The notes under the pieces: generated by a model
The model's database searches: none
Told to the model about the DNA's origin: nothing
Seen by the model: the letters and a program-made list of their open reading frames with translations, nothing else
Position numbers and translations under genes: made by a program
Assembly: GCA_027485815.1 (NCBI GenBank)
Contig: JAIXQE010000207.1
Location: 1 to 64,000 of the forward strand
From: Opitutaceae bacterium
Lineage (GTDB): Bacteria; Verrucomicrobiota; Verrucomicrobiia; Opitutales; Opitutaceae
Direction: 5' to 3'
Length of the DNA: 64,000 nt
Shown: in pieces, positions 1 to 64,000 of the stretch
Layout of the letters: every line of letters begins with the position of its first letter
Position numbering within the stretch: the first letter of the stretch is position 1

Positions 1-206
1 CCCGGGCTGTTCACGTAGAGGTGGATGTCGGCCTTGGGGTCCTCGTTGGCGAGGAAGAGCAACTGCGCGACGATGAGGTTCGCGACGTCGTCGTTCACAG
101 GCCCGCCGAGAAAGATGATGCGATCCTTCAGCAGGCGGGAATAAATATCCATCGACCGCTCTCCGCGGCCGGTGTTTTCCAGGACGATGGGGACGTAATA
201 GCTCAC
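1..206 (-). CDS. clpP: ATP-dependent Clp protease proteolytic subunit ClpP (partial, N-terminal part; runs off window start)
   Basis: Reverse-strand translation [69 protein letters not shown] matches the ClpP N-terminus; GTG start at 206; directly downstream of tig. Confidence 0.88.
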
Positions 207-222
207 AGGGAGGACGGGAGCC

Positions 223-1545
223 TCAGGAGGCAGGCGCCGCGACGCTAACCTTGGCCTTGGAGACGACGAAATCAACCGCCTTGTCAAAGATGATGGATTG
301 CTGGACCGAGCGGAGCTGGGCCCGGTCGGCACCCAAGGCCTGCGCCAGCTTGTCCGGCTTCTGCTGGGTGCGCACCGCCTCGCGATAGATGAAGTTGTTC
401 AGGTCCTCGTTGGTGACCTCGAGCTTCTCCTGCTCCGCGATCCGTCCGAGGATGAATTGCAGCTTCACCCGGTTGGTGGCCGCCTGACGGGCGCCCTGGA
501 AGAGCTCCTTCTTGTCCTTCTCGAACTGTTCCGCGGCCACCCCGCGGCGCATGTTTTCCTCGATGAACTGACGCAGCAGGCCCTGGGTCTCGGTGTCCAC
601 CAGCGACTCCGGCACCTGGAAATCCACCGCCGCGGCCAGCTTTTCCGTGACTTGGCGCCGCTGGGCCTGACGGTTCTCGTAGTCCTTCTGGAGCTTGAGG
701 TTGGCGCGGATCTTTGCCTCAAGGCCCGTGAGATCGTCCACCTGCTGCGCCTTGAAGAAGGCCTCGTCGAGGGTCGGAAGGATGCGCTCGCGCACCTCCT
801 GGACCTCCACCGCGTAGGCGACGGTCTTGCCGGCCAAGGCCGGCACGGGGGCGAAATCCGCGGGGAACGTCACGTTCACCGAGCGCTTTCCGCCCGCCTC
901 CAGGCCGGCGAGTTGCCGGCCGAGGCCGGGGATCACGCCATCGTGCTCGCCCTCGACCTCCTCCCAGGTCTGGGGGGCTTGGGCGTAAAGCTGCTTGTCG
1001 CCCGCCAGCTCGGTGATCGGCTGGCCGTCGATCGTGCCGGCGTAGGAGAGCTTGACGTAGTCGCCCTTGGCGGCGGGACGCGCGGCCGGCTTGAAGTCGG
1101 CCCGTTCCGCGCGCAGCCCCTCGATCACCTGCGCCACCTCGGCGTCGGAGACCTCGGTGGGCTTCACCTCGGTGGGCAGTTCCGCGTAGGCGGGCAGGTC
1201 GAATTCGGGACGCACGTCGACGGTGAGCGTGATGGTCGCGGCGGTGCCAGCCTTGATCTCCCCCTCCTCCACCTTGACCACGTTCACGACCTCCAGCTTT
1301 TGCTGCTCCTGGGCGGCCTCGTAGGCCTTGGCGACCACCTTCTGCTTCAGCTCGGCGGCCACCTCCTTGCCGAAGCGCGCGAGCACCATCGCGGCCGGCG
1401 CCTTGCCGGGACGGAAGCCCGGAATCCGCGCCAGCTGCGAGATCTCGCGCACCACCGCGGCGAGCTCGGCGTCGACCTCCGCCGCATCGAGCGCGACGAC
1501 CAGGGATTTGCGGGTGGCGGTGAGGGAGTTGAGTTGGACGTTCAC
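223..1545 (-). CDS. tig: Trigger factor, ribosome-associated chaperone/PPIase
   Basis: 440 aa; N-terminal ribosome-binding region ([10 protein letters not shown]), FKBP-like middle domain; tig-clpP order. Confidence 0.96.
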
Positions 1546-1665
1546 GGCAAGGGCGGGCGTTGGAGGAAGGTAAAGGGTCGCACCGTAGGCCGCCCCTTCC
1601 CTCGGTCAATGCCGATTCTTGCCGGCGGCGCCCCCGCGCAACGCGCCGCTCCGGGGCGCGCTGCC

Positions 1666-2751
1666 CTAGCGGGCCGCCCGCACGAGCAGCGTGGTGACGT
1701 TGCGCTCGCCCTCCCGCGCGTACCGGATCTCCTCGGTGCGGCCGCGGATCAGCCGGAACGCGAGGTCGTCCGCCGCCCCACCCGCCGCGAGCACGTCCAC
1801 CGGGGCGCCGCGGGCGGAGCAGACCAGCTCGACCCGCGCATCGCGCTCGGCGTAGGCCAACTCGAGCCGGACATCCACGCGGGATGGCTGCAGCGCGAGC
1901 AATTCCTCGACAAGGGAGAGCAGGTCCGCGGTGGTGCGGGGCGGCAGGACATGCCGCGCGCCGAAGCGCTCGATCTCCGCGTTCAGGGCGTAGAGGTCGT
2001 ACGCGTCGTCCGTGATTTGGAGGGTGAGGCGCCGGATCCGGCGGATGAAGGCCTGGGTCAGCGGCCGGCGCGGTTGCCCGAAGATGACCGCCGGGGGCCC
2101 CTCCTCGTGGATCTCGCCGCCGTCCATGTAGAAAACCCGCGTGGAGATGGCTTCGGCGAAGGCCATCTCGTGCGTGACGATGACCATCGTCATGCCGTCG
2201 CGGGCGAGGTTGCGGATGACCGCGAGGACCTCGCTGACCATCGTCGGGTCGAGGGCCGAGGTGGGTTCGTCGAAGAGGATGATCTCCGGGTCCATCGCGA
2301 GGCAGCGGGCGATCGCGACCCGCTGCTTCTGGCCGCCGGAAAGCTGGTCGGGATAGGCGTCCGCCTTATGGGCGAGGCCGACGAGCGCGAGCAGTTCGCG
2401 CGCGCGGGCGGCGGCCGACGCGGGCTCGCGGCCGAGCAGCCGCACCGGTCCGAGGGTGATGTTACCGAGGACCGTCAGGTGCGCGTAGAGGTTGAAATGC
2501 TGGAACACCATCCCCATCCGGCGGCGCAGCGCCGGCACGTCCGTGGCAGGGTCCAGCAGGCGCTGATCCCCGATCAGGATCTCGCCGGCGGTCGGGCGCT
2601 CCAGCAGGTTCAGGCACCGCAGGAACACGCTCTTGCCCGTTCCCGAGGGCCCGATCAGCGAGATGACCTCCCCCTTGCGGATCTCGCAATCGACGCCCTT
2701 GAGGACCTCGAGGTCGCCGAAGCGCTTGCGCAAGCCCCGGACCGTGATCAC
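1666..2751 (-). CDS. Amino-acid (polar) ABC transporter ATP-binding protein with an extra ~120 aa C-terminal domain
   Basis: Walker [17 protein letters not shown] signature, Walker [16 protein letters not shown] start at 2751 overlaps the upstream gene's TGA (GTGA). Confidence 0.92.
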
Positions 2752-4283
2752 GGGGCCACCCCCGTTCCCTGCCGCTGGTGCGGCGGCGTCACCCGCAGCT
2801 CGATCCGCTCCAGCGCCCAGGCGATCAGCCACGCGAGCACCAGGTAGATGGCGGCCGTGACCAGCAGCGGGATGAACGCATCGAAGGTCCGCGAACGGAT
2901 GATGTCGCCGGCCTTGGTGATGTCCTGCACCGCGATGTAGCCGACCACAGAGGTCATCTTGAAGAGGGAGATCACCTCGCCCTTATACACCGGAAGGACC
3001 TGACGCAGGGCCTGCGGCAGCACGATCAGGCGGAAGGCCTGCGCGCGGGTGAAGCCCCCGGCCACGCCCGCCTCCAACTGCCCGCGATCGACGCTCTGGA
3101 TCGCGGAGCGCAGCATCTCCGCGATGTACGCCGCCGCGTTGAGGCCGAACGCGACGGCCGCAACCAAGATCGGGCTCACGTGGAAGGACGCGAACACGAC
3201 GTAGTAGATGATCATCAGGACCACCAGCACCGGCACCCCGCGCAGGCACCAGATGTAGATCGCCGCCGCCCGCCGCAGCAGCGGCCGCGAGGACATGCGG
3301 CCCGCGCAGACCACACCGCCGAAGACGGTGCCGAAGAGCGTCGCCAGGACCGAGATCACGCACGTCACGAACAGTCCCTCCAAAATCAGGCGGTACCGTC
3401 CCTCCTCGACCAGGTTGGCGCGGATGCGCTGCCCCAGCGGCAGAGCGGCCTGCGCCGCGGGCGTGGCGGCCGCCGGCGCCGAGGCCCCCTCGACCCGGTC
3501 CTGCCGCGTGACCACGCAGGCCACGAAGGCGATGAGTTCGTCCGAGAACGCGACCCGCTTGCGGCGTTCCTCGGTCATCACCAGCAGGCAGGCGATCCCC
3601 TCGATGCGGCCGCTGGCGAGCGCGGCGATCTGCCCCGAGACGTCAAGGTCGACCAGTTCCAGGGGTCGGCCGAGGCTGGCCGCAAAGCGTTCCGCGAGCT
3701 CCACCTCGAAGCCGGTGAAGGCCCCGTTGCGCACCCCCGTCCACGGCAGGCCCTTGGACGCGGTGATGCCCAGCCGCAACACGGGGCCCTGCCCCCGGGG
3801 CGGCAGCTGCGGCAGGTCCCGCGCGCCATCCTTGAACCATCGTTCCCGCATCGCGTCGTAAACGCCGGTCTCGCGCAGATGGCGGAGGAACGCGTTGTAC
3901 GCCGGCCGCAGCGTGGCGTCGTCCGGGCGGAAGGCGGCGCCCATCGGGCTGCGGTAGGCCTCCGGCACGAGGATCGCGAGGTTCGGCGTGGTTCGGAAGA
4001 TCTCGCGGACCGACTCGAGGGCGAGGAAGGCGACATCGGCCTTGCCGGTGGACACCGCCAGCACCACGTCGGGCGTGGCCTTGAACTGCAGCACCTGCGC
4101 CTGGGGATAGCGCCGCGCCACGTGCTCGTCGTGCGAAGATCCGGCCACCAGCGCGATGCGGGCACGGGAGAGGTCATCGAGCCCCCGCAGTGGCGCGGGT
4201 TCCGCGGCGACCAGGATCGAGGCGGCCAGCAGGCCCACCGCGAGCAGGCGGGCGGCGAGGCGGAAGGGACGCAACGACGGCAC
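2748..4283 (-). CDS. Fused periplasmic solute-binding domain + amino-acid ABC transporter permease
   Basis: Signal peptide, SBP_bac_3-like segments, then a HisM/GlnP-like permease ([48 protein letters not shown]). Confidence 0.9.
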
Positions 4284-4372
4284 GGACCCTTCTCGCGACG
4301 GGCCTCGGCGGGGTCAAGTCGACGGAAAAACCTTGGGCTCCTGCACGCTCCGCCTTTCGCTCCCGCGTCCCG

Positions 4373-5749
4373 ATGCACCCCGCCGAACGACGTCCGCCTG
4401 ACGCGCTGCTGATCCTGTTTGCCGTGCTCGCGCTGGCCGTCGCGCTGACGTGGCTCGTGCCCGCCGGGGAGTTCCGCCGCGAGCAGGCGAACGGCCGGCA
4501 GGTGGTCGTCGCCGGGTCCTACCAGGAGGTCGCGGCGGCCCCGGCCCCGTGGCATCGTCTCTTCACCGCCCCGGTGGCCGGTTTCGCGGACCGGGACACG
4601 GCGCGCATCATCGCCTTCATCCTGCTGATCGGCGGCGCGTTCGGGGTGGTGGAGGCCACGGGCGCGGTCGCCGCGGGCATTGGCGCGCTGGCCCGCGGCG
4701 CGGACCGGCATCCGGCCCGGCGGCGCTGGCTGGTGGCCGCGCTGATGCTCGCCTTCTCGGTCGGGGGCAACACCTTCGGGATGAGCGAGGAGGTGCTCGT
4801 GTTCGTGCTCCTGACCCTCGGCCTCGCGCGGCGGATGGGCTGGGATCCGCTGACCGGGGTCGCGATCCCCTTCCTCGGCGCGGGTGTCGGCTTCGCCGGC
4901 GCGGCCTTCAACCCGTTCACGGTGGGGATCGCCCAGGGATTGAGCGGGCTGCCGTTGTTCAGCGGCTGGGCGTTCCGGATGACCATGTGGGCGGCGCTGA
5001 CGGCGATCACGATCCTCTACGTGCTGCGCCACATTGCGCGTCTGGAGGCGGCCCGCACCGCGGGTACCTGGAGCGCGCCGGACGGCGGGGCCGAGCCGCC
5101 GGCGCTGGATGGAGGGCGACGCGCCGTGCTCGCGTGGTTCGGACTTGGGATTGGGACGCTGGTCCTGGGGGTCGCGCGCTGGGACTGGTACATCGACGAA
5201 CTCGCGGGGCTGTTTCTCGGGCTCGCCTTGGGCGCCGCCTTGCTCGGGCGGATCCGGCCGAACCAGGCCGCCACCGCCTTCGGCGAAGGGGCTCGCGCGA
5301 TGGTGATGCCCGCCCTCTTCGTGGCGCTGAGCAAGGCGGTGCTGGTCGTCCTGCAGGAAGGGCGCGTGATCGACACCCTGCTCCAGCACGCAAGCGCTGG
5401 CCTCGGCGGGCTGCCCCCCGCGGTCTCCGCTCAGGGGATGTTCGCGGTCCAGTTCGGGATCAACTTCCTCGTCCCGAGCGGCAGCGGCCAAGCGGCCCTC
5501 ACGATGCCGATCATGGCGCCCCTCGCGGACCTGCTCGGCATCCCGCGCCAGGCCGCGGTGATCGCCTTCCAGCTCGGCGACGGGCTGTGCAACTTCGTGA
5601 TCCCGACCAGTGGCGTGACGATGGGCATCCTCGCGATCGCGGGGATCCCCTTCGGCGCTTGGCTGCGCTGGGTGGCCGGTCTGATGCTTTGGCTGGTGGG
5701 AGTGGGCGCGGTCTTCCTCCTCCTCGCCACCACCGTGGTCCGCTGGTAA
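4373..5749 (+). CDS. YfcC-family / C4-dicarboxylate-carrier-like integral membrane transporter
   Basis: Multiple hydrophobic helices; TWLVPAGEF, FNPFTVGIAQGLSGLPLFSGWAFR and NFLVPSGSGQAALTMPIMAPLADLLG motifs of the YfcC family. Confidence 0.82.
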   Translation: MHPAERRPPDALLILFAVLALAVALTWLVPAGEFRREQANGRQVVVAGSYQEVAAAPAPWHRLFTAPVAGFADRDTARIIAFILLIGGAFGVVEATGAVAAGIGALARGADRHPARRRWLVAALMLAFSVGGNTFGMSEEVLVFVLLTLGLARRMGWDPLTGVAIPFLGAGVGFAGAAFNPFTVGIAQGLSGLPLFSGWAFRMTMWAALTAITILYVLRHIARLEAARTAGTWSAPDGGAEPPALDGGRRAVLAWFGLGIGTLVLGVARWDWYIDELAGLFLGLALGAALLGRIRPNQAATAFGEGARAMVMPALFVALSKAVLVVLQEGRVIDTLLQHASAGLGGLPPAVSAQGMFAVQFGINFLVPSGSGQAALTMPIMAPLADLLGIPRQAAVIAFQLGDGLCNFVIPTSGVTMGILAIAGIPFGAWLRWVAGLMLWLVGVGAVFLLLATTVVRW

Positions 5750-5770
5750 GTCCCGTCGTTCGCGGCGGGA

Positions 5771-6779
5771 TCAGGAGTCCAGAGAAGGCAGGGCGGCGAT
5801 CACCGCTTCGCGCGCCGGTGCAAACGCCGAGGGCAGCATCAGACCCGAACCGAGGGTTTCCGGCGTTTCGTCCACCAGAAAGCCGGGACCGTCCGTCGCA
5901 AGTTCCAGGAGGATCCCACCCGGCTCGCGAAAGTACACGGACTGGAAGTACGTCCGGTCGATCAGGGGCGAAGGCCCAGCCCCGGCCGCCAGCAGGCGCG
6001 CGCGGAGCGTCTCGGAGGCGCTGATATCCGCGGTGCGCAAAGCGAGATGATGCACCGTCCCGGTGCCCGGCCGGCCGGATTCCGCGGAGGCGTCCTCCAC
6101 CAGATCCAACCAGAAGCCGGGTCGTCCTGCGTCGGCGATCCACCGGCTTCGGCCCGCCTCGGTCGCCTCCTCCCGCCAGCCCAGGAGTTCGCGGAGCACC
6201 CGCCGCGTCCGCCCGGAGGCGCGCACGCGGATTTCGGCGCCGGCCATGCCGCGAAGCTGATGCGGCGGCGGAACATCGGTGCCCGTCCAACCCGGCCGCG
6301 GATCCTCTCGACAGGCTAGGATTTCGAGCGGCATCCCATCCGGATCCACGGTGCTCAGCAGCGACTCCCCAAACCGGAGGCGCGGCTCCGCCGGGTATCC
6401 CGCCGACCGGAGTCGCTCCGCCCAGAATTCCAGACTGCCACGGGGAGCGGAAAGTTGGATGCCCGCCACCTGGCCCACCCCCACCCGACCCCGCGCGGCG
6501 CCGGGCCAATGGAAAAAAGTCAGCAGCGTGCCCGGTGTCCCGGTCGCGTCCCCGTAGTACAGGTGGTACGCGGAAGGATCGTCGAAATTCACGGTGCGCT
6601 TCACCAGACGCAGGCCGAGCACGCGCGTGTAGAAGGCGACATTGGCCCGCGGATCGGCGGTGACGGCGGTGAGGTGATGCAGGCCGGCGGCGACAACTTC
6701 CTTTTTTTTTTTCCTGTGACGAACCCCGGCGAGTGCAATTCCCCGGTACGCAGCGACGGCTGACAATTGCTTCGACATC
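5771..6779 (-). CDS. Ring-cleaving dioxygenase / glyoxalase-family (VOC) protein; start uncertain
   Basis: LHHLTAVTADPRANVAFYTRVLGLRLVKRTVNFDDPSAYHLYYGD, two VOC repeats, GTVHHLALRT; 5' end crosses an A11 tract. Confidence 0.78.
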
Positions 6780-6828
6780 AGTCCAACCGCACCAGCACCC
6801 TCGTCACACACCTGTAACAAACCCGCCC

Positions 6829-9800
6829 ATGAAGCTGCCACTCCTCTCCCTCCTGGCGCTCGCCGCGCTCGGCACCACCCCTGGACTTCTCGCGCAGGCC
6901 GTCCCCGCCGCCCCGCCGACCGCCGCGACGGGCGGGACCGTCAAGCTGGAGGCGTTCACCGTCACCGGTTCGAACTTCAAGCGGCTCGACCAGGAGAAGG
7001 TGCTGCCGGTGACCGTCTTCAATCTCGACGCGATGGAGGCCCGCAACGCGCTGACCCCGGTCGAGATGCTCACGGCGCTCCCGCAGATCACCAATCTGCC
7101 GCTCAACGAGAGCCAGAACGGCGGGGCCAATGCGCGCGGCGACAACGCGAACGTGAACCTCCGCGGCATCGGCGCGGGCAGCACCCTCGTCCTGCTCAAC
7201 GGGCGGCGCATCGCGCCTCATCCGATCACCTCCAACGACGGCGGCGTGCCGGCCTTCTATGCCAACGTGAACCAGCTGCCTACCCAGGGCATCGAGCGGA
7301 TCGACGTCCTCCGCGACGGCGCCTCCTCGATCTACGGTTCGGACGCGGTGGCGGGCGTGATCAACTACATCACGCGGCGGGACTTCCGCGGCACGGAGTT
7401 CCGGTTGCGCCTTGGCGCGCCCGAGCGCGGCGGTGGCGAGAGCGTGCAGGGCACCCTCACCTACGGTCGTGACTTCGCCGCCGGCCGCGGCCGCCTGCTG
7501 GCGACCTTCGATCACTTCCAGCGCGAGGAAATCGGATACTCCGAGCGCAGCTACACCCGCGATTCGAACCACTCCGCGCAGGCGCCCGCGGGCTTCAATG
7601 CCATCGGCGGCTCGTTCGATGGCCGCTCCGCGGTGAGCATCTACCCTTCCTTCCGCATCGGCACGGGCACCACCGCGAATTTCTTCCGCCCGATCAACGG
7701 CGCCCTGACCCTGACGACCTCCTCGCCGACGGCCAGCGTCGCGGCCCGCGCCGCCAGCCCCGAGTTCTTCACCAACATCAACGCGTACCAGAACACGGGC
7801 CACAACCAGTCGAACCGCCAGAATTTCTTCACCGGGCTGGAGTACGACCTGAATGACCGGGTGACCGCCTTCGCGGACTTCTCGTTCTACCACGCGCAGG
7901 CGAAGATCCGCCGGCAACCGGTGCAGCTCAACGCCCCCGGCTCCGACCAGTTCGCGCCGATGAGCGTCGACAACCCCTTCAATCCGTACGGCAGCCGCTT
8001 CTACCACCCGGCCGGCGCGCCCAACGCCGATGGCACGCCCCGCCTCACCGGCAACCCGCAGCAGATCGTGATGGTCTCGGTCCTGCTGCGGGACGTCGGC
8101 CCGGAACTCATCGAGGTCAATTCCGGCGTCTACCGCGGGGTCGCCGGACTGCGCGGACGGTTCCTCGACGGCTGGACCTGGGAAGCCGCCGCCCTCCACA
8201 CGCGCGCCTACACCGCGGACGTTTCCCGCAACGCGGCGCGCGAGTCCCTGTTCCAGCGCGCCCTGCTGCGCACCGACGCCTCCGCCTTCAACCCGTTCGG
8301 GGCCACGTTCCGCGTCGCGGGCAACGCGGTCGTCTACGATCGGCCCTACACCAACCCGGCGGCCGTCCTCGACACCTTCGTGCAGCAGTGGCGCCACGAC
8401 GGGTTCAGCGCCCTGACGAGCGCTGATGCGCGGGTGAGCGGCCCCCTCTTCCGCTTCTGGGGCAACACCGTTTCGTTCGCGGCCGGCGCGGAGTACCGCC
8501 GCGAGCAGTACCTCGACCTGCGCCCGGCCTACGTCAGCAGCAACCCGCCGGGCTCGGGCCTGAACGAGAACGACAACGATTACCTCGTGGCCTCCTACGC
8601 GCCGGACTCGACCGGTAACCGCGGGGTTTCCAGCGCCTACGCCGAGGCCGTGATCCCGCTCCTCGCGCCGCGGCATCGGCTGCCGCTGCTGCACTCCCTC
8701 GAGCTTACCGGCTCGGCCCGCCACGAGCGCTACAGCGACTTCGGCAACACCACGCGGCCGAAGGTGGGCGTCAATTGGAAGCCCACGGCCAGCGTGATGG
8801 TGCGCGCCTCCTATAACGAGGGCTTCGCCGCCCCCAACCTGCCCACCCTCTACGCGCCCACCCGCTTCATCGTCGACAGCGCCCCGGGCCAGACCGACGT
8901 CTACCGCAACCAGACGGTCGGCAACGCGACCTACATCATGCGCCGTTACTCGACGGGCAACCTCGACCTCAAGCCGGTGGAATCCGAGGGCAAGAGCGCG
9001 GGGATCGTGGTGGAGGTCCCGGGAATCAAGGGCCTGACGCTGACCGCGGACTATTGGCAGATCGATCAGACCAACATCATCGGCAGCTACACCGACGCCC
9101 AGCTGTTCAACAGCGACGCGTCCAAGCTGAACGCCTACACCCAGTCGCAACTCGCAGCCGGCCGCACGCTCGCCCAGATCGACCTCGGCTCCGGAACCGC
9201 CGCCTACAAGGGCGACCCGGCGATTGTGCGCACGGCTCCGACCGCCGCGGACGTCGCCGCCTTCGCCGCCTACAACGCGGGCAAGCCGCCGGCCCAGCAG
9301 GCCGCGGTCGTCGGCAACATCCTGTCCCGCAGCATCCGATTCCAGAACCTCGCCCAGTCCTATGCCAGCGGCGTGGACCTGAGCCTCGCTTACCAGGTCC
9401 CCGGGGATCGCTTCGGCAAGTTCACCGTCGCCGCCGACTGGTCCTACCTCGCCCAGAACTACCAGCGGCGCGAGGTCCCGGGCGGAACGCCGGAGTTCAT
9501 CGAGCGCATGGAGGTCGACGGCAATACCCGCTGGCGCGGCACCACCGGCGTGACGTGGCGGCAGGGGGCGTGGACCGGCGGCCTGAGCGGGTACTACATC
9601 GGGCGCTTCGCCGACTCGGCGACCACCACGGCGGCGACCTACACCGGCCTCGGGGAACCCCGCTACATCGCCAAGCAATTCGACAGCGGTCGCTTCCTCT
9701 ACCGCTACGTGGTGGGCGAGGTCATCACGTACAACGCCTTCGCCGGCTACCGCTTCGGCCGCGAAGCCAACCGCTGGGTGCGCAGCACCAACGTCCGCCT

Positions 9801-9927
9801 CGGGGTGGTGAACCTGCTCGATCGCGACCCGCCCCTGACGTCCGGCGCCCTCGGCTACTCCCCGTCCGTCCACGGCACCCTATTCCCGGGCCGTACCTGG
9901 ACGCTGGAGCTGTCCCGCCGCTTCTGA
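6829..9927 (+). CDS. TonB-dependent outer-membrane receptor
   Basis: Signal peptide, plug domain (LEAFTVTGSNFKR..., RIDVLRDGASSIYGSDAVAGVINYITRR), beta-barrel ending in aromatic F (RTWTLELSRRF). Confidence 0.93.
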   Translation: MKLPLLSLLALAALGTTPGLLAQAVPAAPPTAATGGTVKLEAFTVTGSNFKRLDQEKVLPVTVFNLDAMEARNALTPVEMLTALPQITNLPLNESQNGGANARGDNANVNLRGIGAGSTLVLLNGRRIAPHPITSNDGGVPAFYANVNQLPTQGIERIDVLRDGASSIYGSDAVAGVINYITRRDFRGTEFRLRLGAPERGGGESVQGTLTYGRDFAAGRGRLLATFDHFQREEIGYSERSYTRDSNHSAQAPAGFNAIGGSFDGRSAVSIYPSFRIGTGTTANFFRPINGALTLTTSSPTASVAARAASPEFFTNINAYQNTGHNQSNRQNFFTGLEYDLNDRVTAFADFSFYHAQAKIRRQPVQLNAPGSDQFAPMSVDNPFNPYGSRFYHPAGAPNADGTPRLTGNPQQIVMVSVLLRDVGPELIEVNSGVYRGVAGLRGRFLDGWTWEAAALHTRAYTADVSRNAARESLFQRALLRTDASAFNPFGATFRVAGNAVVYDRPYTNPAAVLDTFVQQWRHDGFSALTSADARVSGPLFRFWGNTVSFAAGAEYRREQYLDLRPAYVSSNPPGSGLNENDNDYLVASYAPDSTGNRGVSSAYAEAVIPLLAPRHRLPLLHSLELTGSARHERYSDFGNTTRPKVGVNWKPTASVMVRASYNEGFAAPNLPTLYAPTRFIVDSAPGQTDVYRNQTVGNATYIMRRYSTGNLDLKPVESEGKSAGIVVEVPGIKGLTLTADYWQIDQTNIIGSYTDAQLFNSDASKLNAYTQSQLAAGRTLAQIDLGSGTAAYKGDPAIVRTAPTAADVAAFAAYNAGKPPAQQAAVVGNILSRSIRFQNLAQSYASGVDLSLAYQVPGDRFGKFTVAADWSYLAQNYQRREVPGGTPEFIERMEVDGNTRWRGTTGVTWRQGAWTGGLSGYYIGRFADSATTTAATYTGLGEPRYIAKQFDSGRFLYRYVVGEVITYNAFAGYRFGREANRWVRSTNVRLGVVNLLDRDPPLTSGALGYSPSVHGTLFPGRTWTLELSRRF

Positions 9928-10030
9928 GGCGGAGCGACCGGGCGGCCGGCGATGAAGCCCGCCGGCGGGAGCGAGAACCCACCCCGGGCCTCCCGCTCCT
10001 GCCGGGCGCCCGGCGCGACCCTCGTCCGCC

Positions 10031-11623
10031 TCAGCCGAGAATCAGGTTACGTCCCGTCATCTCCGGCGGCTGGGGCAGGCCGAGCAGTGCGAGCACCGTG
10101 GGGGCGATGTCGGCCAAGCGTCCGCCCTCGAGCAGGCGCGTCCGGCCGGCGGCAAACTCGTCGCCGACCACGAACGCCTCGACCAGGTTGAGCGTGTGCG
10201 CGGTGTGCGGGCCCGCGACGGACGGATCCCACATCTGCTCCGCATTGCCGTGGTCGGCGACCACCAGCGCCTTGCCTCCGCGCGTCGCGAGCGCGGCGAG
10301 GAGTTCGCCCACCCCCGCATCCGTCGCCTCGACCGCGCGGATCGTCGCCGGCAGCGAGCCGGTATGGCCGACCATATCCGGGTTGGCGTAGTTGACCACG
10401 ATCAGCCCGTGGCGTCCTCCGAGGATCGCCTCGCGGGCGAGCCGGGTGACCTCCGCCGCGGCCATCTCCGGCTGCAGGTCGTAGGTGGCGACCTTGGGAC
10501 TGGCGGGACAGGCGCGCTCCTCCCCGGGGAACGGCTCGCCCCGGTAGTTGTTGAAGAAGAAGGTCACGTGCGGGTTCTTCTCCGTCTCCGCGCAGCGGAA
10601 CTGCGCGATGCCCGCGCGGCTGACAACCTCGCCCAAAATGTTCCGCAGCGCGGGGGGCTTGCCCGAGATGACCTGCACCGGCAGGCCCTTCTCGTACTCG
10701 GTCATCGTCGCGAAATGCAGGTCCAGGAGCGGTCCGCGGTCAAAGGCCGAGAAGTCCGGCTGCACGAACGCGCGCGTGATCTCGCGCGGACGGTCGCCGC
10801 GGTAATTGTAAAACACGACCGCGTCGCCGTCCCGGATGAAGCCGCGCGGGGCGCCGTCCGCCCCGAGGATCGCCGTCGCCGGCACGAACTCGTCGCCCTT
10901 CTGGGTCTCGCTGAGCGGGGCGTCGTAGTACGCCTGCACCGCGGCCTCCGCGCTGGAGGCCGTGGCGCGCACCGCGCGGCCCGTCAAGACCTCGTAGGCT
11001 TGCCGCACCCGCTCCCAGCGATGGTCGCGGTCCAACGCCCAGAACCGCCCGCATACGGTCGCGATGGCGCCGATGCCCAGCTCCCGGCACTTCGCCTCCA
11101 CCTGCCGGACGTAGCCAAGGCCGCTCATCGGGGGCGTGTCCCGCCCGTCGGTGAACGCGTGGATCAGGACCTGCTCCGGCCGCAGCCCGTCGGCCTTGGC
11201 TTGGCGCAGGATCCCGTAGAGGTGTTCCAGCATCCCGTGCACGCCGGCGTCGCTGACGATCCCCATCAGGTGCAGCCGCGCGGTGGCGCTGCCCCGGACC
11301 CGCGCGATCGCCCCGCGCCAGGCGGCGTGCCCGGCCAGCAGGCCGTCTTCAAACAGCTTGTTCAACCGCACCAGCTCCTGGTCGACGATCCGGCCCGCGC
11401 CGATGTTCTCGTGGCCGACCTCGCTGTTGCCCATCACGCCATCCGGCAGGCCGACGTCCCGCCCCGAGGCACGCAGGAGCGTGTGGGGGTAGCGCGACCG
11501 CAGCTGGTCATCGCAGGGCTTGCGCGCGAGCGCCACGGCGTTGGTGGTATCCTGCGCGCGGTCGGGATTGCGGCCCCAGCCATCACGGATGACCAGCAGG
11601 ACGGGAGGACGGGAGGAACTCAT
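10031..11623 (-). CDS. gpmI: 2,3-bisphosphoglycerate-independent phosphoglycerate mutase
   Basis: VLLVIRDGWGRNP..., DGRDTPP, GNSEVGHENIGAGRIV, VVADHGNAEQM motifs. Confidence 0.96.
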   Translation of the reverse strand: MSSSRPPVLLVIRDGWGRNPDRAQDTTNAVALARKPCDDQLRSRYPHTLLRASGRDVGLPDGVMGNSEVGHENIGAGRIVDQELVRLNKLFEDGLLAGHAAWRGAIARVRGSATARLHLMGIVSDAGVHGMLEHLYGILRQAKADGLRPEQVLIHAFTDGRDTPPMSGLGYVRQVEAKCRELGIGAIATVCGRFWALDRDHRWERVRQAYEVLTGRAVRATASSAEAAVQAYYDAPLSETQKGDEFVPATAILGADGAPRGFIRDGDAVVFYNYRGDRPREITRAFVQPDFSAFDRGPLLDLHFATMTEYEKGLPVQVISGKPPALRNILGEVVSRAGIAQFRCAETEKNPHVTFFFNNYRGEPFPGEERACPASPKVATYDLQPEMAAAEVTRLAREAILGGRHGLIVVNYANPDMVGHTGSLPATIRAVEATDAGVGELLAALATRGGKALVVADHGNAEQMWDPSVAGPHTAHTLNLVEAFVVGDEFAAGRTRLLEGGRLADIAPTVLALLGLPQPPEMTGRNLILG

Positions 11624-11729
11624 GGGAATGCAGCGGGGACCGTGGCGCGGGCGCGGCGGCGGTCAAAGGCAATTCTCCATCGCCGCCTTGCGCCGAGGGG
11701 ACGTCCCCGTTTGCCTCCCCGCCACCGCA

Positions 11730-12764
11730 ATGTCCAAACGCGCCGTCCTGCTGGTCAACCTTGGTTCCCCCGAATCCACGTCCGTGCCGGACGTCCGCCG
11801 CTACCTGCGCGAGTTCCTGGGGGACGAGCGGGTGCTCGACGTCCCGGCGCCGCTCCGCTGGCTCCTGCTGGAGGGCATCATCCTGCGGACGCGGCCGAAG
11901 AAGTCGGCCCACGCCTACGAGGAGATCTGGACCCCGGAGGGCTCGCCGCTGATCCTCACCTCGCGCAAGGTGCAGGAAAAGCTGAAAGGGGAGCTCGGGG
12001 CGGACACCCCGGTGTACCTCGCGATGCGCTACGGCCGGCCCGCCATCGGGGACGTCATCGCCCAGATGGCGGCGGACGGGGTGACGGAGGTGCTGCTTTT
12101 CCCGCAATACCCGCATTACGCGATGTCGTCGTGGGAGACGGTCGTGGTGAAGGTGTACGCGGAGGCTGCGCGGCGGGCCCCCGGGATGCGCGTCGCGTGC
12201 GTGCAGCCGTTTTACCAGGACGCGGACTACATCGAGGCGCTCCACACCGTCTCGGCCCCTTACCTCGCGCAGCCGCACGATTTCGTGCTGTTCAGCTACC
12301 ACGGCATCCCGGTGCGCCACCTGCGCAAGGGCGACTCGTCGAAGGCGCATTGCACGAAGGTGCCCGACTGCTGCGCCACCTGCTCGCCGCTGCACGCCAC
12401 CTGCTACAAGGCGCAGTGCCTCGCCACCACCCGGGCCCTAGTCGCCCGGGCGAAGATCGCGCCGGAACGGCACAGTGTCTCCTTCCAATCGCGACTGGCC
12501 GGGGAGCCTTGGCTCTCGCCGTTCACCGACCACGAGCTCGAGCGGCTCCCGAAGGAAGGCCGGAAGCGGCTGCTCATCTTGTGCCCGGCGTTCGTCGCGG
12601 ACTGCCTCGAGACGATCGAGGAGATCAGCGGCGAGGGGAAGGAGACCTTCCTCGAGGCGGGCGGTGAGTCCTTCACCCAGATTCCCTGCCTGAACGATCA
12701 CCCCGCCTACATCGGGTTCCTCGCCGGCCGCGTGCGCCGCTGGCTCGCGGACGGCACGGTTTAG
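11730..12764 (+). CDS. hemH: Ferrochelatase
   Basis: AVLLVNLGSPESTSVPDVRRYLREFLGDERVLD; FSYHGIPVRHLRKGD; CPAFVADCLETIEEI. Confidence 0.96.
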   Translation: MSKRAVLLVNLGSPESTSVPDVRRYLREFLGDERVLDVPAPLRWLLLEGIILRTRPKKSAHAYEEIWTPEGSPLILTSRKVQEKLKGELGADTPVYLAMRYGRPAIGDVIAQMAADGVTEVLLFPQYPHYAMSSWETVVVKVYAEAARRAPGMRVACVQPFYQDADYIEALHTVSAPYLAQPHDFVLFSYHGIPVRHLRKGDSSKAHCTKVPDCCATCSPLHATCYKAQCLATTRALVARAKIAPERHSVSFQSRLAGEPWLSPFTDHELERLPKEGRKRLLILCPAFVADCLETIEEISGEGKETFLEAGGESFTQIPCLNDHPAYIGFLAGRVRRWLADGTV

Positions 12765-12772
12765 GTTCCGCC

Positions 12773-15400
12773 GTGGTTCCGTCCCCCGCCTCCGCCGCCC
12801 CCGCCGCGCTGCTGCTCGCGGCCGACGGGCGCATCCTCTCCGCCGCGGGTGGGGCCGCCGCGCGGTGGCCGGACCGGCCGCTGGTCGGCCGCCCGGTCGC
12901 GGAGCTGTTCCGGTTTGAGCTGGAGGCCGATGACCCCGCCTTTCTTGCCGCACAATGGGAGGCGCTGGAGGCCGCGGCGCAGGCCGGGGCCGTGCGGCTC
13001 GCCACGCGGGGCGGGGAAGGCTCCGGTGGGGAAGTCGACCTCACCCTCGCGCCCGGACCCGCCCCCGGGACGTGGCTCGCCCTGCTCCTGCCGGCCGGCG
13101 CTCCGCCGGATTCCGCCCCGTCCGCGACCCCCTCGCCGGTCCACGGGGCCGCGGCGGCGGCGCCCTTCGCGGCGGCTCCCGAACTGGGTTTCTTCGAGGT
13201 GGATCCCCGCCGGGGAGAGGTGCGGTTCTCCGCCGGATGGAAGGCGATGCTCGGCTACGGCCCCGCGGAGCTGGCGGACTCCCTGGAAACCTGGCGCAGC
13301 CTCCTGCATCCGGACGACAGCGGCGCGGCCCCGGACGCGGCGCCCGGCTCGACCGGCCCCGGCACCCGGGCCTCGATCGCGGAGTATCGCCTGCGCCACC
13401 GCGATGGCAGTTGGCGCTGGGTTCAGGGCATCACCGTCCGCCAGTCGGGCGGGGACGGGGTCGTGGAGCGCATCGTCGGCCTGCACGTCGATCTGGCGGA
13501 GCGCAAGGAGCTCGAGGAGTCCCTGCTCGCCGCGGAGGAACGGCTGGGGGCCTTGGCCGAGGCCGAGGACGTGGCGTTGTTTGATTTTGCCGCGGAGGGC
13601 GGCGCCGCGTGGGTGTCCCGCGGCTGGCATCGGCTGCTCGGGCGCGAGGAACCCGCGGGGGCGCTCGCCGCGGCGGCCTTCGCGGCGGACCTGCCCGCCG
13701 GGGCGGAGGAGGAGGGTCCGGGCCGCTGGCTGGACGCCCTGCCCGGCCACGCGCCCGGTTTCCTAGTGGCGGGGGAACTCCGGTCCGCGGGCGGAACTCC
13801 CGTCCCGGTGTGGCTGGGCGGCACGCGCCGCCGCCACCGCCGCGGCGGCCTGCGGCGGGCCACCGGCTTCGCGATGGCGCGCACGGAGGCGGCGCCGGCC
13901 GCCGCGGGACGGACGGAGGAGGCGATCGAGGCGGTGAGCGAGGGCGTGCTGGTGCTGGACGCGCGGGAGCGGGTGGAACGCGCCAACCGCCGCGCCGCCC
14001 AGCTGCTCGGATCGACGCCGGAGGCCTTGGCCGGCCGCACCGCGGCGGACATTTTCCCCCTCGTGCGCCGCCACGACGGGGGACGCGTTCCCGCTCCCTT
14101 CGCCGCGTTCCTGCTCGGGGATCGGCCGCCCCCCCTGGTCGCGACGGATGCCCTCCAGCGGGACGGCGCCGAGCCGCTGCCCATCGTCTGGCGGGCGGAG
14201 CCCCGCCGCAACGAGGCGGGCCGCGTCAACGGCCTGATCCTCGTCTTCCGCAATCCCGATGAGATGCGCCTGACGCCCGAGGAGCTGGTGCGGGCGAACC
14301 GGTTCGAAGCCCTCGGCCTGCTCGCCGGCGGGATCGCGCACGACTTCAACAATCTCCTGACGACCATTTTGGGCGCGGTCTCCCTCGCCAAGGACCAGCG
14401 GGATCCCTCCGCGCTGGCGGACGCGGAGCGCGCCTGCCTCGTGGCGAAGGGGCTTACGCGCCAGCTTCTCACGACCGCCAAGGGGGGATCCGGGGAGAAG
14501 TCCACCTTTGTGGCGCGCGAGCTCCTTGCGGACGCGGTCCGCATCGCGGCCGCGGCCTCGCCCGCGACCGTCACCGTCGAAGTGGCCGAGGGCACGCCTG
14601 ACCTGCACGGGGAACGGCCGCGCCTGCTGCAGGTGTTCCAGAACCTGATCGTGAACGCGCTCCAGGCGATGCCCCCCGCCCCGCACCGGCCGCAGGTGCA
14701 GCTGCGCGGCACCAAGGTCACCCTCGCCGAGGGCCAGATCGACGGCCTGGCGGCCGGGGAATGGGTCGAGCTCGAGGTCCGCGACAACGGCTCCGGCATC
14801 CCTCCGCACGTGGCCGCGCGGATCTTCGACGCGTTCTTCACCACCAAGAAGCACGGCACCGGGCTCGGCCTCGCCACCGTCCTCTCCATCGTGCGGCAAC
14901 ACGGCGGCCAGGTCGCCCTCGCGACCGAACCCGGCGTCGGCTCCGCCTTCACCGTCTATCTGCCGCCGGCACCGGCCCCGGCGCCGGCCCCGGTGCGCCC
15001 CGCCCCGACGTACCGCTTCGGCACCGGCCGGATCCTGCTGCTCGATGACGATCCGGCGGTCGCGGCGCTGACAGTCTCGATGCTCCAGAGCCTAGATTAC
15101 AAGGTGGACCACGCGCGGACCGGCGAGGAGGCGCTCACGCTTTATCAACGTTACCTGAGCCTCGGGCGCCCGCACGACGCCGCCCTCCTCGACCTCACCA
15201 TCGTGGGCGGGATGGGCGGCGAGGAGTGCCTCGAACAGCTGCGCCGGATCGACCCGGACGTGCGTGCGATCATCGCGAGCGGGTACGACGACGACGACCT
15301 CGCGCGACGCTTCCTTGAGGCCGGCGCCTGCGGCTACCTCGCCAAGCCCTACCGCACGGTGGAACTGGGCAAGATGCTCCGTTCCGTGCTCGGGCAGTAG
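12773..15400 (+). CDS. Multi-PAS hybrid sensor histidine kinase with C-terminal receiver domain
   Basis: PAS segments, H-box GLLAGGIAHDFNNLLTTI, HATPase NLIVNALQAMP / DNGSGIPP / GTGLGLATV, receiver LLLDDDPAV...ALLDLTIVGG...KPY; GTG start 8 bp after hemH. Confidence 0.9.
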   Translation: MVPSPASAAPAALLLAADGRILSAAGGAAARWPDRPLVGRPVAELFRFELEADDPAFLAAQWEALEAAAQAGAVRLATRGGEGSGGEVDLTLAPGPAPGTWLALLLPAGAPPDSAPSATPSPVHGAAAAAPFAAAPELGFFEVDPRRGEVRFSAGWKAMLGYGPAELADSLETWRSLLHPDDSGAAPDAAPGSTGPGTRASIAEYRLRHRDGSWRWVQGITVRQSGGDGVVERIVGLHVDLAERKELEESLLAAEERLGALAEAEDVALFDFAAEGGAAWVSRGWHRLLGREEPAGALAAAAFAADLPAGAEEEGPGRWLDALPGHAPGFLVAGELRSAGGTPVPVWLGGTRRRHRRGGLRRATGFAMARTEAAPAAAGRTEEAIEAVSEGVLVLDARERVERANRRAAQLLGSTPEALAGRTAADIFPLVRRHDGGRVPAPFAAFLLGDRPPPLVATDALQRDGAEPLPIVWRAEPRRNEAGRVNGLILVFRNPDEMRLTPEELVRANRFEALGLLAGGIAHDFNNLLTTILGAVSLAKDQRDPSALADAERACLVAKGLTRQLLTTAKGGSGEKSTFVARELLADAVRIAAAASPATVTVEVAEGTPDLHGERPRLLQVFQNLIVNALQAMPPAPHRPQVQLRGTKVTLAEGQIDGLAAGEWVELEVRDNGSGIPPHVAARIFDAFFTTKKHGTGLGLATVLSIVRQHGGQVALATEPGVGSAFTVYLPPAPAPAPAPVRPAPTYRFGTGRILLLDDDPAVAALTVSMLQSLDYKVDHARTGEEALTLYQRYLSLGRPHDAALLDLTIVGGMGGEECLEQLRRIDPDVRAIIASGYDDDDLARRFLEAGACGYLAKPYRTVELGKMLRSVLGQ

Positions 15401-15404
15401 CGGT

Positions 15405-16007
15405 TCAGCCGCGCCAGGTGAACGCGTGGCACAGGGCCACGCCGGCCGCATCGGCCTCGTCGAAGGCCAGCGCGCGCCCGTGGCCGAGGATGGCCATCAC
15501 CGTGCGCGCCATCTGCTCCTTGCTCGCGCGCCCGGCGCCCACGACCGCCTGCTTCACCCGCAGCGGGGCGTACTCGAACACCGGGAGATCCCGGATCGCG
15601 GCCGCGGCAATCGCGGCGCCCCGGGCCGCGCCGAGGATCTGCGCGGTCTGGAAGTTCTGCACGTAGATCGTCTGCTCGAGCGCCACATGTCGCACCCCGG
15701 CACCCTCGAGAAACTCGCTCACGTGGCGATGGATCTCCCCCAGCGCAAAGGCGAACGGCTGGCGGGCGGGAACGGTCACGGTGCGGCAGCGCAGCAGCAG
15801 CGGTGGCCGGCCGGGGGCGAGTTCCAACAGCGCGAGCCCGGTGCCGCGCAGTGACGGATCGACGCCCAGGATCCGCCCCGCGAACGACTGGCGCGCCGGC
15901 ACGACGGTGCCCGCGGTTCCCGCCGCCGCGAGCAAGGCCCCCGGACCCCGCGGGGCCGGCAGCGGGCGGCCGGCAAGCTTGGCCGCCCAAAGTTGACGCG
16001 CATTCAT
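15405..16007 (-). CDS. ruvC: Crossover junction endodeoxyribonuclease RuvC
   Basis: [58 protein letters not shown]-track start at 16622 is over-extended. Confidence 0.88.
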
Positions 16008-16048
16008 CCGGGGCATCGGCGGAAGGGGGTGGATCCGGGACGGGCCAT

Positions 16049-16780
16049 TCAGAACAGGAGCCGGGCGGCCGCGAGGACGCTGAGGGCCAGGGCGACGTTC
16101 TCGAAGGCGCGCTGATCGATCCGGGCGACCACGGCCCGCCCGCCCCAAGCCCCGGCCAGCACCGCGGGTGCGAGGATCAGGTTCAGCCGGAGGCTCTCCG
16201 GGGTGATCAGCCCGAGCCCCCCCATGAACGGCACCTTGAACAGGTTCAGCACGAGAAAGAAGACGGCGGCGGTGCCAACGAAGTCGAGTTTCGGCAGCCG
16301 CATCGCGAGGAAATAGATGGCCATCAGGGGGCCCGCGGCATTGGCCACCAGCGTCGTGATGCCGGCCAGCACCCCCACGCCCGGGGCGAACCAGGCCCCG
16401 AAGGCGTCCTTGCCCGGCTCGCGCCTCCGCCGGCCTAGGTGCAGCGCCACCATCCCCAGCACGATCCCGCCGACGAGCCGGCGCGCCTCGAGGTCGCTCA
16501 GGCGCTCGAGCAGGAAATACCCCGCCAGCACGCCCAGCGCCGTCCACGGGAACAGCCGGCCGAGGTGCCCCCAGTCCGCGTGCCGGCGGTAGAGCGCGGC
16601 GCCAACCAGATCCCCGAGGCAAAGCAGCGGGAGGAGGGCCCCCGAGGCCGCCTTCGCCGGGAGGATTTGCGTGAACAGCACCGCCGCGAGCAGGCCGAGG
16701 CCCCCGATGCCCGCCTTCGCGACGCCGACGATCAGCGCGGCCGCGACCGCCATCAGCCAGTCCGCCCAGTCAAGGTTCAC
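16049..16780 (-). CDS. TauE/SafE-family (sulfite exporter-like) membrane permease
   Basis: Hydrophobic 243 aa protein, [44 protein letters not shown] start overlaps recF stop (GTGA). Confidence 0.87.
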
Positions 16781-17877
16781 CCGGAACCCTCCCCCGCGGT
16801 GAAGCTGCCTGCCGCGACCTGCAGTACCTGCCAGCGCACGCCGTCCCCGCCGGAACCGGAGCCGGGCAACTGCGTGCCCGTGGCGATCACCTGGCTGTCG
16901 GCGGGGAGCGCCAACCAGAACCGCCCGCGGCGAGCGGGATCCAGTTCGCCGAGCACATCGTCCGCGAGGATGATGGGGGCCACTCCGCTGCGTTCCCGGA
17001 ACCAGGCCGCCTGCGCGAGCCGGAGGGCGAGTACCGCCGAGCGCTGCTGGCCCTCCGAAGCGAAATCCCGCGCGGCGCCGCCACCGATCCTCAGCTCGAG
17101 GTCGTCCCGGTGCGGTCCCGTGAGGGTCGCGCGAAAGGCCAGGTCGCGCGTCCGCCCGTCGGCCAGCCGGCGCCGCCAGCCCGCGGGGTCGGTCTCCGCC
17201 CAGTCCGGGAGATAGAGCAACTCGGCCGCCTCCGCCCCGCCGCCCAGCCGCCCGTAGGCCGCACCGCAGGGAACCGCGAGGGCCGCCACCCCGGCGGAGC
17301 GGCGCCGCACCAGGTCCGCCGCCGCCGGGGCCAGCGCCGCCTCGAAGGCCTCGAGCTCCGCCGGCGTGGCGCGGCCGGATTTCAGCAGGGCGTTGCGCGA
17401 GGCGACGGCCCGCACGTAGGCCTGCAGGGCGGCGAGATAGCCGGCGTCCATCGCGGCCAGGGTCAGGTCGAGCCAGCGCCGACGCAAAGCCGGGGCGCCC
17501 CGCAGCAACTGCAGGTCCTGCGCCGAAAACACCACGGTGGGGAAGCGCCCCAGGTAGTCCGCCAGCCGCGTGATCTTCTCCCCGTCACACTGGAGCTCGC
17601 GGCCCTCGGGGCGGAGCACGATCCGCACCTGCGTCTCCCCCTGCCGCTCGTGCTCGAGAGTGAAGCTCAGGCTGGCGGCGGGCTGTCCGCGGGCGACGAG
17701 GAGCCGGACGTCGCTGGTCCGGAAGGAGCGCAGCGCGGTGAGGAAGCCGACCGCCTCCAGCAGGTTGGTCTTTCCCTGGGCGTTGGGCCCGAGCAGGAAC
17801 GTCTGCCTCCCGGCGAACTCCACCGTGGCGTCCGCGACGTTGCGGAACTGACGGAGGGTGAGTTGGCGCAGGCGCAT
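16777..17877 (-). CDS. recF: DNA replication/repair protein RecF
   Basis: [77 protein letters not shown]. Confidence 0.96.
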
Positions 17878-17974
17878 CGCTCCCCCCGATAGCCGAGCGG
17901 GAGCCAGGCCGGCAAGCCGCGCCTCCGCAAAACGAGCCTTTTCCCCGGGCCGGCAAAGGTTCAACCTCCGGCCC

Positions 17975-18538
17975 GTGATCCCCTTCTCGACCTCCCTCGC
18001 CACCACCCTGCGCACGTTCGAGGCCTTGGCGGCGCTCGAGCCCGTCATCACCCGCGCGGGCGACCTGATCCTCGAGACGCTCCGCGGCGGCGGCCGGCTC
18101 CTCGTCGCGGGCAACGGCGGCAGCGCGGCGGAGGCGGGGCACTTCGCGACCGAGCTCACGGGGCGGTACCAGCGCAACCGGCGGGCGCTCCCGGCGCTGG
18201 CGCTCTCTGCGGATGGCTCGCTGCTCACCTGCGTCGGGAACGATTTCGGCTTCGACCAGGTGTTCGCGCGGCAGGTGGCCGGCCTCGGCCGACCGGGCGA
18301 CCTGCTGATCGTGCTCAGCTCCAGCGGCAACTCCGCGAACCTGCTCGCGGCGCTGACGGAGGCGCGGCGCGGAGGGCTGCGGAGCCTCGCCCTCCTCGGC
18401 CGCGGTGGCGGCCGCGCGCGCGGGATCGCGGACTGCGAGTTGATCGTGCCGGGGGAGAGCGGCGCCGCCGCCCAGGAGGCCCACCTCTTCCTGATCCATC
18501 ATTTCTGCGAGCGCATCGACGCGGCGTTCCCGGAGTGA
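17975..18538 (+). CDS. gmhA: SIS-domain phosphoheptose isomerase (GmhA-like)
   Basis: [84 protein letters not shown] start inferred. Confidence 0.86.
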
Positions 18539-18593
18539 ACCGCGCCAGAAACCCCTTGCGCCGCGCGCGACGTCGCCTTGGCTCACGGCCCCA

Positions 18594-19118
18594 ATGAGCA
18601 ACACCGCACCCGCCGAAGAGCACGCCATCCTGAAGACCAGCTACGGGGAGATCACCCTCGCCTTCTGGTCCGACGTCGCCCCGAAGACCGTGGAGAACTT
18701 CAAGAAGCTCGCCCGCGAGGGCTTCTACGACGGCACCGCCTTCCACCGCATCATCAAGGGCTTCATGATCCAGGGCGGCTGCCCCAACACCAAGGCCGGC
18801 GCCAAGGGGATGCCCGGCACCGGCGGCCCCGGCTACACGATCAAGGCCGAGTTCAACGCCAAGCCGCACGTGCGTGGCGTCATCTCGATGGCCCGCTCCC
18901 AGCACCCGGACTCCGCGGGCTGCCAGTTCTTCATCTGCCACGGCGACGCCCGCTTCCTCGACCGCCAGTACACCGCGTTCGGCCAGGTGGTGAAGGGCGA
19001 CGACGTCCTCGAGCGCCTTGCCACGGTCCCGACCGGCTTCGGCGGCGGCGGCGGGGAGAAGAGCACCCCGGCCGAGCGCATCGCCATCGAGAGCATCCGG
19101 CTTGTCCCCGCGGCCTGA
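18594..19118 (+). CDS. Peptidyl-prolyl cis-trans isomerase, cyclophilin type
   Basis: EITLAFWSDVAPKTVENFKKLAREGFYDGTAFHRIIKGFMIQGG; ISMARSQHPDSAGCQFFIC. Confidence 0.96.
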   Translation: MSNTAPAEEHAILKTSYGEITLAFWSDVAPKTVENFKKLAREGFYDGTAFHRIIKGFMIQGGCPNTKAGAKGMPGTGGPGYTIKAEFNAKPHVRGVISMARSQHPDSAGCQFFICHGDARFLDRQYTAFGQVVKGDDVLERLATVPTGFGGGGGEKSTPAERIAIESIRLVPAA

Positions 19119-19125
19119 GGCGACG

Positions 19126-19147
19126 GGCCCCGGCGAACCCCGGGGCC
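19126..19147. terminator. GC-rich hairpin between convergent genes (no U-tract)
   Basis: Perfect 8-bp stem ggccccgg/ccggggcc with loop cgaacc, 8 nt past the cyclophilin stop. Confidence 0.4.
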
Positions 19148-19150
19148 GAC

Positions 19151-20014
19151 CTAGCGGCCGAAGATTGCCTCGGCCACCTCCGGCGCGGCGAACATCTCCG
19201 CCGCGTCGTGCCCGATGCCCGGCGTCTCGACCTTGCGCCAACCGAAGGTCCAGCCGCGGGTCCGTGCCAGCTCCGCGGCGAACGCATAGCAGGCCCGTCC
19301 CCGCGCCAGGCGGTTGCCGCCCTGGAGCATCGCGGCGGCGCTCTGGTCGAGGTTCGACTCGACCAGGGTGTCGGCGGTGCCGAGATAAAGCGTGAGGGGA
19401 GCCGCCAGGTAACGCCGCACCACGTCGTCGGAACTCAGTTCCGGCGGCAACGCCCCGAAGCCGTAGCCGAAATCCCGTTCCCGGGTCGGGAAGAGGTGCG
19501 AGCCCGGATTCGCCGCGACGATCCGACCGGCCTCCGTCGGCAGGAAGGCGGCGAGCCGGACGAGGAACTGCCCGCCGGCGGAGTGGCCGATCAGGAAGTA
19601 CGGCATCCCGGGCCGACCCTCGTCGGCGCGGATGCGCTCCACCAGCCGGGGCACGGCGGCGTACGTCCAGCGTTCCGCGGGCTGCACCCGCCCGGCCTGG
19701 TCGACCAACCCGCCCCGCTGATAGCGCTCCAGCGGAAAACGCTCCTTGTCGAACCGCGGCGCCACGACGAGCGCCCGGAAGCGCTCCGCGAGGGTAATCG
19801 CGAAATTGCGGTAGTCCTCGGCATTGCGGGCCACCCCGTGGAAGATCACGAACAGGGGCCCGTCCCGGTAGGTGGGCGGGCGGTAGGTGAACACCTCAAT
19901 CACCTCGCCCTGGTGGGTGAATTCCAGGCGGTGGGCGCCAACCTTGAGCGGGGCCGCATCCAGCGGTGCACCCGCGATCACCCCGAGCAGGAACAGCACG
20001 CGTGGAATCCTCAT
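19151..20014 (-). CDS. Secreted alpha/beta-hydrolase (esterase/PHB-depolymerase-like)
   Basis: Signal peptide MRIPRVLFLLGVIAGAPLDA; LFVIFHGVARNAEDYRN; nucleophile elbow YFLIGHSAGGQF. Confidence 0.78.
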   Translation of the reverse strand: MRIPRVLFLLGVIAGAPLDAAPLKVGAHRLEFTHQGEVIEVFTYRPPTYRDGPLFVIFHGVARNAEDYRNFAITLAERFRALVVAPRFDKERFPLERYQRGGLVDQAGRVQPAERWTYAAVPRLVERIRADEGRPGMPYFLIGHSAGGQFLVRLAAFLPTEAGRIVAANPGSHLFPTRERDFGYGFGALPPELSSDDVVRRYLAAPLTLYLGTADTLVESNLDQSAAAMLQGGNRLARGRACYAFAAELARTRGWTFGWRKVETPGIGHDAAEMFAAPEVAEAIFGR

Positions 20015-20128
20015 CTTGGTAACCGACAACTACCCAAGCTCCAGCGCAAGTCCCGCGCATCGCGATCGCCGGACGCGCAACCCGCAGCGAAGCTGGCTAC
20101 CCGATCTGCAGGCCTGCACGCTGCTGGA

Positions 20129-20638
20129 ATGCAACGGATCCTCCACCTCGTGGCCGCCATCACTCCCGGGCGCGTGCTGGGCCGCGACGGCGGGTTACCG
20201 TGGCGACACCCCGAGGATCTGGCTCGCCTCGACGCGCTGACGGCGGGCGCCGTGTGCCTGGTCGGCCGTCGCACGCACGAAGCGTGGCGCTCCGTGGACC
20301 GGCACGGGCGCCGCCCCGTGGTGATTTCCGGTTCGGAGCTGCCCCTGCGTTCCCCGGCGCCCCGGGCCGCGAACTTCCCCGCGGCCCTCGCCGTGGCCGA
20401 AGCACTGTCCGGGGATATCTTTGTCTGCGGGGGTAGTCGACCCTACGCCGACGCCCTCGCGCTCGCCGGCCAGCGCCATCTGCGCCTGCACCTGACCCTG
20501 GTGGAGCCGGAGCAGCCGGGGGACGTCCACTTCCCGGCCTGGGACCACCTGCCGTGGCGTCCCTTGCCCGGAATCCGCGCCATGACCCCGGGCCTGACCT
20601 TCCTCACGCTGGACCTGCCGGCCGGGGCGGGCGGCTGA
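20129..20638 (+). CDS. folA: Dihydrofolate reductase
   Basis: HLVAAITPGRVLGRDGGLPWRHPEDLARLDALTAGAVCLVGRRTHEAW; IFVCGGSRPYADAL; start chosen inside a longer ORF. Confidence 0.82.
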   Translation: MQRILHLVAAITPGRVLGRDGGLPWRHPEDLARLDALTAGAVCLVGRRTHEAWRSVDRHGRRPVVISGSELPLRSPAPRAANFPAALAVAEALSGDIFVCGGSRPYADALALAGQRHLRLHLTLVEPEQPGDVHFPAWDHLPWRPLPGIRAMTPGLTFLTLDLPAGAGG

Positions 20639-21158
20639 AACGCGCCGCGTGGGCCGCGGCGACCGCCAGGTACTTCTCCGCCCAGCCGCGCAGGGCGTCC
20701 TGTTCCGCGGAGCTGAGGCTACGGACCACGCGGGCCGGGGACCCGAGCACCATCGAGCCAGGGGGACAGGTGAAGCGCGGCGGCACCAACGCGTTTGCCC
20801 CGACGATGCTGCGCGCGCCGATCGAAGCCCCGTCGAGGAGCGTGGAGCCCATCCCGATCAGGCACTCGTCCTCGACGGTGCAGGCGTGGACGATCGCGCC
20901 GTGCCCGACCGTGCACCAGTTCCCGATGAGGGCGTCGCGGTCGTCCGCGAGGTGCACGACCACGTTGTCCTGCAGGTTGGTGCCGGCGCCGACGCGGATC
21001 CGGGCGATGTCCCCCCGCAGGACCGCCCCGTAGAAGACGCTCGCGCGCTCCCCCAGCTCGACGTCTCCGATCACCGTCGCGTTGGGCGCGACGAAGAGGG
21101 CGGCCGCGACCTGCGGCTCGCGGGCAAGGTGACGTTCCAGCCTCTCCTGCACGGTCAT
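20604..21158 (-). CDS. Gamma-carbonic-anhydrase-like hexapeptide-repeat protein
   Basis: Left-handed beta-helix hexapeptide repeats (ATVIGDVELGERASVFYGAVLRGDIARIRVGAGTNLQDNVVVHL...GNWCTVGHGAIVHACTVEDECLIGMGSTLLDGASIG). Confidence 0.87.
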   Translation of the reverse strand: MTVQERLERHLAREPQVAAALFVAPNATVIGDVELGERASVFYGAVLRGDIARIRVGAGTNLQDNVVVHLADDRDALIGNWCTVGHGAIVHACTVEDECLIGMGSTLLDGASIGARSIVGANALVPPRFTCPPGSMVLGSPARVVRSLSSAEQDALRGWAEKYLAVAAAHAARFSRPPRPAGPA

Positions 21159-21223
21159 CGCAGGAAGTTCTCGCCGGCGCGCCCCCGGGGCGCAAGCTCC
21201 CTCCCAACCCCGCCCTCGCGCTC

Positions 21224-22552
21224 ATGGACGTCCTCCTCAACCTCCTCCGCGGCCTCTTCGGCATGGCCGTGCTGCTGTCGGTGATCTATCTGCTCAGCGA
21301 GAACCGGCGGGCCATCAGCTGGCGCACCGTGGGGATGGCGATCGTGCTGCAGTTCACCTTCGCCGCGCTGGTGCTGTACTTCAGCCCGGCGCGCGCCGCG
21401 ATCGAGTGGGTCGGGGCCCGCTTCATCGACCTGCTCGCCTTCACCAACGCCGGCGTCTCCCTGCTCTTCGGCTCCCTCGCCGACAAGTCGAAGCACGGGG
21501 TGGTCTTCGCGGTGATGATCCTGCCTTCGATCATCTTCTTCTCCGCCCTCTCCTCGCTGCTCTACTACCTCGGGATCCTGCAGCGGGTCGTCTATGCCTT
21601 CGCTTGGGTGATGTCGAAGACGCTGCGCCTCTCGGGCGCCGAGACCCTCAGCGCCTCCGCGAACATCTTCCTCGGCCAGACCGAGGCGCCCTTCCTCGTG
21701 AAGCCGTACCTCGCCGGGATGACCCGCTCCGAGATGCTCACGATCATGGTGGGCGGGATGGCCACCATCGCCGGTGCCGTCATGATGGCGTACATCGCCT
21801 TCCTCGGCGGCGACGACCCGAAGCAGCAGATGCTCTTCGCGACCCACCTCATCACCGCCTCGGTCATCAACGCCCCCGCCGGGCTGATGATCGCGAAGAT
21901 GCTCGTGCCGCAGACGGAGCCCGTGGACCACAAGCTGGCCATCTCCAAGGAGAAGCTGGGCTGCAACGCCGTCGACGCCGTCTGCCTCGGGACCACCGAG
22001 GGCCTGAAGCTTGCGGTCAACGTCGGCGCGATGCTGATCGCCTTCACCGCGCTGGTGACGATGGTCAACGCGATCCTCGGCTGGATCGGCACCCCGGGTA
22101 CCCTCCTCCTCGGCGAGACGCGGTTCTCGTACCCAGGCCTCAACGCGTGGGTGAACAGCGTCACGGGCGGCGCCTTCCCCGGCTTCTCCCTGGAATTCCT
22201 GTTCGGCGTACTCTACGCCCCGGTGGCCTGGCTGATCGGCATCGACCACGGGCAACTCCTGCAGTCGGGGGCGCTGCTCGGCACGCGCACGGTCCTGAAC
22301 GAGTTCATCGCCTTCCAGCAACTGGGCGCGCTGAAGGCTTCCGGCGCCTTCCCGGATCCGCGGTCGGCGATCATCCTCACCTACGCGATGTGCGGTTTCG
22401 CCAACATCGTCTCCATCGGCATCCAGATCGGCGGCATCGGGGCCCTCGCCCCGGAGCAACGCACCAACCTCGCCCAGCTCGGAGTCCGCGCGATGATTGG
22501 CGGGACCGTGGCCTGTTACCTCTCCGCCTGCGTCGCCAGCATCTTGGTCTGA
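21224..22552 (+). CDS. NupC-family concentrative nucleoside transporter
   Basis: ANIFLGQTEAPFLVKPYLAGMTRSEMLTIMVGGMATIAGAVMMAYI; YAMCGFANIVSIGIQIGGIGALAPEQR. Confidence 0.93.
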   Translation: MDVLLNLLRGLFGMAVLLSVIYLLSENRRAISWRTVGMAIVLQFTFAALVLYFSPARAAIEWVGARFIDLLAFTNAGVSLLFGSLADKSKHGVVFAVMILPSIIFFSALSSLLYYLGILQRVVYAFAWVMSKTLRLSGAETLSASANIFLGQTEAPFLVKPYLAGMTRSEMLTIMVGGMATIAGAVMMAYIAFLGGDDPKQQMLFATHLITASVINAPAGLMIAKMLVPQTEPVDHKLAISKEKLGCNAVDAVCLGTTEGLKLAVNVGAMLIAFTALVTMVNAILGWIGTPGTLLLGETRFSYPGLNAWVNSVTGGAFPGFSLEFLFGVLYAPVAWLIGIDHGQLLQSGALLGTRTVLNEFIAFQQLGALKASGAFPDPRSAIILTYAMCGFANIVSIGIQIGGIGALAPEQRTNLAQLGVRAMIGGTVACYLSACVASILV

Positions 22553-22659
22553 CGGCGTCCAAGGGCCGGCTCCCGCCGGGAATGCGCTTGCCCCCGCCGG
22601 GCTAAACTGCGGCTTTCGACGCGGCCCAGCGGCCCCCTTCCGCGGGCACCCCAACCGCC

Positions 22660-25647
22660 ATGACCGCCGTGCCTCGCCTTGTCCTGTTCCTGTTGCTCGG
22701 CCTTGCCGCCGCCGTTCGCCCGGCCGCCGCGCAGGCCACCCTCACGGGTACCGTCACCAACTCCGCCACCGGTGCCGTCCTCGAGGGCGCCCGGGTGCAG
22801 CTCAAGGGGTCCACCCTCGAGACGACCACCGACAACCTGGGCGCGTACCGCCTCGAGGGTCTGCCCGCCGGGGAGGTGGTGGTACTCGTCACGTACACCG
22901 GACTCTCCCCCGCGGAGGGGGCGGCCACGCTGGGCGCCTCCGGCGTGGTCCGGCGCGACGTCGGCCTGACCGCCGAGATCTACCGGATGAGCCGCTTCGT
23001 CGTGGGCAGCGAACGCGAGGGTAACGCCAAGGCCATCACGCTGCAGCGGATCTCCGACGGCGTGAAGAACGTGGTCTCCGCCGACGCCTTCGGCGCCCTT
23101 GCGGGAAACCCGGCCGACCTCGCCGCCCGCCTCCCCGGGATCGAGGGTGAGTCGGTCGGGGGCGACAACCGCTACCTGCGCATCCGCGGCCTCAGCCAGA
23201 ACCTCAGCACGATCACCCAGGACGGGAACCGCCTCGCCGACGCCGGCTCGGCCGGCTCCACCCGCGAGTTCCAGTTCCAGACCGTCAGCGCCGACTCGAT
23301 CGAGCGGATCGAGGTCACGAAGTCGCCGACGCCGGACATGGACGGCGACTCGATCGGCGGGGCGGTGAACCTCGTCACCAAGAGCGCGTTCGACAGCTCA
23401 CCCGAGCGGCGCATCCGCGGCTCGCTCGGTGCGATCTGGCGCGCCCGCGATCCCCGGGACCGGCCGCGCACCGGAGCCTCGCTCTCCTACTCCGAGGTGT
23501 TCGGCGGGCGCATCGGCGTTTCCGTGAACCTCGCCTACCGGCCTCACGGCTCGATCATCGACGTCTCCAGCCAGGCCCACCAGCAACTGCCGAACGACGT
23601 CGCCGGCCCCGCCTACACCTACCAGTACCAGATCCAGGACTTCAACAACGTCCGCACCCGTTCCGGCGCGGGCGTGAAGCTCGATTACAAGCTGACGGAC
23701 CAGGCGCGGCTCTTCGCCAACTGGCAGTACGCCAAGCACACCGAGCACACCAGCAACAGCCAGGTCACCTGGCAGACGAATCAGGCCGTCGCCACCCGCG
23801 ACGCCGCCGGCGCGCTCACGGGCACGGGCGGCATCATCCCGGGCTACACCGATGACGAGACCCGCGTCCGCGGCGTCGCGGCCAGCACGGTCGCGATCGC
23901 CTCGCTCGCCAACTACAAGCTCGGCGCGACCAACTCGCTCAACCTCGGCGGGGTGCACCGCCACCCGGGCTGGAACCTCGAGTATGACGTCTACGCCTCC
24001 CAGTCGAAGGCCGACTACCCGGGCAACAACACCTTCACCTACACGGCCCGCAACGTCGGCTTCACCCTGCGGCGCAACCACCGGCTCTTCCCGGACGTCC
24101 AGCAGACCGAGGGGGCCGACTGGACGAAGCTGGAGAGCTACACCGACAACCTCTACTCCAGCGCGCGGATGGTCGGCTGGGATGCCTACCAAGGCGCGGC
24201 GGTAAACTACCGCCGAAGCTTCACCGCGCCGGTCCCGGCCTACCTCAAGGCGGGCCTCCGCTGGCGCCGGCAGACGCGCAACCTCGACAACACGCCCTAC
24301 AACACCGTGTACGTCGGTCCGGACGGCGTGATGGGTCCGAACCCGGCGACCGGCCGCAACGACGACAACCTCGCGCAGTTCGGCCTCGCCAACCGGCCTT
24401 TCCCGGACACGGAGCTGGGACGCTACGGGGCGGTCCCGCTTCCGGCGTTCCAGGCCGACGGGCGCGCGTTCAACCTCGACCGGGCCATCGCCGCCAACCC
24501 GACCCACTTCCGGCGCCAGCTCGCGACCGACCTGCAGACCGAACTCACCGGCAACCAGCAGTTCGAGGAACAGATCCGCGCCGCCTACCTGATGGGCAAC
24601 CTGCGCTTGGGGCAGTTCTCGGTCCTCGGCGGCGTCCGCGTGGAGTTCACGGAAACGGACGGCGAGGGTGCACTGCAGGTCATCACGCCCGAGGAGCGCG
24701 CGCGCCGCACCGCCTGGGGCACCGCGCCACTGACGGATGCGGAAACCACCCGCCGCGTGCGGGAGGAGTTCGGTCGTCGGCAGACCCGCTCCGGCGATTA
24801 CCAGAGCGTCTTCCCCGGAGTCCACCTGCGCTACCAGTTCACGCCCAACCTGCTCACGCGACTCAGCTATTCCACCAGCATCGGTCGTCCCAACGTCGGC
24901 CAGCTTATCCCGCGGACCACCGTCAACTACGAGAACCAGACGGTCTCCACCAGCAATCCGGGCCTCTTGCCGCAGACGGCGGACAACTTCGACCTCACGA
25001 CGGAGCTCTACTTCGAGCCCGCGGGCATGCTGACGGTCGGCGTCTTCCTGAAGGAGATCAAAAAGTTCATCTACACCGCCGGCGGCACGACGATCGCCTC
25101 GGGCACCGACAACGGCTTCGGCGGCGAGTACGCGGGTTACGCGCTGACCACGCAGTACAACGGCGGCTTCGCGAAGGTGAAGGGCATCGAGATCGGCTAC
25201 AATCAGCAGTTCACCTTCCTGCCGGGCTGGATGAGTGGCTTAGGCGCCTACGCCAACGTCACGCGGATGCAGGCGGAGGGAAACTACGGCACGGGCAGCG
25301 CCATCGCCCTCGCGCCCAACCCGCGCGTCGCCGGCTTCAATCCGTTCATCGCCAACGTCGGCGTCTCCTACATCCGCCGCCAGCTCAACCTTCGCGTGCA
25401 GTACAGCTACCTCGGCCGCTACCTCGTCGGATTCAACGCCAACGAGTCGCGCGCCACCTACGCGGCCGCGCGGCCGACGGTCGACGTCAAGACGCTCTAC
25501 AACCTCACGCGGAACTACAGCGTCTACCTCGACATCACGAACGTGCTGATGAACCCGGACCGGGAACGCCAGTTCGGCTACGGGCGGCCGCAGGTCACGC
25601 ACCTGATGGTGCCCCAGGTGTTCTTCGGCGTGAACGGACGCTGGTGA
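22660..25647 (+). CDS. TonB-dependent receptor with N-terminal carboxypeptidase-regulatory-like domain
   Basis: TLTGTVTNSATGAVLEGARVQLKGSTLETTTDNLGAYRLEGLPAGEVVVLV; plug domain RIEVTKSPTPDMDGDSIGGAVNLVTKSAF; terminal barrel strand. Confidence 0.93.
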   Translation: MTAVPRLVLFLLLGLAAAVRPAAAQATLTGTVTNSATGAVLEGARVQLKGSTLETTTDNLGAYRLEGLPAGEVVVLVTYTGLSPAEGAATLGASGVVRRDVGLTAEIYRMSRFVVGSEREGNAKAITLQRISDGVKNVVSADAFGALAGNPADLAARLPGIEGESVGGDNRYLRIRGLSQNLSTITQDGNRLADAGSAGSTREFQFQTVSADSIERIEVTKSPTPDMDGDSIGGAVNLVTKSAFDSSPERRIRGSLGAIWRARDPRDRPRTGASLSYSEVFGGRIGVSVNLAYRPHGSIIDVSSQAHQQLPNDVAGPAYTYQYQIQDFNNVRTRSGAGVKLDYKLTDQARLFANWQYAKHTEHTSNSQVTWQTNQAVATRDAAGALTGTGGIIPGYTDDETRVRGVAASTVAIASLANYKLGATNSLNLGGVHRHPGWNLEYDVYASQSKADYPGNNTFTYTARNVGFTLRRNHRLFPDVQQTEGADWTKLESYTDNLYSSARMVGWDAYQGAAVNYRRSFTAPVPAYLKAGLRWRRQTRNLDNTPYNTVYVGPDGVMGPNPATGRNDDNLAQFGLANRPFPDTELGRYGAVPLPAFQADGRAFNLDRAIAANPTHFRRQLATDLQTELTGNQQFEEQIRAAYLMGNLRLGQFSVLGGVRVEFTETDGEGALQVITPEERARRTAWGTAPLTDAETTRRVREEFGRRQTRSGDYQSVFPGVHLRYQFTPNLLTRLSYSTSIGRPNVGQLIPRTTVNYENQTVSTSNPGLLPQTADNFDLTTELYFEPAGMLTVGVFLKEIKKFIYTAGGTTIASGTDNGFGGEYAGYALTTQYNGGFAKVKGIEIGYNQQFTFLPGWMSGLGAYANVTRMQAEGNYGTGSAIALAPNPRVAGFNPFIANVGVSYIRRQLNLRVQYSYLGRYLVGFNANESRATYAAARPTVDVKTLYNLTRNYSVYLDITNVLMNPDRERQFGYGRPQVTHLMVPQVFFGVNGRW

Positions 25648-27080
25648 AGCCGGCACGACGGGTCTGCTGGTGGGCGGCCTGGCTCGGGGTGGCCTACGCG
25701 GTCCCGGCGACCGGCGCCGCTCCGGTGCCGGCGCCGAACGTCCTGCTGATCGTGGCCGACGACCTGCGGTCCGACGTGCCCGGATTCGCCGGGGGCCGCG
25801 AGGCGCGCACGCCCCACCTCGACGCCCTGGCCCGCGGCGGCACCGTGTTCACCCGCGCAGCGTGCAGCTATCCCATCTGCCACGTGAGCCGGTCGGAGCT
25901 CCTCTCCGGCCAACTCGCGCTCGGCCGGCCCGGACCGGGTGCCCCGGGCGGTCCCGTCGCCTTCGACCCGGCCACGCCGCTGCTCCCGACGCTGCTCGCC
26001 CGCGCCGGCTGGCACACGGTGCACGCCGGCAAATGGCACGTCTCCGGCACGCCCGCGCAGCGCGGCTTCCGCGAGACGGCCGGAATTTTCAGCGGCGGGG
26101 GCGGGGCGGGGAAACCCGGCTCCGTCGAGCGCACGCCCACCGGCCGCGAGGTGACCGGCTACCGCGGCTGGACCTTCAAGGATGAGGCGGGGCACGCCCG
26201 ACCGGAACTCGGGGTGGGCCTGACCCCGGAGACCGACCGCATCATCACCAGCCGGGCGGCGGAGGTGCTCCGCCGGCCGCGGGACCGTCCCTTTTTCCTG
26301 CAGGTTAACCTCACCGCGCCGCACGACCCGCTGCTCGAGCCGCCGGGGAGTCACCGCGGCCCGGAACCGGAGCTCCCGGCGAACTTCCGGCCGGCGCCCG
26401 CGTTCGAGACCGGGAACACGGGGGGGCGCGACGAGCGCATCGTCCCCGCCCCGCGGACCGCCGCGGCCGTGCGCGCCGAACGCGAGCTCTACTTCCGGCT
26501 CGTCGCGGAAGTGGATCGCAACGTGGGCGAACTGCTCGCGGCGCTCAGCGCCGCCGGGCTCCGCGAAAGGACGCTGGTCCTCTTCACCAGCGACAACGGG
26601 CTCGCCCTCGGCAGCCACGGACTGATGGGCAAGCAGAACCAGTACGAACACTCGTTCAACGTGCCCCTGGTGCTCGCCGGCCCGGGGATTCCCGCCGGTC
26701 GCCGGCTCGCCGCCCAATGCTACCTGCGCGACCTGTACCCCACCCTCTGCGACCTGCTCGGACTTCCCCTCCCGGCCGCCCTCGACGGCCGCAGCCTCGC
26801 GCCCGTGCTCCGCGGCGAACGGACGGAAGTCCACGAGGCCGTCTTCGGCTATTTCACCGACACGCAGCGGATGATCCGCACGAGCGACGGCTGGAAACTG
26901 ATCTGGTACCCGGCGCTCCAGCGGACGGAGCTGTTCCAGCTCCCCGAGGATCCGCACGAGCTGCGCGACCTTGCCGCCGAGCCGGCCCACGCCGCCCGTC
27001 TCACCGATCTCCGTGCGCGCCTCGCCGCCTGGCAACACGACCATCGCGATGCCGCGGCGCCCGCCGTTGCCCACCCGTGA
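25644..27080 (+). CDS. Secreted sulfatase (alkaline-phosphatase superfamily), variant active-site motif CHVSR
   Basis: NVLLIVADDLRSDVPGF; SYPICHVSRSELLSGQ; HAGKWHVSG; LFTSDNGLALGSHGLMGKQNQYE; GTG start overlaps previous stop (GTGA). Confidence 0.9.
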   Translation: MKPARRVCWWAAWLGVAYAVPATGAAPVPAPNVLLIVADDLRSDVPGFAGGREARTPHLDALARGGTVFTRAACSYPICHVSRSELLSGQLALGRPGPGAPGGPVAFDPATPLLPTLLARAGWHTVHAGKWHVSGTPAQRGFRETAGIFSGGGGAGKPGSVERTPTGREVTGYRGWTFKDEAGHARPELGVGLTPETDRIITSRAAEVLRRPRDRPFFLQVNLTAPHDPLLEPPGSHRGPEPELPANFRPAPAFETGNTGGRDERIVPAPRTAAAVRAERELYFRLVAEVDRNVGELLAALSAAGLRERTLVLFTSDNGLALGSHGLMGKQNQYEHSFNVPLVLAGPGIPAGRRLAAQCYLRDLYPTLCDLLGLPLPAALDGRSLAPVLRGERTEVHEAVFGYFTDTQRMIRTSDGWKLIWYPALQRTELFQLPEDPHELRDLAAEPAHAARLTDLRARLAAWQHDHRDAAAPAVAHP

Positions 27081-30000
27081 TGCGCCGCGCCGCGATTCTC
27101 CTCTCCCTGCTCGCCGCCGCGGCGTCCCCGGCGGCTCAGGAACCGCTGGATTACGATCGCGACGTCCGGCCCCTGCTGTCCGACCGCTGCTTCAAGTGCC
27201 ACGGTCCCGACGCGGCCGCGCGGCGCGGGAAGTTCCGCCTCGATGTCCGCGAGGACGCCGTGGCCCCTCGCGACGGCATCGTCCGCCTCGCGCCGGGGCG
27301 GCCGGACGAGAGCGAGGTGCTGCTGCGGATCCTCTCCCCCCACGCCGACGAGATGATGCCCCCGCCCGGGGACGGCGGGCGGCCGCTTACCCCCGCCGAG
27401 CAGGCCCTCGTCCGGCGGTGGATCGCCGAGGGTGCACCGTATGCGCCGCACTGGTCGCTGGTCCCGCCCCGCCGCGCCCCGCCTCCGACCACCCGCGACG
27501 CCGCGTGGCCCGTCCACGACCTCGATCGCTTCGTGCTCGCCCGGCTCGAGCGCGAGGGCCTGGCCCCGGCCCCCGTCGCGGCCCCGGCCACGCTCCTCCG
27601 CCGGGTCAGCCTCGACCTCACGGGGCTGCCGCCCACCCCGGCGGATCTCGACCGCTTCCTCGCCGATCCCTCGCCGGCGGCCTACGCCCGCGAGGTCGAC
27701 CGGCTGCTCGCCTCCCCCTCCTTCGGCGAACGGATGGCGGTCGACTGGCTCGATGCCGCGCGCTACGCGGACACCAACGGCTTCTTCCGCGACAACGCGC
27801 GGCAGGCCTGGCCGTGGCGCGACTGGGTGGTGGACGCCTTCAACCGGAACCTGCCGTTCGACCAGTTCACGATCGAGCAGCTCGCGGGCGACCTGTTGCC
27901 TGAGCCCACGCCGGCGCAGCGGATCGCCACGGGCTTCAACCGCAATCACGGGGTGAGCGGCGAGACCGGCATCATCGATGAGGAGTACCGCGTCGAGTAC
28001 GTGGCCGACCGCGTCGAGACCACCGCGACCGTCTGGCTGGGCCTGACCCTCGGCTGCGCGCGCTGCCACGACCACAAGTACGACCCGCTTTCGCAGCGGG
28101 ACTACTTCCGGCTCTTCGCCTACTTCAACTCGGGCGTCGAGCGGGGCCTCGTGAGCCCGGATGACCCCCCGCCCGTGCTCGACGTCACCACCCCCGCGCA
28201 ACGCACCCGGCTGGAGGAACTCCGCACGGCCCGCACCACGGCGGAACGCGAGTTCCAGGCTCGGCTCCTTCCCGCCCGGGACGCGCAGGCAGCGTGGGCC
28301 CAGCGGGCCGGCGCCGAGTTGGTCGCCCCGGCGGACTCCCCGCTGGTCCGCCACGACTTCGAACCGTCCGCCGCGGACGCCGGTTCCTCCGGCCCGCGCA
28401 TCCAGGGCTACCTCAACCACGAGGCGGGCGTGGTCGGGGAGGGCGCGATCTTCGACGGCACGCAGCACATCGAATTTCCCGCCGCCGTGCCGCTGACCGC
28501 AGATCAACCCTGGACGATCAGCCTCTGGGTGCGCCCCTCCAACGCGCTGGTCTGCGTGCTGGCGAAGATCGAGCCGGAGGGGGACCGCCGCGGCCTCGAG
28601 ATCCTGTGGGCCAAGGGCCAGGTCCAGGTCAACCTCGTCGACCGCTGGGTCGCCAGCGCGCTGGAGGTGCACACCCGCGATCCGGTGCGCCGGGGCGATT
28701 GGACCCACCTGGTCGTGACCTATGACGCCAGCCGCCGCGCCTCCGGGCTGCGAATCTACGCGGACGGCCGGGAGGCGCCCGTGCAGGTCGTGCGGGACAA
28801 TCTCTCCGGCTCGGCGGCCAACGAACACCCGCTGCGCCTGGGCCGCCGGGACAGCGGCCTCGGCTACTACGGGCAGATGGATCAGTTCCGCCTGCTGGGG
28901 CGGGCCGTCGCGCCCGGCGAGATTCGGCAATGGTACTGGGGCGAACGGCTCACGCGGATCCTCGCGCTGGAACCTGCCGCCCGGGACGCCCGCGCCCGCG
29001 AGCTGGTCACCGACTGCTTTGTGGAACGGGAGGGAGGAACCGGCTTGCGGTCCGCCCACGCTGCCGCCGCCCGCGCCCGCGCCGCCGAGGAGGAATTCCG
29101 CGCCGGCCTGCCCAAGACCCTCGTGATGCAGGAATCCGCCCAGCCCCGGAAGACCCACGTGCTCGGCCGCGGCCAGTATGACGCTCCCGGCGAGGAGGTG
29201 ACGCCCGGGGTGCCCGCAGTCCTGCCGCCCCTGCCGGAGCAGGCCCCGGCGAACCGCCTTGGGCTGGCACGATGGCTGGTGCAGCCCGGCCATCCGCTCA
29301 CCGCCCGAGTGGCCGTCAACCGGCTCTGGGCGCTCTGCTTCGGCGAGGGCCTCGTGAATACCCCGAACGACTTCGGGGCGCAGGGCGCGCTCCCCACGCA
29401 TCCCGAGCTGCTCGACTGGCTGGCGACCCGCTACGTGGCCTCCGGGTGGGACACCAAGGCGCTGCTGCGCCTGCTCGTGACCAGCGCCACCTACCGCCAG
29501 AGCTCCGTCGCCCCGCCCGCGCTCCGCTCACGCGATCCAGCGAACCAGCTGCTCGGCCGCGCGCCGAGTTTCCGGCTCCCGGCGGAGATGATCCGCGACC
29601 AGGCCCTCGCCGTTGCCGGCCTGCTGGTGGACCGGCGCGGTGGTCCTCCGGTCCGCCCCTTCCAGCCGCCGGGCCTCTGGGAAGCCGTCTCCTACAATGG
29701 AGAGCTTTCCTACGAGGTGGACCCGGGCGAGGGTCGCTGGCGGCGATCCCTGTACACCTTCTGGAAGCGCACCGCTCCTCCGCCCGCGATCCAGATCCTG
29801 GATGGTCCCACTCGCGAAACCTGCGTGGTCTCGCGGCCGCGCACCAACACCCCCCTGCAGGCCCTGCTCCTCCTGAACGACGAGGGCTACGTCGAGGCCG
29901 CCCGCGGGCTCGCCGCCCGGGTGCTGGCTCCGCCCGGGCGGACGGAACACGCGCGCGGCACGGAACTCTTCCGCCTGGTCCTGGCCCGGTCTCCCGCGCC

Positions 30001-30196
30001 CGAGGAGACCACCGCCCTCGAAGGACTCCTCGCACGCCAACGGGAACGCTTCAGCCGGGATCCCGCCGCCGCGCGTCGCCTGGTCTCCGTGGGCGCTGCG
30101 CCCGCCGGACAGGACCTTGATCCCGTGGAGCTCGCCGCGTGGACCACCGTCGCCCAGACCGTGCTGAACCTCGACGAGGCGCTCACCCGCCGCTGA
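27080..30196 (+). CDS. PSD1/PSCyt1 planctomycete-type cytochrome + DUF1549/DUF1553 protein with LamG/concanavalin-like insertion
   Basis: LDYDRDVRPLLSDRCFKCHGPDAAARRGKFRLD; second CxxCH GCARCHDHKYDPLSQRDYF; DUF1553 RVAVNRLWALCFGEGLVNTPNDFGAQGALPTHPELLDWLA; LamG-like region about 28340-28970; TGATG overlap with upstream gene. Confidence 0.92.
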   Translation: MRRAAILLSLLAAAASPAAQEPLDYDRDVRPLLSDRCFKCHGPDAAARRGKFRLDVREDAVAPRDGIVRLAPGRPDESEVLLRILSPHADEMMPPPGDGGRPLTPAEQALVRRWIAEGAPYAPHWSLVPPRRAPPPTTRDAAWPVHDLDRFVLARLEREGLAPAPVAAPATLLRRVSLDLTGLPPTPADLDRFLADPSPAAYAREVDRLLASPSFGERMAVDWLDAARYADTNGFFRDNARQAWPWRDWVVDAFNRNLPFDQFTIEQLAGDLLPEPTPAQRIATGFNRNHGVSGETGIIDEEYRVEYVADRVETTATVWLGLTLGCARCHDHKYDPLSQRDYFRLFAYFNSGVERGLVSPDDPPPVLDVTTPAQRTRLEELRTARTTAEREFQARLLPARDAQAAWAQRAGAELVAPADSPLVRHDFEPSAADAGSSGPRIQGYLNHEAGVVGEGAIFDGTQHIEFPAAVPLTADQPWTISLWVRPSNALVCVLAKIEPEGDRRGLEILWAKGQVQVNLVDRWVASALEVHTRDPVRRGDWTHLVVTYDASRRASGLRIYADGREAPVQVVRDNLSGSAANEHPLRLGRRDSGLGYYGQMDQFRLLGRAVAPGEIRQWYWGERLTRILALEPAARDARARELVTDCFVEREGGTGLRSAHAAAARARAAEEEFRAGLPKTLVMQESAQPRKTHVLGRGQYDAPGEEVTPGVPAVLPPLPEQAPANRLGLARWLVQPGHPLTARVAVNRLWALCFGEGLVNTPNDFGAQGALPTHPELLDWLATRYVASGWDTKALLRLLVTSATYRQSSVAPPALRSRDPANQLLGRAPSFRLPAEMIRDQALAVAGLLVDRRGGPPVRPFQPPGLWEAVSYNGELSYEVDPGEGRWRRSLYTFWKRTAPPPAIQILDGPTRETCVVSRPRTNTPLQALLLLNDEGYVEAARGLAARVLAPPGRTEHARGTELFRLVLARSPAPEETTALEGLLARQRERFSRDPAAARRLVSVGAAPAGQDLDPVELAAWTTVAQTVLNLDEALTRR

Positions 30197-30199
30197 CCG

Positions 30200-31648
30200 A
30201 TGCCCGCTGCTCCCCTGCCCCATCTCCCTCCCGGCAATCTCGCGCTGACTCGCCGGCAGCTCCTCGGCCGCACCGCGACCGGCATCGGCTCGCTCGCGCT
30301 CGCCTCACTGTTGCGCCCAGGATTGCTGGGCGGTCCGGCCGTCGCGCCGCACTTCGCCCCCAAGGCCAAGCGGGTGATCTACTTGTTCATGCACGGCGGG
30401 CCCTCGCAGCTCGACCTCTTCGACCACAAGCCCGGCCTCCGGGCGCGGCACGGCGAGGAGCTGCCCGCATCGCTCCGCGGCACCCAGCGCCTCACCGGGA
30501 TGACGAGTGGACAGAAGGCCTTTCCGGTGACGGCGTCGCTGTTCCAATTCGCCCGCCACGGCGCGAGCGGCGCGTGGGTCAGCGAGCTGCTGCCGCACAC
30601 CGCGCGCATCGTCGATGACCTGTGCTTCATCCGCTCGATGCACACGGAGGCGATCAACCACGACCCCGCCGTAACCCTGCTGCAGACCGGGCACCAGCAA
30701 CCGGGCCGCCCGAGCTTCGGCGCTTGGGCCAGTTACGGCCTCGGCAGCGAGAACCGTGACCTGCCTGCCTTCACCGTGCTGATCTCCCGCGGCAGCGCCG
30801 CCCGGCCCGCGGACCCACTCTACGCGCGCCTCTGGGGCTCCGGGTTTCTGCCCTCGAGCCACCAGGGCGTCGGCTTCCGCAGCGCCGGCGACCCGGTCCT
30901 GTATCTTTCCAACCCGCCGGGACTCGATGCCTCGGCCCGGCGCGATCAGCTCGACACCCTCGCCTCCCTCAACCGGCGCGCGGCCGCGGAACAGCTCGAC
31001 CCCGAGATCGAAACCCGCATCGCGCAGTACGAACTGGCGTACCGGATGCAGGCGTCGGTACCCGGCCTGCTGGACCTGAGCGACGAGCCCCCGGCGAGCT
31101 TCGAGGCCTACGGACCGCAGTCGCGCGTGCCCGGCACCTTCGCCGCGAACTGCCTGCTCGCCCGGCGGCTCGCCGAGCGCGGGGTGCGGTTCATCCAGCT
31201 CTACCACCGCGGCTGGGACCAGCATTACAACCTGCCCAGCGACCTCCGCCTCCAGGCCGGCGACGTGGACCAGCCCGGGGCGGCGCTCGTCCGCGACCTG
31301 AAGCAGCGCGGCCTCCTCGACGACACGCTGGTGGTCTGGGGCGGGGAGTTCGGCCGCACCACCTACAGCCAGGGACGGCTGGAGGCCGCCAATTACGGCC
31401 GAGACCATCACGGGGGGTGCTTCACCCTCTGGCTCGCCGGCGGCGGCGTGAAGCCCGGGGTGATTCACGGGGAAACCGATGAGTTCGGCTACCAGGTGAC
31501 GCGCGATCCCGTGCACGTGCATGACCTCAACGCCACCCTGCTCCACCTGCTCGGCCTCGACCATACCCGGCTCACCTACCGGTTCCAGGGCCGGGATTTC
31601 CGGTTGACCGACGTCCACGGCCGCGTGACCCAGCCTATCCTCGCCTGA
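30200..31648 (+). CDS. DUF1501 domain-containing protein, probable Tat substrate
   Basis: [23 protein letters not shown] (Tat-like) then [54 protein letters not shown]. Confidence 0.93.
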
Positions 31649-31658
31649 AGGTTCCCGT

Positions 31659-34600
31659 ATGCTCCCGTCCCGGCTCCTGCTTCCCCTCGTATTGCCCCTG
31701 CTCCTGCCTTCCGCGCACTCCGGATCCCCGGCTGCGGAGCCGCCCCGCTTCACGACGGAGCTGGAGGACTTCGTCCGCCACTTCAAGCCCGGCGGCCAGG
31801 ACTTCGCCGGCCAGGCGCGGGTGCTGCCGCCCGAGGAGAGCGTCCGGCGGATGCAGGTGCCGGAGGGATACGCGGCGGAGCTGGTCGCCAGCGAACCCGC
31901 GGTGCGCCAACCCATCGACCTGCGCTTCGACGCGCGCGGCCGCCTCTGGGTCGTCCAGTACCTGCAGTACCCCTTCCCCGCCGGCCTCACCGTCACCGCG
32001 TACGACCAGTACATCCGCGCGGAATTCAATCAGGTGCCGCCCCCGCCGCCGCGGCACACCCGGGGCGCGGACCGCATCAGCATCCTCGAGGATCGCGACG
32101 GCGACGGCCGCTTCGAGATCGTGAAGACGTTCGTCGACGGCCTGAACCTCGCGACCAGCGTGCTCCCGGGCGAAGGCGGCGTCTGGGTGCTGATGTCCCC
32201 CTACCTGCTCTTTTATCCGGACCGCAACGGCGACGACGTGCCGGACGGCGACCCCGAGGTGCACCTGGCCGGCTTCGGCCTGGAGGACACCCATTCGCTC
32301 GCGAGCAGCCTGCACTGGGGCCCGGACGGCTGGATCTACGGGGCCACCGGCAGCACCACCAACCTGGAGATCCAGGGGGTGCGCCTCCTCGGCCAGGGCA
32401 TCTGGCGCTACCACCCCGGGACCCGCGTCTTCGAGATCTTCGCCGAGGGCGGGGGCAACACCTTCAGCCTCGAGTTCGACCAGTACGGCCGCGCCTTCTC
32501 GGGCACCAACAACGGCGCGACCCGGGGCCTCCACTACGCGCAGGGCGCCACCTACGTGAAGGGCTGGACCAAGCACGGACCGGCGATGAACCCTTTCATC
32601 TTCGGCTTCTTCGAGCACATGGCCCACGAGGGCTACGGGCAGCGCTTCCCCCAGACCTTCATCCTGTATGAGGCCGGACTCCTCCCGGAGCTGAACGGAC
32701 AGGTGGTCGTCGGGATGTCGCTCACCAACCGGGTGCAGGCCAGCCGCCTGCTGCCCCAGACCTCGACCTTCCGCACGGTCGACAGCGCGGCGCTGATCAC
32801 CACCGAGGACCGGACCTTCCGCCCGGTGGACATCGAGCAGGGACCGGATGGCGCGATCTACCTCGCGGACTGGAGCGACCCGCGCCTGAGCCATCTCAAC
32901 CCGCAAGACACGTGGGACAAGGCGACGGGCCGGATCGTGCGCCTCGTGCCCAAGGGCGTCCCGCTGCCCCGACCGGAGGACCTGACCCGGCTCGACGACG
33001 CCGCGTTGCTGGCCCGCCTCAGCCACCCCAATCGCGAGCACCGCGAGCAAGCGCGCCGCCTGCTCGCGGGGCGGCCCGCTGACCTTGGCCCGCGCCTCCG
33101 CACGCTGGTGGAGGGCAATGCTCCGGCCGCCCTGGAGGCGTTCTGGGTGCTGAACCTGCGCGACGAACTCGGGGAGCGCGACCTGCGCGCAGCCCTTGCC
33201 CATCCGAACCCGCACCTCCGCCGCTGGGCCGTGCGTCTCCTCGGGGATCGGGGCGTGCAGCAAGCAGCGACCGCGGCCGCCCTCGCGGAGCGTGCCGCCG
33301 TGGAGCCGGACGCGGAGGTCCGTAGCCAGTTCGCCAGCTCCGCCCGCCGCCTGCGTGCGGGTCAGGCCGTGCCGGTGGTGCGGGCCCTCCTGCGCCATGA
33401 GGCCGACGTGAGCGACCGGCACCTGCCGCTGCTGCTCTGGTGGGCCCTGGAGGGTCACGCGGAGGATGGCCGGGAGGAACTGCTCGGACTCGTCGCCGAT
33501 CCGTCGACCTGGCGTTCGCCGACGTTCCGCCGCGAGCTCGCCGAGCGGCTGGGGCGCCGTTTCACCGCGGATCAGGGCCCGCGGCGCCATTACACCCTCC
33601 GGCAGGGGGTGTACTCCGAATGGATCATCGACCGCGCGCCCGAGCACCTGCGGCGAAACCTCGAGTTCTGCGCCCGCCTGCTCGCCGCGGCCCCAGGTCC
33701 CGGCGAGGCTTCGCTGCTTGCCCAAGGGATGGCCCGCGGGCTCACGGGGCCGCGGGTCTCGGGTCCGCCGCCCGCGTTGCTGGAGGCCGTCGCCTCCGCC
33801 TGGGCCAAGACCCCCGAGCACGTCGCGCTGACCGCGCTCGCCGCCCGTCTGGGCGTGGCGGAGGCGGAGAGTCGCGCGGTCACGCGGTTGCGGGACGTGC
33901 GCCTGCCGGAGGCGGACCAGCAAATCCTCCTCGACCTCGTCTCCGCCCTCGCCCCGCCGGAGGCCCTCCCTGTCCTCGCCGAGCAATTCCGGACCGAACG
34001 CAACGAGGCCCGCCGCGCCCGGCGGTTGACGGCCCTGGCCGGCTTCGACCAGCCCGCCGCGACCGCCGCCGTACTCGACGCCTACCCCGCTCTCGGCCCG
34101 CGGCTGCAGGCGACGGCGCTCCGGCACCTCGCGGAGAAGCCGGTCTGGGCGAGGGTGATGCTGGAGCGGATGGCAGCCGGAAACTTCGCGCCCGGCGTGC
34201 TCGGCTCCGCCACGCTCGCGACGTTGCGCGCTCATCCGGATCCCGTGCTCCAGCGCCTGCTGGAACGCCACCTCAGCGCCGCGTCCGGAGCCGCGGACGC
34301 CGAAACCGCGCTGCTCCACGACGCCGGCCGCACCGCCTACAACCTGACCTGCGCCCCGTGCCATCAGGAGTCCGGCAGCGGCCTGGTCGGATTGGCTCCC
34401 GCCCTGGTGGCGTCCCCGTGGCTGCAGCGCGGGGACGAGGTGCTGGTTAACATCATCCTCCACGGGAAGGAGAACCCCGGCCGCGGCCTCGTGATGCCGC
34501 CGTGGCGGCAGCTGGATGACACGCAGATCGCGGCGATCCTGACCTATGCACGAAGGGAGTTTGGCAACGACGCCCGCATGGTTCCCCCCCTCCGGGTGAA

Positions 34601-34679
34601 GGAAGTCCGTGCCGCCGCCGGCAACCGCGACCGGCCGTGGTCCGATCGCGAGCTGGAGGCGCTGGCGGGCGGACGCTGA
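31659..34679 (+). CDS. PVC-type heme-binding CxxCH protein (beta-propeller dehydrogenase-like, HEAT repeats, C-terminal cytochrome c)
   Basis: QVPEGYAAELVASEPAVRQPIDLRFDARGRLWVVQYLQYPFPAG; DRISILEDRDGDGRFE; terminal LTCAPCHQESGSGLVGLAPALVASPWL. Confidence 0.92.
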   Translation: MLPSRLLLPLVLPLLLPSAHSGSPAAEPPRFTTELEDFVRHFKPGGQDFAGQARVLPPEESVRRMQVPEGYAAELVASEPAVRQPIDLRFDARGRLWVVQYLQYPFPAGLTVTAYDQYIRAEFNQVPPPPPRHTRGADRISILEDRDGDGRFEIVKTFVDGLNLATSVLPGEGGVWVLMSPYLLFYPDRNGDDVPDGDPEVHLAGFGLEDTHSLASSLHWGPDGWIYGATGSTTNLEIQGVRLLGQGIWRYHPGTRVFEIFAEGGGNTFSLEFDQYGRAFSGTNNGATRGLHYAQGATYVKGWTKHGPAMNPFIFGFFEHMAHEGYGQRFPQTFILYEAGLLPELNGQVVVGMSLTNRVQASRLLPQTSTFRTVDSAALITTEDRTFRPVDIEQGPDGAIYLADWSDPRLSHLNPQDTWDKATGRIVRLVPKGVPLPRPEDLTRLDDAALLARLSHPNREHREQARRLLAGRPADLGPRLRTLVEGNAPAALEAFWVLNLRDELGERDLRAALAHPNPHLRRWAVRLLGDRGVQQAATAAALAERAAVEPDAEVRSQFASSARRLRAGQAVPVVRALLRHEADVSDRHLPLLLWWALEGHAEDGREELLGLVADPSTWRSPTFRRELAERLGRRFTADQGPRRHYTLRQGVYSEWIIDRAPEHLRRNLEFCARLLAAAPGPGEASLLAQGMARGLTGPRVSGPPPALLEAVASAWAKTPEHVALTALAARLGVAEAESRAVTRLRDVRLPEADQQILLDLVSALAPPEALPVLAEQFRTERNEARRARRLTALAGFDQPAATAAVLDAYPALGPRLQATALRHLAEKPVWARVMLERMAAGNFAPGVLGSATLATLRAHPDPVLQRLLERHLSAASGAADAETALLHDAGRTAYNLTCAPCHQESGSGLVGLAPALVASPWLQRGDEVLVNIILHGKENPGRGLVMPPWRQLDDTQIAAILTYARREFGNDARMVPPLRVKEVRAAAGNRDRPWSDRELEALAGGR

Positions 34680-34771
34680 CGCCAGCCGCCGCGGACGCCG
34701 CAGCCGGCGGTTGACGCCCCGCCGGCGCGGTGCATCTGTACGGCCTCATCCTTCACCCTCCCGCAAGCATT

Positions 34772-35404
34772 ATGGCCTACACGCTTCCCGCCCTGCCCTA
34801 CGCCGCCACCGCGCTCGAGCCGCACATCGACGCCCGGACGATGGAAATCCATCACGGCAAGCACCACAACGCCTACGTCACCAACGCGAACAACCTGCTC
34901 AAGGATCATCCCGCGCTGGCCGGCCTCGACGTCAACGCCCTGATCGCCAACCTGGCGCAGGTACCCGAAGCCATCCGAGCCGGCGTCCGCAACAACGCGG
35001 GCGGCCACAGCAACCACGCCTTCTTCTGGAGCATCCTCGGCCCCGGTAAGGGAGGGGCCCCCAAGGGCACCCTCGCCGCGGCAATCACGGCCGGCTGGGG
35101 TGACTTCGACAAGTTCAAGGCCGCCTTCGCGCAGGCCGCCGCCACCCGCTTCGGCTCCGGCTGGGCGTGGCTCTACGTCGGGGCGGACAAGAAGCTCGCG
35201 ATCGGCTCCACCGCGAATCAGGACAGCCCGCTGATGGGCAAGGCGGTCGCGGGGATCGAGGGAAAGCCGGTGCTCGGCCTCGATGTCTGGGAGCACGCGT
35301 ACTACCTCCACTACCAGAACCGCCGCCCCGATTACGTCACCGCGTGGTGGAACGTGGTCGATTGGGACGCCGCGGAGCGGAACTACCAGGCCGCCCTCGC
35401 CTGA
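34772..35404 (+). CDS. Superoxide dismutase (Fe/Mn family)
   Basis: [70 protein letters not shown]. Confidence 0.97.
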
Positions 35405-35423
35405 GGCGGTCATCCGGCGCGCA

Positions 35424-35455
35424 GGCCGCACCTCTCCGGTGCGGCCTCTTTTTTT
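35424..35455 (+). terminator. Rho-independent terminator of the SOD gene
   Basis: 9-bp perfect stem ggccgcacc/ggtgcggcc, loop tctcc, followed by tcttttttt. Confidence 0.88.
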
Positions 35456-35852
35456 ACCGGCTCTGCAGGTGATGCTTGTTCAGCCCGGCCTTGCGGCAGG
35501 CGTCCCAAACAAAGGTCAGGCGGTCGAGGGTGGCCTTCTCATCGGAGCGGATGAGCACCGGGATGTCCTTGTCGACGTTCTTGATCTGCTGGAGCACCCC
35601 CGGCAGCTCGGCATCCGAGACCGGTTTCCCGTTCAGCGTGAGGGCGCCGTCCTTGCCGATCGAAATGGTGACGTTACCTCGGAACTCGTTCTTCCCGGCG
35701 GTCTCCACCTTCGGGAGCGTGATGTTCAGCGTCGAGGCGGACTTGAACTGCATCGTCACGAACGCGAAGAAGATCAGCATCACCAGCACGTCGATGAGGG
35801 CCACGAGGTTCAGCTCGGGCCGCGCGCGCCGGCGGGAGGAACGCAGGCTCAT
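35454..35852 (-). CDS. exbD: ExbD/TolR-family biopolymer transport protein
   Basis: ELNLVALIDVLVMLIFFAFVTMQF; ...DKDIPVLIRSDEKATLDRLTFV. Confidence 0.88.
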   Translation of the reverse strand: MSLRSSRRRARPELNLVALIDVLVMLIFFAFVTMQFKSASTLNITLPKVETAGKNEFRGNVTISIGKDGALTLNGKPVSDAELPGVLQQIKNVDKDIPVLIRSDEKATLDRLTFVWDACRKAGLNKHHLQSR

Positions 35853-35854
35853 CG

Positions 35855-36424
35855 TCAGCGGGCGCGCTGCAGGATCCGCTCCAGCAGCACGTCGAGTTGG
35901 GCGGCGTAATTCTCGATCTTGCGCTGGAGGTAGCCGCTGCCGACCAGCGAGGGGATCGCAATGGTCAGGCCGATCACCGTCGCGGAAAGCGCCAGCGCCA
36001 CGCCCTTGGTGAACGCCACCGGGTCCGGCAGCCCCGTGTCGGGGGAGATCTGGGAGAAGACCTGCAGCAGGCCGGTGACGGTGCCGGTCAAACCGATGAG
36101 GGGCGCCGCCGCGTAGATGACGTCGAGATAGGGGATCCCCCGCTCCATCCGGTTCAGTTCAAGGCGGGCGAAGGCCTTGACCGCCCCCTCGTCGTGGCGG
36201 TGCTGCTCGGCAAACTCCACGATCCGCGCCAACACGGTGTGACGACCGCCGACCAGGGGTTTGCCTGAGACGACCGCGTCGACCAGGTCCGCCGGCATCA
36301 CCGCCGCCCGCCGGAGCGCATAGGCGCGCTCGCAAACGATGAAGACCGCGGCGGCGGAGCAGACCGCGAGGGGATAAATCAACACTCCGGCGCCCTTCAG
36401 GACCTCAATCATCGCGAAAAACAT
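35855..36424 (-). CDS. exbB: MotA/TolQ/ExbB-family proton channel protein
   Basis: YLDVIYAAAPLIGLTGTVTGLLQVFSQI...GVALALSATVIGLTIAIPSLVGSGYLQRKIENY; adjacent to exbD. Confidence 0.9.
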   Translation of the reverse strand: MFFAMIEVLKGAGVLIYPLAVCSAAAVFIVCERAYALRRAAVMPADLVDAVVSGKPLVGGRHTVLARIVEFAEQHRHDEGAVKAFARLELNRMERGIPYLDVIYAAAPLIGLTGTVTGLLQVFSQISPDTGLPDPVAFTKGVALALSATVIGLTIAIPSLVGSGYLQRKIENYAAQLDVLLERILQRAR

Positions 36425-36548
36425 GGGTGGATGTGACCGTGTGGGAGTCAGACGGGGGCGCGAGGGAAAAGTTCAAACCGCGATCCACCGCTCCGGAAAA
36501 TTCCCGCCCCGGATTGCGCAGCGCCTCCCCCTGTGCTCCTTCCCCCGG

Positions 36549-36821
36549 ATGATCCGCCCGACCCTCGCGAACACCCTCCGCGGCGCCGCCCTAGCGCTGC
36601 TCATCGGGGGCTTCGGCGCCTGGCTCGCGACGGGGGCCCATCTCGGATTCACCCAGACCAGCCTCGTCACGATGCAGCGGGACGAGGTCACGGGCATCGA
36701 CTACCCGCAACGTCGGCCCGGGTTTGTCGCCGGCATCGAGATCCCCCTCGGCACCGCCGGCGCCGCGATCATCCTTGCCCTGCTTTCCCTGGCCGCCGAC
36801 CGCCGCCCACCGGCCGCCTGA
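36549..36821 (+). CDS. Small hypothetical membrane protein (about 2 TM segments)
   Basis: 90 aa, hydrophobic ALALLIGGFGAWLATG and AGAAIILALLSLA; 18 bp upstream of the YceI gene. Confidence 0.55.
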   Translation: MIRPTLANTLRGAALALLIGGFGAWLATGAHLGFTQTSLVTMQRDEVTGIDYPQRRPGFVAGIEIPLGTAGAAIILALLSLAADRRPPAA

Positions 36822-36839
36822 TCCCGCCTCCCTTTCCCG

Positions 36840-37466
36840 ATGAAAACCCACCACCTCACCCGCCTCCCCCTCCTCGTCGCCGCCCTCGGGCTCGCCGCGC
36901 AAGCCGCCCCGCTCACCTTCGACTTCAAGGACCCGAAGGGCGTCAACAACGTCCAGTTCACCCTCGATGCCCCGCTGGAATCGATCACCGGCACCGGCAC
37001 GGGGATCACCGGTTCGGTCAGCTTCGATCCCGCGCAACCCGCCGCCACCAAAGGCAAGATCGTGCTCGAGACGAAATCCCTGACCGTCGGCAACCCGATG
37101 ATGGCCGATCATCTCCGCGGGGAGAAATGGCTCGATGTCGCCAAGCACCCCGCGATCACCTTCGAGGCGGTGAGCCTGTCGAACGTCCGGACCCAGGGGA
37201 ACGTCGTGACCGCCGACGTCGCCGGAAAGCTCACGGTCAAGGGCGTCACCAAGGACATCAAGGTCCCGGTCTCCTTCACCCACCTCCCCGACAAGCTGGG
37301 CGCCCGGGTCAACGACCCGAAGGTCAAGGGCGACCTGCTGGTGCTCCGCGCCAATTTCTCGATCAATCGCGCCGACTTCGGCATCCAGCCGGGCCAGAAT
37401 ACGGACAAGGTCGCCGAAACCATCCAGTTGTCGCTCAGCATCGCCGGCGCTGCGCCCAAGGCCTGA
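36840..37466 (+). CDS. YceI-family periplasmic lipid-binding-like protein
   Basis: Signal peptide; VNNVQFTLDAPLESITGTGTGITGSVSFD; MMADHLRGEKWLDVAKHPAITFEAVSLS; VKGVTKDIKVPVSF. Confidence 0.92.
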   Translation: MKTHHLTRLPLLVAALGLAAQAAPLTFDFKDPKGVNNVQFTLDAPLESITGTGTGITGSVSFDPAQPAATKGKIVLETKSLTVGNPMMADHLRGEKWLDVAKHPAITFEAVSLSNVRTQGNVVTADVAGKLTVKGVTKDIKVPVSFTHLPDKLGARVNDPKVKGDLLVLRANFSINRADFGIQPGQNTDKVAETIQLSLSIAGAAPKA

Positions 37467-37480
37467 GGCGCGCCTCGTGG

Positions 37481-37508
37481 CCGGCGAAGGTCCGAAAGCC
37501 TTCGCCGG
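37481..37508. terminator. 10-bp perfect hairpin between convergent yceI-like and trpF genes (no U-tract)
   Basis: ccggcgaagg / ccttcgccgg with 8-nt loop tccgaaag; abuts trpF stop codon. Confidence 0.5.
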
Positions 37509-38177
37509 TCACTGCGGCCTCGCCGGGTCGGTGACAATGTGCTTTCGGATCGCCGACGCCAGCTCGGCCAGCTTCGCGGCATCCTTCACGCCGGGGGCGC
37601 TTTCCACCCCGCTGTTCACGTCGATCCAACGGGCGCCACTCTGACCGAGCGCCAGGGCGACGTTTTGCGGATTGAGTCCACCCGCCAGAATCCACTGGTG
37701 CGTCGGGTGCTCCCGGCGCAGTCGGGCAAAAGAGTCCCAATCACCCGTCTGGCCACTCCCGCCGAAGCCGGTGGCATGGTAGGTGTCCATCAGCAGCGTG
37801 CCGGCGGCCGCCAGCCATTCCGGGCGCCACGGGGTTCCCGGGGGCAGCTTGGGCGCGAGCCAGAGGCGGCCCGGCGCGGCCGCCGCCCAACCCGCCACCG
37901 TCTCCGCCGGAGTCTCGGCGCGGAAGTGCACCTGCAGGTGATCGAAGCCCGCATCGATCAAGCCCGCGAGAACCTCCGCCCGCGGTTCGACCGTGACTGC
38001 CACCTTTTGCCGGGGCGGCAGCCGCGGCCGCACCGCGCGAAACTGCTCGAGCGTGATGCAACGCGGAGATTTCGGATGGAGGATGAACCCAAGGTAGTCG
38101 GCGCCCACCCGATCGGCCGCCTCCGCGTCCACCAGGGAGCGAAGACCGCAGACCTTGACGCGGATGCCGGCGATCAT
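37509..38177 (-). CDS. trpF: Phosphoribosylanthranilate isomerase
   Basis: VKVCGLRSLVDAEAADRVGADYLGFILHPKSPR; HLQVHF; WILAGGLNPQNV; IDVNSGVESAPGVKD. Confidence 0.94.
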   Translation of the reverse strand: MIAGIRVKVCGLRSLVDAEAADRVGADYLGFILHPKSPRCITLEQFRAVRPRLPPRQKVAVTVEPRAEVLAGLIDAGFDHLQVHFRAETPAETVAGWAAAAPGRLWLAPKLPPGTPWRPEWLAAAGTLLMDTYHATGFGGSGQTGDWDSFARLRREHPTHQWILAGGLNPQNVALALGQSGARWIDVNSGVESAPGVKDAAKLAELASAIRKHIVTDPARPQ

Positions 38178-38194
38178 CGGACCTGCCTCCCCGA

Positions 38195-39289
38195 TCAGAA
38201 CGAGTTCACCGACCGGATGACGTGCTCGACCTGGGCATCCGTGAGCTCCGGGAAGATGGGCAGGCTCAGGCAGGTCTCCGCCGCCCGCTCGGCCCGCGGG
38301 AAGGAACCCGGACCGCGGCCTAGGGAAGCATAGCAAGGCTGCAGGTGGAGCGGCCGGGGATAGATCAGGTCGGTCCCGACCTCGAGCCCCGCCAGATGGG
38401 CGCGCAATTCGTCCCGGCGCGGATGCAGCACGGTAAACTGGTGAAAGACCGAGGCCCCGTGTTCCTCCGGACGCGGCAGGCGGGCGTCAGCCAGCCGGAT
38501 CTCCGCGCGGTAGCGGGCCGCGATCGCCTGGCGGCGGGTGGTCCAAGCGCCAAGGTGCGGCAGCTTCACGTTCAGCAGCGCCCCTTGGAATCCGTCCATC
38601 CGGAAGTTGCCGCCGATGATGTCGTGCTGGTAGCGGCGGTCGGACCCGTGCACCCGGATGTGACGGGCCCGGGTCAGCAGCGCCGGATCCCTCGCGACGA
38701 AGGCGCCGGCCTCGCCGCACGCGCCGAGATTCTTGGTCGGGTAAAAGCTGAACGTCCCGGCGTCGCCCAGCAGGCCCACGGGCGTCTCCCGGTACCGGGC
38801 GCCCACCGCCTGCGCGCAATCCTCGATCACAAACAGGCCGTGCCGCCGCGCGATCGCCAGGATCTCGTCCATCCGCGCCGGCTGGCCGAACAGGTGAACC
38901 ACCACGATGCCGCGGGTGCGCGGGGTGATGGCCGCCTCGAGGCGTTCCGGATCAAGGTTGAAGCCGTGCTCCTCGATGTCCGCGAAGACCGGCGTCGCGC
39001 GGACGTAGCTGATGCCCCAGGCGGAGGAAATGAACGTGAAGGGCGAGGTGATGATCTCGTCCCCGGGGCCGAAGCCGGCCAGCAGGCAGGCGACGTGCAA
39101 CGGCGAGGTGCCGCTGTTCATCCCGAGGACGCCCGGATAGCCGAGCGCGGCGCCGAACGCGCGCTCGAACTCCTCGACGTCGCGCCCGAGGCAGAATCGG
39201 TTCGCGTCGTAGGTGGCGGCGAGGGCCGCGAGCGCCTGCTCCCGCAGGACCCGGTGCTGCAGGGATAGATCGAGGAACGGAACCTTCAT
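38195..39289 (-). CDS. DegT/DnrJ/EryC1/StrS-family PLP aminotransferase
   Basis: VPFLDLSLQHRVL; GMNSGTSPLHVACLLAGFGPGDEIITSPFTFISSA; VIEDCAQAVGARY; FSFYPTKNLGACGEAG. Confidence 0.94.
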   Translation of the reverse strand: MKVPFLDLSLQHRVLREQALAALAATYDANRFCLGRDVEEFERAFGAALGYPGVLGMNSGTSPLHVACLLAGFGPGDEIITSPFTFISSAWGISYVRATPVFADIEEHGFNLDPERLEAAITPRTRGIVVVHLFGQPARMDEILAIARRHGLFVIEDCAQAVGARYRETPVGLLGDAGTFSFYPTKNLGACGEAGAFVARDPALLTRARHIRVHGSDRRYQHDIIGGNFRMDGFQGALLNVKLPHLGAWTTRRQAIAARYRAEIRLADARLPRPEEHGASVFHQFTVLHPRRDELRAHLAGLEVGTDLIYPRPLHLQPCYASLGRGPGSFPRAERAAETCLSLPIFPELTDAQVEHVIRSVNSF

Positions 39290-40071
39290 CGCGACAGGGC
39301 GGCGCGGAGGGCCGCCACGAGATCCTCCAACGAGGGGGTCGCGGCCTCGAAGGCCACCTCCAGCCCGGCCTTGCGCATCGCCTGTGTGGTGAGCGGCCCG
39401 ATGCTGCCCGCGAGCGGCCGGCGCGCCCCCTCCGCCAAGCGCAGGGCGGCGGACTGGGCCGCGTAGGATTCCACGGCGGAGGCGGAGGCGAACAGGATCG
39501 CGTCCGCCCCGCCGCGACGGAAATCGGCCGCGGCGGCGTCCCCCGCCAAATCCGTCGGTTCCGTCCGGTAAACCGGCAGGCGATCGACGATCGCCCGGGC
39601 CTCCTCCAGGCGGCGGACCAGGGTGTCGCGATTGAGGTTACCCGTCACCACGAGGATCTTGGCGCTGTCGAGGCTCCCGGTCGCGATGAGGGCTTCCGCG
39701 AGGGCGTCTCCCGTGGCCACCGTGGGCTGGCACTCGACCCGCAGGTGCTGCTCGCGGATCGCCGCCGCAGTGGTGTCGCCCACCGCCGCGAAGCGCAGCA
39801 GGCCGAGTGAACGGATATCGTCGAAGATCCGGTGAAACTCCTCGAAGAAACAGCGCACCCCGTTCGCGCTGGTGAAGACGATCCAGTCGTAGGTGCCGAG
39901 CTCGAGTAGGACGTCAGCGAGGGTCTGTTTGTCGATATCCTTGCGGACGCTGATGAGCGGCAGTTCGAGCACCTCCGCCCCGAGGGCCAGGAGGAGGCGG
40001 CCGAGCTCGGGCGCCTGATCGCGCGCGCGCGTGACGGCGATGCGCTTTCCGGCAAGGGATGCGGCGCTCAT
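39286..40071 (-). CDS. hemD: Uroporphyrinogen-III synthase
   Basis: GKRIAVTRARDQAPELGRLLLALGAEVLELPLISV; YDWIVFTSANGVRCFFE; downstream of and overlapping hemC (ATGA). Confidence 0.9.
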   Translation of the reverse strand: MSAASLAGKRIAVTRARDQAPELGRLLLALGAEVLELPLISVRKDIDKQTLADVLLELGTYDWIVFTSANGVRCFFEEFHRIFDDIRSLGLLRFAAVGDTTAAAIREQHLRVECQPTVATGDALAEALIATGSLDSAKILVVTGNLNRDTLVRRLEEARAIVDRLPVYRTEPTDLAGDAAAADFRRGGADAILFASASAVESYAAQSAALRLAEGARRPLAGSIGPLTTQAMRKAGLEVAFEAATPSLEDLVAALRAALSR

Positions 40072-40925
40072 GACCGGAGCCCCCATTCCCGGAGCCACCG
40101 GTCGGCGGTCCCGGCCGGCGCGCCGAAGTCATCCGGCGTCAGGCTCGCTTGCCGGATGCCACAGGCCTCGTGGAAGAGATGCAACTGGTCCCCTGCGACG
40201 TGGGCCGCAAACGCGGTCTGGCAGCCGCCGCCAAGGGCCGCTTGGAAAGCCCTTTCGACGGACACCGCGGACATGGTCGCGGCATCGAAACAGCCGGCCA
40301 GCCGGCTGGCATCCGCGGCGCGGCATTGGATGGCAATGGCGCCTTGGCCGACGGCGGGCACCGCCGCGTCGAAGCCGAGGGGGGTAAAGGTGAGGCCGGG
40401 CCACGCACTGATGCCGAGCCGGTGCAGGCCGGCGGCCGCCAGAATCGTTCCGTCGGCCAGCTGCTGCTCGGCGATCTTGCGCAGCCGGGTGTCAACGTTC
40501 CCGCGGATCTCGGTGAAGGCCACTTCCGGGAACAGGCGCTGAACCTGCAGTCGCCGGCGCGGGCTGCCCGTCGCGAGCAACCGCGGCGCGATCACGCCCT
40601 CGCGGAGGACCAGGACGTCCCGCGCGTCGGCGCGCGGGAGATAGCCCGCGATCGCGAGCCCCGCCGCCATTTCCCCAGGCAGGTCCTTGGTGCTGTGCAC
40701 GGCCACGTCGGCTTCGCCGCGCAGCAAAGCCGCCTCCAGCTCACTCGTGAAGAGGCCCTTGCCACCCTTCTTCTCGAGGGACCACTCGGTCTGCCGGTCT
40801 CCGGTCGTGACGATCCGGAGTTCCGCCGTCTCCACGCCGAGGCCGGCCCGGAGGACGGCCGCCACCATCCCGGTCTGCGCGAGGGCGAGCGGGCTCTTGC
40901 GGGTGGCGAGGGTCAGGGTCGGCAT
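40068..40925 (-). CDS. hemC: Hydroxymethylbilane synthase (porphobilinogen deaminase)
   Basis: LTLATRKSPLALAQTGMVAAVL; GKGLFTSELEAALLRGEADVAVHSTKDLP; GNVDTRLRKI; AFQAALGGGCQTAFAAHV. Confidence 0.95.
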   Translation of the reverse strand: MPTLTLATRKSPLALAQTGMVAAVLRAGLGVETAELRIVTTGDRQTEWSLEKKGGKGLFTSELEAALLRGEADVAVHSTKDLPGEMAAGLAIAGYLPRADARDVLVLREGVIAPRLLATGSPRRRLQVQRLFPEVAFTEIRGNVDTRLRKIAEQQLADGTILAAAGLHRLGISAWPGLTFTPLGFDAAVPAVGQGAIAIQCRAADASRLAGCFDAATMSAVSVERAFQAALGGGCQTAFAAHVAGDQLHLFHEACGIRQASLTPDDFGAPAGTADRWLREWGLRS

Positions 40926-40930
40926 CAGGA

Positions 40931-40969
40931 TAAAAGAGAGGGCGCAAAGACCGTGGTCTCGGCGCCCTC
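40931..40969 (-). terminator. Rho-independent terminator downstream of ilvC
   Basis: On minus strand: GAGGGCGC...GCGCCCTC 8-bp outer stem with inner AGACC/GGTCT pairing, then TCTTTTA; sits between ilvC stop and hemC start. Confidence 0.65.
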
Positions 40970-40989
40970 GCGGAGGATTCGACGGGCGA

Positions 40990-42018
40990 TCAGGAATAGG
41001 ACGCCTGGACGCCCTTGATGTTCTTCTTGGTCATCCAGGGCATCATCGAGCGGAGGTAGGCACCGGTCTTCTCGATCTGGTGCTTCTCGCCGGCCTTGAG
41101 CAGGGCGTGGTACTTCTTCAACCCGCCCTTGTGCTCCTTGACCCATTCCTGGGTGAACTTGCCGGACTGGATCTCCTTCAGGATCTTCTTCATCTCGGCC
41201 TTGGTCTGGCGGTTGACCACACGCGGGCCGCGGGTGATGTCGCCGTACTTCGCCGTCTCGGAGATCGAGAAGCGCATCCCGGCGATCCCGCTCTCGTACA
41301 TCAGGTCGCAAATCAGCTTCAGCTCGTGGAGGCACTCGAAGTAGGCCATCTCCGGCTGGTAGCCCGCCTCGACCAGGGTCTCGAAGCCCGCCTGCACCAG
41401 CGCGCTGGCGCCGCCGCAGAGGACCGCCTGCTCACCGAAGAGATCGGTCTCGGTCTCCTCCTTGAAGGAGGTCTTCAGGACGCCAGCCCGCGTGGAGCCG
41501 ATGCCCTTGGCCCAGGCCAGCGCCGTCTTCAGGGCGCGCTTGGACTTGTCCTGCGCGACCGCGACGAGGGCGGGCATCCCCTTACCCTCGGCGTAGAGGC
41601 GGCGGACCATGTGGCCGGGTCCCTTCGGGGCGACCATGATGCAGTCGATGTCCTTGTGCAGCTTGATCAGGCCGAAGTGCACGCTCAGGCCGTGGGAGAA
41701 CAGCAGGGTCTTGCCCTTGGCGAGGTTCGGCAGGATGTCCTGCACGTAGACGTCCGCCTGCTTCATGTCCGGGAGTCCGACCATGATCACGTCGGCGCGA
41801 CGGACCGCCTCGGCGGTGTCGACGACCTCGAAGCCGTGCTGCTCGGCGACGGCGCGGGACTTGGAGCCCGGGTACAGGCCGATGATGACCTTGCAACCGC
41901 TGTCCTTGAGGTTCAGCGCGTGGGCGTGGCCCTGGGAACCGTAGCCGAGGACGGCGAGCGTTTTATTGGAGAACACGCCGAGATCGGCGTCTTTGTCGGT
42001 GTAGACTTTGGCGGGCAT
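40990..42018 (-). CDS. ilvC: Ketol-acid reductoisomerase
   Basis: [58 protein letters not shown]. Confidence 0.96.
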
Positions 42019-42033
42019 GGGTGAAAAAGGGGG

Positions 42034-42504
42034 TTAGCGCTTGAGGGCGAGGCGGCCGGTGCGGGCGATTTCGAGGATGCCGAAGGGCTCCAGCAGGCTC
42101 AGCAGGGCGCTGACCTTGTCGTCGGTGCCGGTGAGCTCGATGATGAGGCTGTCCGGCGAGAGGTTCACGATCTTCGCGCGGAAGATGTCGGCCACCTGCA
42201 CGATCTCCGAACGGGAGCGGGCATCGGCGCGGACCTTTACCAGCACGAGCTCACGCTCCACCGCCTGGCCCTCGGTGAAGTCGACCACCTCAACGACGTT
42301 CACCAGCTTGCGCAGCTGCTTGATGCAGAGGTCGAGCTGCGCCCCGTCGCCGTTCAGCACCGTGGTGATGCGCGAGAGCGTGGCGTCGTGCGTCGGCGCG
42401 ACGTTCAGCGAGTCGATGTTGAACCCGCGGCCGGAAAACATGCCGGACACGCGGGCAAGGACGCCGAACTTGTTTTCGACGAGGACGGAGATCGTGTGGC
42501 GCAT
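42034..42504 (-). CDS. ilvN: Acetolactate synthase small subunit
   Basis: MRHTISVLVENKFGVLARVSGMFSGRGFNIDSLNVAPT ACT domain; upstream of ilvC. Confidence 0.95.
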   Translation of the reverse strand: MRHTISVLVENKFGVLARVSGMFSGRGFNIDSLNVAPTHDATLSRITTVLNGDGAQLDLCIKQLRKLVNVVEVVDFTEGQAVERELVLVKVRADARSRSEIVQVADIFRAKIVNLSPDSLIIELTGTDDKVSALLSLLEPFGILEIARTGRLALKR

Positions 42505-42584
42505 GGAACGAAGAGTGAGTGGCAAAATCCGGAGGGAGGCCAGCCGAAGTTCAGGGGGTGAGCGATCGGGGCCCGGGACCGGCT

Positions 42585-42661
42585 TGGTGGACGCTGAGGG
42601 ACTCGAACCCCCGACCCTCTCGGTGTAAACGAGATGCTCTAACCAACTGAGCTAAGCGTCC
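42585..42661 (-). tRNA. tRNA-Val (anticodon TAC), CCA encoded
   Basis: GGACGCTTAGCTCAGTTGGTTAGAGCATCTCGTTTACACCGAGAGGGTCGGGGGTTCGAGTCCCTCAGCGTCCACCA folds as a cloverleaf; anticodon loop TTTACAC. Confidence 0.97.
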
Positions 42662-42673
42662 GGGCCGTCGCAG

Positions 42674-43723
42674 TCAGGCGCCCGCGGGCCGCAGCAGGCC
42701 CTCGCGCACCATCAGCTCGGCGTTCTGGACGGCGTTGAGCGCCGCCCCCTTCCAAAGGTTGTCCCCGCTCACCCAGAGGGCGAGCCCGTTGTCGAGCGCG
42801 GTGTCGAGCCGGATCCGCCCCACCCCGCACTTCACCTTGCGGGAAAACTCGAGGGGGGTCGGGTAACGCCGCTGCGCGGGGTCGTCCACCAACTCCGCGC
42901 CGGCGAACGCCGCGATCGCGGCCCGGGCGGCCTCCACCGTGACCGGGCGCTCGAACTCCGCATTCACCGCCACCGAATGCGCCCGCACCACGGGCACCCG
43001 CACCGTCGTCGCCGAGACGCGCAGACCGGGCAGGCCCATGATCTTGCGGCTCTCGAGCATCATCTTCGTCTCCTCGCCCGTGTAGCCGTTCGGACCGAAC
43101 GAATCCACCTGCGGGATCAGGTTGAAGGCGATCGGGTACGGGTAGACCTTCGGCTGCGCCGCCGCCCCCCGCACGTGCCCCTGCACCTGCTCCTCCAACT
43201 CGCGGATCGCCTCGGCCCCCGTCCCGGAGACGGACTGGTAGGTCGCCGCAAAGTAACGCCGCAGCCCAAAGGCCTGGTGCAGCGGCCAGAGCGCCATCAG
43301 CGTCACCGCGGTCGAGCAGTTCGGGTTGGCGATGATCCCGCGGTGCCGCCGCAATTCCCCCGGGTTGATCTCCGGAATCACCAACGGGACATCCGGCTCC
43401 ATCCGGTAGTGGGAACTCTTGTCGATCACCAGGCATCCGGCACGGACGGCATCCGGCGCCAGCGCGCGCGTGACGGATCCGCCCGCGGCGAAAAACGCGA
43501 GGTCGACTCCGGCGAAGACCCCGGGGCGGGCTTCCTCAATCGGATAAGTCTTCCCCGCGCAGGTCACGGTCCGCCCTGCGGACCGGGCCGAGGCGAACAG
43601 GCGCAACGATTTCAGGGGGAACCCCCGGTCGCGCAGCAATTGCAGCAGCTCTTGACCGACGGCGCCCGTGGCGCCGACGATGCCGACCGTGACAGAGGGT
43701 GAATTCACGCGGGAATCAGCCAT
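42674..43723 (-). CDS. asd: Aspartate-semialdehyde dehydrogenase
   Basis: VTVGIVGATGAVGQELLQLLRDRGFPLKSLRLFASARSAGRT; IANPNCSTAVTLMALWPLHQAF; start 43723 (ATG) or 43708 (GTG). Confidence 0.94.
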   Translation of the reverse strand: MADSRVNSPSVTVGIVGATGAVGQELLQLLRDRGFPLKSLRLFASARSAGRTVTCAGKTYPIEEARPGVFAGVDLAFFAAGGSVTRALAPDAVRAGCLVIDKSSHYRMEPDVPLVIPEINPGELRRHRGIIANPNCSTAVTLMALWPLHQAFGLRRYFAATYQSVSGTGAEAIRELEEQVQGHVRGAAAQPKVYPYPIAFNLIPQVDSFGPNGYTGEETKMMLESRKIMGLPGLRVSATTVRVPVVRAHSVAVNAEFERPVTVEAARAAIAAFAGAELVDDPAQRRYPTPLEFSRKVKCGVGRIRLDTALDNGLALWVSGDNLWKGAALNAVQNAELMVREGLLRPAGA

Positions 43724-44252
43724 GCAGCTGGCGAGCAAAGCCTGCGCGCGACTGGGCATCAAGCCCGGACCTCGCCTGCTGCTCGTCCGCATCGGCGCCG
43801 CCACCCTGCAGTTTTACCGCGACGACCGCCTGGTCCGCGCCTACCCGGTCTCCACCTCGCGCCGCCCGCCCTCCAACGTCCGCGACTCCCTCGGGACCCC
43901 CCGGGGCTGGCACGTCATCGCGGAACGCATCGGCGCCGGTCAGCCCGCCGGGATGGTCTTCCGCGCCCGCGTCCCCACCGGCCGCCACTGGAGCGAGGTT
44001 CCGCCCGGCCCCGACGGCCAGGCCCCGGACCTCGTCACCTCACGCATCCTGTGGCTGCGCGGCCTGGAGCCGGGGGTGAACCTCGGGGGCGACGTCGACA
44101 CCTACGCCCGTTACGTCTACATCCACGGGACCAACCACGGCGACCGGATCGGCGAACCGCTCAGCGCCGGCTGCGTCCTGCTCCGCGACGTGGAGATGAT
44201 CGAGCTGTTCGATGAGGTCCGCGTCGGGGACCTCGTCTGGATCACCGACTGA
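43722..44252 (+). CDS. L,D-transpeptidase (YkuD/ErfK family), no obvious signal peptide
   Basis: AYPVSTSRRPPSNVRDSLGTPRGWHVIAERIG; YIHGTNHGDRIGEPLSAGCVLLRDVEMIELFD (HGT...SxGCVxLR catalytic motif). Confidence 0.9.
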   Translation: MQLASKACARLGIKPGPRLLLVRIGAATLQFYRDDRLVRAYPVSTSRRPPSNVRDSLGTPRGWHVIAERIGAGQPAGMVFRARVPTGRHWSEVPPGPDGQAPDLVTSRILWLRGLEPGVNLGGDVDTYARYVYIHGTNHGDRIGEPLSAGCVLLRDVEMIELFDEVRVGDLVWITD

Positions 44253-44949
44253 CCCGCGCCGCAGGCCGGTCGACGAGCAAGCGGTGCTGGACCGCGAAGG
44301 TGCCCGCCCGCAAGGGCGGTAGCAGCAGGAGCAGCGCGCGTTCACCCTCCGCCAGGTTCCACTCCGTGCTCAGGGCCTGATACGTCGCTTCCCGGGAACG
44401 CGTCCGCAGCACCAACTGTCCCGCCCGTGGCACCGCCTCCGCGCGATTGGGGCCCGGCCCCGGTTTCAGCGGACGGCCGTTGAGGGTGCCCTCCAGTTCG
44501 AGTCCGCTCAGGTTGACGAGTACCCATTGGCCGGCGCGGAACCTCGTCTCCCCGTCCTCCAGCACGATCGTGCGCCAGCGGCCTGCGGGCTTTTCCTCCG
44601 GAAGCAGTACGATCAGCGCATTCGCCACGCCCGCCGGGAGCTCCGCCTCAGCCAACGGGGCGCGGTCCTGCGGGGCGATGAAGCGCAGCGTCGCCGGCCC
44701 CCGGTACTCGTAGCGCGGAGACCGCGCGAGCGGGTAAAACCGCAGCCGGGTCGGCGGCTGTCCTGGGGCGGCAACGAACGCCGCTGCCCCCGGCGGACGC
44801 GGGCTGAAGACCGTGAAACGCAGGGTCAAGGGGGTGGCGGGGCTTCCCGCGCGCAGGGACCCAACCGTCCAGCCGCCGGCGTAAGCGGCCGCGCTGATCA
44901 GCCACCGCCGGCGAGGATTCGGGTGCCCGGCGGCAACGTCCCCGCTCAT
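44242..44949 (-). CDS. Hypothetical protein, last gene of the pseudopilin operon
   Basis: ATGA overlap with upstream gene; N-terminal RRRWLISAAAYAGGWTVGS then low-complexity beta-rich protein. Confidence 0.75.
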   Translation of the reverse strand: MSGDVAAGHPNPRRRWLISAAAYAGGWTVGSLRAGSPATPLTLRFTVFSPRPPGAAAFVAAPGQPPTRLRFYPLARSPRYEYRGPATLRFIAPQDRAPLAEAELPAGVANALIVLLPEEKPAGRWRTIVLEDGETRFRAGQWVLVNLSGLELEGTLNGRPLKPGPGPNRAEAVPRAGQLVLRTRSREATYQALSTEWNLAEGERALLLLLPPLRAGTFAVQHRLLVDRPAARVSR

Positions 44950-47900
44950 AGGTCGGGCTGCGTCAGCCACCGGAGGGAGAGAATCCGAAAGCGACGGCCG
45001 TTGGCCAGGTTCAGCGGGCTGGTCAGGCTCTCCGGCAGCACCTCCGCGGCATCCCCGGTCAGGTCCCCGTTGCCCGTCGGCGGATCGAAGTACTCCGGTA
45101 CCCGCTGGACGAGCGCCTCACACCAGGCGCGCCCCTCCGTCGCATTGGTGGCGGGGTTCACGGCTTCGCCGTAGGCCCGGATGGTGAAGGTATCCGAGCG
45201 CGCGAAAAGGACGGGGGCGAGCGCCGTCATCACGTCGCCCTGCGTGAGCCATTGGGAATTCAGCTGCACCTTGGCCTCGGGATCAAACTCCGCCACGGCG
45301 GCGTTGATCCCGGTCTCGGCGATCGCGGCCTCGAGCAGGCTGCGCGGGATCTCCCCGCCCTCCGCGTCGACCGTCGCGTAACGCGGGTGCGGCGCGAGGA
45401 AGTCCCCGACCGAGAGAAAAGGTCCCTCCTCGCCGTGCCGGGCCGTGATCAACTCGACGATCTTCGCCGCCAGCGCCGCGATCTCGGTCGCGCTCAGCGT
45501 GCGCATCCCGCGGCGGAACAGCTCAGTGCGGGCGGCCGAGCCCGCAGGATCGGCCCGACTCGCCTCCGTCTGGTAAGTCTCCTGCGCGGTCTGCGAAAAA
45601 CGGAGGAACTGCGCGTTGGTCGACTGGATCGTGGCGACCGAGGTGTCACCGGAGGGGACCCCGGTCGAGGAAGACAGACTGAGGTAACGGAAGGTCTGCG
45701 GACTCGGGAAACGCACGCCGCGCAGCACCGCGACCCACGCGGCGACATTCGTGGAGTTCAGGTTAAAAGCTCCGGCCTGCAGGAAGAACCGGGACGAGCG
45801 CGCGTCCGCGGCGCTGACGGCGCCGGCCGGATCGAGGCCCTCCACCGTGGCGCGCAGATCGTCGACCGTCGGCTTGCGGTAGCCCACGCCCGGCTCGTAC
45901 CAGCGGGCGGTCCGCAGCAGCGGGTTCGGCACAATGAGGTCCCCGTTCGCCGCCACCCCCGGCGTGAACCCGTCGCGCACGCCGGAGAAGAAGTACCGGT
46001 CGAAGACCTCTCCCACCGGCACCCCGTTGAGTTCCTGTCCGAACCCCCACGAGTTCCCGATCATGAACGGTCGCTGGCCCGGCAGGCGGAAGTGCTGGGC
46101 CGCGCCGAGGGAAAGCAGCGGGGCGCGCGGGAGTTCAAAGATGGGCACGTCCTCGTTGTAGGAGCGGGAGGTCGTTCCCTCCCCCCGGTCGAGCAAACGG
46201 TCGGGCGCGCCGATGGTGCGGTAATTCACGTACAGCGCGGGGTCGTTGCCGTTCTCGCCCGTCACGAAGGCCTCGCCCGGCAAGCGGCGGCGGCGCGGAT
46301 CCAATCCCGTCGTGCTAAGCCAACGACCGGGCGCCGCGGGGGTGTCGATGCTCTCCGCCAGCCGGAAAACATAGGAAAACTGGGTGGAGGTCTGCCGGGC
46401 GGCCTGAGGAGAAGAGGCAAACTGGGTGACGAACTCCGGCGAAACGTAAGTCGCCAGCTTCACCGGTGGCGCCGGTGGCTCATCGGGCCCGGTGCGCGGA
46501 ACCATGTAGACGGTGATGGTGACGCGGTCCGCACCGTCCACCTCGAGCACGTGGCTGTCGCTGCCCAACTGCTCGCCGAGGGGCAGCGGGCGCACCGCGG
46601 CGGAGGCGCCGGCCGCGTCCAGCGTCCGCGAGTAGAACTGGCTGGCAAATCCGGTCTCCGGCGGCTGCTCGGACTGGCTGTTGTCCGCAATGGAACGCCA
46701 GGTATACACTCGACCCGGCAGCCATGACTGGCGGTCCGCGTTGGCACCGTCGGGGGTCCACGGGAGATTGATGATCAGGGGACGTTCCGCGAGATCCGGA
46801 TCAATCGGGGGGGAACCGAACACGGATTCATCCTGCACCGCGAACGAGCCAACCGGCACGGGGCTCTCCCCCTGCACATTGACCACCCGGATGCTGCGCG
46901 GCAGGCCCGTGATCTCGAGCCGCAGGTTCTCCGGCACCAGCGCGGAGGTGTACGGGTTCCAGAGGGAGACCAGCCAGCGGGCCGCGAGCTCGAACGGGCG
47001 GGCGGCGGCGGTGTCGCCGGCGGTGCGAACGTTGAAGGAGAGCAGGAAGTACGAAAGTACCGGCGCGATCTGGTGCGCCCCACCCTCCCCCAGCAGCGGC
47101 GGCGTGATCCGCAACCGGCGACGGACCGGATCCGAGCCGTAGGCCGGCAAAATCGCCGGCGGGGCGATCGCCGCGAGCGCCGGATCGACCGTCTCCGGAT
47201 CCACCGGCGCGGTGCTCTCGGTGTACGCGGGGTAATTGGTCCACGCCGCGAACGCCGACCCGAGCAGCCCGGGGGCAAGCGAGAGATCCTGCCGCAGCCC
47301 GCCCCGCCGCGAATCGGCGAGCACGGCCAGATTGTTGGGTGACCAGACGTGGAAATTCGCGCGCTGCAACGGATGCCCGAGCTGGCCGTTCCCAGAGTTC
47401 CGGAGGAATCCGAGCTGGCTCGGGGTGAGCACCCGATCGCCCGCCACCAGCGGTGCGTTGTTCGCATCGCGCGGCTCGAACACCGGACTGCCATTCGTGC
47501 CCGCGGCCCCGGCCCCGACCGCCAGGTGCTGTCGGACGCGGCCGCGCAGGTCCGCCGAATCGTAGGGCGCGGCGGTGAGCGTCCCCGAGGTGTCCGGGAC
47601 GGCGACCGGGGCCTTCACGCCCTCATCCCCCACCCACCACGCATAGCGGCCGTACGTGGCGTCGGCGTTCGGTGACCCGGGCAACCCGCGCGCGCGCAGG
47701 TCCTGGAGCGGGACGCTGACGAATTGGGCGCGGCTCGTTGTGTTGGTGGTTCCGCGGGCAACGAGATCGATCGCCCGGGCAGGCGGGGGCGCGCTGGCCG
47801 GGGTCACGGCGAGCGCGGCTGGCTGGTCTGAACCCGTGGCGGCGGTCGCGAATTCATTGCCGCTCACCAGCCAGGTGATCGGTCCCGTTCCATCCGGACC

Positions 47901-48188
47901 CCAGACCCCGGTGTAATAACGGGTGCCGTTGACGCCGCCAAACGACGCCGCGGTGGCGGTCGCCCGCTGGTCCGGGCCGGCGTGGCGCTGCAGCTGAGCG
48001 AGCGCCACCTGCAGACCGGCGAGGGCGTGCTCCCGGGCCTGCGCCTGGCGCTGCGTGTTGCCGGCGACCGAAGTCTCGATGCGCGTGTAGGCGGCGAGGC
48101 CGACGAGCAGCACCACGATGAACGCCAGGAGCGTGACGACGATGAGCAGCGCGAAGCCGGGCCGCGCGGGCGACCGGAGCCGGCTCAC
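44946..48188 (-). CDS. Giant GspK/PilX-like pseudopilin, Verru_Chthon cassette protein A-like
   Basis: About 1080 aa; prepilin-like N-terminus RPGFALLIVVTLLAFIVVLLVGLAAYTRIETSVAGNTQRQAQAREHALAGLQVALAQLQRHAG; neighbours match cassette proteins C, B and D; GTG start overlaps next gene. Confidence 0.85.
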   Translation of the reverse strand: MSRLRSPARPGFALLIVVTLLAFIVVLLVGLAAYTRIETSVAGNTQRQAQAREHALAGLQVALAQLQRHAGPDQRATATAASFGGVNGTRYYTGVWGPDGTGPITWLVSGNEFATAATGSDQPAALAVTPASAPPPARAIDLVARGTTNTTSRAQFVSVPLQDLRARGLPGSPNADATYGRYAWWVGDEGVKAPVAVPDTSGTLTAAPYDSADLRGRVRQHLAVGAGAAGTNGSPVFEPRDANNAPLVAGDRVLTPSQLGFLRNSGNGQLGHPLQRANFHVWSPNNLAVLADSRRGGLRQDLSLAPGLLGSAFAAWTNYPAYTESTAPVDPETVDPALAAIAPPAILPAYGSDPVRRRLRITPPLLGEGGAHQIAPVLSYFLLSFNVRTAGDTAAARPFELAARWLVSLWNPYTSALVPENLRLEITGLPRSIRVVNVQGESPVPVGSFAVQDESVFGSPPIDPDLAERPLIINLPWTPDGANADRQSWLPGRVYTWRSIADNSQSEQPPETGFASQFYSRTLDAAGASAAVRPLPLGEQLGSDSHVLEVDGADRVTITVYMVPRTGPDEPPAPPVKLATYVSPEFVTQFASSPQAARQTSTQFSYVFRLAESIDTPAAPGRWLSTTGLDPRRRRLPGEAFVTGENGNDPALYVNYRTIGAPDRLLDRGEGTTSRSYNEDVPIFELPRAPLLSLGAAQHFRLPGQRPFMIGNSWGFGQELNGVPVGEVFDRYFFSGVRDGFTPGVAANGDLIVPNPLLRTARWYEPGVGYRKPTVDDLRATVEGLDPAGAVSAADARSSRFFLQAGAFNLNSTNVAAWVAVLRGVRFPSPQTFRYLSLSSSTGVPSGDTSVATIQSTNAQFLRFSQTAQETYQTEASRADPAGSAARTELFRRGMRTLSATEIAALAAKIVELITARHGEEGPFLSVGDFLAPHPRYATVDAEGGEIPRSLLEAAIAETGINAAVAEFDPEAKVQLNSQWLTQGDVMTALAPVLFARSDTFTIRAYGEAVNPATNATEGRAWCEALVQRVPEYFDPPTGNGDLTGDAAEVLPESLTSPLNLANGRRFRILSLRWLTQPDL

Positions 48189-49279
48189 AGCGCACCTCCC
48201 CGCAGGACGATCCGGCGCGTGTACACCCGCGAGTTCTCGGCGGCGACGCCCCACCACCAGAGCTGGGCGTTGCCATTGTAGCGCTGGGGCACCGCGAGGG
48301 CGGGCGTCTGCACCTTCTCCAGGTTCGCGATCTGCTCCGCGCCGGTGTCGGTGAGAATCCGCACCATCACGTCGATCACGTCCGGGAAGATCCTGCTGTA
48401 CGTGGACGCCGTGGCCGGAGTGCCCGGGGGCAGGCGCGACTGGAGGGCGACGGGCGCGTTGGACAAGGCCCCCGCGGCGGTCGCCGGAAAGAGGAGCCGG
48501 AGGCCGCCGGGGGCGGCGGCGTCTCGGGCGTAGGCGCGAATTCCGAAATCAATCACGTTGTCGCCGATCACCGCGTCGAGCGTCCGGGCCGTTCCGGGCA
48601 CGAGGACCGTGCGGGGATCGCCGGTGACGTTGCTGTTGTTTGTGCCTCCGCTGGTGTAGGCGGCGCCAGTGAGGTTGTAACCGGACTCGAAGACGCCGGG
48701 TCGACTGTTGGCGAGGAAGGGACGGGCCTCGGCACGATGCAGGAGATACGCGGTCTCGAGGTTCGCCGGATTCGTAGCCGTGTAGCGCCGAATGATCTGG
48801 TAGCCCACCGCCACCGGCGCGGAGGGCACGGTGACATCCTGCGTGGCGTTGGTCACCGAGGTGCCATGGGTGAAGAAGCGCAGCCAGACCCCGGCCGTCC
48901 CGAACCGGGCGTCATTAATCGAGGGGGTATTCAGCAGGAGCGAGATGCCGCCGACAGGTTTCGGATTCCGTGGCGCGATCTGCCACAGGCCGGTGGCGCC
49001 GCCGCTGGCCCCGTTGAGCACCTCCGCCGCCAGCCAGACGCTGCCGTCGTCACGGTAAAGCGCAGACTGCAGGTCCCGCTCGATCTGGTCTAGGATCAGC
49101 CTCGCCTGCGCGTCGGCGCCCAAGCGGGAACTGGAGCGTGCGGCCGTCGCGGAGATGTTCATCACGATCACCGCGATGAAGCCGGCGATGAAGGTCGTGA
49201 TGCCGGCGGCGACCAGCAATTCCACCAGGGTGAAGCCGGCGCGCGCGCGCGGCGCGGAACGAACAGGTGGGGCGTTCAT
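48185..49279 (-). CDS. Pseudopilin, GspJ-like / Verru_Chthon cassette protein C-like
   Basis: RAGFTLVELLVAAGITTFIAGFIAVIVMNISATAARSSSRLGADAQARLILDQIERDLQSALYRDDG; the ORF-track start at 50212 is over-extended. Confidence 0.85.
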   Translation of the reverse strand: MNAPPVRSAPRARAGFTLVELLVAAGITTFIAGFIAVIVMNISATAARSSSRLGADAQARLILDQIERDLQSALYRDDGSVWLAAEVLNGASGGATGLWQIAPRNPKPVGGISLLLNTPSINDARFGTAGVWLRFFTHGTSVTNATQDVTVPSAPVAVGYQIIRRYTATNPANLETAYLLHRAEARPFLANSRPGVFESGYNLTGAAYTSGGTNNSNVTGDPRTVLVPGTARTLDAVIGDNVIDFGIRAYARDAAAPGGLRLLFPATAAGALSNAPVALQSRLPPGTPATASTYSRIFPDVIDVMVRILTDTGAEQIANLEKVQTPALAVPQRYNGNAQLWWWGVAAENSRVYTRRIVLRGGAL

Positions 49280-49902
49280 CGCTCCAGCACCCCCGTGAAG
49301 TACAAGACCTGCTTGCGGCCGTGGTCGAAGGCGACCGGCCCCCCGGAATTCTGCGCGGATTGCACCGCCGCCCCCGGGGCCACCTGGATGAAGGCCGGCC
49401 AGCGCACGCGCAGCGTGTAGACGACCGCGGAGGCCGTCGCATCGAACTCGGCGGGCGACACCGCGGGCTGCCGGATCAGGTCGATCTCGAAGAACTTGTC
49501 CGTGTTCGGCATCACGCGGTTGCGCGAGTCGTACCACTGCCGGCGATTGGAGGCGCTGTCGTAGATGCCCACTTCCCCGTCCAGCTTCCCGAAGAGCACC
49601 TCGGGGTAGCGCGTGCCGTCGTTCGGGTTGTAGGCGCCGTTCGCGTCCTTCGCTTGCACTGCCGCCGGGGACTGAATGAGCGCGAGGCCGGTCTCGAACG
49701 GGACCGCGCGCAGGCGGGCGCGAACCGCCTCGGCCACGCGGGCGGCGGCCTCGGCGTCGGCCACCCCGCCCACCGCCCGGGTCACGGGCGCGTAGAGCCC
49801 GGCGACGGCGAGCATTCCGATGCCGAAGATGACCACCGCCGCGATGACCTCCACGAGGGAGAAGGCGGCGCGCGACCGCGCAGGGCAAAGGGGGGGGCGC
49901 AT
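49276..49902 (-). CDS. Pseudopilin, GspI-like / Verru_Chthon cassette protein B-like
   Basis: RAAFSLVEVIAAVVIFGIGMLAVAGLYAPVTRAVGGVADAEAAARVAEAVRARL; ATGA overlap with next gene. Confidence 0.85.
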   Translation of the reverse strand: MRPPLCPARSRAAFSLVEVIAAVVIFGIGMLAVAGLYAPVTRAVGGVADAEAAARVAEAVRARLRAVPFETGLALIQSPAAVQAKDANGAYNPNDGTRYPEVLFGKLDGEVGIYDSASNRRQWYDSRNRVMPNTDKFFEIDLIRQPAVSPAEFDATASAVVYTLRVRWPAFIQVAPGAAVQSAQNSGGPVAFDHGRKQVLYFTGVLER

Positions 49903-49904
49903 CG

Positions 49905-50663
49905 TCAGAAGCCCGTAGCGGAATCGACCATCGCGACCGCTCCGTTCCGCCGGATGAAGAGGCCGCGGACCGTGGTCGCACTATCGAAGGCCGGCAGGCT
50001 GTTGCCACCCAGCACCGCGGTGGTGAGGGCGATCTTGGTGGGATTTCCGGTCGTGTTTGAGACCACGGTGCCATCCGGCCCGAACTCCAGGTAGTGGATC
50101 CGGCCGCTCTGACCCTGGCGGTCGAAAAACTGGTTCGTGCTGGCGGCGGACTGCCCCCGGTAGCTGAATCCCGTGGCGGTGAGCAACGTCGAGACCGGCC
50201 CCGTGGCCGCATTGTTATTCCAGCTCACGCCGGAGCGCAGGTGATTGGTCGGCACCGGCGCCGGCGGCACCACGCAGATCGGGGTCGGCAGCGAGACCGC
50301 CGGGCCGGCGGCGACCCAGACGACCTGCCCGTTGGGGAGGGTTTCACGCCGGATCACCTGCAGACAGCGGAGGTACATCTCCGCGTCGAGGGCATTCGCC
50401 GCCGGGGGCTGCTGGGCATGGATGATGAGCCGGGCGGGCGACTGGTGCAGCGCCGCCTGCGCGCGGGTGCTCGCGACCATTCCCGCGAGGATGGACTGGG
50501 CCCCCGAGAGCGCGGCGCCCGCACTCCCCCGCCCCGCCAGCGCCATCGCCCCCACCCCGGCCAGCAGCACCATCACGCCGATCACCACCAGCAACTCGAC
50601 CAGCGTGTAGCCCCGGCGGAGCACCGCGGGCCGCGGGGAACAACTGGGCCGCAGGGAGCGCAT
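49905..50663 (-). CDS. Pseudopilin, GspH-like / Verru_Chthon cassette protein D-like
   Basis: RRGYTLVELLVVIGVMVLLAGVGAMALAGRGSAGAALSGAQSILAGMVASTRAQAALHQSPARLIIH. Confidence 0.85.
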   Translation of the reverse strand: MRSLRPSCSPRPAVLRRGYTLVELLVVIGVMVLLAGVGAMALAGRGSAGAALSGAQSILAGMVASTRAQAALHQSPARLIIHAQQPPAANALDAEMYLRCLQVIRRETLPNGQVVWVAAGPAVSLPTPICVVPPAPVPTNHLRSGVSWNNNAATGPVSTLLTATGFSYRGQSAASTNQFFDRQGQSGRIHYLEFGPDGTVVSNTTGNPTKIALTTAVLGGNSLPAFDSATTVRGLFIRRNGAVAMVDSATGF

Positions 50664-51410
50664 TTACTTCCAGCTGAAAATGAAGTCCGAGGCCGTCCGC
50701 GCCCCGTCCGGCAGCGAGTAGAAGGCGACGCCCACCCGCAGCCCCCCTTGCGCGACCGTGGGCAGGTCGGGGGTGGTCCCGGTGGTGACCGGGCTGAGCC
50801 GCAGCCCCGTGTTGTCCGGCGGCGCCACGGCGGGAACCGTGGTGATGCCATCGCCCCCCGCCCCGCCGACCTTGATCGCCCCGTCGAGATTGCGGTCGAC
50901 GAGCACCGCGATGTCGGTGCCATCGAAGGCGTCCCGGATCAGGCCCCGCTTGGCGGCGAGGGAGGCATCCGGCGAGGACACCGGAACCATGTCGGCCTCG
51001 GTGAAGGTGATGAACTGGATGCGGCGCGTGTTCTGCGCCTGCGGTGGCGGCGGATTGCCGGTCATCGTGGTCGGCAACGCGACGCCGTCCCGCCGGGCGC
51101 CGACCAGGGTCTCGTAGAACCGGTGCACAGCCGCGAGGTTGGCGCCGCCCGCGGTGTTGCCATTGACCTTGTTCGCGCCGGCACCCGTGGTCTCGAACGT
51201 CGGATAGTAGCCGTATTCCTGCCGGAAGGCCTCGATCGCCCCCGCCCACTGCGCGAACTGGCCCCGGGTCTTGGCCTTCTTGGCGGCGGTTCGAGCCGAG
51301 GACGTCGTGGGCACGAGAATCGCCGCGAGGATGCCGAGGATCGCGATCACGGTCAGCAGCTCGATCAGCGTGAAGCCGGGGCGGCGGTGGGGGGCGGTCA
51401 GGCGGCGCAT
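50664..51410 (-). CDS. Type II secretion/type IV pilin GspG-like pseudopilin
   Basis: RRPGFTLIELLTVIAILGILAAILVPTTSSARTAAKKAKTRGQFAQWAGAIEAFRQEYGYYPTFE. Confidence 0.9.
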   Translation of the reverse strand: MRRLTAPHRRPGFTLIELLTVIAILGILAAILVPTTSSARTAAKKAKTRGQFAQWAGAIEAFRQEYGYYPTFETTGAGANKVNGNTAGGANLAAVHRFYETLVGARRDGVALPTTMTGNPPPPQAQNTRRIQFITFTEADMVPVSSPDASLAAKRGLIRDAFDGTDIAVLVDRNLDGAIKVGGAGGDGITTVPAVAPPDNTGLRLSPVTTGTTPDLPTVAQGGLRVGVAFYSLPDGARTASDFIFSWK

Positions 51411-51423
51411 CGTGCTCGGGACT

Positions 51424-52128
51424 TCAGGGGTTGGCGTAGAGGTTGTCGACCATCTCCGCGGACTGGGCCGCGAGGAAGAGGCCGGACGTCACGGTGATGG
51501 GGGGCGTCTGCGTGCCGTTGGGCGCCACCTTGGGACCGGGCGAGAACAGCACGTAGGAGGAGGCCTGCCAGCCGGCGGGGCTGCGGGCGTTCTTATAATA
51601 GTAGGAGTACCGCCGCTCCCACGGATCCAGCAGGCAGGCGTTCTGCTCCGGCTTGGAGGGCGGGTTCGGGGCGTTGCTCACCGGCTGCAGGAACTGGTTG
51701 GTTAGCGTGCCGTTCACGACGAAGCGGCCCACCTCGATGAGGTTGGGGCCATTGAGCCGGGTGGAAAGATCTCGGGCACCAAACGTACCGGTCAGGCAAT
51801 TGAACAGCTTGGCCTGGGCGGTCTGGACGCCGGGGCCGGCCGTTAGCGCCGTGGGCGTCGCCGAAGCCTGGGTGAACTCGCCCGTCTGCGGGTAGTCCCC
51901 GTAGAGCCGCCGGAAGTCCTCGAGGGCGGTGGCCAGCGCGGCCAGTTCCGCCCTCGCCCGCGCCGTCTGCGCCCGCTCCTTGACGCCGCGGATGGCGCCC
52001 ACGGAGAGCGTGAACAGGACGGCGACCACCGCGGTGACCGCCAACACCTCCAGCAGGGTGAAGCCCGCCCGCGCGCAACCCGTTTCCCGAGCGGGAGGAA
52101 TCGTCGTGGGCGGGTGGGCGCGCGGCAT
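51424..52128 (-). CDS. Type II secretion GspG/GspH-like pseudopilin
   Basis: RAGFTLLEVLAVTAVVAVLFTLSVGAIRGVKERAQTARARAELAALATALEDFRRLYGDYPQTGEF. Confidence 0.88.
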   Translation of the reverse strand: MPRAHPPTTIPPARETGCARAGFTLLEVLAVTAVVAVLFTLSVGAIRGVKERAQTARARAELAALATALEDFRRLYGDYPQTGEFTQASATPTALTAGPGVQTAQAKLFNCLTGTFGARDLSTRLNGPNLIEVGRFVVNGTLTNQFLQPVSNAPNPPSKPEQNACLLDPWERRYSYYYKNARSPAGWQASSYVLFSPGPKVAPNGTQTPPITVTSGLFLAAQSAEMVDNLYANP

Positions 52129-52237
52129 GGGGGGAAGGACGCGGCGCGCGGTTTGACGTTACAGCGGGGCGGGGCCGGAACTCCCCGAAGGAGCTCCGGT
52201 CCCGCGACCGCCGGGACCGTCACGGCGCCGGGCGGGC

Positions 52238-54196
52238 TCAGTCCTCGGCCTGGAGTGCCGCCACGACGCTGAAGTCCTCCAGCGTCGTGGTGTCGCCGCG
52301 GACCTGCCCGCCGGCGGCGATCTCCTTGAGGATCCGGCGCATGATTTTCCCGCTCCGCGTCTTGGGCAGCGCGGCCGCGAAACGGACCGCATCCGGCTTG
52401 GCCAGCGAGCCGATCTCCTTGCCCACGTGGTTGCGCAGCGTCTCCTTGAGTTCCTCCGTCGCCTCGATCCCGGACTTGAGGGTGACGAAGACGCAGAGCG
52501 CCTGACCCTTCAGCTCGTCGGGGCGGCCCACGGCGGCGGCCTCCGCGACGGACGGGTGGGAAACGAGGGCGCTCTCCACCTCCGCGGTGCCGATGCGGTG
52601 GCCGGAGACGTTCAGGACGTCGTCGATGCGGCCGACGATCCAGAAGTAGCCGTCCTTGTCCTGGCGTGCGCCGTCGCCGGTGAAGTAGACCCCGGGATGG
52701 CCGGGGAACTCGGAGAAGTACTGCCGCTGGTAGCGCTCGTCGTCGCCCCAGAGGGTGCGCAGCATCGAGGGCCAGGGCTGGGTGATCACGAGCTTGCCGC
52801 CGGAGTTCCGGGGCACCTCGCGGCACTTCTCGTCGACGACCTTCGGCACGACGCCGAAGAACGGCCGCGTCCCGGAGCCGGGCTTGGTCGGCGTGACGCC
52901 CGGCAGCGGGGTGATCATGATGGAGCCCGTCTCCGTCTGCCACCAGGTGTCGACAATGGGGCAGCGCTTCTTGCCGATCATCGTGTGGTACCACATCCAG
53001 GCCTCGGGATTGATGGGCTCGCCGACGGAGCCGAGCAGCCGTAGCGAATCGAGCCGGTGCCGGAGCACGTAATTGTCGCCCCAGCGCATGAACGCGCGGA
53101 TCGCGGTCGGCGCGGTGTAGAGGATCGTCAACCCGTGGCGGTCGATCATTTCCCAGAAACGGTCGGGCTCCGGGTGGTTGGGCGCGCCCTCGTAGATGAA
53201 CACGGTCGCGCCGTTGGAGAGCAGGCCGTAGACCACGTAGCTGTGACCGGTGATCCAGCCGATGTCGGCGGAGCAGAAGTAGCGGTCGTTCTCCTTGAGG
53301 TCGAAGACGTAGTGGGAGCTCAGCTTCGCGCCGAGCAGGTAGCCGGCGCTGGTGTGGAGGACGCCCTTGGGCTTCCCGGTGGAACCGCTGGTGTAGAGGA
53401 TGAAGAGCGGATGCTCGGAATCGAACGCCTTGGCCTTGTGCTGATTGGGGGCGCCTGCCCAGGCATCCTTCCACCAGACGTCACGGCCCTCGGTCATCGC
53501 GACCGGGTTGCCGCAGCGCTTCACGACGATGACCGATTGCACCGAGGGCGTGCCCTCGAGCGCCTTGTCGACGTTGGCCTTGAGCTCGATCACCTTGCCC
53601 CGGCGCCAGCCGCCGTCGGCGGTGATCACCAGCTTGGCCTTGCAGTCGTTGATGCGGTCCTTGAGCGACTCCGGGCTGAAGCCGCCGAAGACCACCGTGT
53701 GGACGGCCCCGATCCGGGCGCAGGCCAGCATCGCGATCACCGCCTCCGGGATCATCGGCAGGTAGAGGGCGACGCGGTCGCCGGCGCCGACGCCCATGTT
53801 CTCCAGGATGTGCGCGAGCCGGCAGACGTGGAAGTGCAGCTGCTTGTAGGTGATCGTGCGGACGTCGCCCGGCTCACCCTCGAAGATCAGCGCCGCCTTG
53901 TTCTCCCGGGCCGTGCCCAAGTGCCGGTCGAGGCAATTCTCCGCCACGTTCAGCCGACCGCCCACGAACCACTGGGCGTGCGGAGGATCCCACTTGAGGA
54001 CCTTCCGGTAGGGTTTGCGCCAGACGAGCTGCTCCTTCGCCTGCCGGTCCCAGAATTTTTCTGGGGAGTTGACAGACTCGGCGTAGAGCTTCTTATACCG
54101 AGTCTCGCTCCCAAGGTTCGCTTGGGCTTTGAACTCGGCCGAAGGCCTGAATTTCCGGGACTCCCGGGATACTGAGGTAATCGTCTGGTCTGGCAC
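52238..54196 (-). CDS. acs: Acetyl-CoA synthetase
   Basis: [104 protein letters not shown]. Confidence 0.97.
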
Positions 54197-54298
54197 GTGC
54201 GTGTCGGATTGTAGGGTTTAAGGGACGCCGAACGCGTTTTTTATCCCGACCGAAGTTTCGAGCGTCAAGCCCGGGCCCTGAGCCGCCACTTCCCCGTC

Positions 54299-55504
54299 AT
54301 GGATCAATCGCCTCCGTCCGCCACCCCCGGCCTCCCACCCGCCGCTCCCGCCGCCTCCGCCGCACCCGCCCCGGGCGCCCCGCCGGAAAACACCATCCGC
54401 GTCGAGGGCGTGCTCGACATCGACCTGCAACGCGGTGGCAACGGCCAGCTGATCGACCTGACGCGCGGCTGCAAACGGCGCCCCACCGACACCTTCGTGC
54501 CCAAGGAGCTGATCCGCCGCTTCAAGCTCCGCGCCGGCTCGATGGTCGGGGGGACCGCCTTTCCGCCCGACGGCCGCTTTCCCAACCCCAAGATGCGGTT
54601 CATCGAGACGGTGGATGGCGTCCCGCTGGAGGACCGCCGCGCCCGCTTCGAGTTCACCACGCTGACGACCATCTCCCCAAACCAGCACCTGCGCATGGAG
54701 ATGAAGGACGGACGCCTCACCACCCGCGCCGTCGACCTCTTCTGCCCCATCGGCAAGGGCACCCGCGGCCTCATCGTGGCCCCGCCCCGGACCGGCAAGA
54801 CCACGCTGCTGCGCGACATGGCGCTGGGCGTGCTGGAGAACAACCCGGAGTGCCACGTGATGATTCTGCTCGTGGACGAACGCCCCGAGGAGGTCACCGA
54901 CTTCCGCCGCAGCGTGCCCGCCGCCGAGATCTGGGCGTCCTCCAACGACGAGCAGATCGAGAACCACATCCGCATCGGCGAGCTGTGCATCGAGCGGGCG
55001 AAGCGCCTCGTCGAGGCCGGTCGCGACGTCGTGCTCTTCGTCGATTCGATCACCCGCCTCTCCCGCGCGCACAACACCGCCCGCAACTCGGGCCGCACCG
55101 GCTCCGGCGGCCTCGACGTCCGCGCCCTGGAAAAGCCGCGCCAGCTGTTCGCCACCGCGCGCCGCACCGAGGAGGCCGGTTCCCTCACCATCATCGCCAG
55201 CGTGCTCGTCGAGACTGGGAGCCGGATGGACGACGTGATCTTCCAGGAGTTCAAGGGCACGGGCAACATGGAGCTGGTGCTCGACCGCAAGTGCGCCGAG
55301 ATGCGCCTCTGGCCGGCGATCAACATCGGCGCCAGCGGCACCCGCAAGGAGGAGCTGCTGATCGACGCCAAGACCCTCGAGGGCATCCATTTCTTCCGCC
55401 GCGCGCTCGTCGCGCAGAAGATCGAGGAGGCCACCGACACGATGATCGCCCGACTCTCCAAGACGAAGACCAACGCCGAGTTCCTCAAGCTGATCGCCCG
55501 CTGA
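54299..55504 (+). CDS. rho: Transcription termination factor Rho (divergent primary RNA-binding site)
   Basis: GLIVAPPRTGKTTLLRDMA; LLVDERPEEVTDFRR; VDSITRLSRAHNT; GSLTIIASVLVETGSRMDDVIFQEFKGTGNMEL; SGTRKEELL. Confidence 0.95.
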   Translation: MDQSPPSATPGLPPAAPAASAAPAPGAPPENTIRVEGVLDIDLQRGGNGQLIDLTRGCKRRPTDTFVPKELIRRFKLRAGSMVGGTAFPPDGRFPNPKMRFIETVDGVPLEDRRARFEFTTLTTISPNQHLRMEMKDGRLTTRAVDLFCPIGKGTRGLIVAPPRTGKTTLLRDMALGVLENNPECHVMILLVDERPEEVTDFRRSVPAAEIWASSNDEQIENHIRIGELCIERAKRLVEAGRDVVLFVDSITRLSRAHNTARNSGRTGSGGLDVRALEKPRQLFATARRTEEAGSLTIIASVLVETGSRMDDVIFQEFKGTGNMELVLDRKCAEMRLWPAINIGASGTRKEELLIDAKTLEGIHFFRRALVAQKIEEATDTMIARLSKTKTNAEFLKLIAR

Positions 55505-55600
55505 GCGCGGTCCGAATTACCGCTTGCTCCGCCCCGCTTGTTGAAATTTACCCTTTCCCCTTCCTCCGCCGACTGATTCCCGCGACCCGACCCACCACGC

Positions 55601-57361
55601 ATGCATAGTTTTTCCGAGCAGTGTCTCGACATGGCCCGTTCGATGCTGGGCCACAACCTCGACTCCATCCAGCCCGACGGCACCATCCTGCCCGCGCACC
55701 AGGAGCAGTCCCGTCCGGATGAACCGGGACACGTCGCCTTCGCCCTCGGCGAATTCTACCGGGCGACGGGCGAGACCACGCTCAAGGGCCACGATCTCGT
55801 CGACCTGGCCGCCCGCTGCATCACCGCGCAGATGTTCACCGAGCCCGCCGCCGAGAACGGCCTCGCGTACGCGGCCCTCGGCCTGCTCGCCTTCGGACCC
55901 TCCAAGGAGCGCAACCCCGTCTGGGAGCGCCTGGTCGAGGAGACCCAGCAGCGCATCGACAAGTCCCTGCTGCACCGCAGCGACTACGACAACCACTGGC
56001 AGGCCTTCAACATCGCCAAGGCGGTCGCCCGCTTCAGCCTCGGGCTCTCCAAGAAGGACGAGACCTCGCGCCTGATCGAGCGGATGTGCGACCGCATCGG
56101 CCAGACGAGCTCAAACGGGTTCTTCGACGACTCGACCGAGGGGCTCGGCGGCAACTTCAACCTCTACGGGGTGATGGCGTTCGTCTTCATCCGCTCCGCG
56201 CTGCAGCTCCACGCCAACAGCGGCGTCCGCGACCGCAAGCTGCCGACCCTCCGCACCTACGCGGAGAAATACATCAAGATGATGCCCGACCTCGTCCGCC
56301 AGGACGGCCTCGGGTGGGCCTTCGGCCGCGCCGCCGGCGCGTACGGCCAGATGCACTGCATCAGCCTGATCCTGCAGGGACTCCGGGACGGCTGGATCGC
56401 CGACGACCAGAAGGTGAAGTACTACGACATCCTCCGCCGGCTGTTCATGTTCTTCTACGAGACCTATCTCGATCAGGAACACGGCTTCCTCGACCTGCGG
56501 GACGACGAGCGTACCGCCTACGGCCAGCACACCACGCGGATGGCGAACTTCGACGCCGCCCGCTACCTCTGCCAGTGCTCCCGCCTCGCGAAGACGGTCC
56601 AGATGCCGCCCGGCGCCCCCAAGGTGGAGCCCGCCCGCACCTCCGGCCGCTTCGTCATCTTCGACAAGTCGAACCGCAAGGAGCAGGGCCTCTTCCTCTA
56701 CCGCGACGCCGACTCCGGCCTGCACCTGCAGATCCCGCTGGTCAGCTCCGGTTCCACCCTCACCAGCGACTCGCTCGCCTTCCCGCACGCGCCCGGGATC
56801 TTCGACTGGCCGAACAACGTCTACTGCCCGATTCTGCTGCCCGAGCTGACCTTCGGCGACCAGGTGACGCTCCCGGCCTTCTACGGCAAGAACTGCGTCA
56901 CGGGCCTCGGCCTGCGCAACAGCTTCTTCTTCCGCTACGACCAGCCCGAGCTGATCAACACGCGCGAGGAGTTCGTGCGCGGACTCGGCGGCGTGAAGGT
57001 CAACTGGACCTTCTCCGGAAACAAGATCGGCTGCGAGTTCGCCTACACCGTCCGGCAGCAGGTGACGCTCGACAAGTTCCGCTACGTGCTCGCGATCGCC
57101 GCGCCCCACTCCCGCTACCGGGCGACGGGGACCATCACGCTCGGCGCGCAGGGTCACCGCTGCAGCGTCGCCAAGGACGACTTCCAGGCCACCTGGCGCG
57201 AGACGGAGGTCGTGAGCGCCGACCCGGCCTACCGCACTAACTACGGCAAGATCCATTACCTCCAGTCGCTGGTCCGCGACCACCCGCTCGTCATGCGGCC
57301 GGGGCAGGTCTACCGGTTGGCGGTCAACTTCGAGCCGGACGTCGCGCGCGTCGACGCCTGA
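55601..57361 (+). CDS. Uncharacterised 586-aa protein, possibly alpha/alpha-barrel plus beta-rich C-terminal domain (carbohydrate-active-like)
   Basis: Long ORF with good codon pattern, no signal peptide; helical N-terminal half and beta-rich C-terminal half by composition. Confidence 0.85.
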
Positions 57362-57396
57362 GGCGCCCCGCGGGCGCACGTCTCCCTCCCCTGCCG

Positions 57397-58158
57397 ATGC
57401 TCTCCCGGCGCATCATCCCCTGCCTGGACGTCAACGCCGGTCGCGTCGTCAAGGGCGTGAAGTTCCAGGAACTCCGGGACGCGGGCGACCCCGTGCAGTG
57501 CGCGCGGGCCTACGATCGGCAGGGCGCGGATGAACTCGTGTTCCTCGACATCACCGCCTCGAGCGACGACCGCGGCATCATGCGGGAGGTCGTGGCGGCG
57601 ACCGCGGAGCAATGCTTCATGCCCCTCACGGTGGGCGGCGGCCTGCGGCAGGTGAGCGACATCGAGGCGATGCTGCGGAGCGGGGCGGACAAGGTCTCGC
57701 TCAACACGGCCGCGATCCGGGAGCCGCGCCTCGTCCGGGAGGCGGCCGACCGCTTCGGGGCCCAGTGCATCGTCGTGGCCATCGACGCGAAGCGGGAGCC
57801 GGACGGCCGCTCCTGGCGGGTCTACACCCACGGGGGCCGGAACGCGACGGCGCTCGACGCCGTCACGTGGGCCCGCGAGGCGGTAGCCCTCGGCGCGGGG
57901 GAGATCCTGCTCACGAGCATGGACGCCGACGGCACACAGGCGGGCTACGACTGCGCCCTCACCCGCGCGGTGAGCGACGCGGTGCCGGTGCCGGTGATCG
58001 CCAGCGGCGGCGCGGGGACGATGGCCCATTTCGCGGAAGTGCTCGAGCAGGGCCGCGCCAGCGCGGTGCTGGCGGCGAGCCTGTTCCACTTCGGCACCTT
58101 CACCATTCCACAGGTGAAGGATTACCTGGCGCTGCAGGGCCTGCCGGTCCGCCGCTAA
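57397..58158 (+). CDS. hisF: Imidazole glycerol phosphate synthase subunit HisF
   Basis: [67 protein letters not shown]. Confidence 0.96.
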
Positions 58159-58715
58159 CCCGCAGCCGGCGTCGGGGTTGGAGCCGGAGCTTCCGGAACC
58201 GCGGGTGCCGGGGGCTTGGGCGCGCCGACGAGCACGCTGAGCTGTTCCTGGACGGCGACGAAGAACTCGGCGGTAAGCTCGCCGGCCGGCACCTCGAAGA
58301 CCGCCTTGGAACGGGCGTGCTCGTAGCGGAGGCGGAGTCCGTCCGCCGACCGGCCCCGGGGCCGCAGCACCTTCTTACGCTCGAGCATCAGCGCGAGGAA
58401 CTGCAGCAGCCGCGTGTTTTCGGCCGTGGGTTCGGTGGTCGGATCCGCGAGGGTCACAAAAAGGCTCTCCGCGGTGAGCTTGAGGGCGCGGTCGGGGTTC
58501 TCCCCGGCCCGTCGCGGCCGGAACGCCTGCACCCAGCGGCAGGCGACCCGCCCGGGCGCGGTGAAGGCGCCAAGGTGCTGCTCCAGCACGTCGCACCGCA
58601 CGATCTCCAAGGTCGGTCCGACCTGGACGAGGTGGCTCGCCACGCGGGCACCCGCCGCAAAGGGTTCTCCCGAGACCTGACAGGTGGTGGCGACGGGCTG
58701 CAGGGATAGCTCCAT
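58155..58715 (-). CDS. Conserved hypothetical protein with cysteine pair and Pro/Ala-rich tail
   Basis: 186 aa; N-terminal [34 protein letters not shown]-terminal [18 protein letters not shown]. Confidence 0.7.
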
Positions 58716-58824
58716 AAGCTGGCCAAGGACTAGGGACGCCGCCGCCGGAGGCTAGCCCGAAGATGGCGACCGGACGCAGAAAAACATTCCCACGCCCGGC
58801 GGGGCCCGCCAACGTCCGCCGATC

Positions 58825-59418
58825 GTGGCCGCGGCGCCTTCCTCCCCCTCCGACCTTCTGCTTCTCGCGGTCGACCTGCAGCCGGGACTCCTTGGCGTGA
58901 TCGATCCGGCGGGGGTCCTGGCGCGCGATTGCGGGTTCGCCCTCACCGCCGCCGCCGGGCTCGGAGTTCCCGTCGCGTTCACCGAGCAGGTGCCGGCGAA
59001 ACTCGGCGCCACCCCGGCAGATCTCCGCGCCGCCGCCCCGGCCGCCCCGGTCTGGGCCAAGGAGAGCTTTTCCGCGCTGGGGGACGAAGCGGTACGTGCC
59101 GCGCTCCTCGGCCCGGGTGGTCCCCGCCACCTGCTGCTCGCCGGCATCGAGACCCCCATCTGCGTCTACCAGACCGCGATTGCGGCGCTGCGCGCGGACC
59201 TGGAGGTCACGATCCTCACCGATTGCGTGGGCGCGCGCCGGCCCGCGGACGCCTCCGCCGCGCTCGGAGCGCTGGCGCGTCTGGGTTGCCACCTCCTCCC
59301 GGCCGAGACCGTGTTTTACGCCCTGGCGCAAGACGCCCGTCACCCGTTCTTCCGGGGGTTGACCGCGCTCGTCAAGGCGCGCGCCGGCGATCACGGATCC
59401 CCGCGGCCGAACTTATGA
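58825..59418 (+). CDS. Isochorismatase-family cysteine hydrolase
   Basis: LLLLAVDLQPGLLGVI; VPVAFTEQVPAKLG; HLLLAGIETPICVYQTAIAAL. Confidence 0.88.
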   Translation: MAAAPSSPSDLLLLAVDLQPGLLGVIDPAGVLARDCGFALTAAAGLGVPVAFTEQVPAKLGATPADLRAAAPAAPVWAKESFSALGDEAVRAALLGPGGPRHLLLAGIETPICVYQTAIAALRADLEVTILTDCVGARRPADASAALGALARLGCHLLPAETVFYALAQDARHPFFRGLTALVKARAGDHGSPRPNL

Positions 59419-60434
59419 GCAACGCCTCCCCCACCACGCTGGTCCGTGAGCTCAAGGCGCTGGGCGCCGAGGCGAGCGGCCGCGCCTTCTCCGCGGTGCT
59501 GGTCGTGAAGAAGGCCGCGCTCAAGACGGCCAGCAACGGCAACGGCTTCCTGAGCGCCGAACTCGGCGACCGCACCGGCTCGTTCAGCTGCACCGTGTTC
59601 GGGGACAGCCCGGCCTTCGAGGCCCTGCGCGCCGCGGGCGAAGGCGGCGTGGTGCGGATCGAAGCGAAAATCGACTACTATCAGGGCCGGCTCTCGCCGC
59701 GACTGCAGCAGGTGGAGGCCCTCGGCGAGGAGGAACTAGGCGCCCCGGGCGTCATCGACAATCTGGTCGAGTTGGCCCCCGAGGATCCGCAGGCGCTCTG
59801 GGCGGAGCTCGAAGCGTGCATCGCCGCGCTCCGCCACGAGGACCTGCGGGCCGCCGTGCGCGGGGTCTTCGAGGAGATCGGCGCCACGTTCCGCTGGTCG
59901 CCGGCGGCCGTCGCGATGCACCACGCCTACCGGCACGGATTGCTCGAGCACACCGTGCGGATGGCCCGGGCCTGCCGCGCGCTCCTGCCCCTTTATCCCG
60001 AGGTGGACGCCGACCTCGCCCTCGCCGGCATCCTCCTGCACGACACCGGCAAGGCAATCGAGTACGAGGGTTCCCTCGCCACGCGCCGAAGCCGCCGGGG
60101 CATCCTGCAGGGGCACGTGGTCCTCGGGTACCAACTCGCCCGGAAGCACGGGATGAAGGCGCGGCTGGACCCGGACCGCCTGGAGCGCCTCGAGCACATC
60201 ATCCTTTCCCACCAGGGCGAACCCGAGTGGGGGGCGGCGGTTTACGCGGCCACCCCCGAGGCCGTCTTCGTGTCGATGATCGACAATCTCGATGCCCGCA
60301 TGGGGATGGTCCAGCGCGCCCTGCGCCAGGCCGCCCCCGGAGAGGAGTTCTCCGAGCGGCTCCCCGGCCTCAGCTCCGCGCTGCTCACCAAGCCCCTCCC
60401 CGCCCCCGCCAGCCCCGCCAACCCGCCCGCCTGA
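59415..60434 (+). CDS. OB-fold + HD-domain phosphohydrolase / YhaM-like 3'-5' exoribonuclease
   Basis: OB-like FLSAELGDRTGSFSCTVFGD; HD motif MHHAYRHGLLEHTVRMARAC...LAGILLHDTGKAIEY; LEHIILSHQGEPEWG; ATGA overlap with upstream gene. Confidence 0.88.
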   Translation: MSNASPTTLVRELKALGAEASGRAFSAVLVVKKAALKTASNGNGFLSAELGDRTGSFSCTVFGDSPAFEALRAAGEGGVVRIEAKIDYYQGRLSPRLQQVEALGEEELGAPGVIDNLVELAPEDPQALWAELEACIAALRHEDLRAAVRGVFEEIGATFRWSPAAVAMHHAYRHGLLEHTVRMARACRALLPLYPEVDADLALAGILLHDTGKAIEYEGSLATRRSRRGILQGHVVLGYQLARKHGMKARLDPDRLERLEHIILSHQGEPEWGAAVYAATPEAVFVSMIDNLDARMGMVQRALRQAAPGEEFSERLPGLSSALLTKPLPAPASPANPPA

Positions 60435-60453
60435 AGCTCCGCCCTTTTTCCCG

Positions 60454-62031
60454 ATGCGCCTCCCCACCCTGCTCCTCCCCCTGTGGCTAGCCGCCATCGC
60501 GTCCGCCGCGCCGGCCGGCCGGCCGAACATCCTGTTCATCTTTTCCGACGACCACGCCCGCCACGCGATCGGCGCCTACGGCTCGAAGGTGAACCAGACA
60601 CCCCACCTCGACCGCCTCGCGCGGGAGGGGACCCGCTTCGAGCACTGCTTCGTCACCAACTCGATCTGCACGCCCAGCCGCGCGGTCGTCCTGACCGGCA
60701 AGTACTCCCACGCGAACGGCGTGCCAGTGTTCAACGTCTTCGACGGCGCCCAGCCGCACGTCGCGCGGACGCTGCAGGCCGCCGGCTACCACACGGGGAT
60801 GATCGGCAAGTGGCACCTGGGCAGCATGCCGACTGGCTTCGATCGCTGGATCATTCTACCCGGCCAAGGCCTGTACCATAACCCGGACTTCCTCACCCCT
60901 CACGGCCGGCTGACGTTGCCGGGCCACGTCTCGCCGCTGACGACCCGCCTCGGGATCGAGTTCCTCGAGACGCGCCCGAAGGACCGGCCGTTTTTCCTGA
61001 TGCTGCACCACAAGGCGCCGCACCGCGCCTGGGAACCCGACGCCGCCAACAAGGCCCGCTTCCGCGACCGCGTCATCCCCGAGCCCGAGACGCTGTGGGA
61101 CGACTACGCGACCCGGCCGGCGGCGCTGCCGGAGAACCGGCAGACGGTCGCCCATGACCTCACCCGTCGGGACCTGAAGCTCGAGCCGCCCGCCGACCTT
61201 GCGCCCGGGCCCGCGCGCCAGCAGTGGCTGAACGTGAAGCCCACCGAGGTGGAAGTCACCCTGGCCGACGGCAGCCGCAAGACCCTGACCGGCAAGGAAC
61301 TCGTGCGCTGGAAGTACCAGCGGTACATGCAGGACTACCTCGCGTGCGTGCAGGACGTCGACGACAGCATCGGCGAGGTGCTCGACTACCTCGACCGGAC
61401 CGGCCTCGCCCGGGACACCATCGTGATCTATTCCGCCGACAACGGCTGGTACCTCGGCGACCTCGGGATGTACGACAAGCGCTTCATGTACGAGCCGGGC
61501 TTCCACATTCCGCTGCTGGTGCGCGGGCCCGGCGTGAAGGCTGGCGCCGTGACCACGCGCTTCGCCCTGAACGCGGATTTCGCACCGACCTTCCTGGAGC
61601 TGGCGGGGCTGCCCGTCCCCACGGAAATGCACGGACGTTCCCTCGCCCCCATCCTGCGCGGGGCGGAGCCGACCGATTGGCGGACCTCCGTTTATTACCG
61701 CTATTACCATGACCCTGGCCACCACAACACCCGGGCGCACTACGGCGTGCGCACCGCGACCCACAAGCTGATCCATTACTGGAAAAAGGACGCCTGGGAG
61801 CTGTTCGACCTGACCCGTGATCCCAATGAGCAGCGCAATCTCGCCGGCGATCCCGCCCACGCGGGCCGGCTTGCGGACCTGCGCGCCGAGATCACGCGGC
61901 TGCAGCGGCAGTTGGGCGACACGGGGCAATTCGCGAACGAGATCCCCCGCGACGGCGTGGACGCGCCGGTGAACGTTCCCCGCCTCGGCGAGAAGGACGT
62001 GCGCGGCGCGATCGCCCTCTCCCTCCCCTGA
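60454..62031 (+). CDS. Secreted sulfatase, canonical CTPSR active site
   Basis: Signal peptide; NILFIFSDDHARHAIGAYG; NSICTPSRAVVLTGKYSHANGV; GKWHLGSMPTGFD; IYSADNGWYLGDLGMYDKRFMYE. Confidence 0.95.
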   Translation: MRLPTLLLPLWLAAIASAAPAGRPNILFIFSDDHARHAIGAYGSKVNQTPHLDRLAREGTRFEHCFVTNSICTPSRAVVLTGKYSHANGVPVFNVFDGAQPHVARTLQAAGYHTGMIGKWHLGSMPTGFDRWIILPGQGLYHNPDFLTPHGRLTLPGHVSPLTTRLGIEFLETRPKDRPFFLMLHHKAPHRAWEPDAANKARFRDRVIPEPETLWDDYATRPAALPENRQTVAHDLTRRDLKLEPPADLAPGPARQQWLNVKPTEVEVTLADGSRKTLTGKELVRWKYQRYMQDYLACVQDVDDSIGEVLDYLDRTGLARDTIVIYSADNGWYLGDLGMYDKRFMYEPGFHIPLLVRGPGVKAGAVTTRFALNADFAPTFLELAGLPVPTEMHGRSLAPILRGAEPTDWRTSVYYRYYHDPGHHNTRAHYGVRTATHKLIHYWKKDAWELFDLTRDPNEQRNLAGDPAHAGRLADLRAEITRLQRQLGDTGQFANEIPRDGVDAPVNVPRLGEKDVRGAIALSLP

Positions 62032-62047
62032 ACGACACCCGCCGGGA

Positions 62048-62980
62048 TCAGCCCGCGACCCGGTTGCGCGGATGGTGCTTGCGGTGGCCTTCGGCGAGCC
62101 GCCGGGGCTCCACCGCGGTGTAGATCTGGGTCGTGGAGATGCTGGCGTGCCCCAGCATCTCCTGGATCGCCCGCAGGTCGGCCCCGCCCGCCAGCAGGTG
62201 CGTCGCGAAAGAATGCCGCAGGTCATGCGGCTTCACGCGCGGATCCACGCCGGCGCGCCTCGCGTGCGCCTTGACGATCATCCAGAGCGCCACGCGCGAG
62301 AGGCCGCGTCCGCGGTGGTTGAGGAAGACGTGCCCTCGGGTGTGGGTCCGCACCAGTTCCGGCCGCCCCCCCGCCAGGTAGTTCCGCAGCGCCTCGCAGG
62401 CTTGCCGACCGACCGGAACGACCCGTTCCTTGGCCCCCTTGCCGAACACCCGTAACCCGCCGCCCTCGAGGTCGAGTTGCGTCAGCAGCAGCCCCGCGAG
62501 CTCGGAGACGCGCAGGCCGCTGGAGTAGAAGAGTTCCAGGATCGCCCGGTCCCGCAGGGAGCGCGGCTCCGGCCCCGCGGGCGCCGTCACGAGGCGCGCC
62601 ACCTCCGGTGCGGACAGCGTCCGGGGCACCCGGCGCCCAGGACGCGGGCCCGTCAGCAGGACCGTGAAGTCATCACTCCGCACCCCGTCCCGCACCAACT
62701 GCCGAGCGAGCATCCGCAGGGCCGAGAGTTTCCGCGCGACGCTTGCCACGGCGTAGTCGCCCGCCGCGAGGAACTGGAGCCAGGCCGCCGCGTGCTCGCC
62801 GGTCACGCCGCGCCAATCGGCGGCTCCGTGCCGGGCGAGGAACGCCGCGGCCTGGTCGAGGTCGCGGCGGTAGGCCGCAAGGGTGTGGGCGGAGAGACCG
62901 CGCTCGAGGCCGAGGAAGGAAAGCAGCGCGTCGATCGGTCCCGCCCACTGGCCCCGGGATCGGCTCAGGTCGTCGGCCAT
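62048..62980 (-). CDS. xerD: Tyrosine recombinase XerD/XerC
   Basis: SAHTLAAYRRDLDQAAAFL; ELFYSSGLRVSELAGL; HDLRHSFATHLLAGGADLRAIQEMLGHASISTTQIYT. Confidence 0.93.
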   Translation of the reverse strand: MADDLSRSRGQWAGPIDALLSFLGLERGLSAHTLAAYRRDLDQAAAFLARHGAADWRGVTGEHAAAWLQFLAAGDYAVASVARKLSALRMLARQLVRDGVRSDDFTVLLTGPRPGRRVPRTLSAPEVARLVTAPAGPEPRSLRDRAILELFYSSGLRVSELAGLLLTQLDLEGGGLRVFGKGAKERVVPVGRQACEALRNYLAGGRPELVRTHTRGHVFLNHRGRGLSRVALWMIVKAHARRAGVDPRVKPHDLRHSFATHLLAGGADLRAIQEMLGHASISTTQIYTAVEPRRLAEGHRKHHPRNRVAG

Positions 62981-63001
62981 CGCGAGCGGCCGCGCCGGGC
63001 C

Positions 63002-63268
63002 TCAGTAATTCCGGCGCCGCGGCGGCGGCACGTAGTTGGAATTCTGCTCCTTCATCCGGAAGGTGATCCGCGCCTTCTCGAGATCGTACGGGCTCATCTC
63101 CATCTTCACCATGTCGCCCGCAGCAATCTTGATGAAATTCTTGCGCAGTTTGCCCGAGATGTGCGCGAGCACCACGTGCCCATTGGACAACTGGACCTTG
63201 AACATGGTGCCGGGCAGCACCGCCACCACCTTGCCCTCCACCTCGATCGCGTTGTTGTCAGACGACAT
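63002..63268 (-). CDS. infA: Translation initiation factor IF-1
   Basis: [67 protein letters not shown]. Confidence 0.95.
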
Positions 63269-63376
63269 AGGAGGCAGGATGGGCAATCGGGAGGCAGCGG
63301 GTGGGCATAAAGCGAATTCGAAAGCCCTTGTAAGCCAGAAGGCGGCACCCTTAGTCAAGCTTCCCGCCCTCGCCTC

Positions 63377-63937
63377 ATGGCCGCGCCCCCGCCCCCCTGC
63401 CCGTTCCCCAAGCTCCATCCCTCGCAGTTGGTCCGGGATGACGGGTTCTTCATGAGTCTCGCGTACAATCAGGCGATCGACGCATGGCGGGCCGGCGAGG
63501 TGCCCATCGGGGCCGTGATCGCCGTGGACGGCGAGATTGTGGCCGCCGCGCACAACGTCGTGGAGTCCAACCGGGATCCGACGGCCCACGCGGAGATGCT
63601 GGCCCTCACCCAGGCGGCCGCCGCGCGCGGCGATTGGCGGCTCGACGGGGCCACCGTCTTCGTGACGAAGGAGCCCTGCCCGATGTGCTCCGGGGCGCTG
63701 CTGATGAGCCGGGTCCGGCGGGTCTGTTACGCCGTCCCGGATCCCAAGATGGGTTGCCTCGGGGGCGCGACGGACCTCAACCAGTTGCCCCGGATGAATC
63801 ACCGCCTCGAACTGACCGCGGGCGGGGTGCTGGAGCCGGAATGCCGCACCCTGCTGCAGGCGTTCTTCCGCGGCCGGCGCGAGGGTGCGGAGGCGGGCCC
63901 CGAGGGTTCGCCTTGCCCTGCCGCGCCCGGGACTTGA
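63377..63937 (+). CDS. tadA: tRNA-specific adenosine deaminase (TadA-like nucleoside deaminase)
   Basis: [65 protein letters not shown]. Confidence 0.92.
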
Positions 63938-63948
63938 GCCTCCCCGCG

Positions 63949-64000
63949 ATGCGCCGGATCAAGATCGCCCAGTTTGGCCTCGGACCCATCGGCCGCGAAT
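63949..64000 (+). CDS. Rossmann-fold NAD(P)-binding oxidoreductase (partial, truncated by window end)
   Basis: [17 protein letters not shown] reads as an N-terminal GxGxxG nucleotide-binding motif. Confidence 0.6.

Follow-up and report, generated by a model that had tools for sequence, protein, structure and literature searches.

Organization of the cassette

A cassette of seven genes lies on the minus strand at positions 44242–52128 of the window, the 64-kb stretch of DNA analysed here, which comes from an Opitutaceae MAG, a water bacterium of the Verrucomicrobia. ORF calls placed all seven genes there and bore out the original prediction that they are tightly coupled, with small gaps or overlaps. 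The gaps measure 13, 0 and 2 bp (g1/g2, g2/g3 and g3/g4, respectively), and 4-bp overlaps join g4 to g5 (49276–49279), g5 to K (48185–48188) and K to X (44946–44949). A scan of the operon for promoters and terminators gave a result not above chance.

The first gene, g1 (51424–52128), has orthologues in the same order and encodes a GspG-like pseudopilin of 234 aa with the N-terminal motif GFTLLE. It scored 24 bits against the prepilin-motif model TIGR02532 (cut-off 16.3) and 26.6 bits against Pfam T2SSG (cut-off 21). A second GspG-like pseudopilin, g2 (50664–51410; 248 aa; GFTLIE), scored 32.7 bits against TIGR02532 and 46.4 bits against the GspG model (cut-off 88.85), the latter over its N-terminal 63 residues only. 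The product of g3 (49905–50663; 252 aa; GYTLVE; TIGR02532, 21.8 bits) is a GspH-like minor pseudopilin whose best equivalog hints, XpsH and GspH, fall below cut-off, and that of g4 (49276–49902; 208 aa; AFSLVE; TIGR02532, 19.6 bits) is a GspI/PilV-like one. According to the family alignment, g5 (48185–49279; 364 aa; GFTLVE) encodes a GspJ-like minor pseudopilin, J; most genomes that carry J have a single strong copy. The sixth gene, g6 (44946–48188), starts with GTG and encodes K, a giant GspK-like protein (GFALLI) whose 1080 aa match the predicted length. The last, g7 (44242–44949), meets K in an ATGA overlap and encodes X, a predicted secreted protein of 235 aa.

Five of the cassette proteins passed a prepilin-motif cut-off (NCBIfam TIGR02532 or Pfam N_methyl). 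The hallmarks of T4P-superfamily prepilins were found: a class III leader, a hydrophobic helix and a prepilin peptidase encoded in the genome. The translations display the six prepilin-type N-termini that had been predicted, with Glu5 missing in K alone, and both the ORFs and their orthologues follow the proposed GspG-G-H-I-J-K-like order.

Upstream lies acs (acetyl-CoA synthetase; 52238–54196, minus strand), a neighbour conserved by synteny that we do not judge to be a machine part. An L,D-transpeptidase gene (43668–44252) and ASD were considered as parts of the system and rejected, since their linkage is not general: it is conserved in only a few relatives (two at ∼90% identity, with ASD found again in genome G055).

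Conservation and loss of the cassette

The arrangement acs-G-G-H-I-J-K-X recurs in over 20 Opitutaceae, with identities as low as about 40%, and the cassette stands behind acs across most of the family. In these orthologues all seven frames are intact and the motifs are conserved. The giant K is present in 87 of 115 relatives. A chance assembly is thus excluded by the recurrence of these genes with their order unchanged and by the spread of K.

The cassette is nevertheless missing from roughly one family genome in five, several of them complete. Among family genomes at least 90% complete, 45 carry both K and J and nine carry neither, versus two with K only and none with J only; the two genes are therefore kept or lost jointly. 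At five acs sites the whole cassette is absent and acs is kept; a sixth genome retains only a degraded g1, and a seventh only X. At the empty sites the cassette was lost as a block. X does not strictly require K, since it persists in seemingly intact form in one genome that lacks K.

The giant protein K and its partner X

The AF2 model of K (pLDDT 88.4, pTM 0.89) and hhalign define an N-terminal pilin helix at residues 11–70 (47979–48158). The C-terminal core, residues 795–1080 (44949–45806), carries the motifs FNxNST and RSDTFxIRAYGE in the alignment and is the best conserved part outside the N-terminal helix. Between them, residues ∼305–790 (45819–47276) form an insertion of ∼480 residues that is missing in the short K proteins of two relatives (L234 and L235). 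These short proteins, of 432–446 aa, are GspK-sized and match the K profile at its two ends only. K is thus a GspK-sized core with a head of ∼480 residues.

The N-terminal helix is homologous to that of T2SS GspK (hhalign E-value of 2e-6 over the N-terminal ∼85 columns). When this helix was removed, the alignment remained collinear in the DExGK/NVNTA region with an E-value of 0.063, versus 0.44 for a reversed control; homology through the whole body of K was not significant against that control. Against the GspK equivalog model K scored 26.4 bits, below a cut-off of 130 that the T2SS GspK proteins of relatives miss as well. K found no relative at an E-value of 1 in a sequence search against solved structures, and Foldseek of its model against the PDB and BFVD (viral) returned nothing below an E-value of 0.02 and no whole-chain fold match.

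X is predicted to fold into two tandem β-sandwich domains (pLDDT 90.6), and its sequence yielded chance-level matches only to solved structures. A Pfam search found no domain in either K or X. The earlier description of X as an unknown final gene missed that X is a near-constant neighbour of K, lying directly 3′ of it in 91 of 100 loci.

K and X as a separable module

In three other Opitutales (L237–L239), a G-G-H-I-J operon occurs without K, each gene being the best match in order, with moderate scores for J (72–92 bits). Two more genomes (L226 and L229) have H-I-J operons without K. All five carry K loci elsewhere, from one to at least seven, and K–X pairs reach at least seven per genome in other Opitutales. 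Cerasicoccus frondis has at least two K–X loci. K–X is therefore a separable module that has multiplied apart from the G-G-H-I-J operon, an independence that the original prediction, correct about the giant K-like protein, had overlooked. LacI regulators lie near 12 of 32 orphan K–X loci versus none of 26 full-cassette loci, in a comparison made without a genome-wide baseline and with several orphan loci from one genome. Sulfatases lie near some orphan K–X loci.

Assembly machinery

Homologues of GspE, GspF, GspD and of PilB, PilT, PilC and PilQ were absent from the window and from the 20 kb of contig that follow it; nor does an adjacent GspC–M operon, which would speak against a stand-alone cassette, occur over that distance. 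Other contigs of the same genome encode a pilB-pilT-pilB-pilC cluster, PilMNO-Q, a T2SS (contig C31) and a single detected prepilin peptidase (Peptidase_A24; contig C75). The predicted lack of an ATPase, platform protein, secretin and prepilin peptidase in the window was thereby confirmed, and the proposal of a stand-alone cassette using a motor encoded elsewhere gained support, with candidate motors now located.

In the six relatives for which the distance was measured, about 9 kb separate the pilB-pilT-pilB-pilC cluster from the cassette; in the host genome the two are unlinked, on separate contigs, and the cluster is flanked by coaE and rho. Motor and secretin are near-universal in relatives, so their co-occurrence with the cassette is uninformative and cannot assign them; we dropped it as a test.

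Comparison with known systems

The cassette shares with the GspG-H-I-J-K block of the T2SS its gene order, its prepilin N-termini and a K without Glu5. It could therefore encode a dedicated type II-like pseudopilus in which K would receive the cargo and the exported substrates would be X or enzymes encoded near K–X pairs. The motor of the genome's own T2SS could be shared, and the neighbourhoods of orphan K–X loci contain LacI regulators and, in some cases, sulfatases. A PulG-like pseudopilin also occurs within an alginate-induced gene cluster of another Opitutales member, and the authors of that study suggest that the alginate lyases leave the cell through a T2SS (PMC13274419). By contrast, none of the GspG–K equivalog cut-offs was reached, Pfam T2SSG being passed by g1 only, and the GspC–F, L and M genes of T2SS operons do not accompany the cassette. 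In the host, the T2SS and another GspG-H locus already come with their own pseudopilins and a true GspK; relatives likewise keep a GspK and a T2SS of their own. Moreover, X lacks an enzymatic domain, the cassette is single-copy and adjoins acs and rho rather than exported enzymes, and relatives have the gene of a PilT retraction ATPase nearest to it. We consider such a pseudopilus unlikely.

The original prediction also noted a resemblance to the Verru_Chthon cassette proteins A–D. Those cassettes, multicopy in some Verrucomicrobiota genomes, likewise combine stand-alone H-, I- and J-type minor pseudopilins with a giant K-like protein (1200–1300 aa), and the K profile finds a weak collinear second match near K residues 160–218 in all six genuine A proteins. 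The resemblance did not survive the curated thresholds. K scored 25.1 bits against TIGR02600 (A; cut-off 332.3), over residues 11–73 only, and the best scores against TIGR02598 (B), TIGR02599 (C) and TIGR02596 (D) were 16.7, 21.5 and 18.1 bits (cut-offs 51.4, 256.5 and 70, respectively). None of the 115 relatives reached the cut-off for A. As a positive control, the six genuine A proteins, from six loci in two other Verrucomicrobiota genomes, scored 952–1432 bits, and the B, C and D controls passed. The TIGRFAM search proposed as a check thus returned N-terminal motif matches alone, and the family name falls because the matches are confined to that motif. The genuine order is B-C-A-D or A-B-C-D, unlike G-G-H-I-J-K-X; the six loci lack the GspG pair and X, and in two of them a PEP-CTERM-type secreted gene lies directly upstream of A. 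With four failed cut-offs, a working control and a different gene order, we rejected membership, and even a divergent relationship to the family is improbable. Within the collection of papers searched, none dealt with 'Verru_Chthon'. As judged by these profiles, the cassette is uncatalogued; the Verru_Chthon label should not be transferred to these loci, and K beyond its N-terminal helix, like X, has no Pfam or NCBIfam family.

A role in DNA uptake, as a competence-type pseudopilus or minor-pilin set, would fit a single-copy chromosomal cassette beside housekeeping genes, and ComG-type models appear among the weak N-terminal matches. Their scores are far below the ComG cut-offs, multiplication of K–X beside LacI regulators would not be expected, and several complete family members have lost the cassette; this role is very doubtful. 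That the operon is a decaying or neutral leftover, as its patchy absence and remnants might suggest, is scarcely credible given seven intact frames with conserved motifs and the multiplication of K–X elsewhere.

A candidate pilus tip

The type IVa FimU-PilV-PilW-PilX-PilY1 set offers a functional parallel: it serves in priming and at the tip, and its tip protein is very large. Type IVa minor-pilin genes often lie apart from the motor, and in relatives a PilT-containing motor is near the cassette. The large tip part is a separate protein in type IVa pili, whereas here it is fused onto the K pseudopilin; g4 scored 22.0 bits against the PilV model (cut-off 52.2), and Pfam detected no PilY1 domain. 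In Akkermansiaceae, a T4P-like system mediates attachment to fucose-rich glycans, and its MUL2 locus is drawn with coaE and rho as neighbours (PMC13174399), as in the host pilB-pilT-pilB-pilC cluster. This likeness is one of gene context: MUL2 comprises Amuc_1099–1102 (PilM and a pilin-like protein; PMC13174399).

Together, these data indicate that the seven genes probably make a tip for a pilus-like fibre. We give slightly better than even credence to a specific form of this proposal, a minor-pilin priming and tip complex on a shared motor with K–X as its exchangeable head. G1 and G2 would be shaft-type or adaptor pseudopilins of a type IV-pilus-superfamily filament, which H, I and J would nucleate. 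We infer that K caps the filament, its GspK-sized core bearing the head, and that X, once exported, probably binds either K or the presented tip. Assembly would use the shared prepilin peptidase, PilB/PilT/PilC and a PilQ-type secretin. The K–X unit would face the ligand, most plausibly surface material such as glycans.

The copying of K–X beside sugar-use regulators suggests tips that can be exchanged to take hold of different materials. More tentatively, a single G-G-H-I-J fibre operon per genome may serve many giant tips, with K–X pairs as plug-in heads that have their own ligands and are switched by local carbohydrate regulators; we regard this extension as possible rather than probable. 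Should K–X prove to be an exchangeable tip, the pilus superfamily would have its own equivalent of swappable adhesins, and some of the many pseudopilin genes described from Verrucomicrobiota would gain a testable role. If the plug-in reading is true, Opitutales would adapt one and the same pilus machine to different polysaccharides.

Organization of the cassette

The seven minus-strand genes of the original prediction (44242-52128) were confirmed. In transcription order, g1, g2, H, I, J, K and X are spaced by gaps of 13, 0 and 2 bp, then three overlaps of 4 bp. Six of the seven proteins have a prepilin leader and hydrophobic helix; the N-terminus of K, GFALLI, lacks Glu5. No motor, platform or secretin component of a type II system or a type IV pilus was found within the window or 20 kb beyond. 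The 85.8-kb contig belongs to a genome of 4.08 Mb (232 contigs, 97% complete) whose named close relatives are Opitutae and Opitutaceae MAGs. A YkuD L,D-transpeptidase gene (43668-44252, plus strand) is convergent with X, overlapping its end by 11 bp, and occupies this position only in relatives of ~90% identity. A tRNA gene (42588-42661, minus strand; Rfam RF00005) lies directly downstream of an aspartate-semialdehyde dehydrogenase gene.

Family assignment

The proposed identity with the TIGRFAM Verru_Chthon cassette did not hold: the four models (A-D) matched the prepilin N-terminus only, with scores far below cut-off, and for the A model none of 115 relatives reached the cut-off. As a positive control, this model scored 952-1432 bits in two genomes of a wider Verrucomicrobiota sample, whose B, C and D proteins also exceeded cut-offs. 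The test therefore recognizes genuine cassettes, and the window's cassette fails it. Verru_Chthon genes are ordered B-C-A-D or A-B-C-D and no X was seen among them, whereas the window's cassette is ordered differently and has X. A faint collinear second match to K residues ~160-218 occurred in 6/6 genuine A proteins, which would be compatible with a distant common ancestry. In two genuine Verru_Chthon cassettes (L188:3618-10014 and L189:3958-10182), a secreted protein with a PEP-CTERM-like tail is encoded directly upstream of A; the L189 copy forms one in-frame fusion of 2074 aa with A, with no stops.

The cassette proteins also scored below the GspG-K cut-offs; the relatives' T2SS GspK proteins fall short of the GspK cut-off too. 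Profile comparison of K with GspK (E 2e-6) was significant for the N-terminal ~85 residues only; without them, it was not (E 0.063; reversed control, 0.44). The cassette is real, conserved and outside the curated families searched.

Conservation and the K-X module

The order acs-G-G-H-I-J-K-X is preserved in >20 Opitutaceae at identities down to ~40%, and full cassettes have acs and rho as immediate neighbours. K was present in 87/115 relatives, as a single copy in most of the family. Gain or loss affects J and K together: across the family, both occurred in 55 genomes, neither in 14 and one in 4 (45, 9 and 2 among genomes ≥90% complete), an association whose p-value is inflated by shared descent. 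At syntenic sites behind acs, the entire cassette was gone in five genomes, with a degraded g1 alone in one other and X alone in another. Joint presence and block loss indicate that the cassette acts as a single dispensable unit. At L253:2777-3583, a truncated g1, the remnant of a lost cassette, lies beside acs, near coaE and rho. At L254:9187-9999, an intact-looking X lies behind acs in a family member without G-K; it may have a role independent of K or be a recent leftover.

K-X pairs also stood alone, with no prepilin gene nearby, at ~32 loci. Conversely, three loci (L237, L238 and L239) carry G-G-H-I-J operons without K, every member best matching the corresponding cassette gene, and two (L226 and L229) carry H-I-J without K. 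Genomes with K-less operons had K loci at other sites, from 1 to 7 or more each; these counts are lower bounds, 7 candidates having been scored per genome. X immediately followed K in 91/100 loci, ~15 of them counted twice; the named set gives 59/64. A LacI-family regulator lay within ~10 kb of 12/32 orphan K-X pairs versus 0/26 full cassettes (p 3e-4), a comparison between locus classes, not with genome-wide frequency, in which several loci belong to one genome. Sulfatases showed a weaker trend (7/32 versus 1/26).

Structures of K and X

The AF2 model of the 1080-aa K was confident (pLDDT 88.4, pTM 0.89), with an N-terminal helix of 60 residues. Whole-chain Foldseek searches of PDB and viral structures, which can miss single-domain matches, found no relative. 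In otherwise complete cassettes of two relatives, a short K of 432 or 446 aa (L234:6674-7972; L235:6658-7998) occupies the same operon position and aligns with K residues ~1-300 and the C-terminus, ~305-790 being missing. Giant K therefore comprises a GspK-sized core and a large head, and these natural head-less versions are of use for structure work. X has a secretion-type N-terminus and a predicted fold of two tandem beta-sandwich domains (pLDDT 90.6). Its best PDB similarity was to the tandem Ig-like ectodomain of PepT transporters (E 8e-6, TM ~0.3-0.5), a likeness of predicted fold only.

Candidate motor and proposed function

Elsewhere, the window's genome encodes a coaE-rho-pilB-pilT-pilB-pilC cluster (contig C63), PilMNO-Q with PilV/W/X-like genes (C142), a T2SS (C31), a second GspG-H locus with a GspK match (C101) and one detected prepilin peptidase (C75). 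The pilBTBC genes lie 8.5-9.6 kb upstream of the cassette in 6 measured relatives, a linkage broken in the window's genome; we infer that the cassette uses this motor. The T2SS secretin (L168:7835-10266) appears as two adjacent ORFs, each with its own signal-peptide-like start, one carrying the N-domains and the other the secretin domain: either a split GspD or a frameshift. At the PilMNO-Q locus (L169:1323-8273), a huge secreted protein (~2316 aa) is encoded immediately after PilQ.

It is established that assembly is primed by a tip complex of minor pilins or of pseudopilins I-J-K, and that in T4aP a large tip protein is contributed by PilY1 (cf. PMC7541494 and PMC6211770). In the favoured mechanism, H-I-J would prime the filament, G1/G2 would provide the shaft or a shaft adaptor, K would cap it, bearing its head, and X would associate with K outside the cell. 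We conclude that the cassette is a minor-pilin cassette variant of the T4P superfamily, the exchangeable K-X module being the chief new point. An Akkermansiaceae T4P-like system serves glycan attachment (PMC13174399), and an Opitutales isolate has a pseudopilin gene inside an alginate-induced cluster (PMC13274419). These reports and the LacI neighbourhoods suggest the hypothesis that the cassette may have a glycan-related role.
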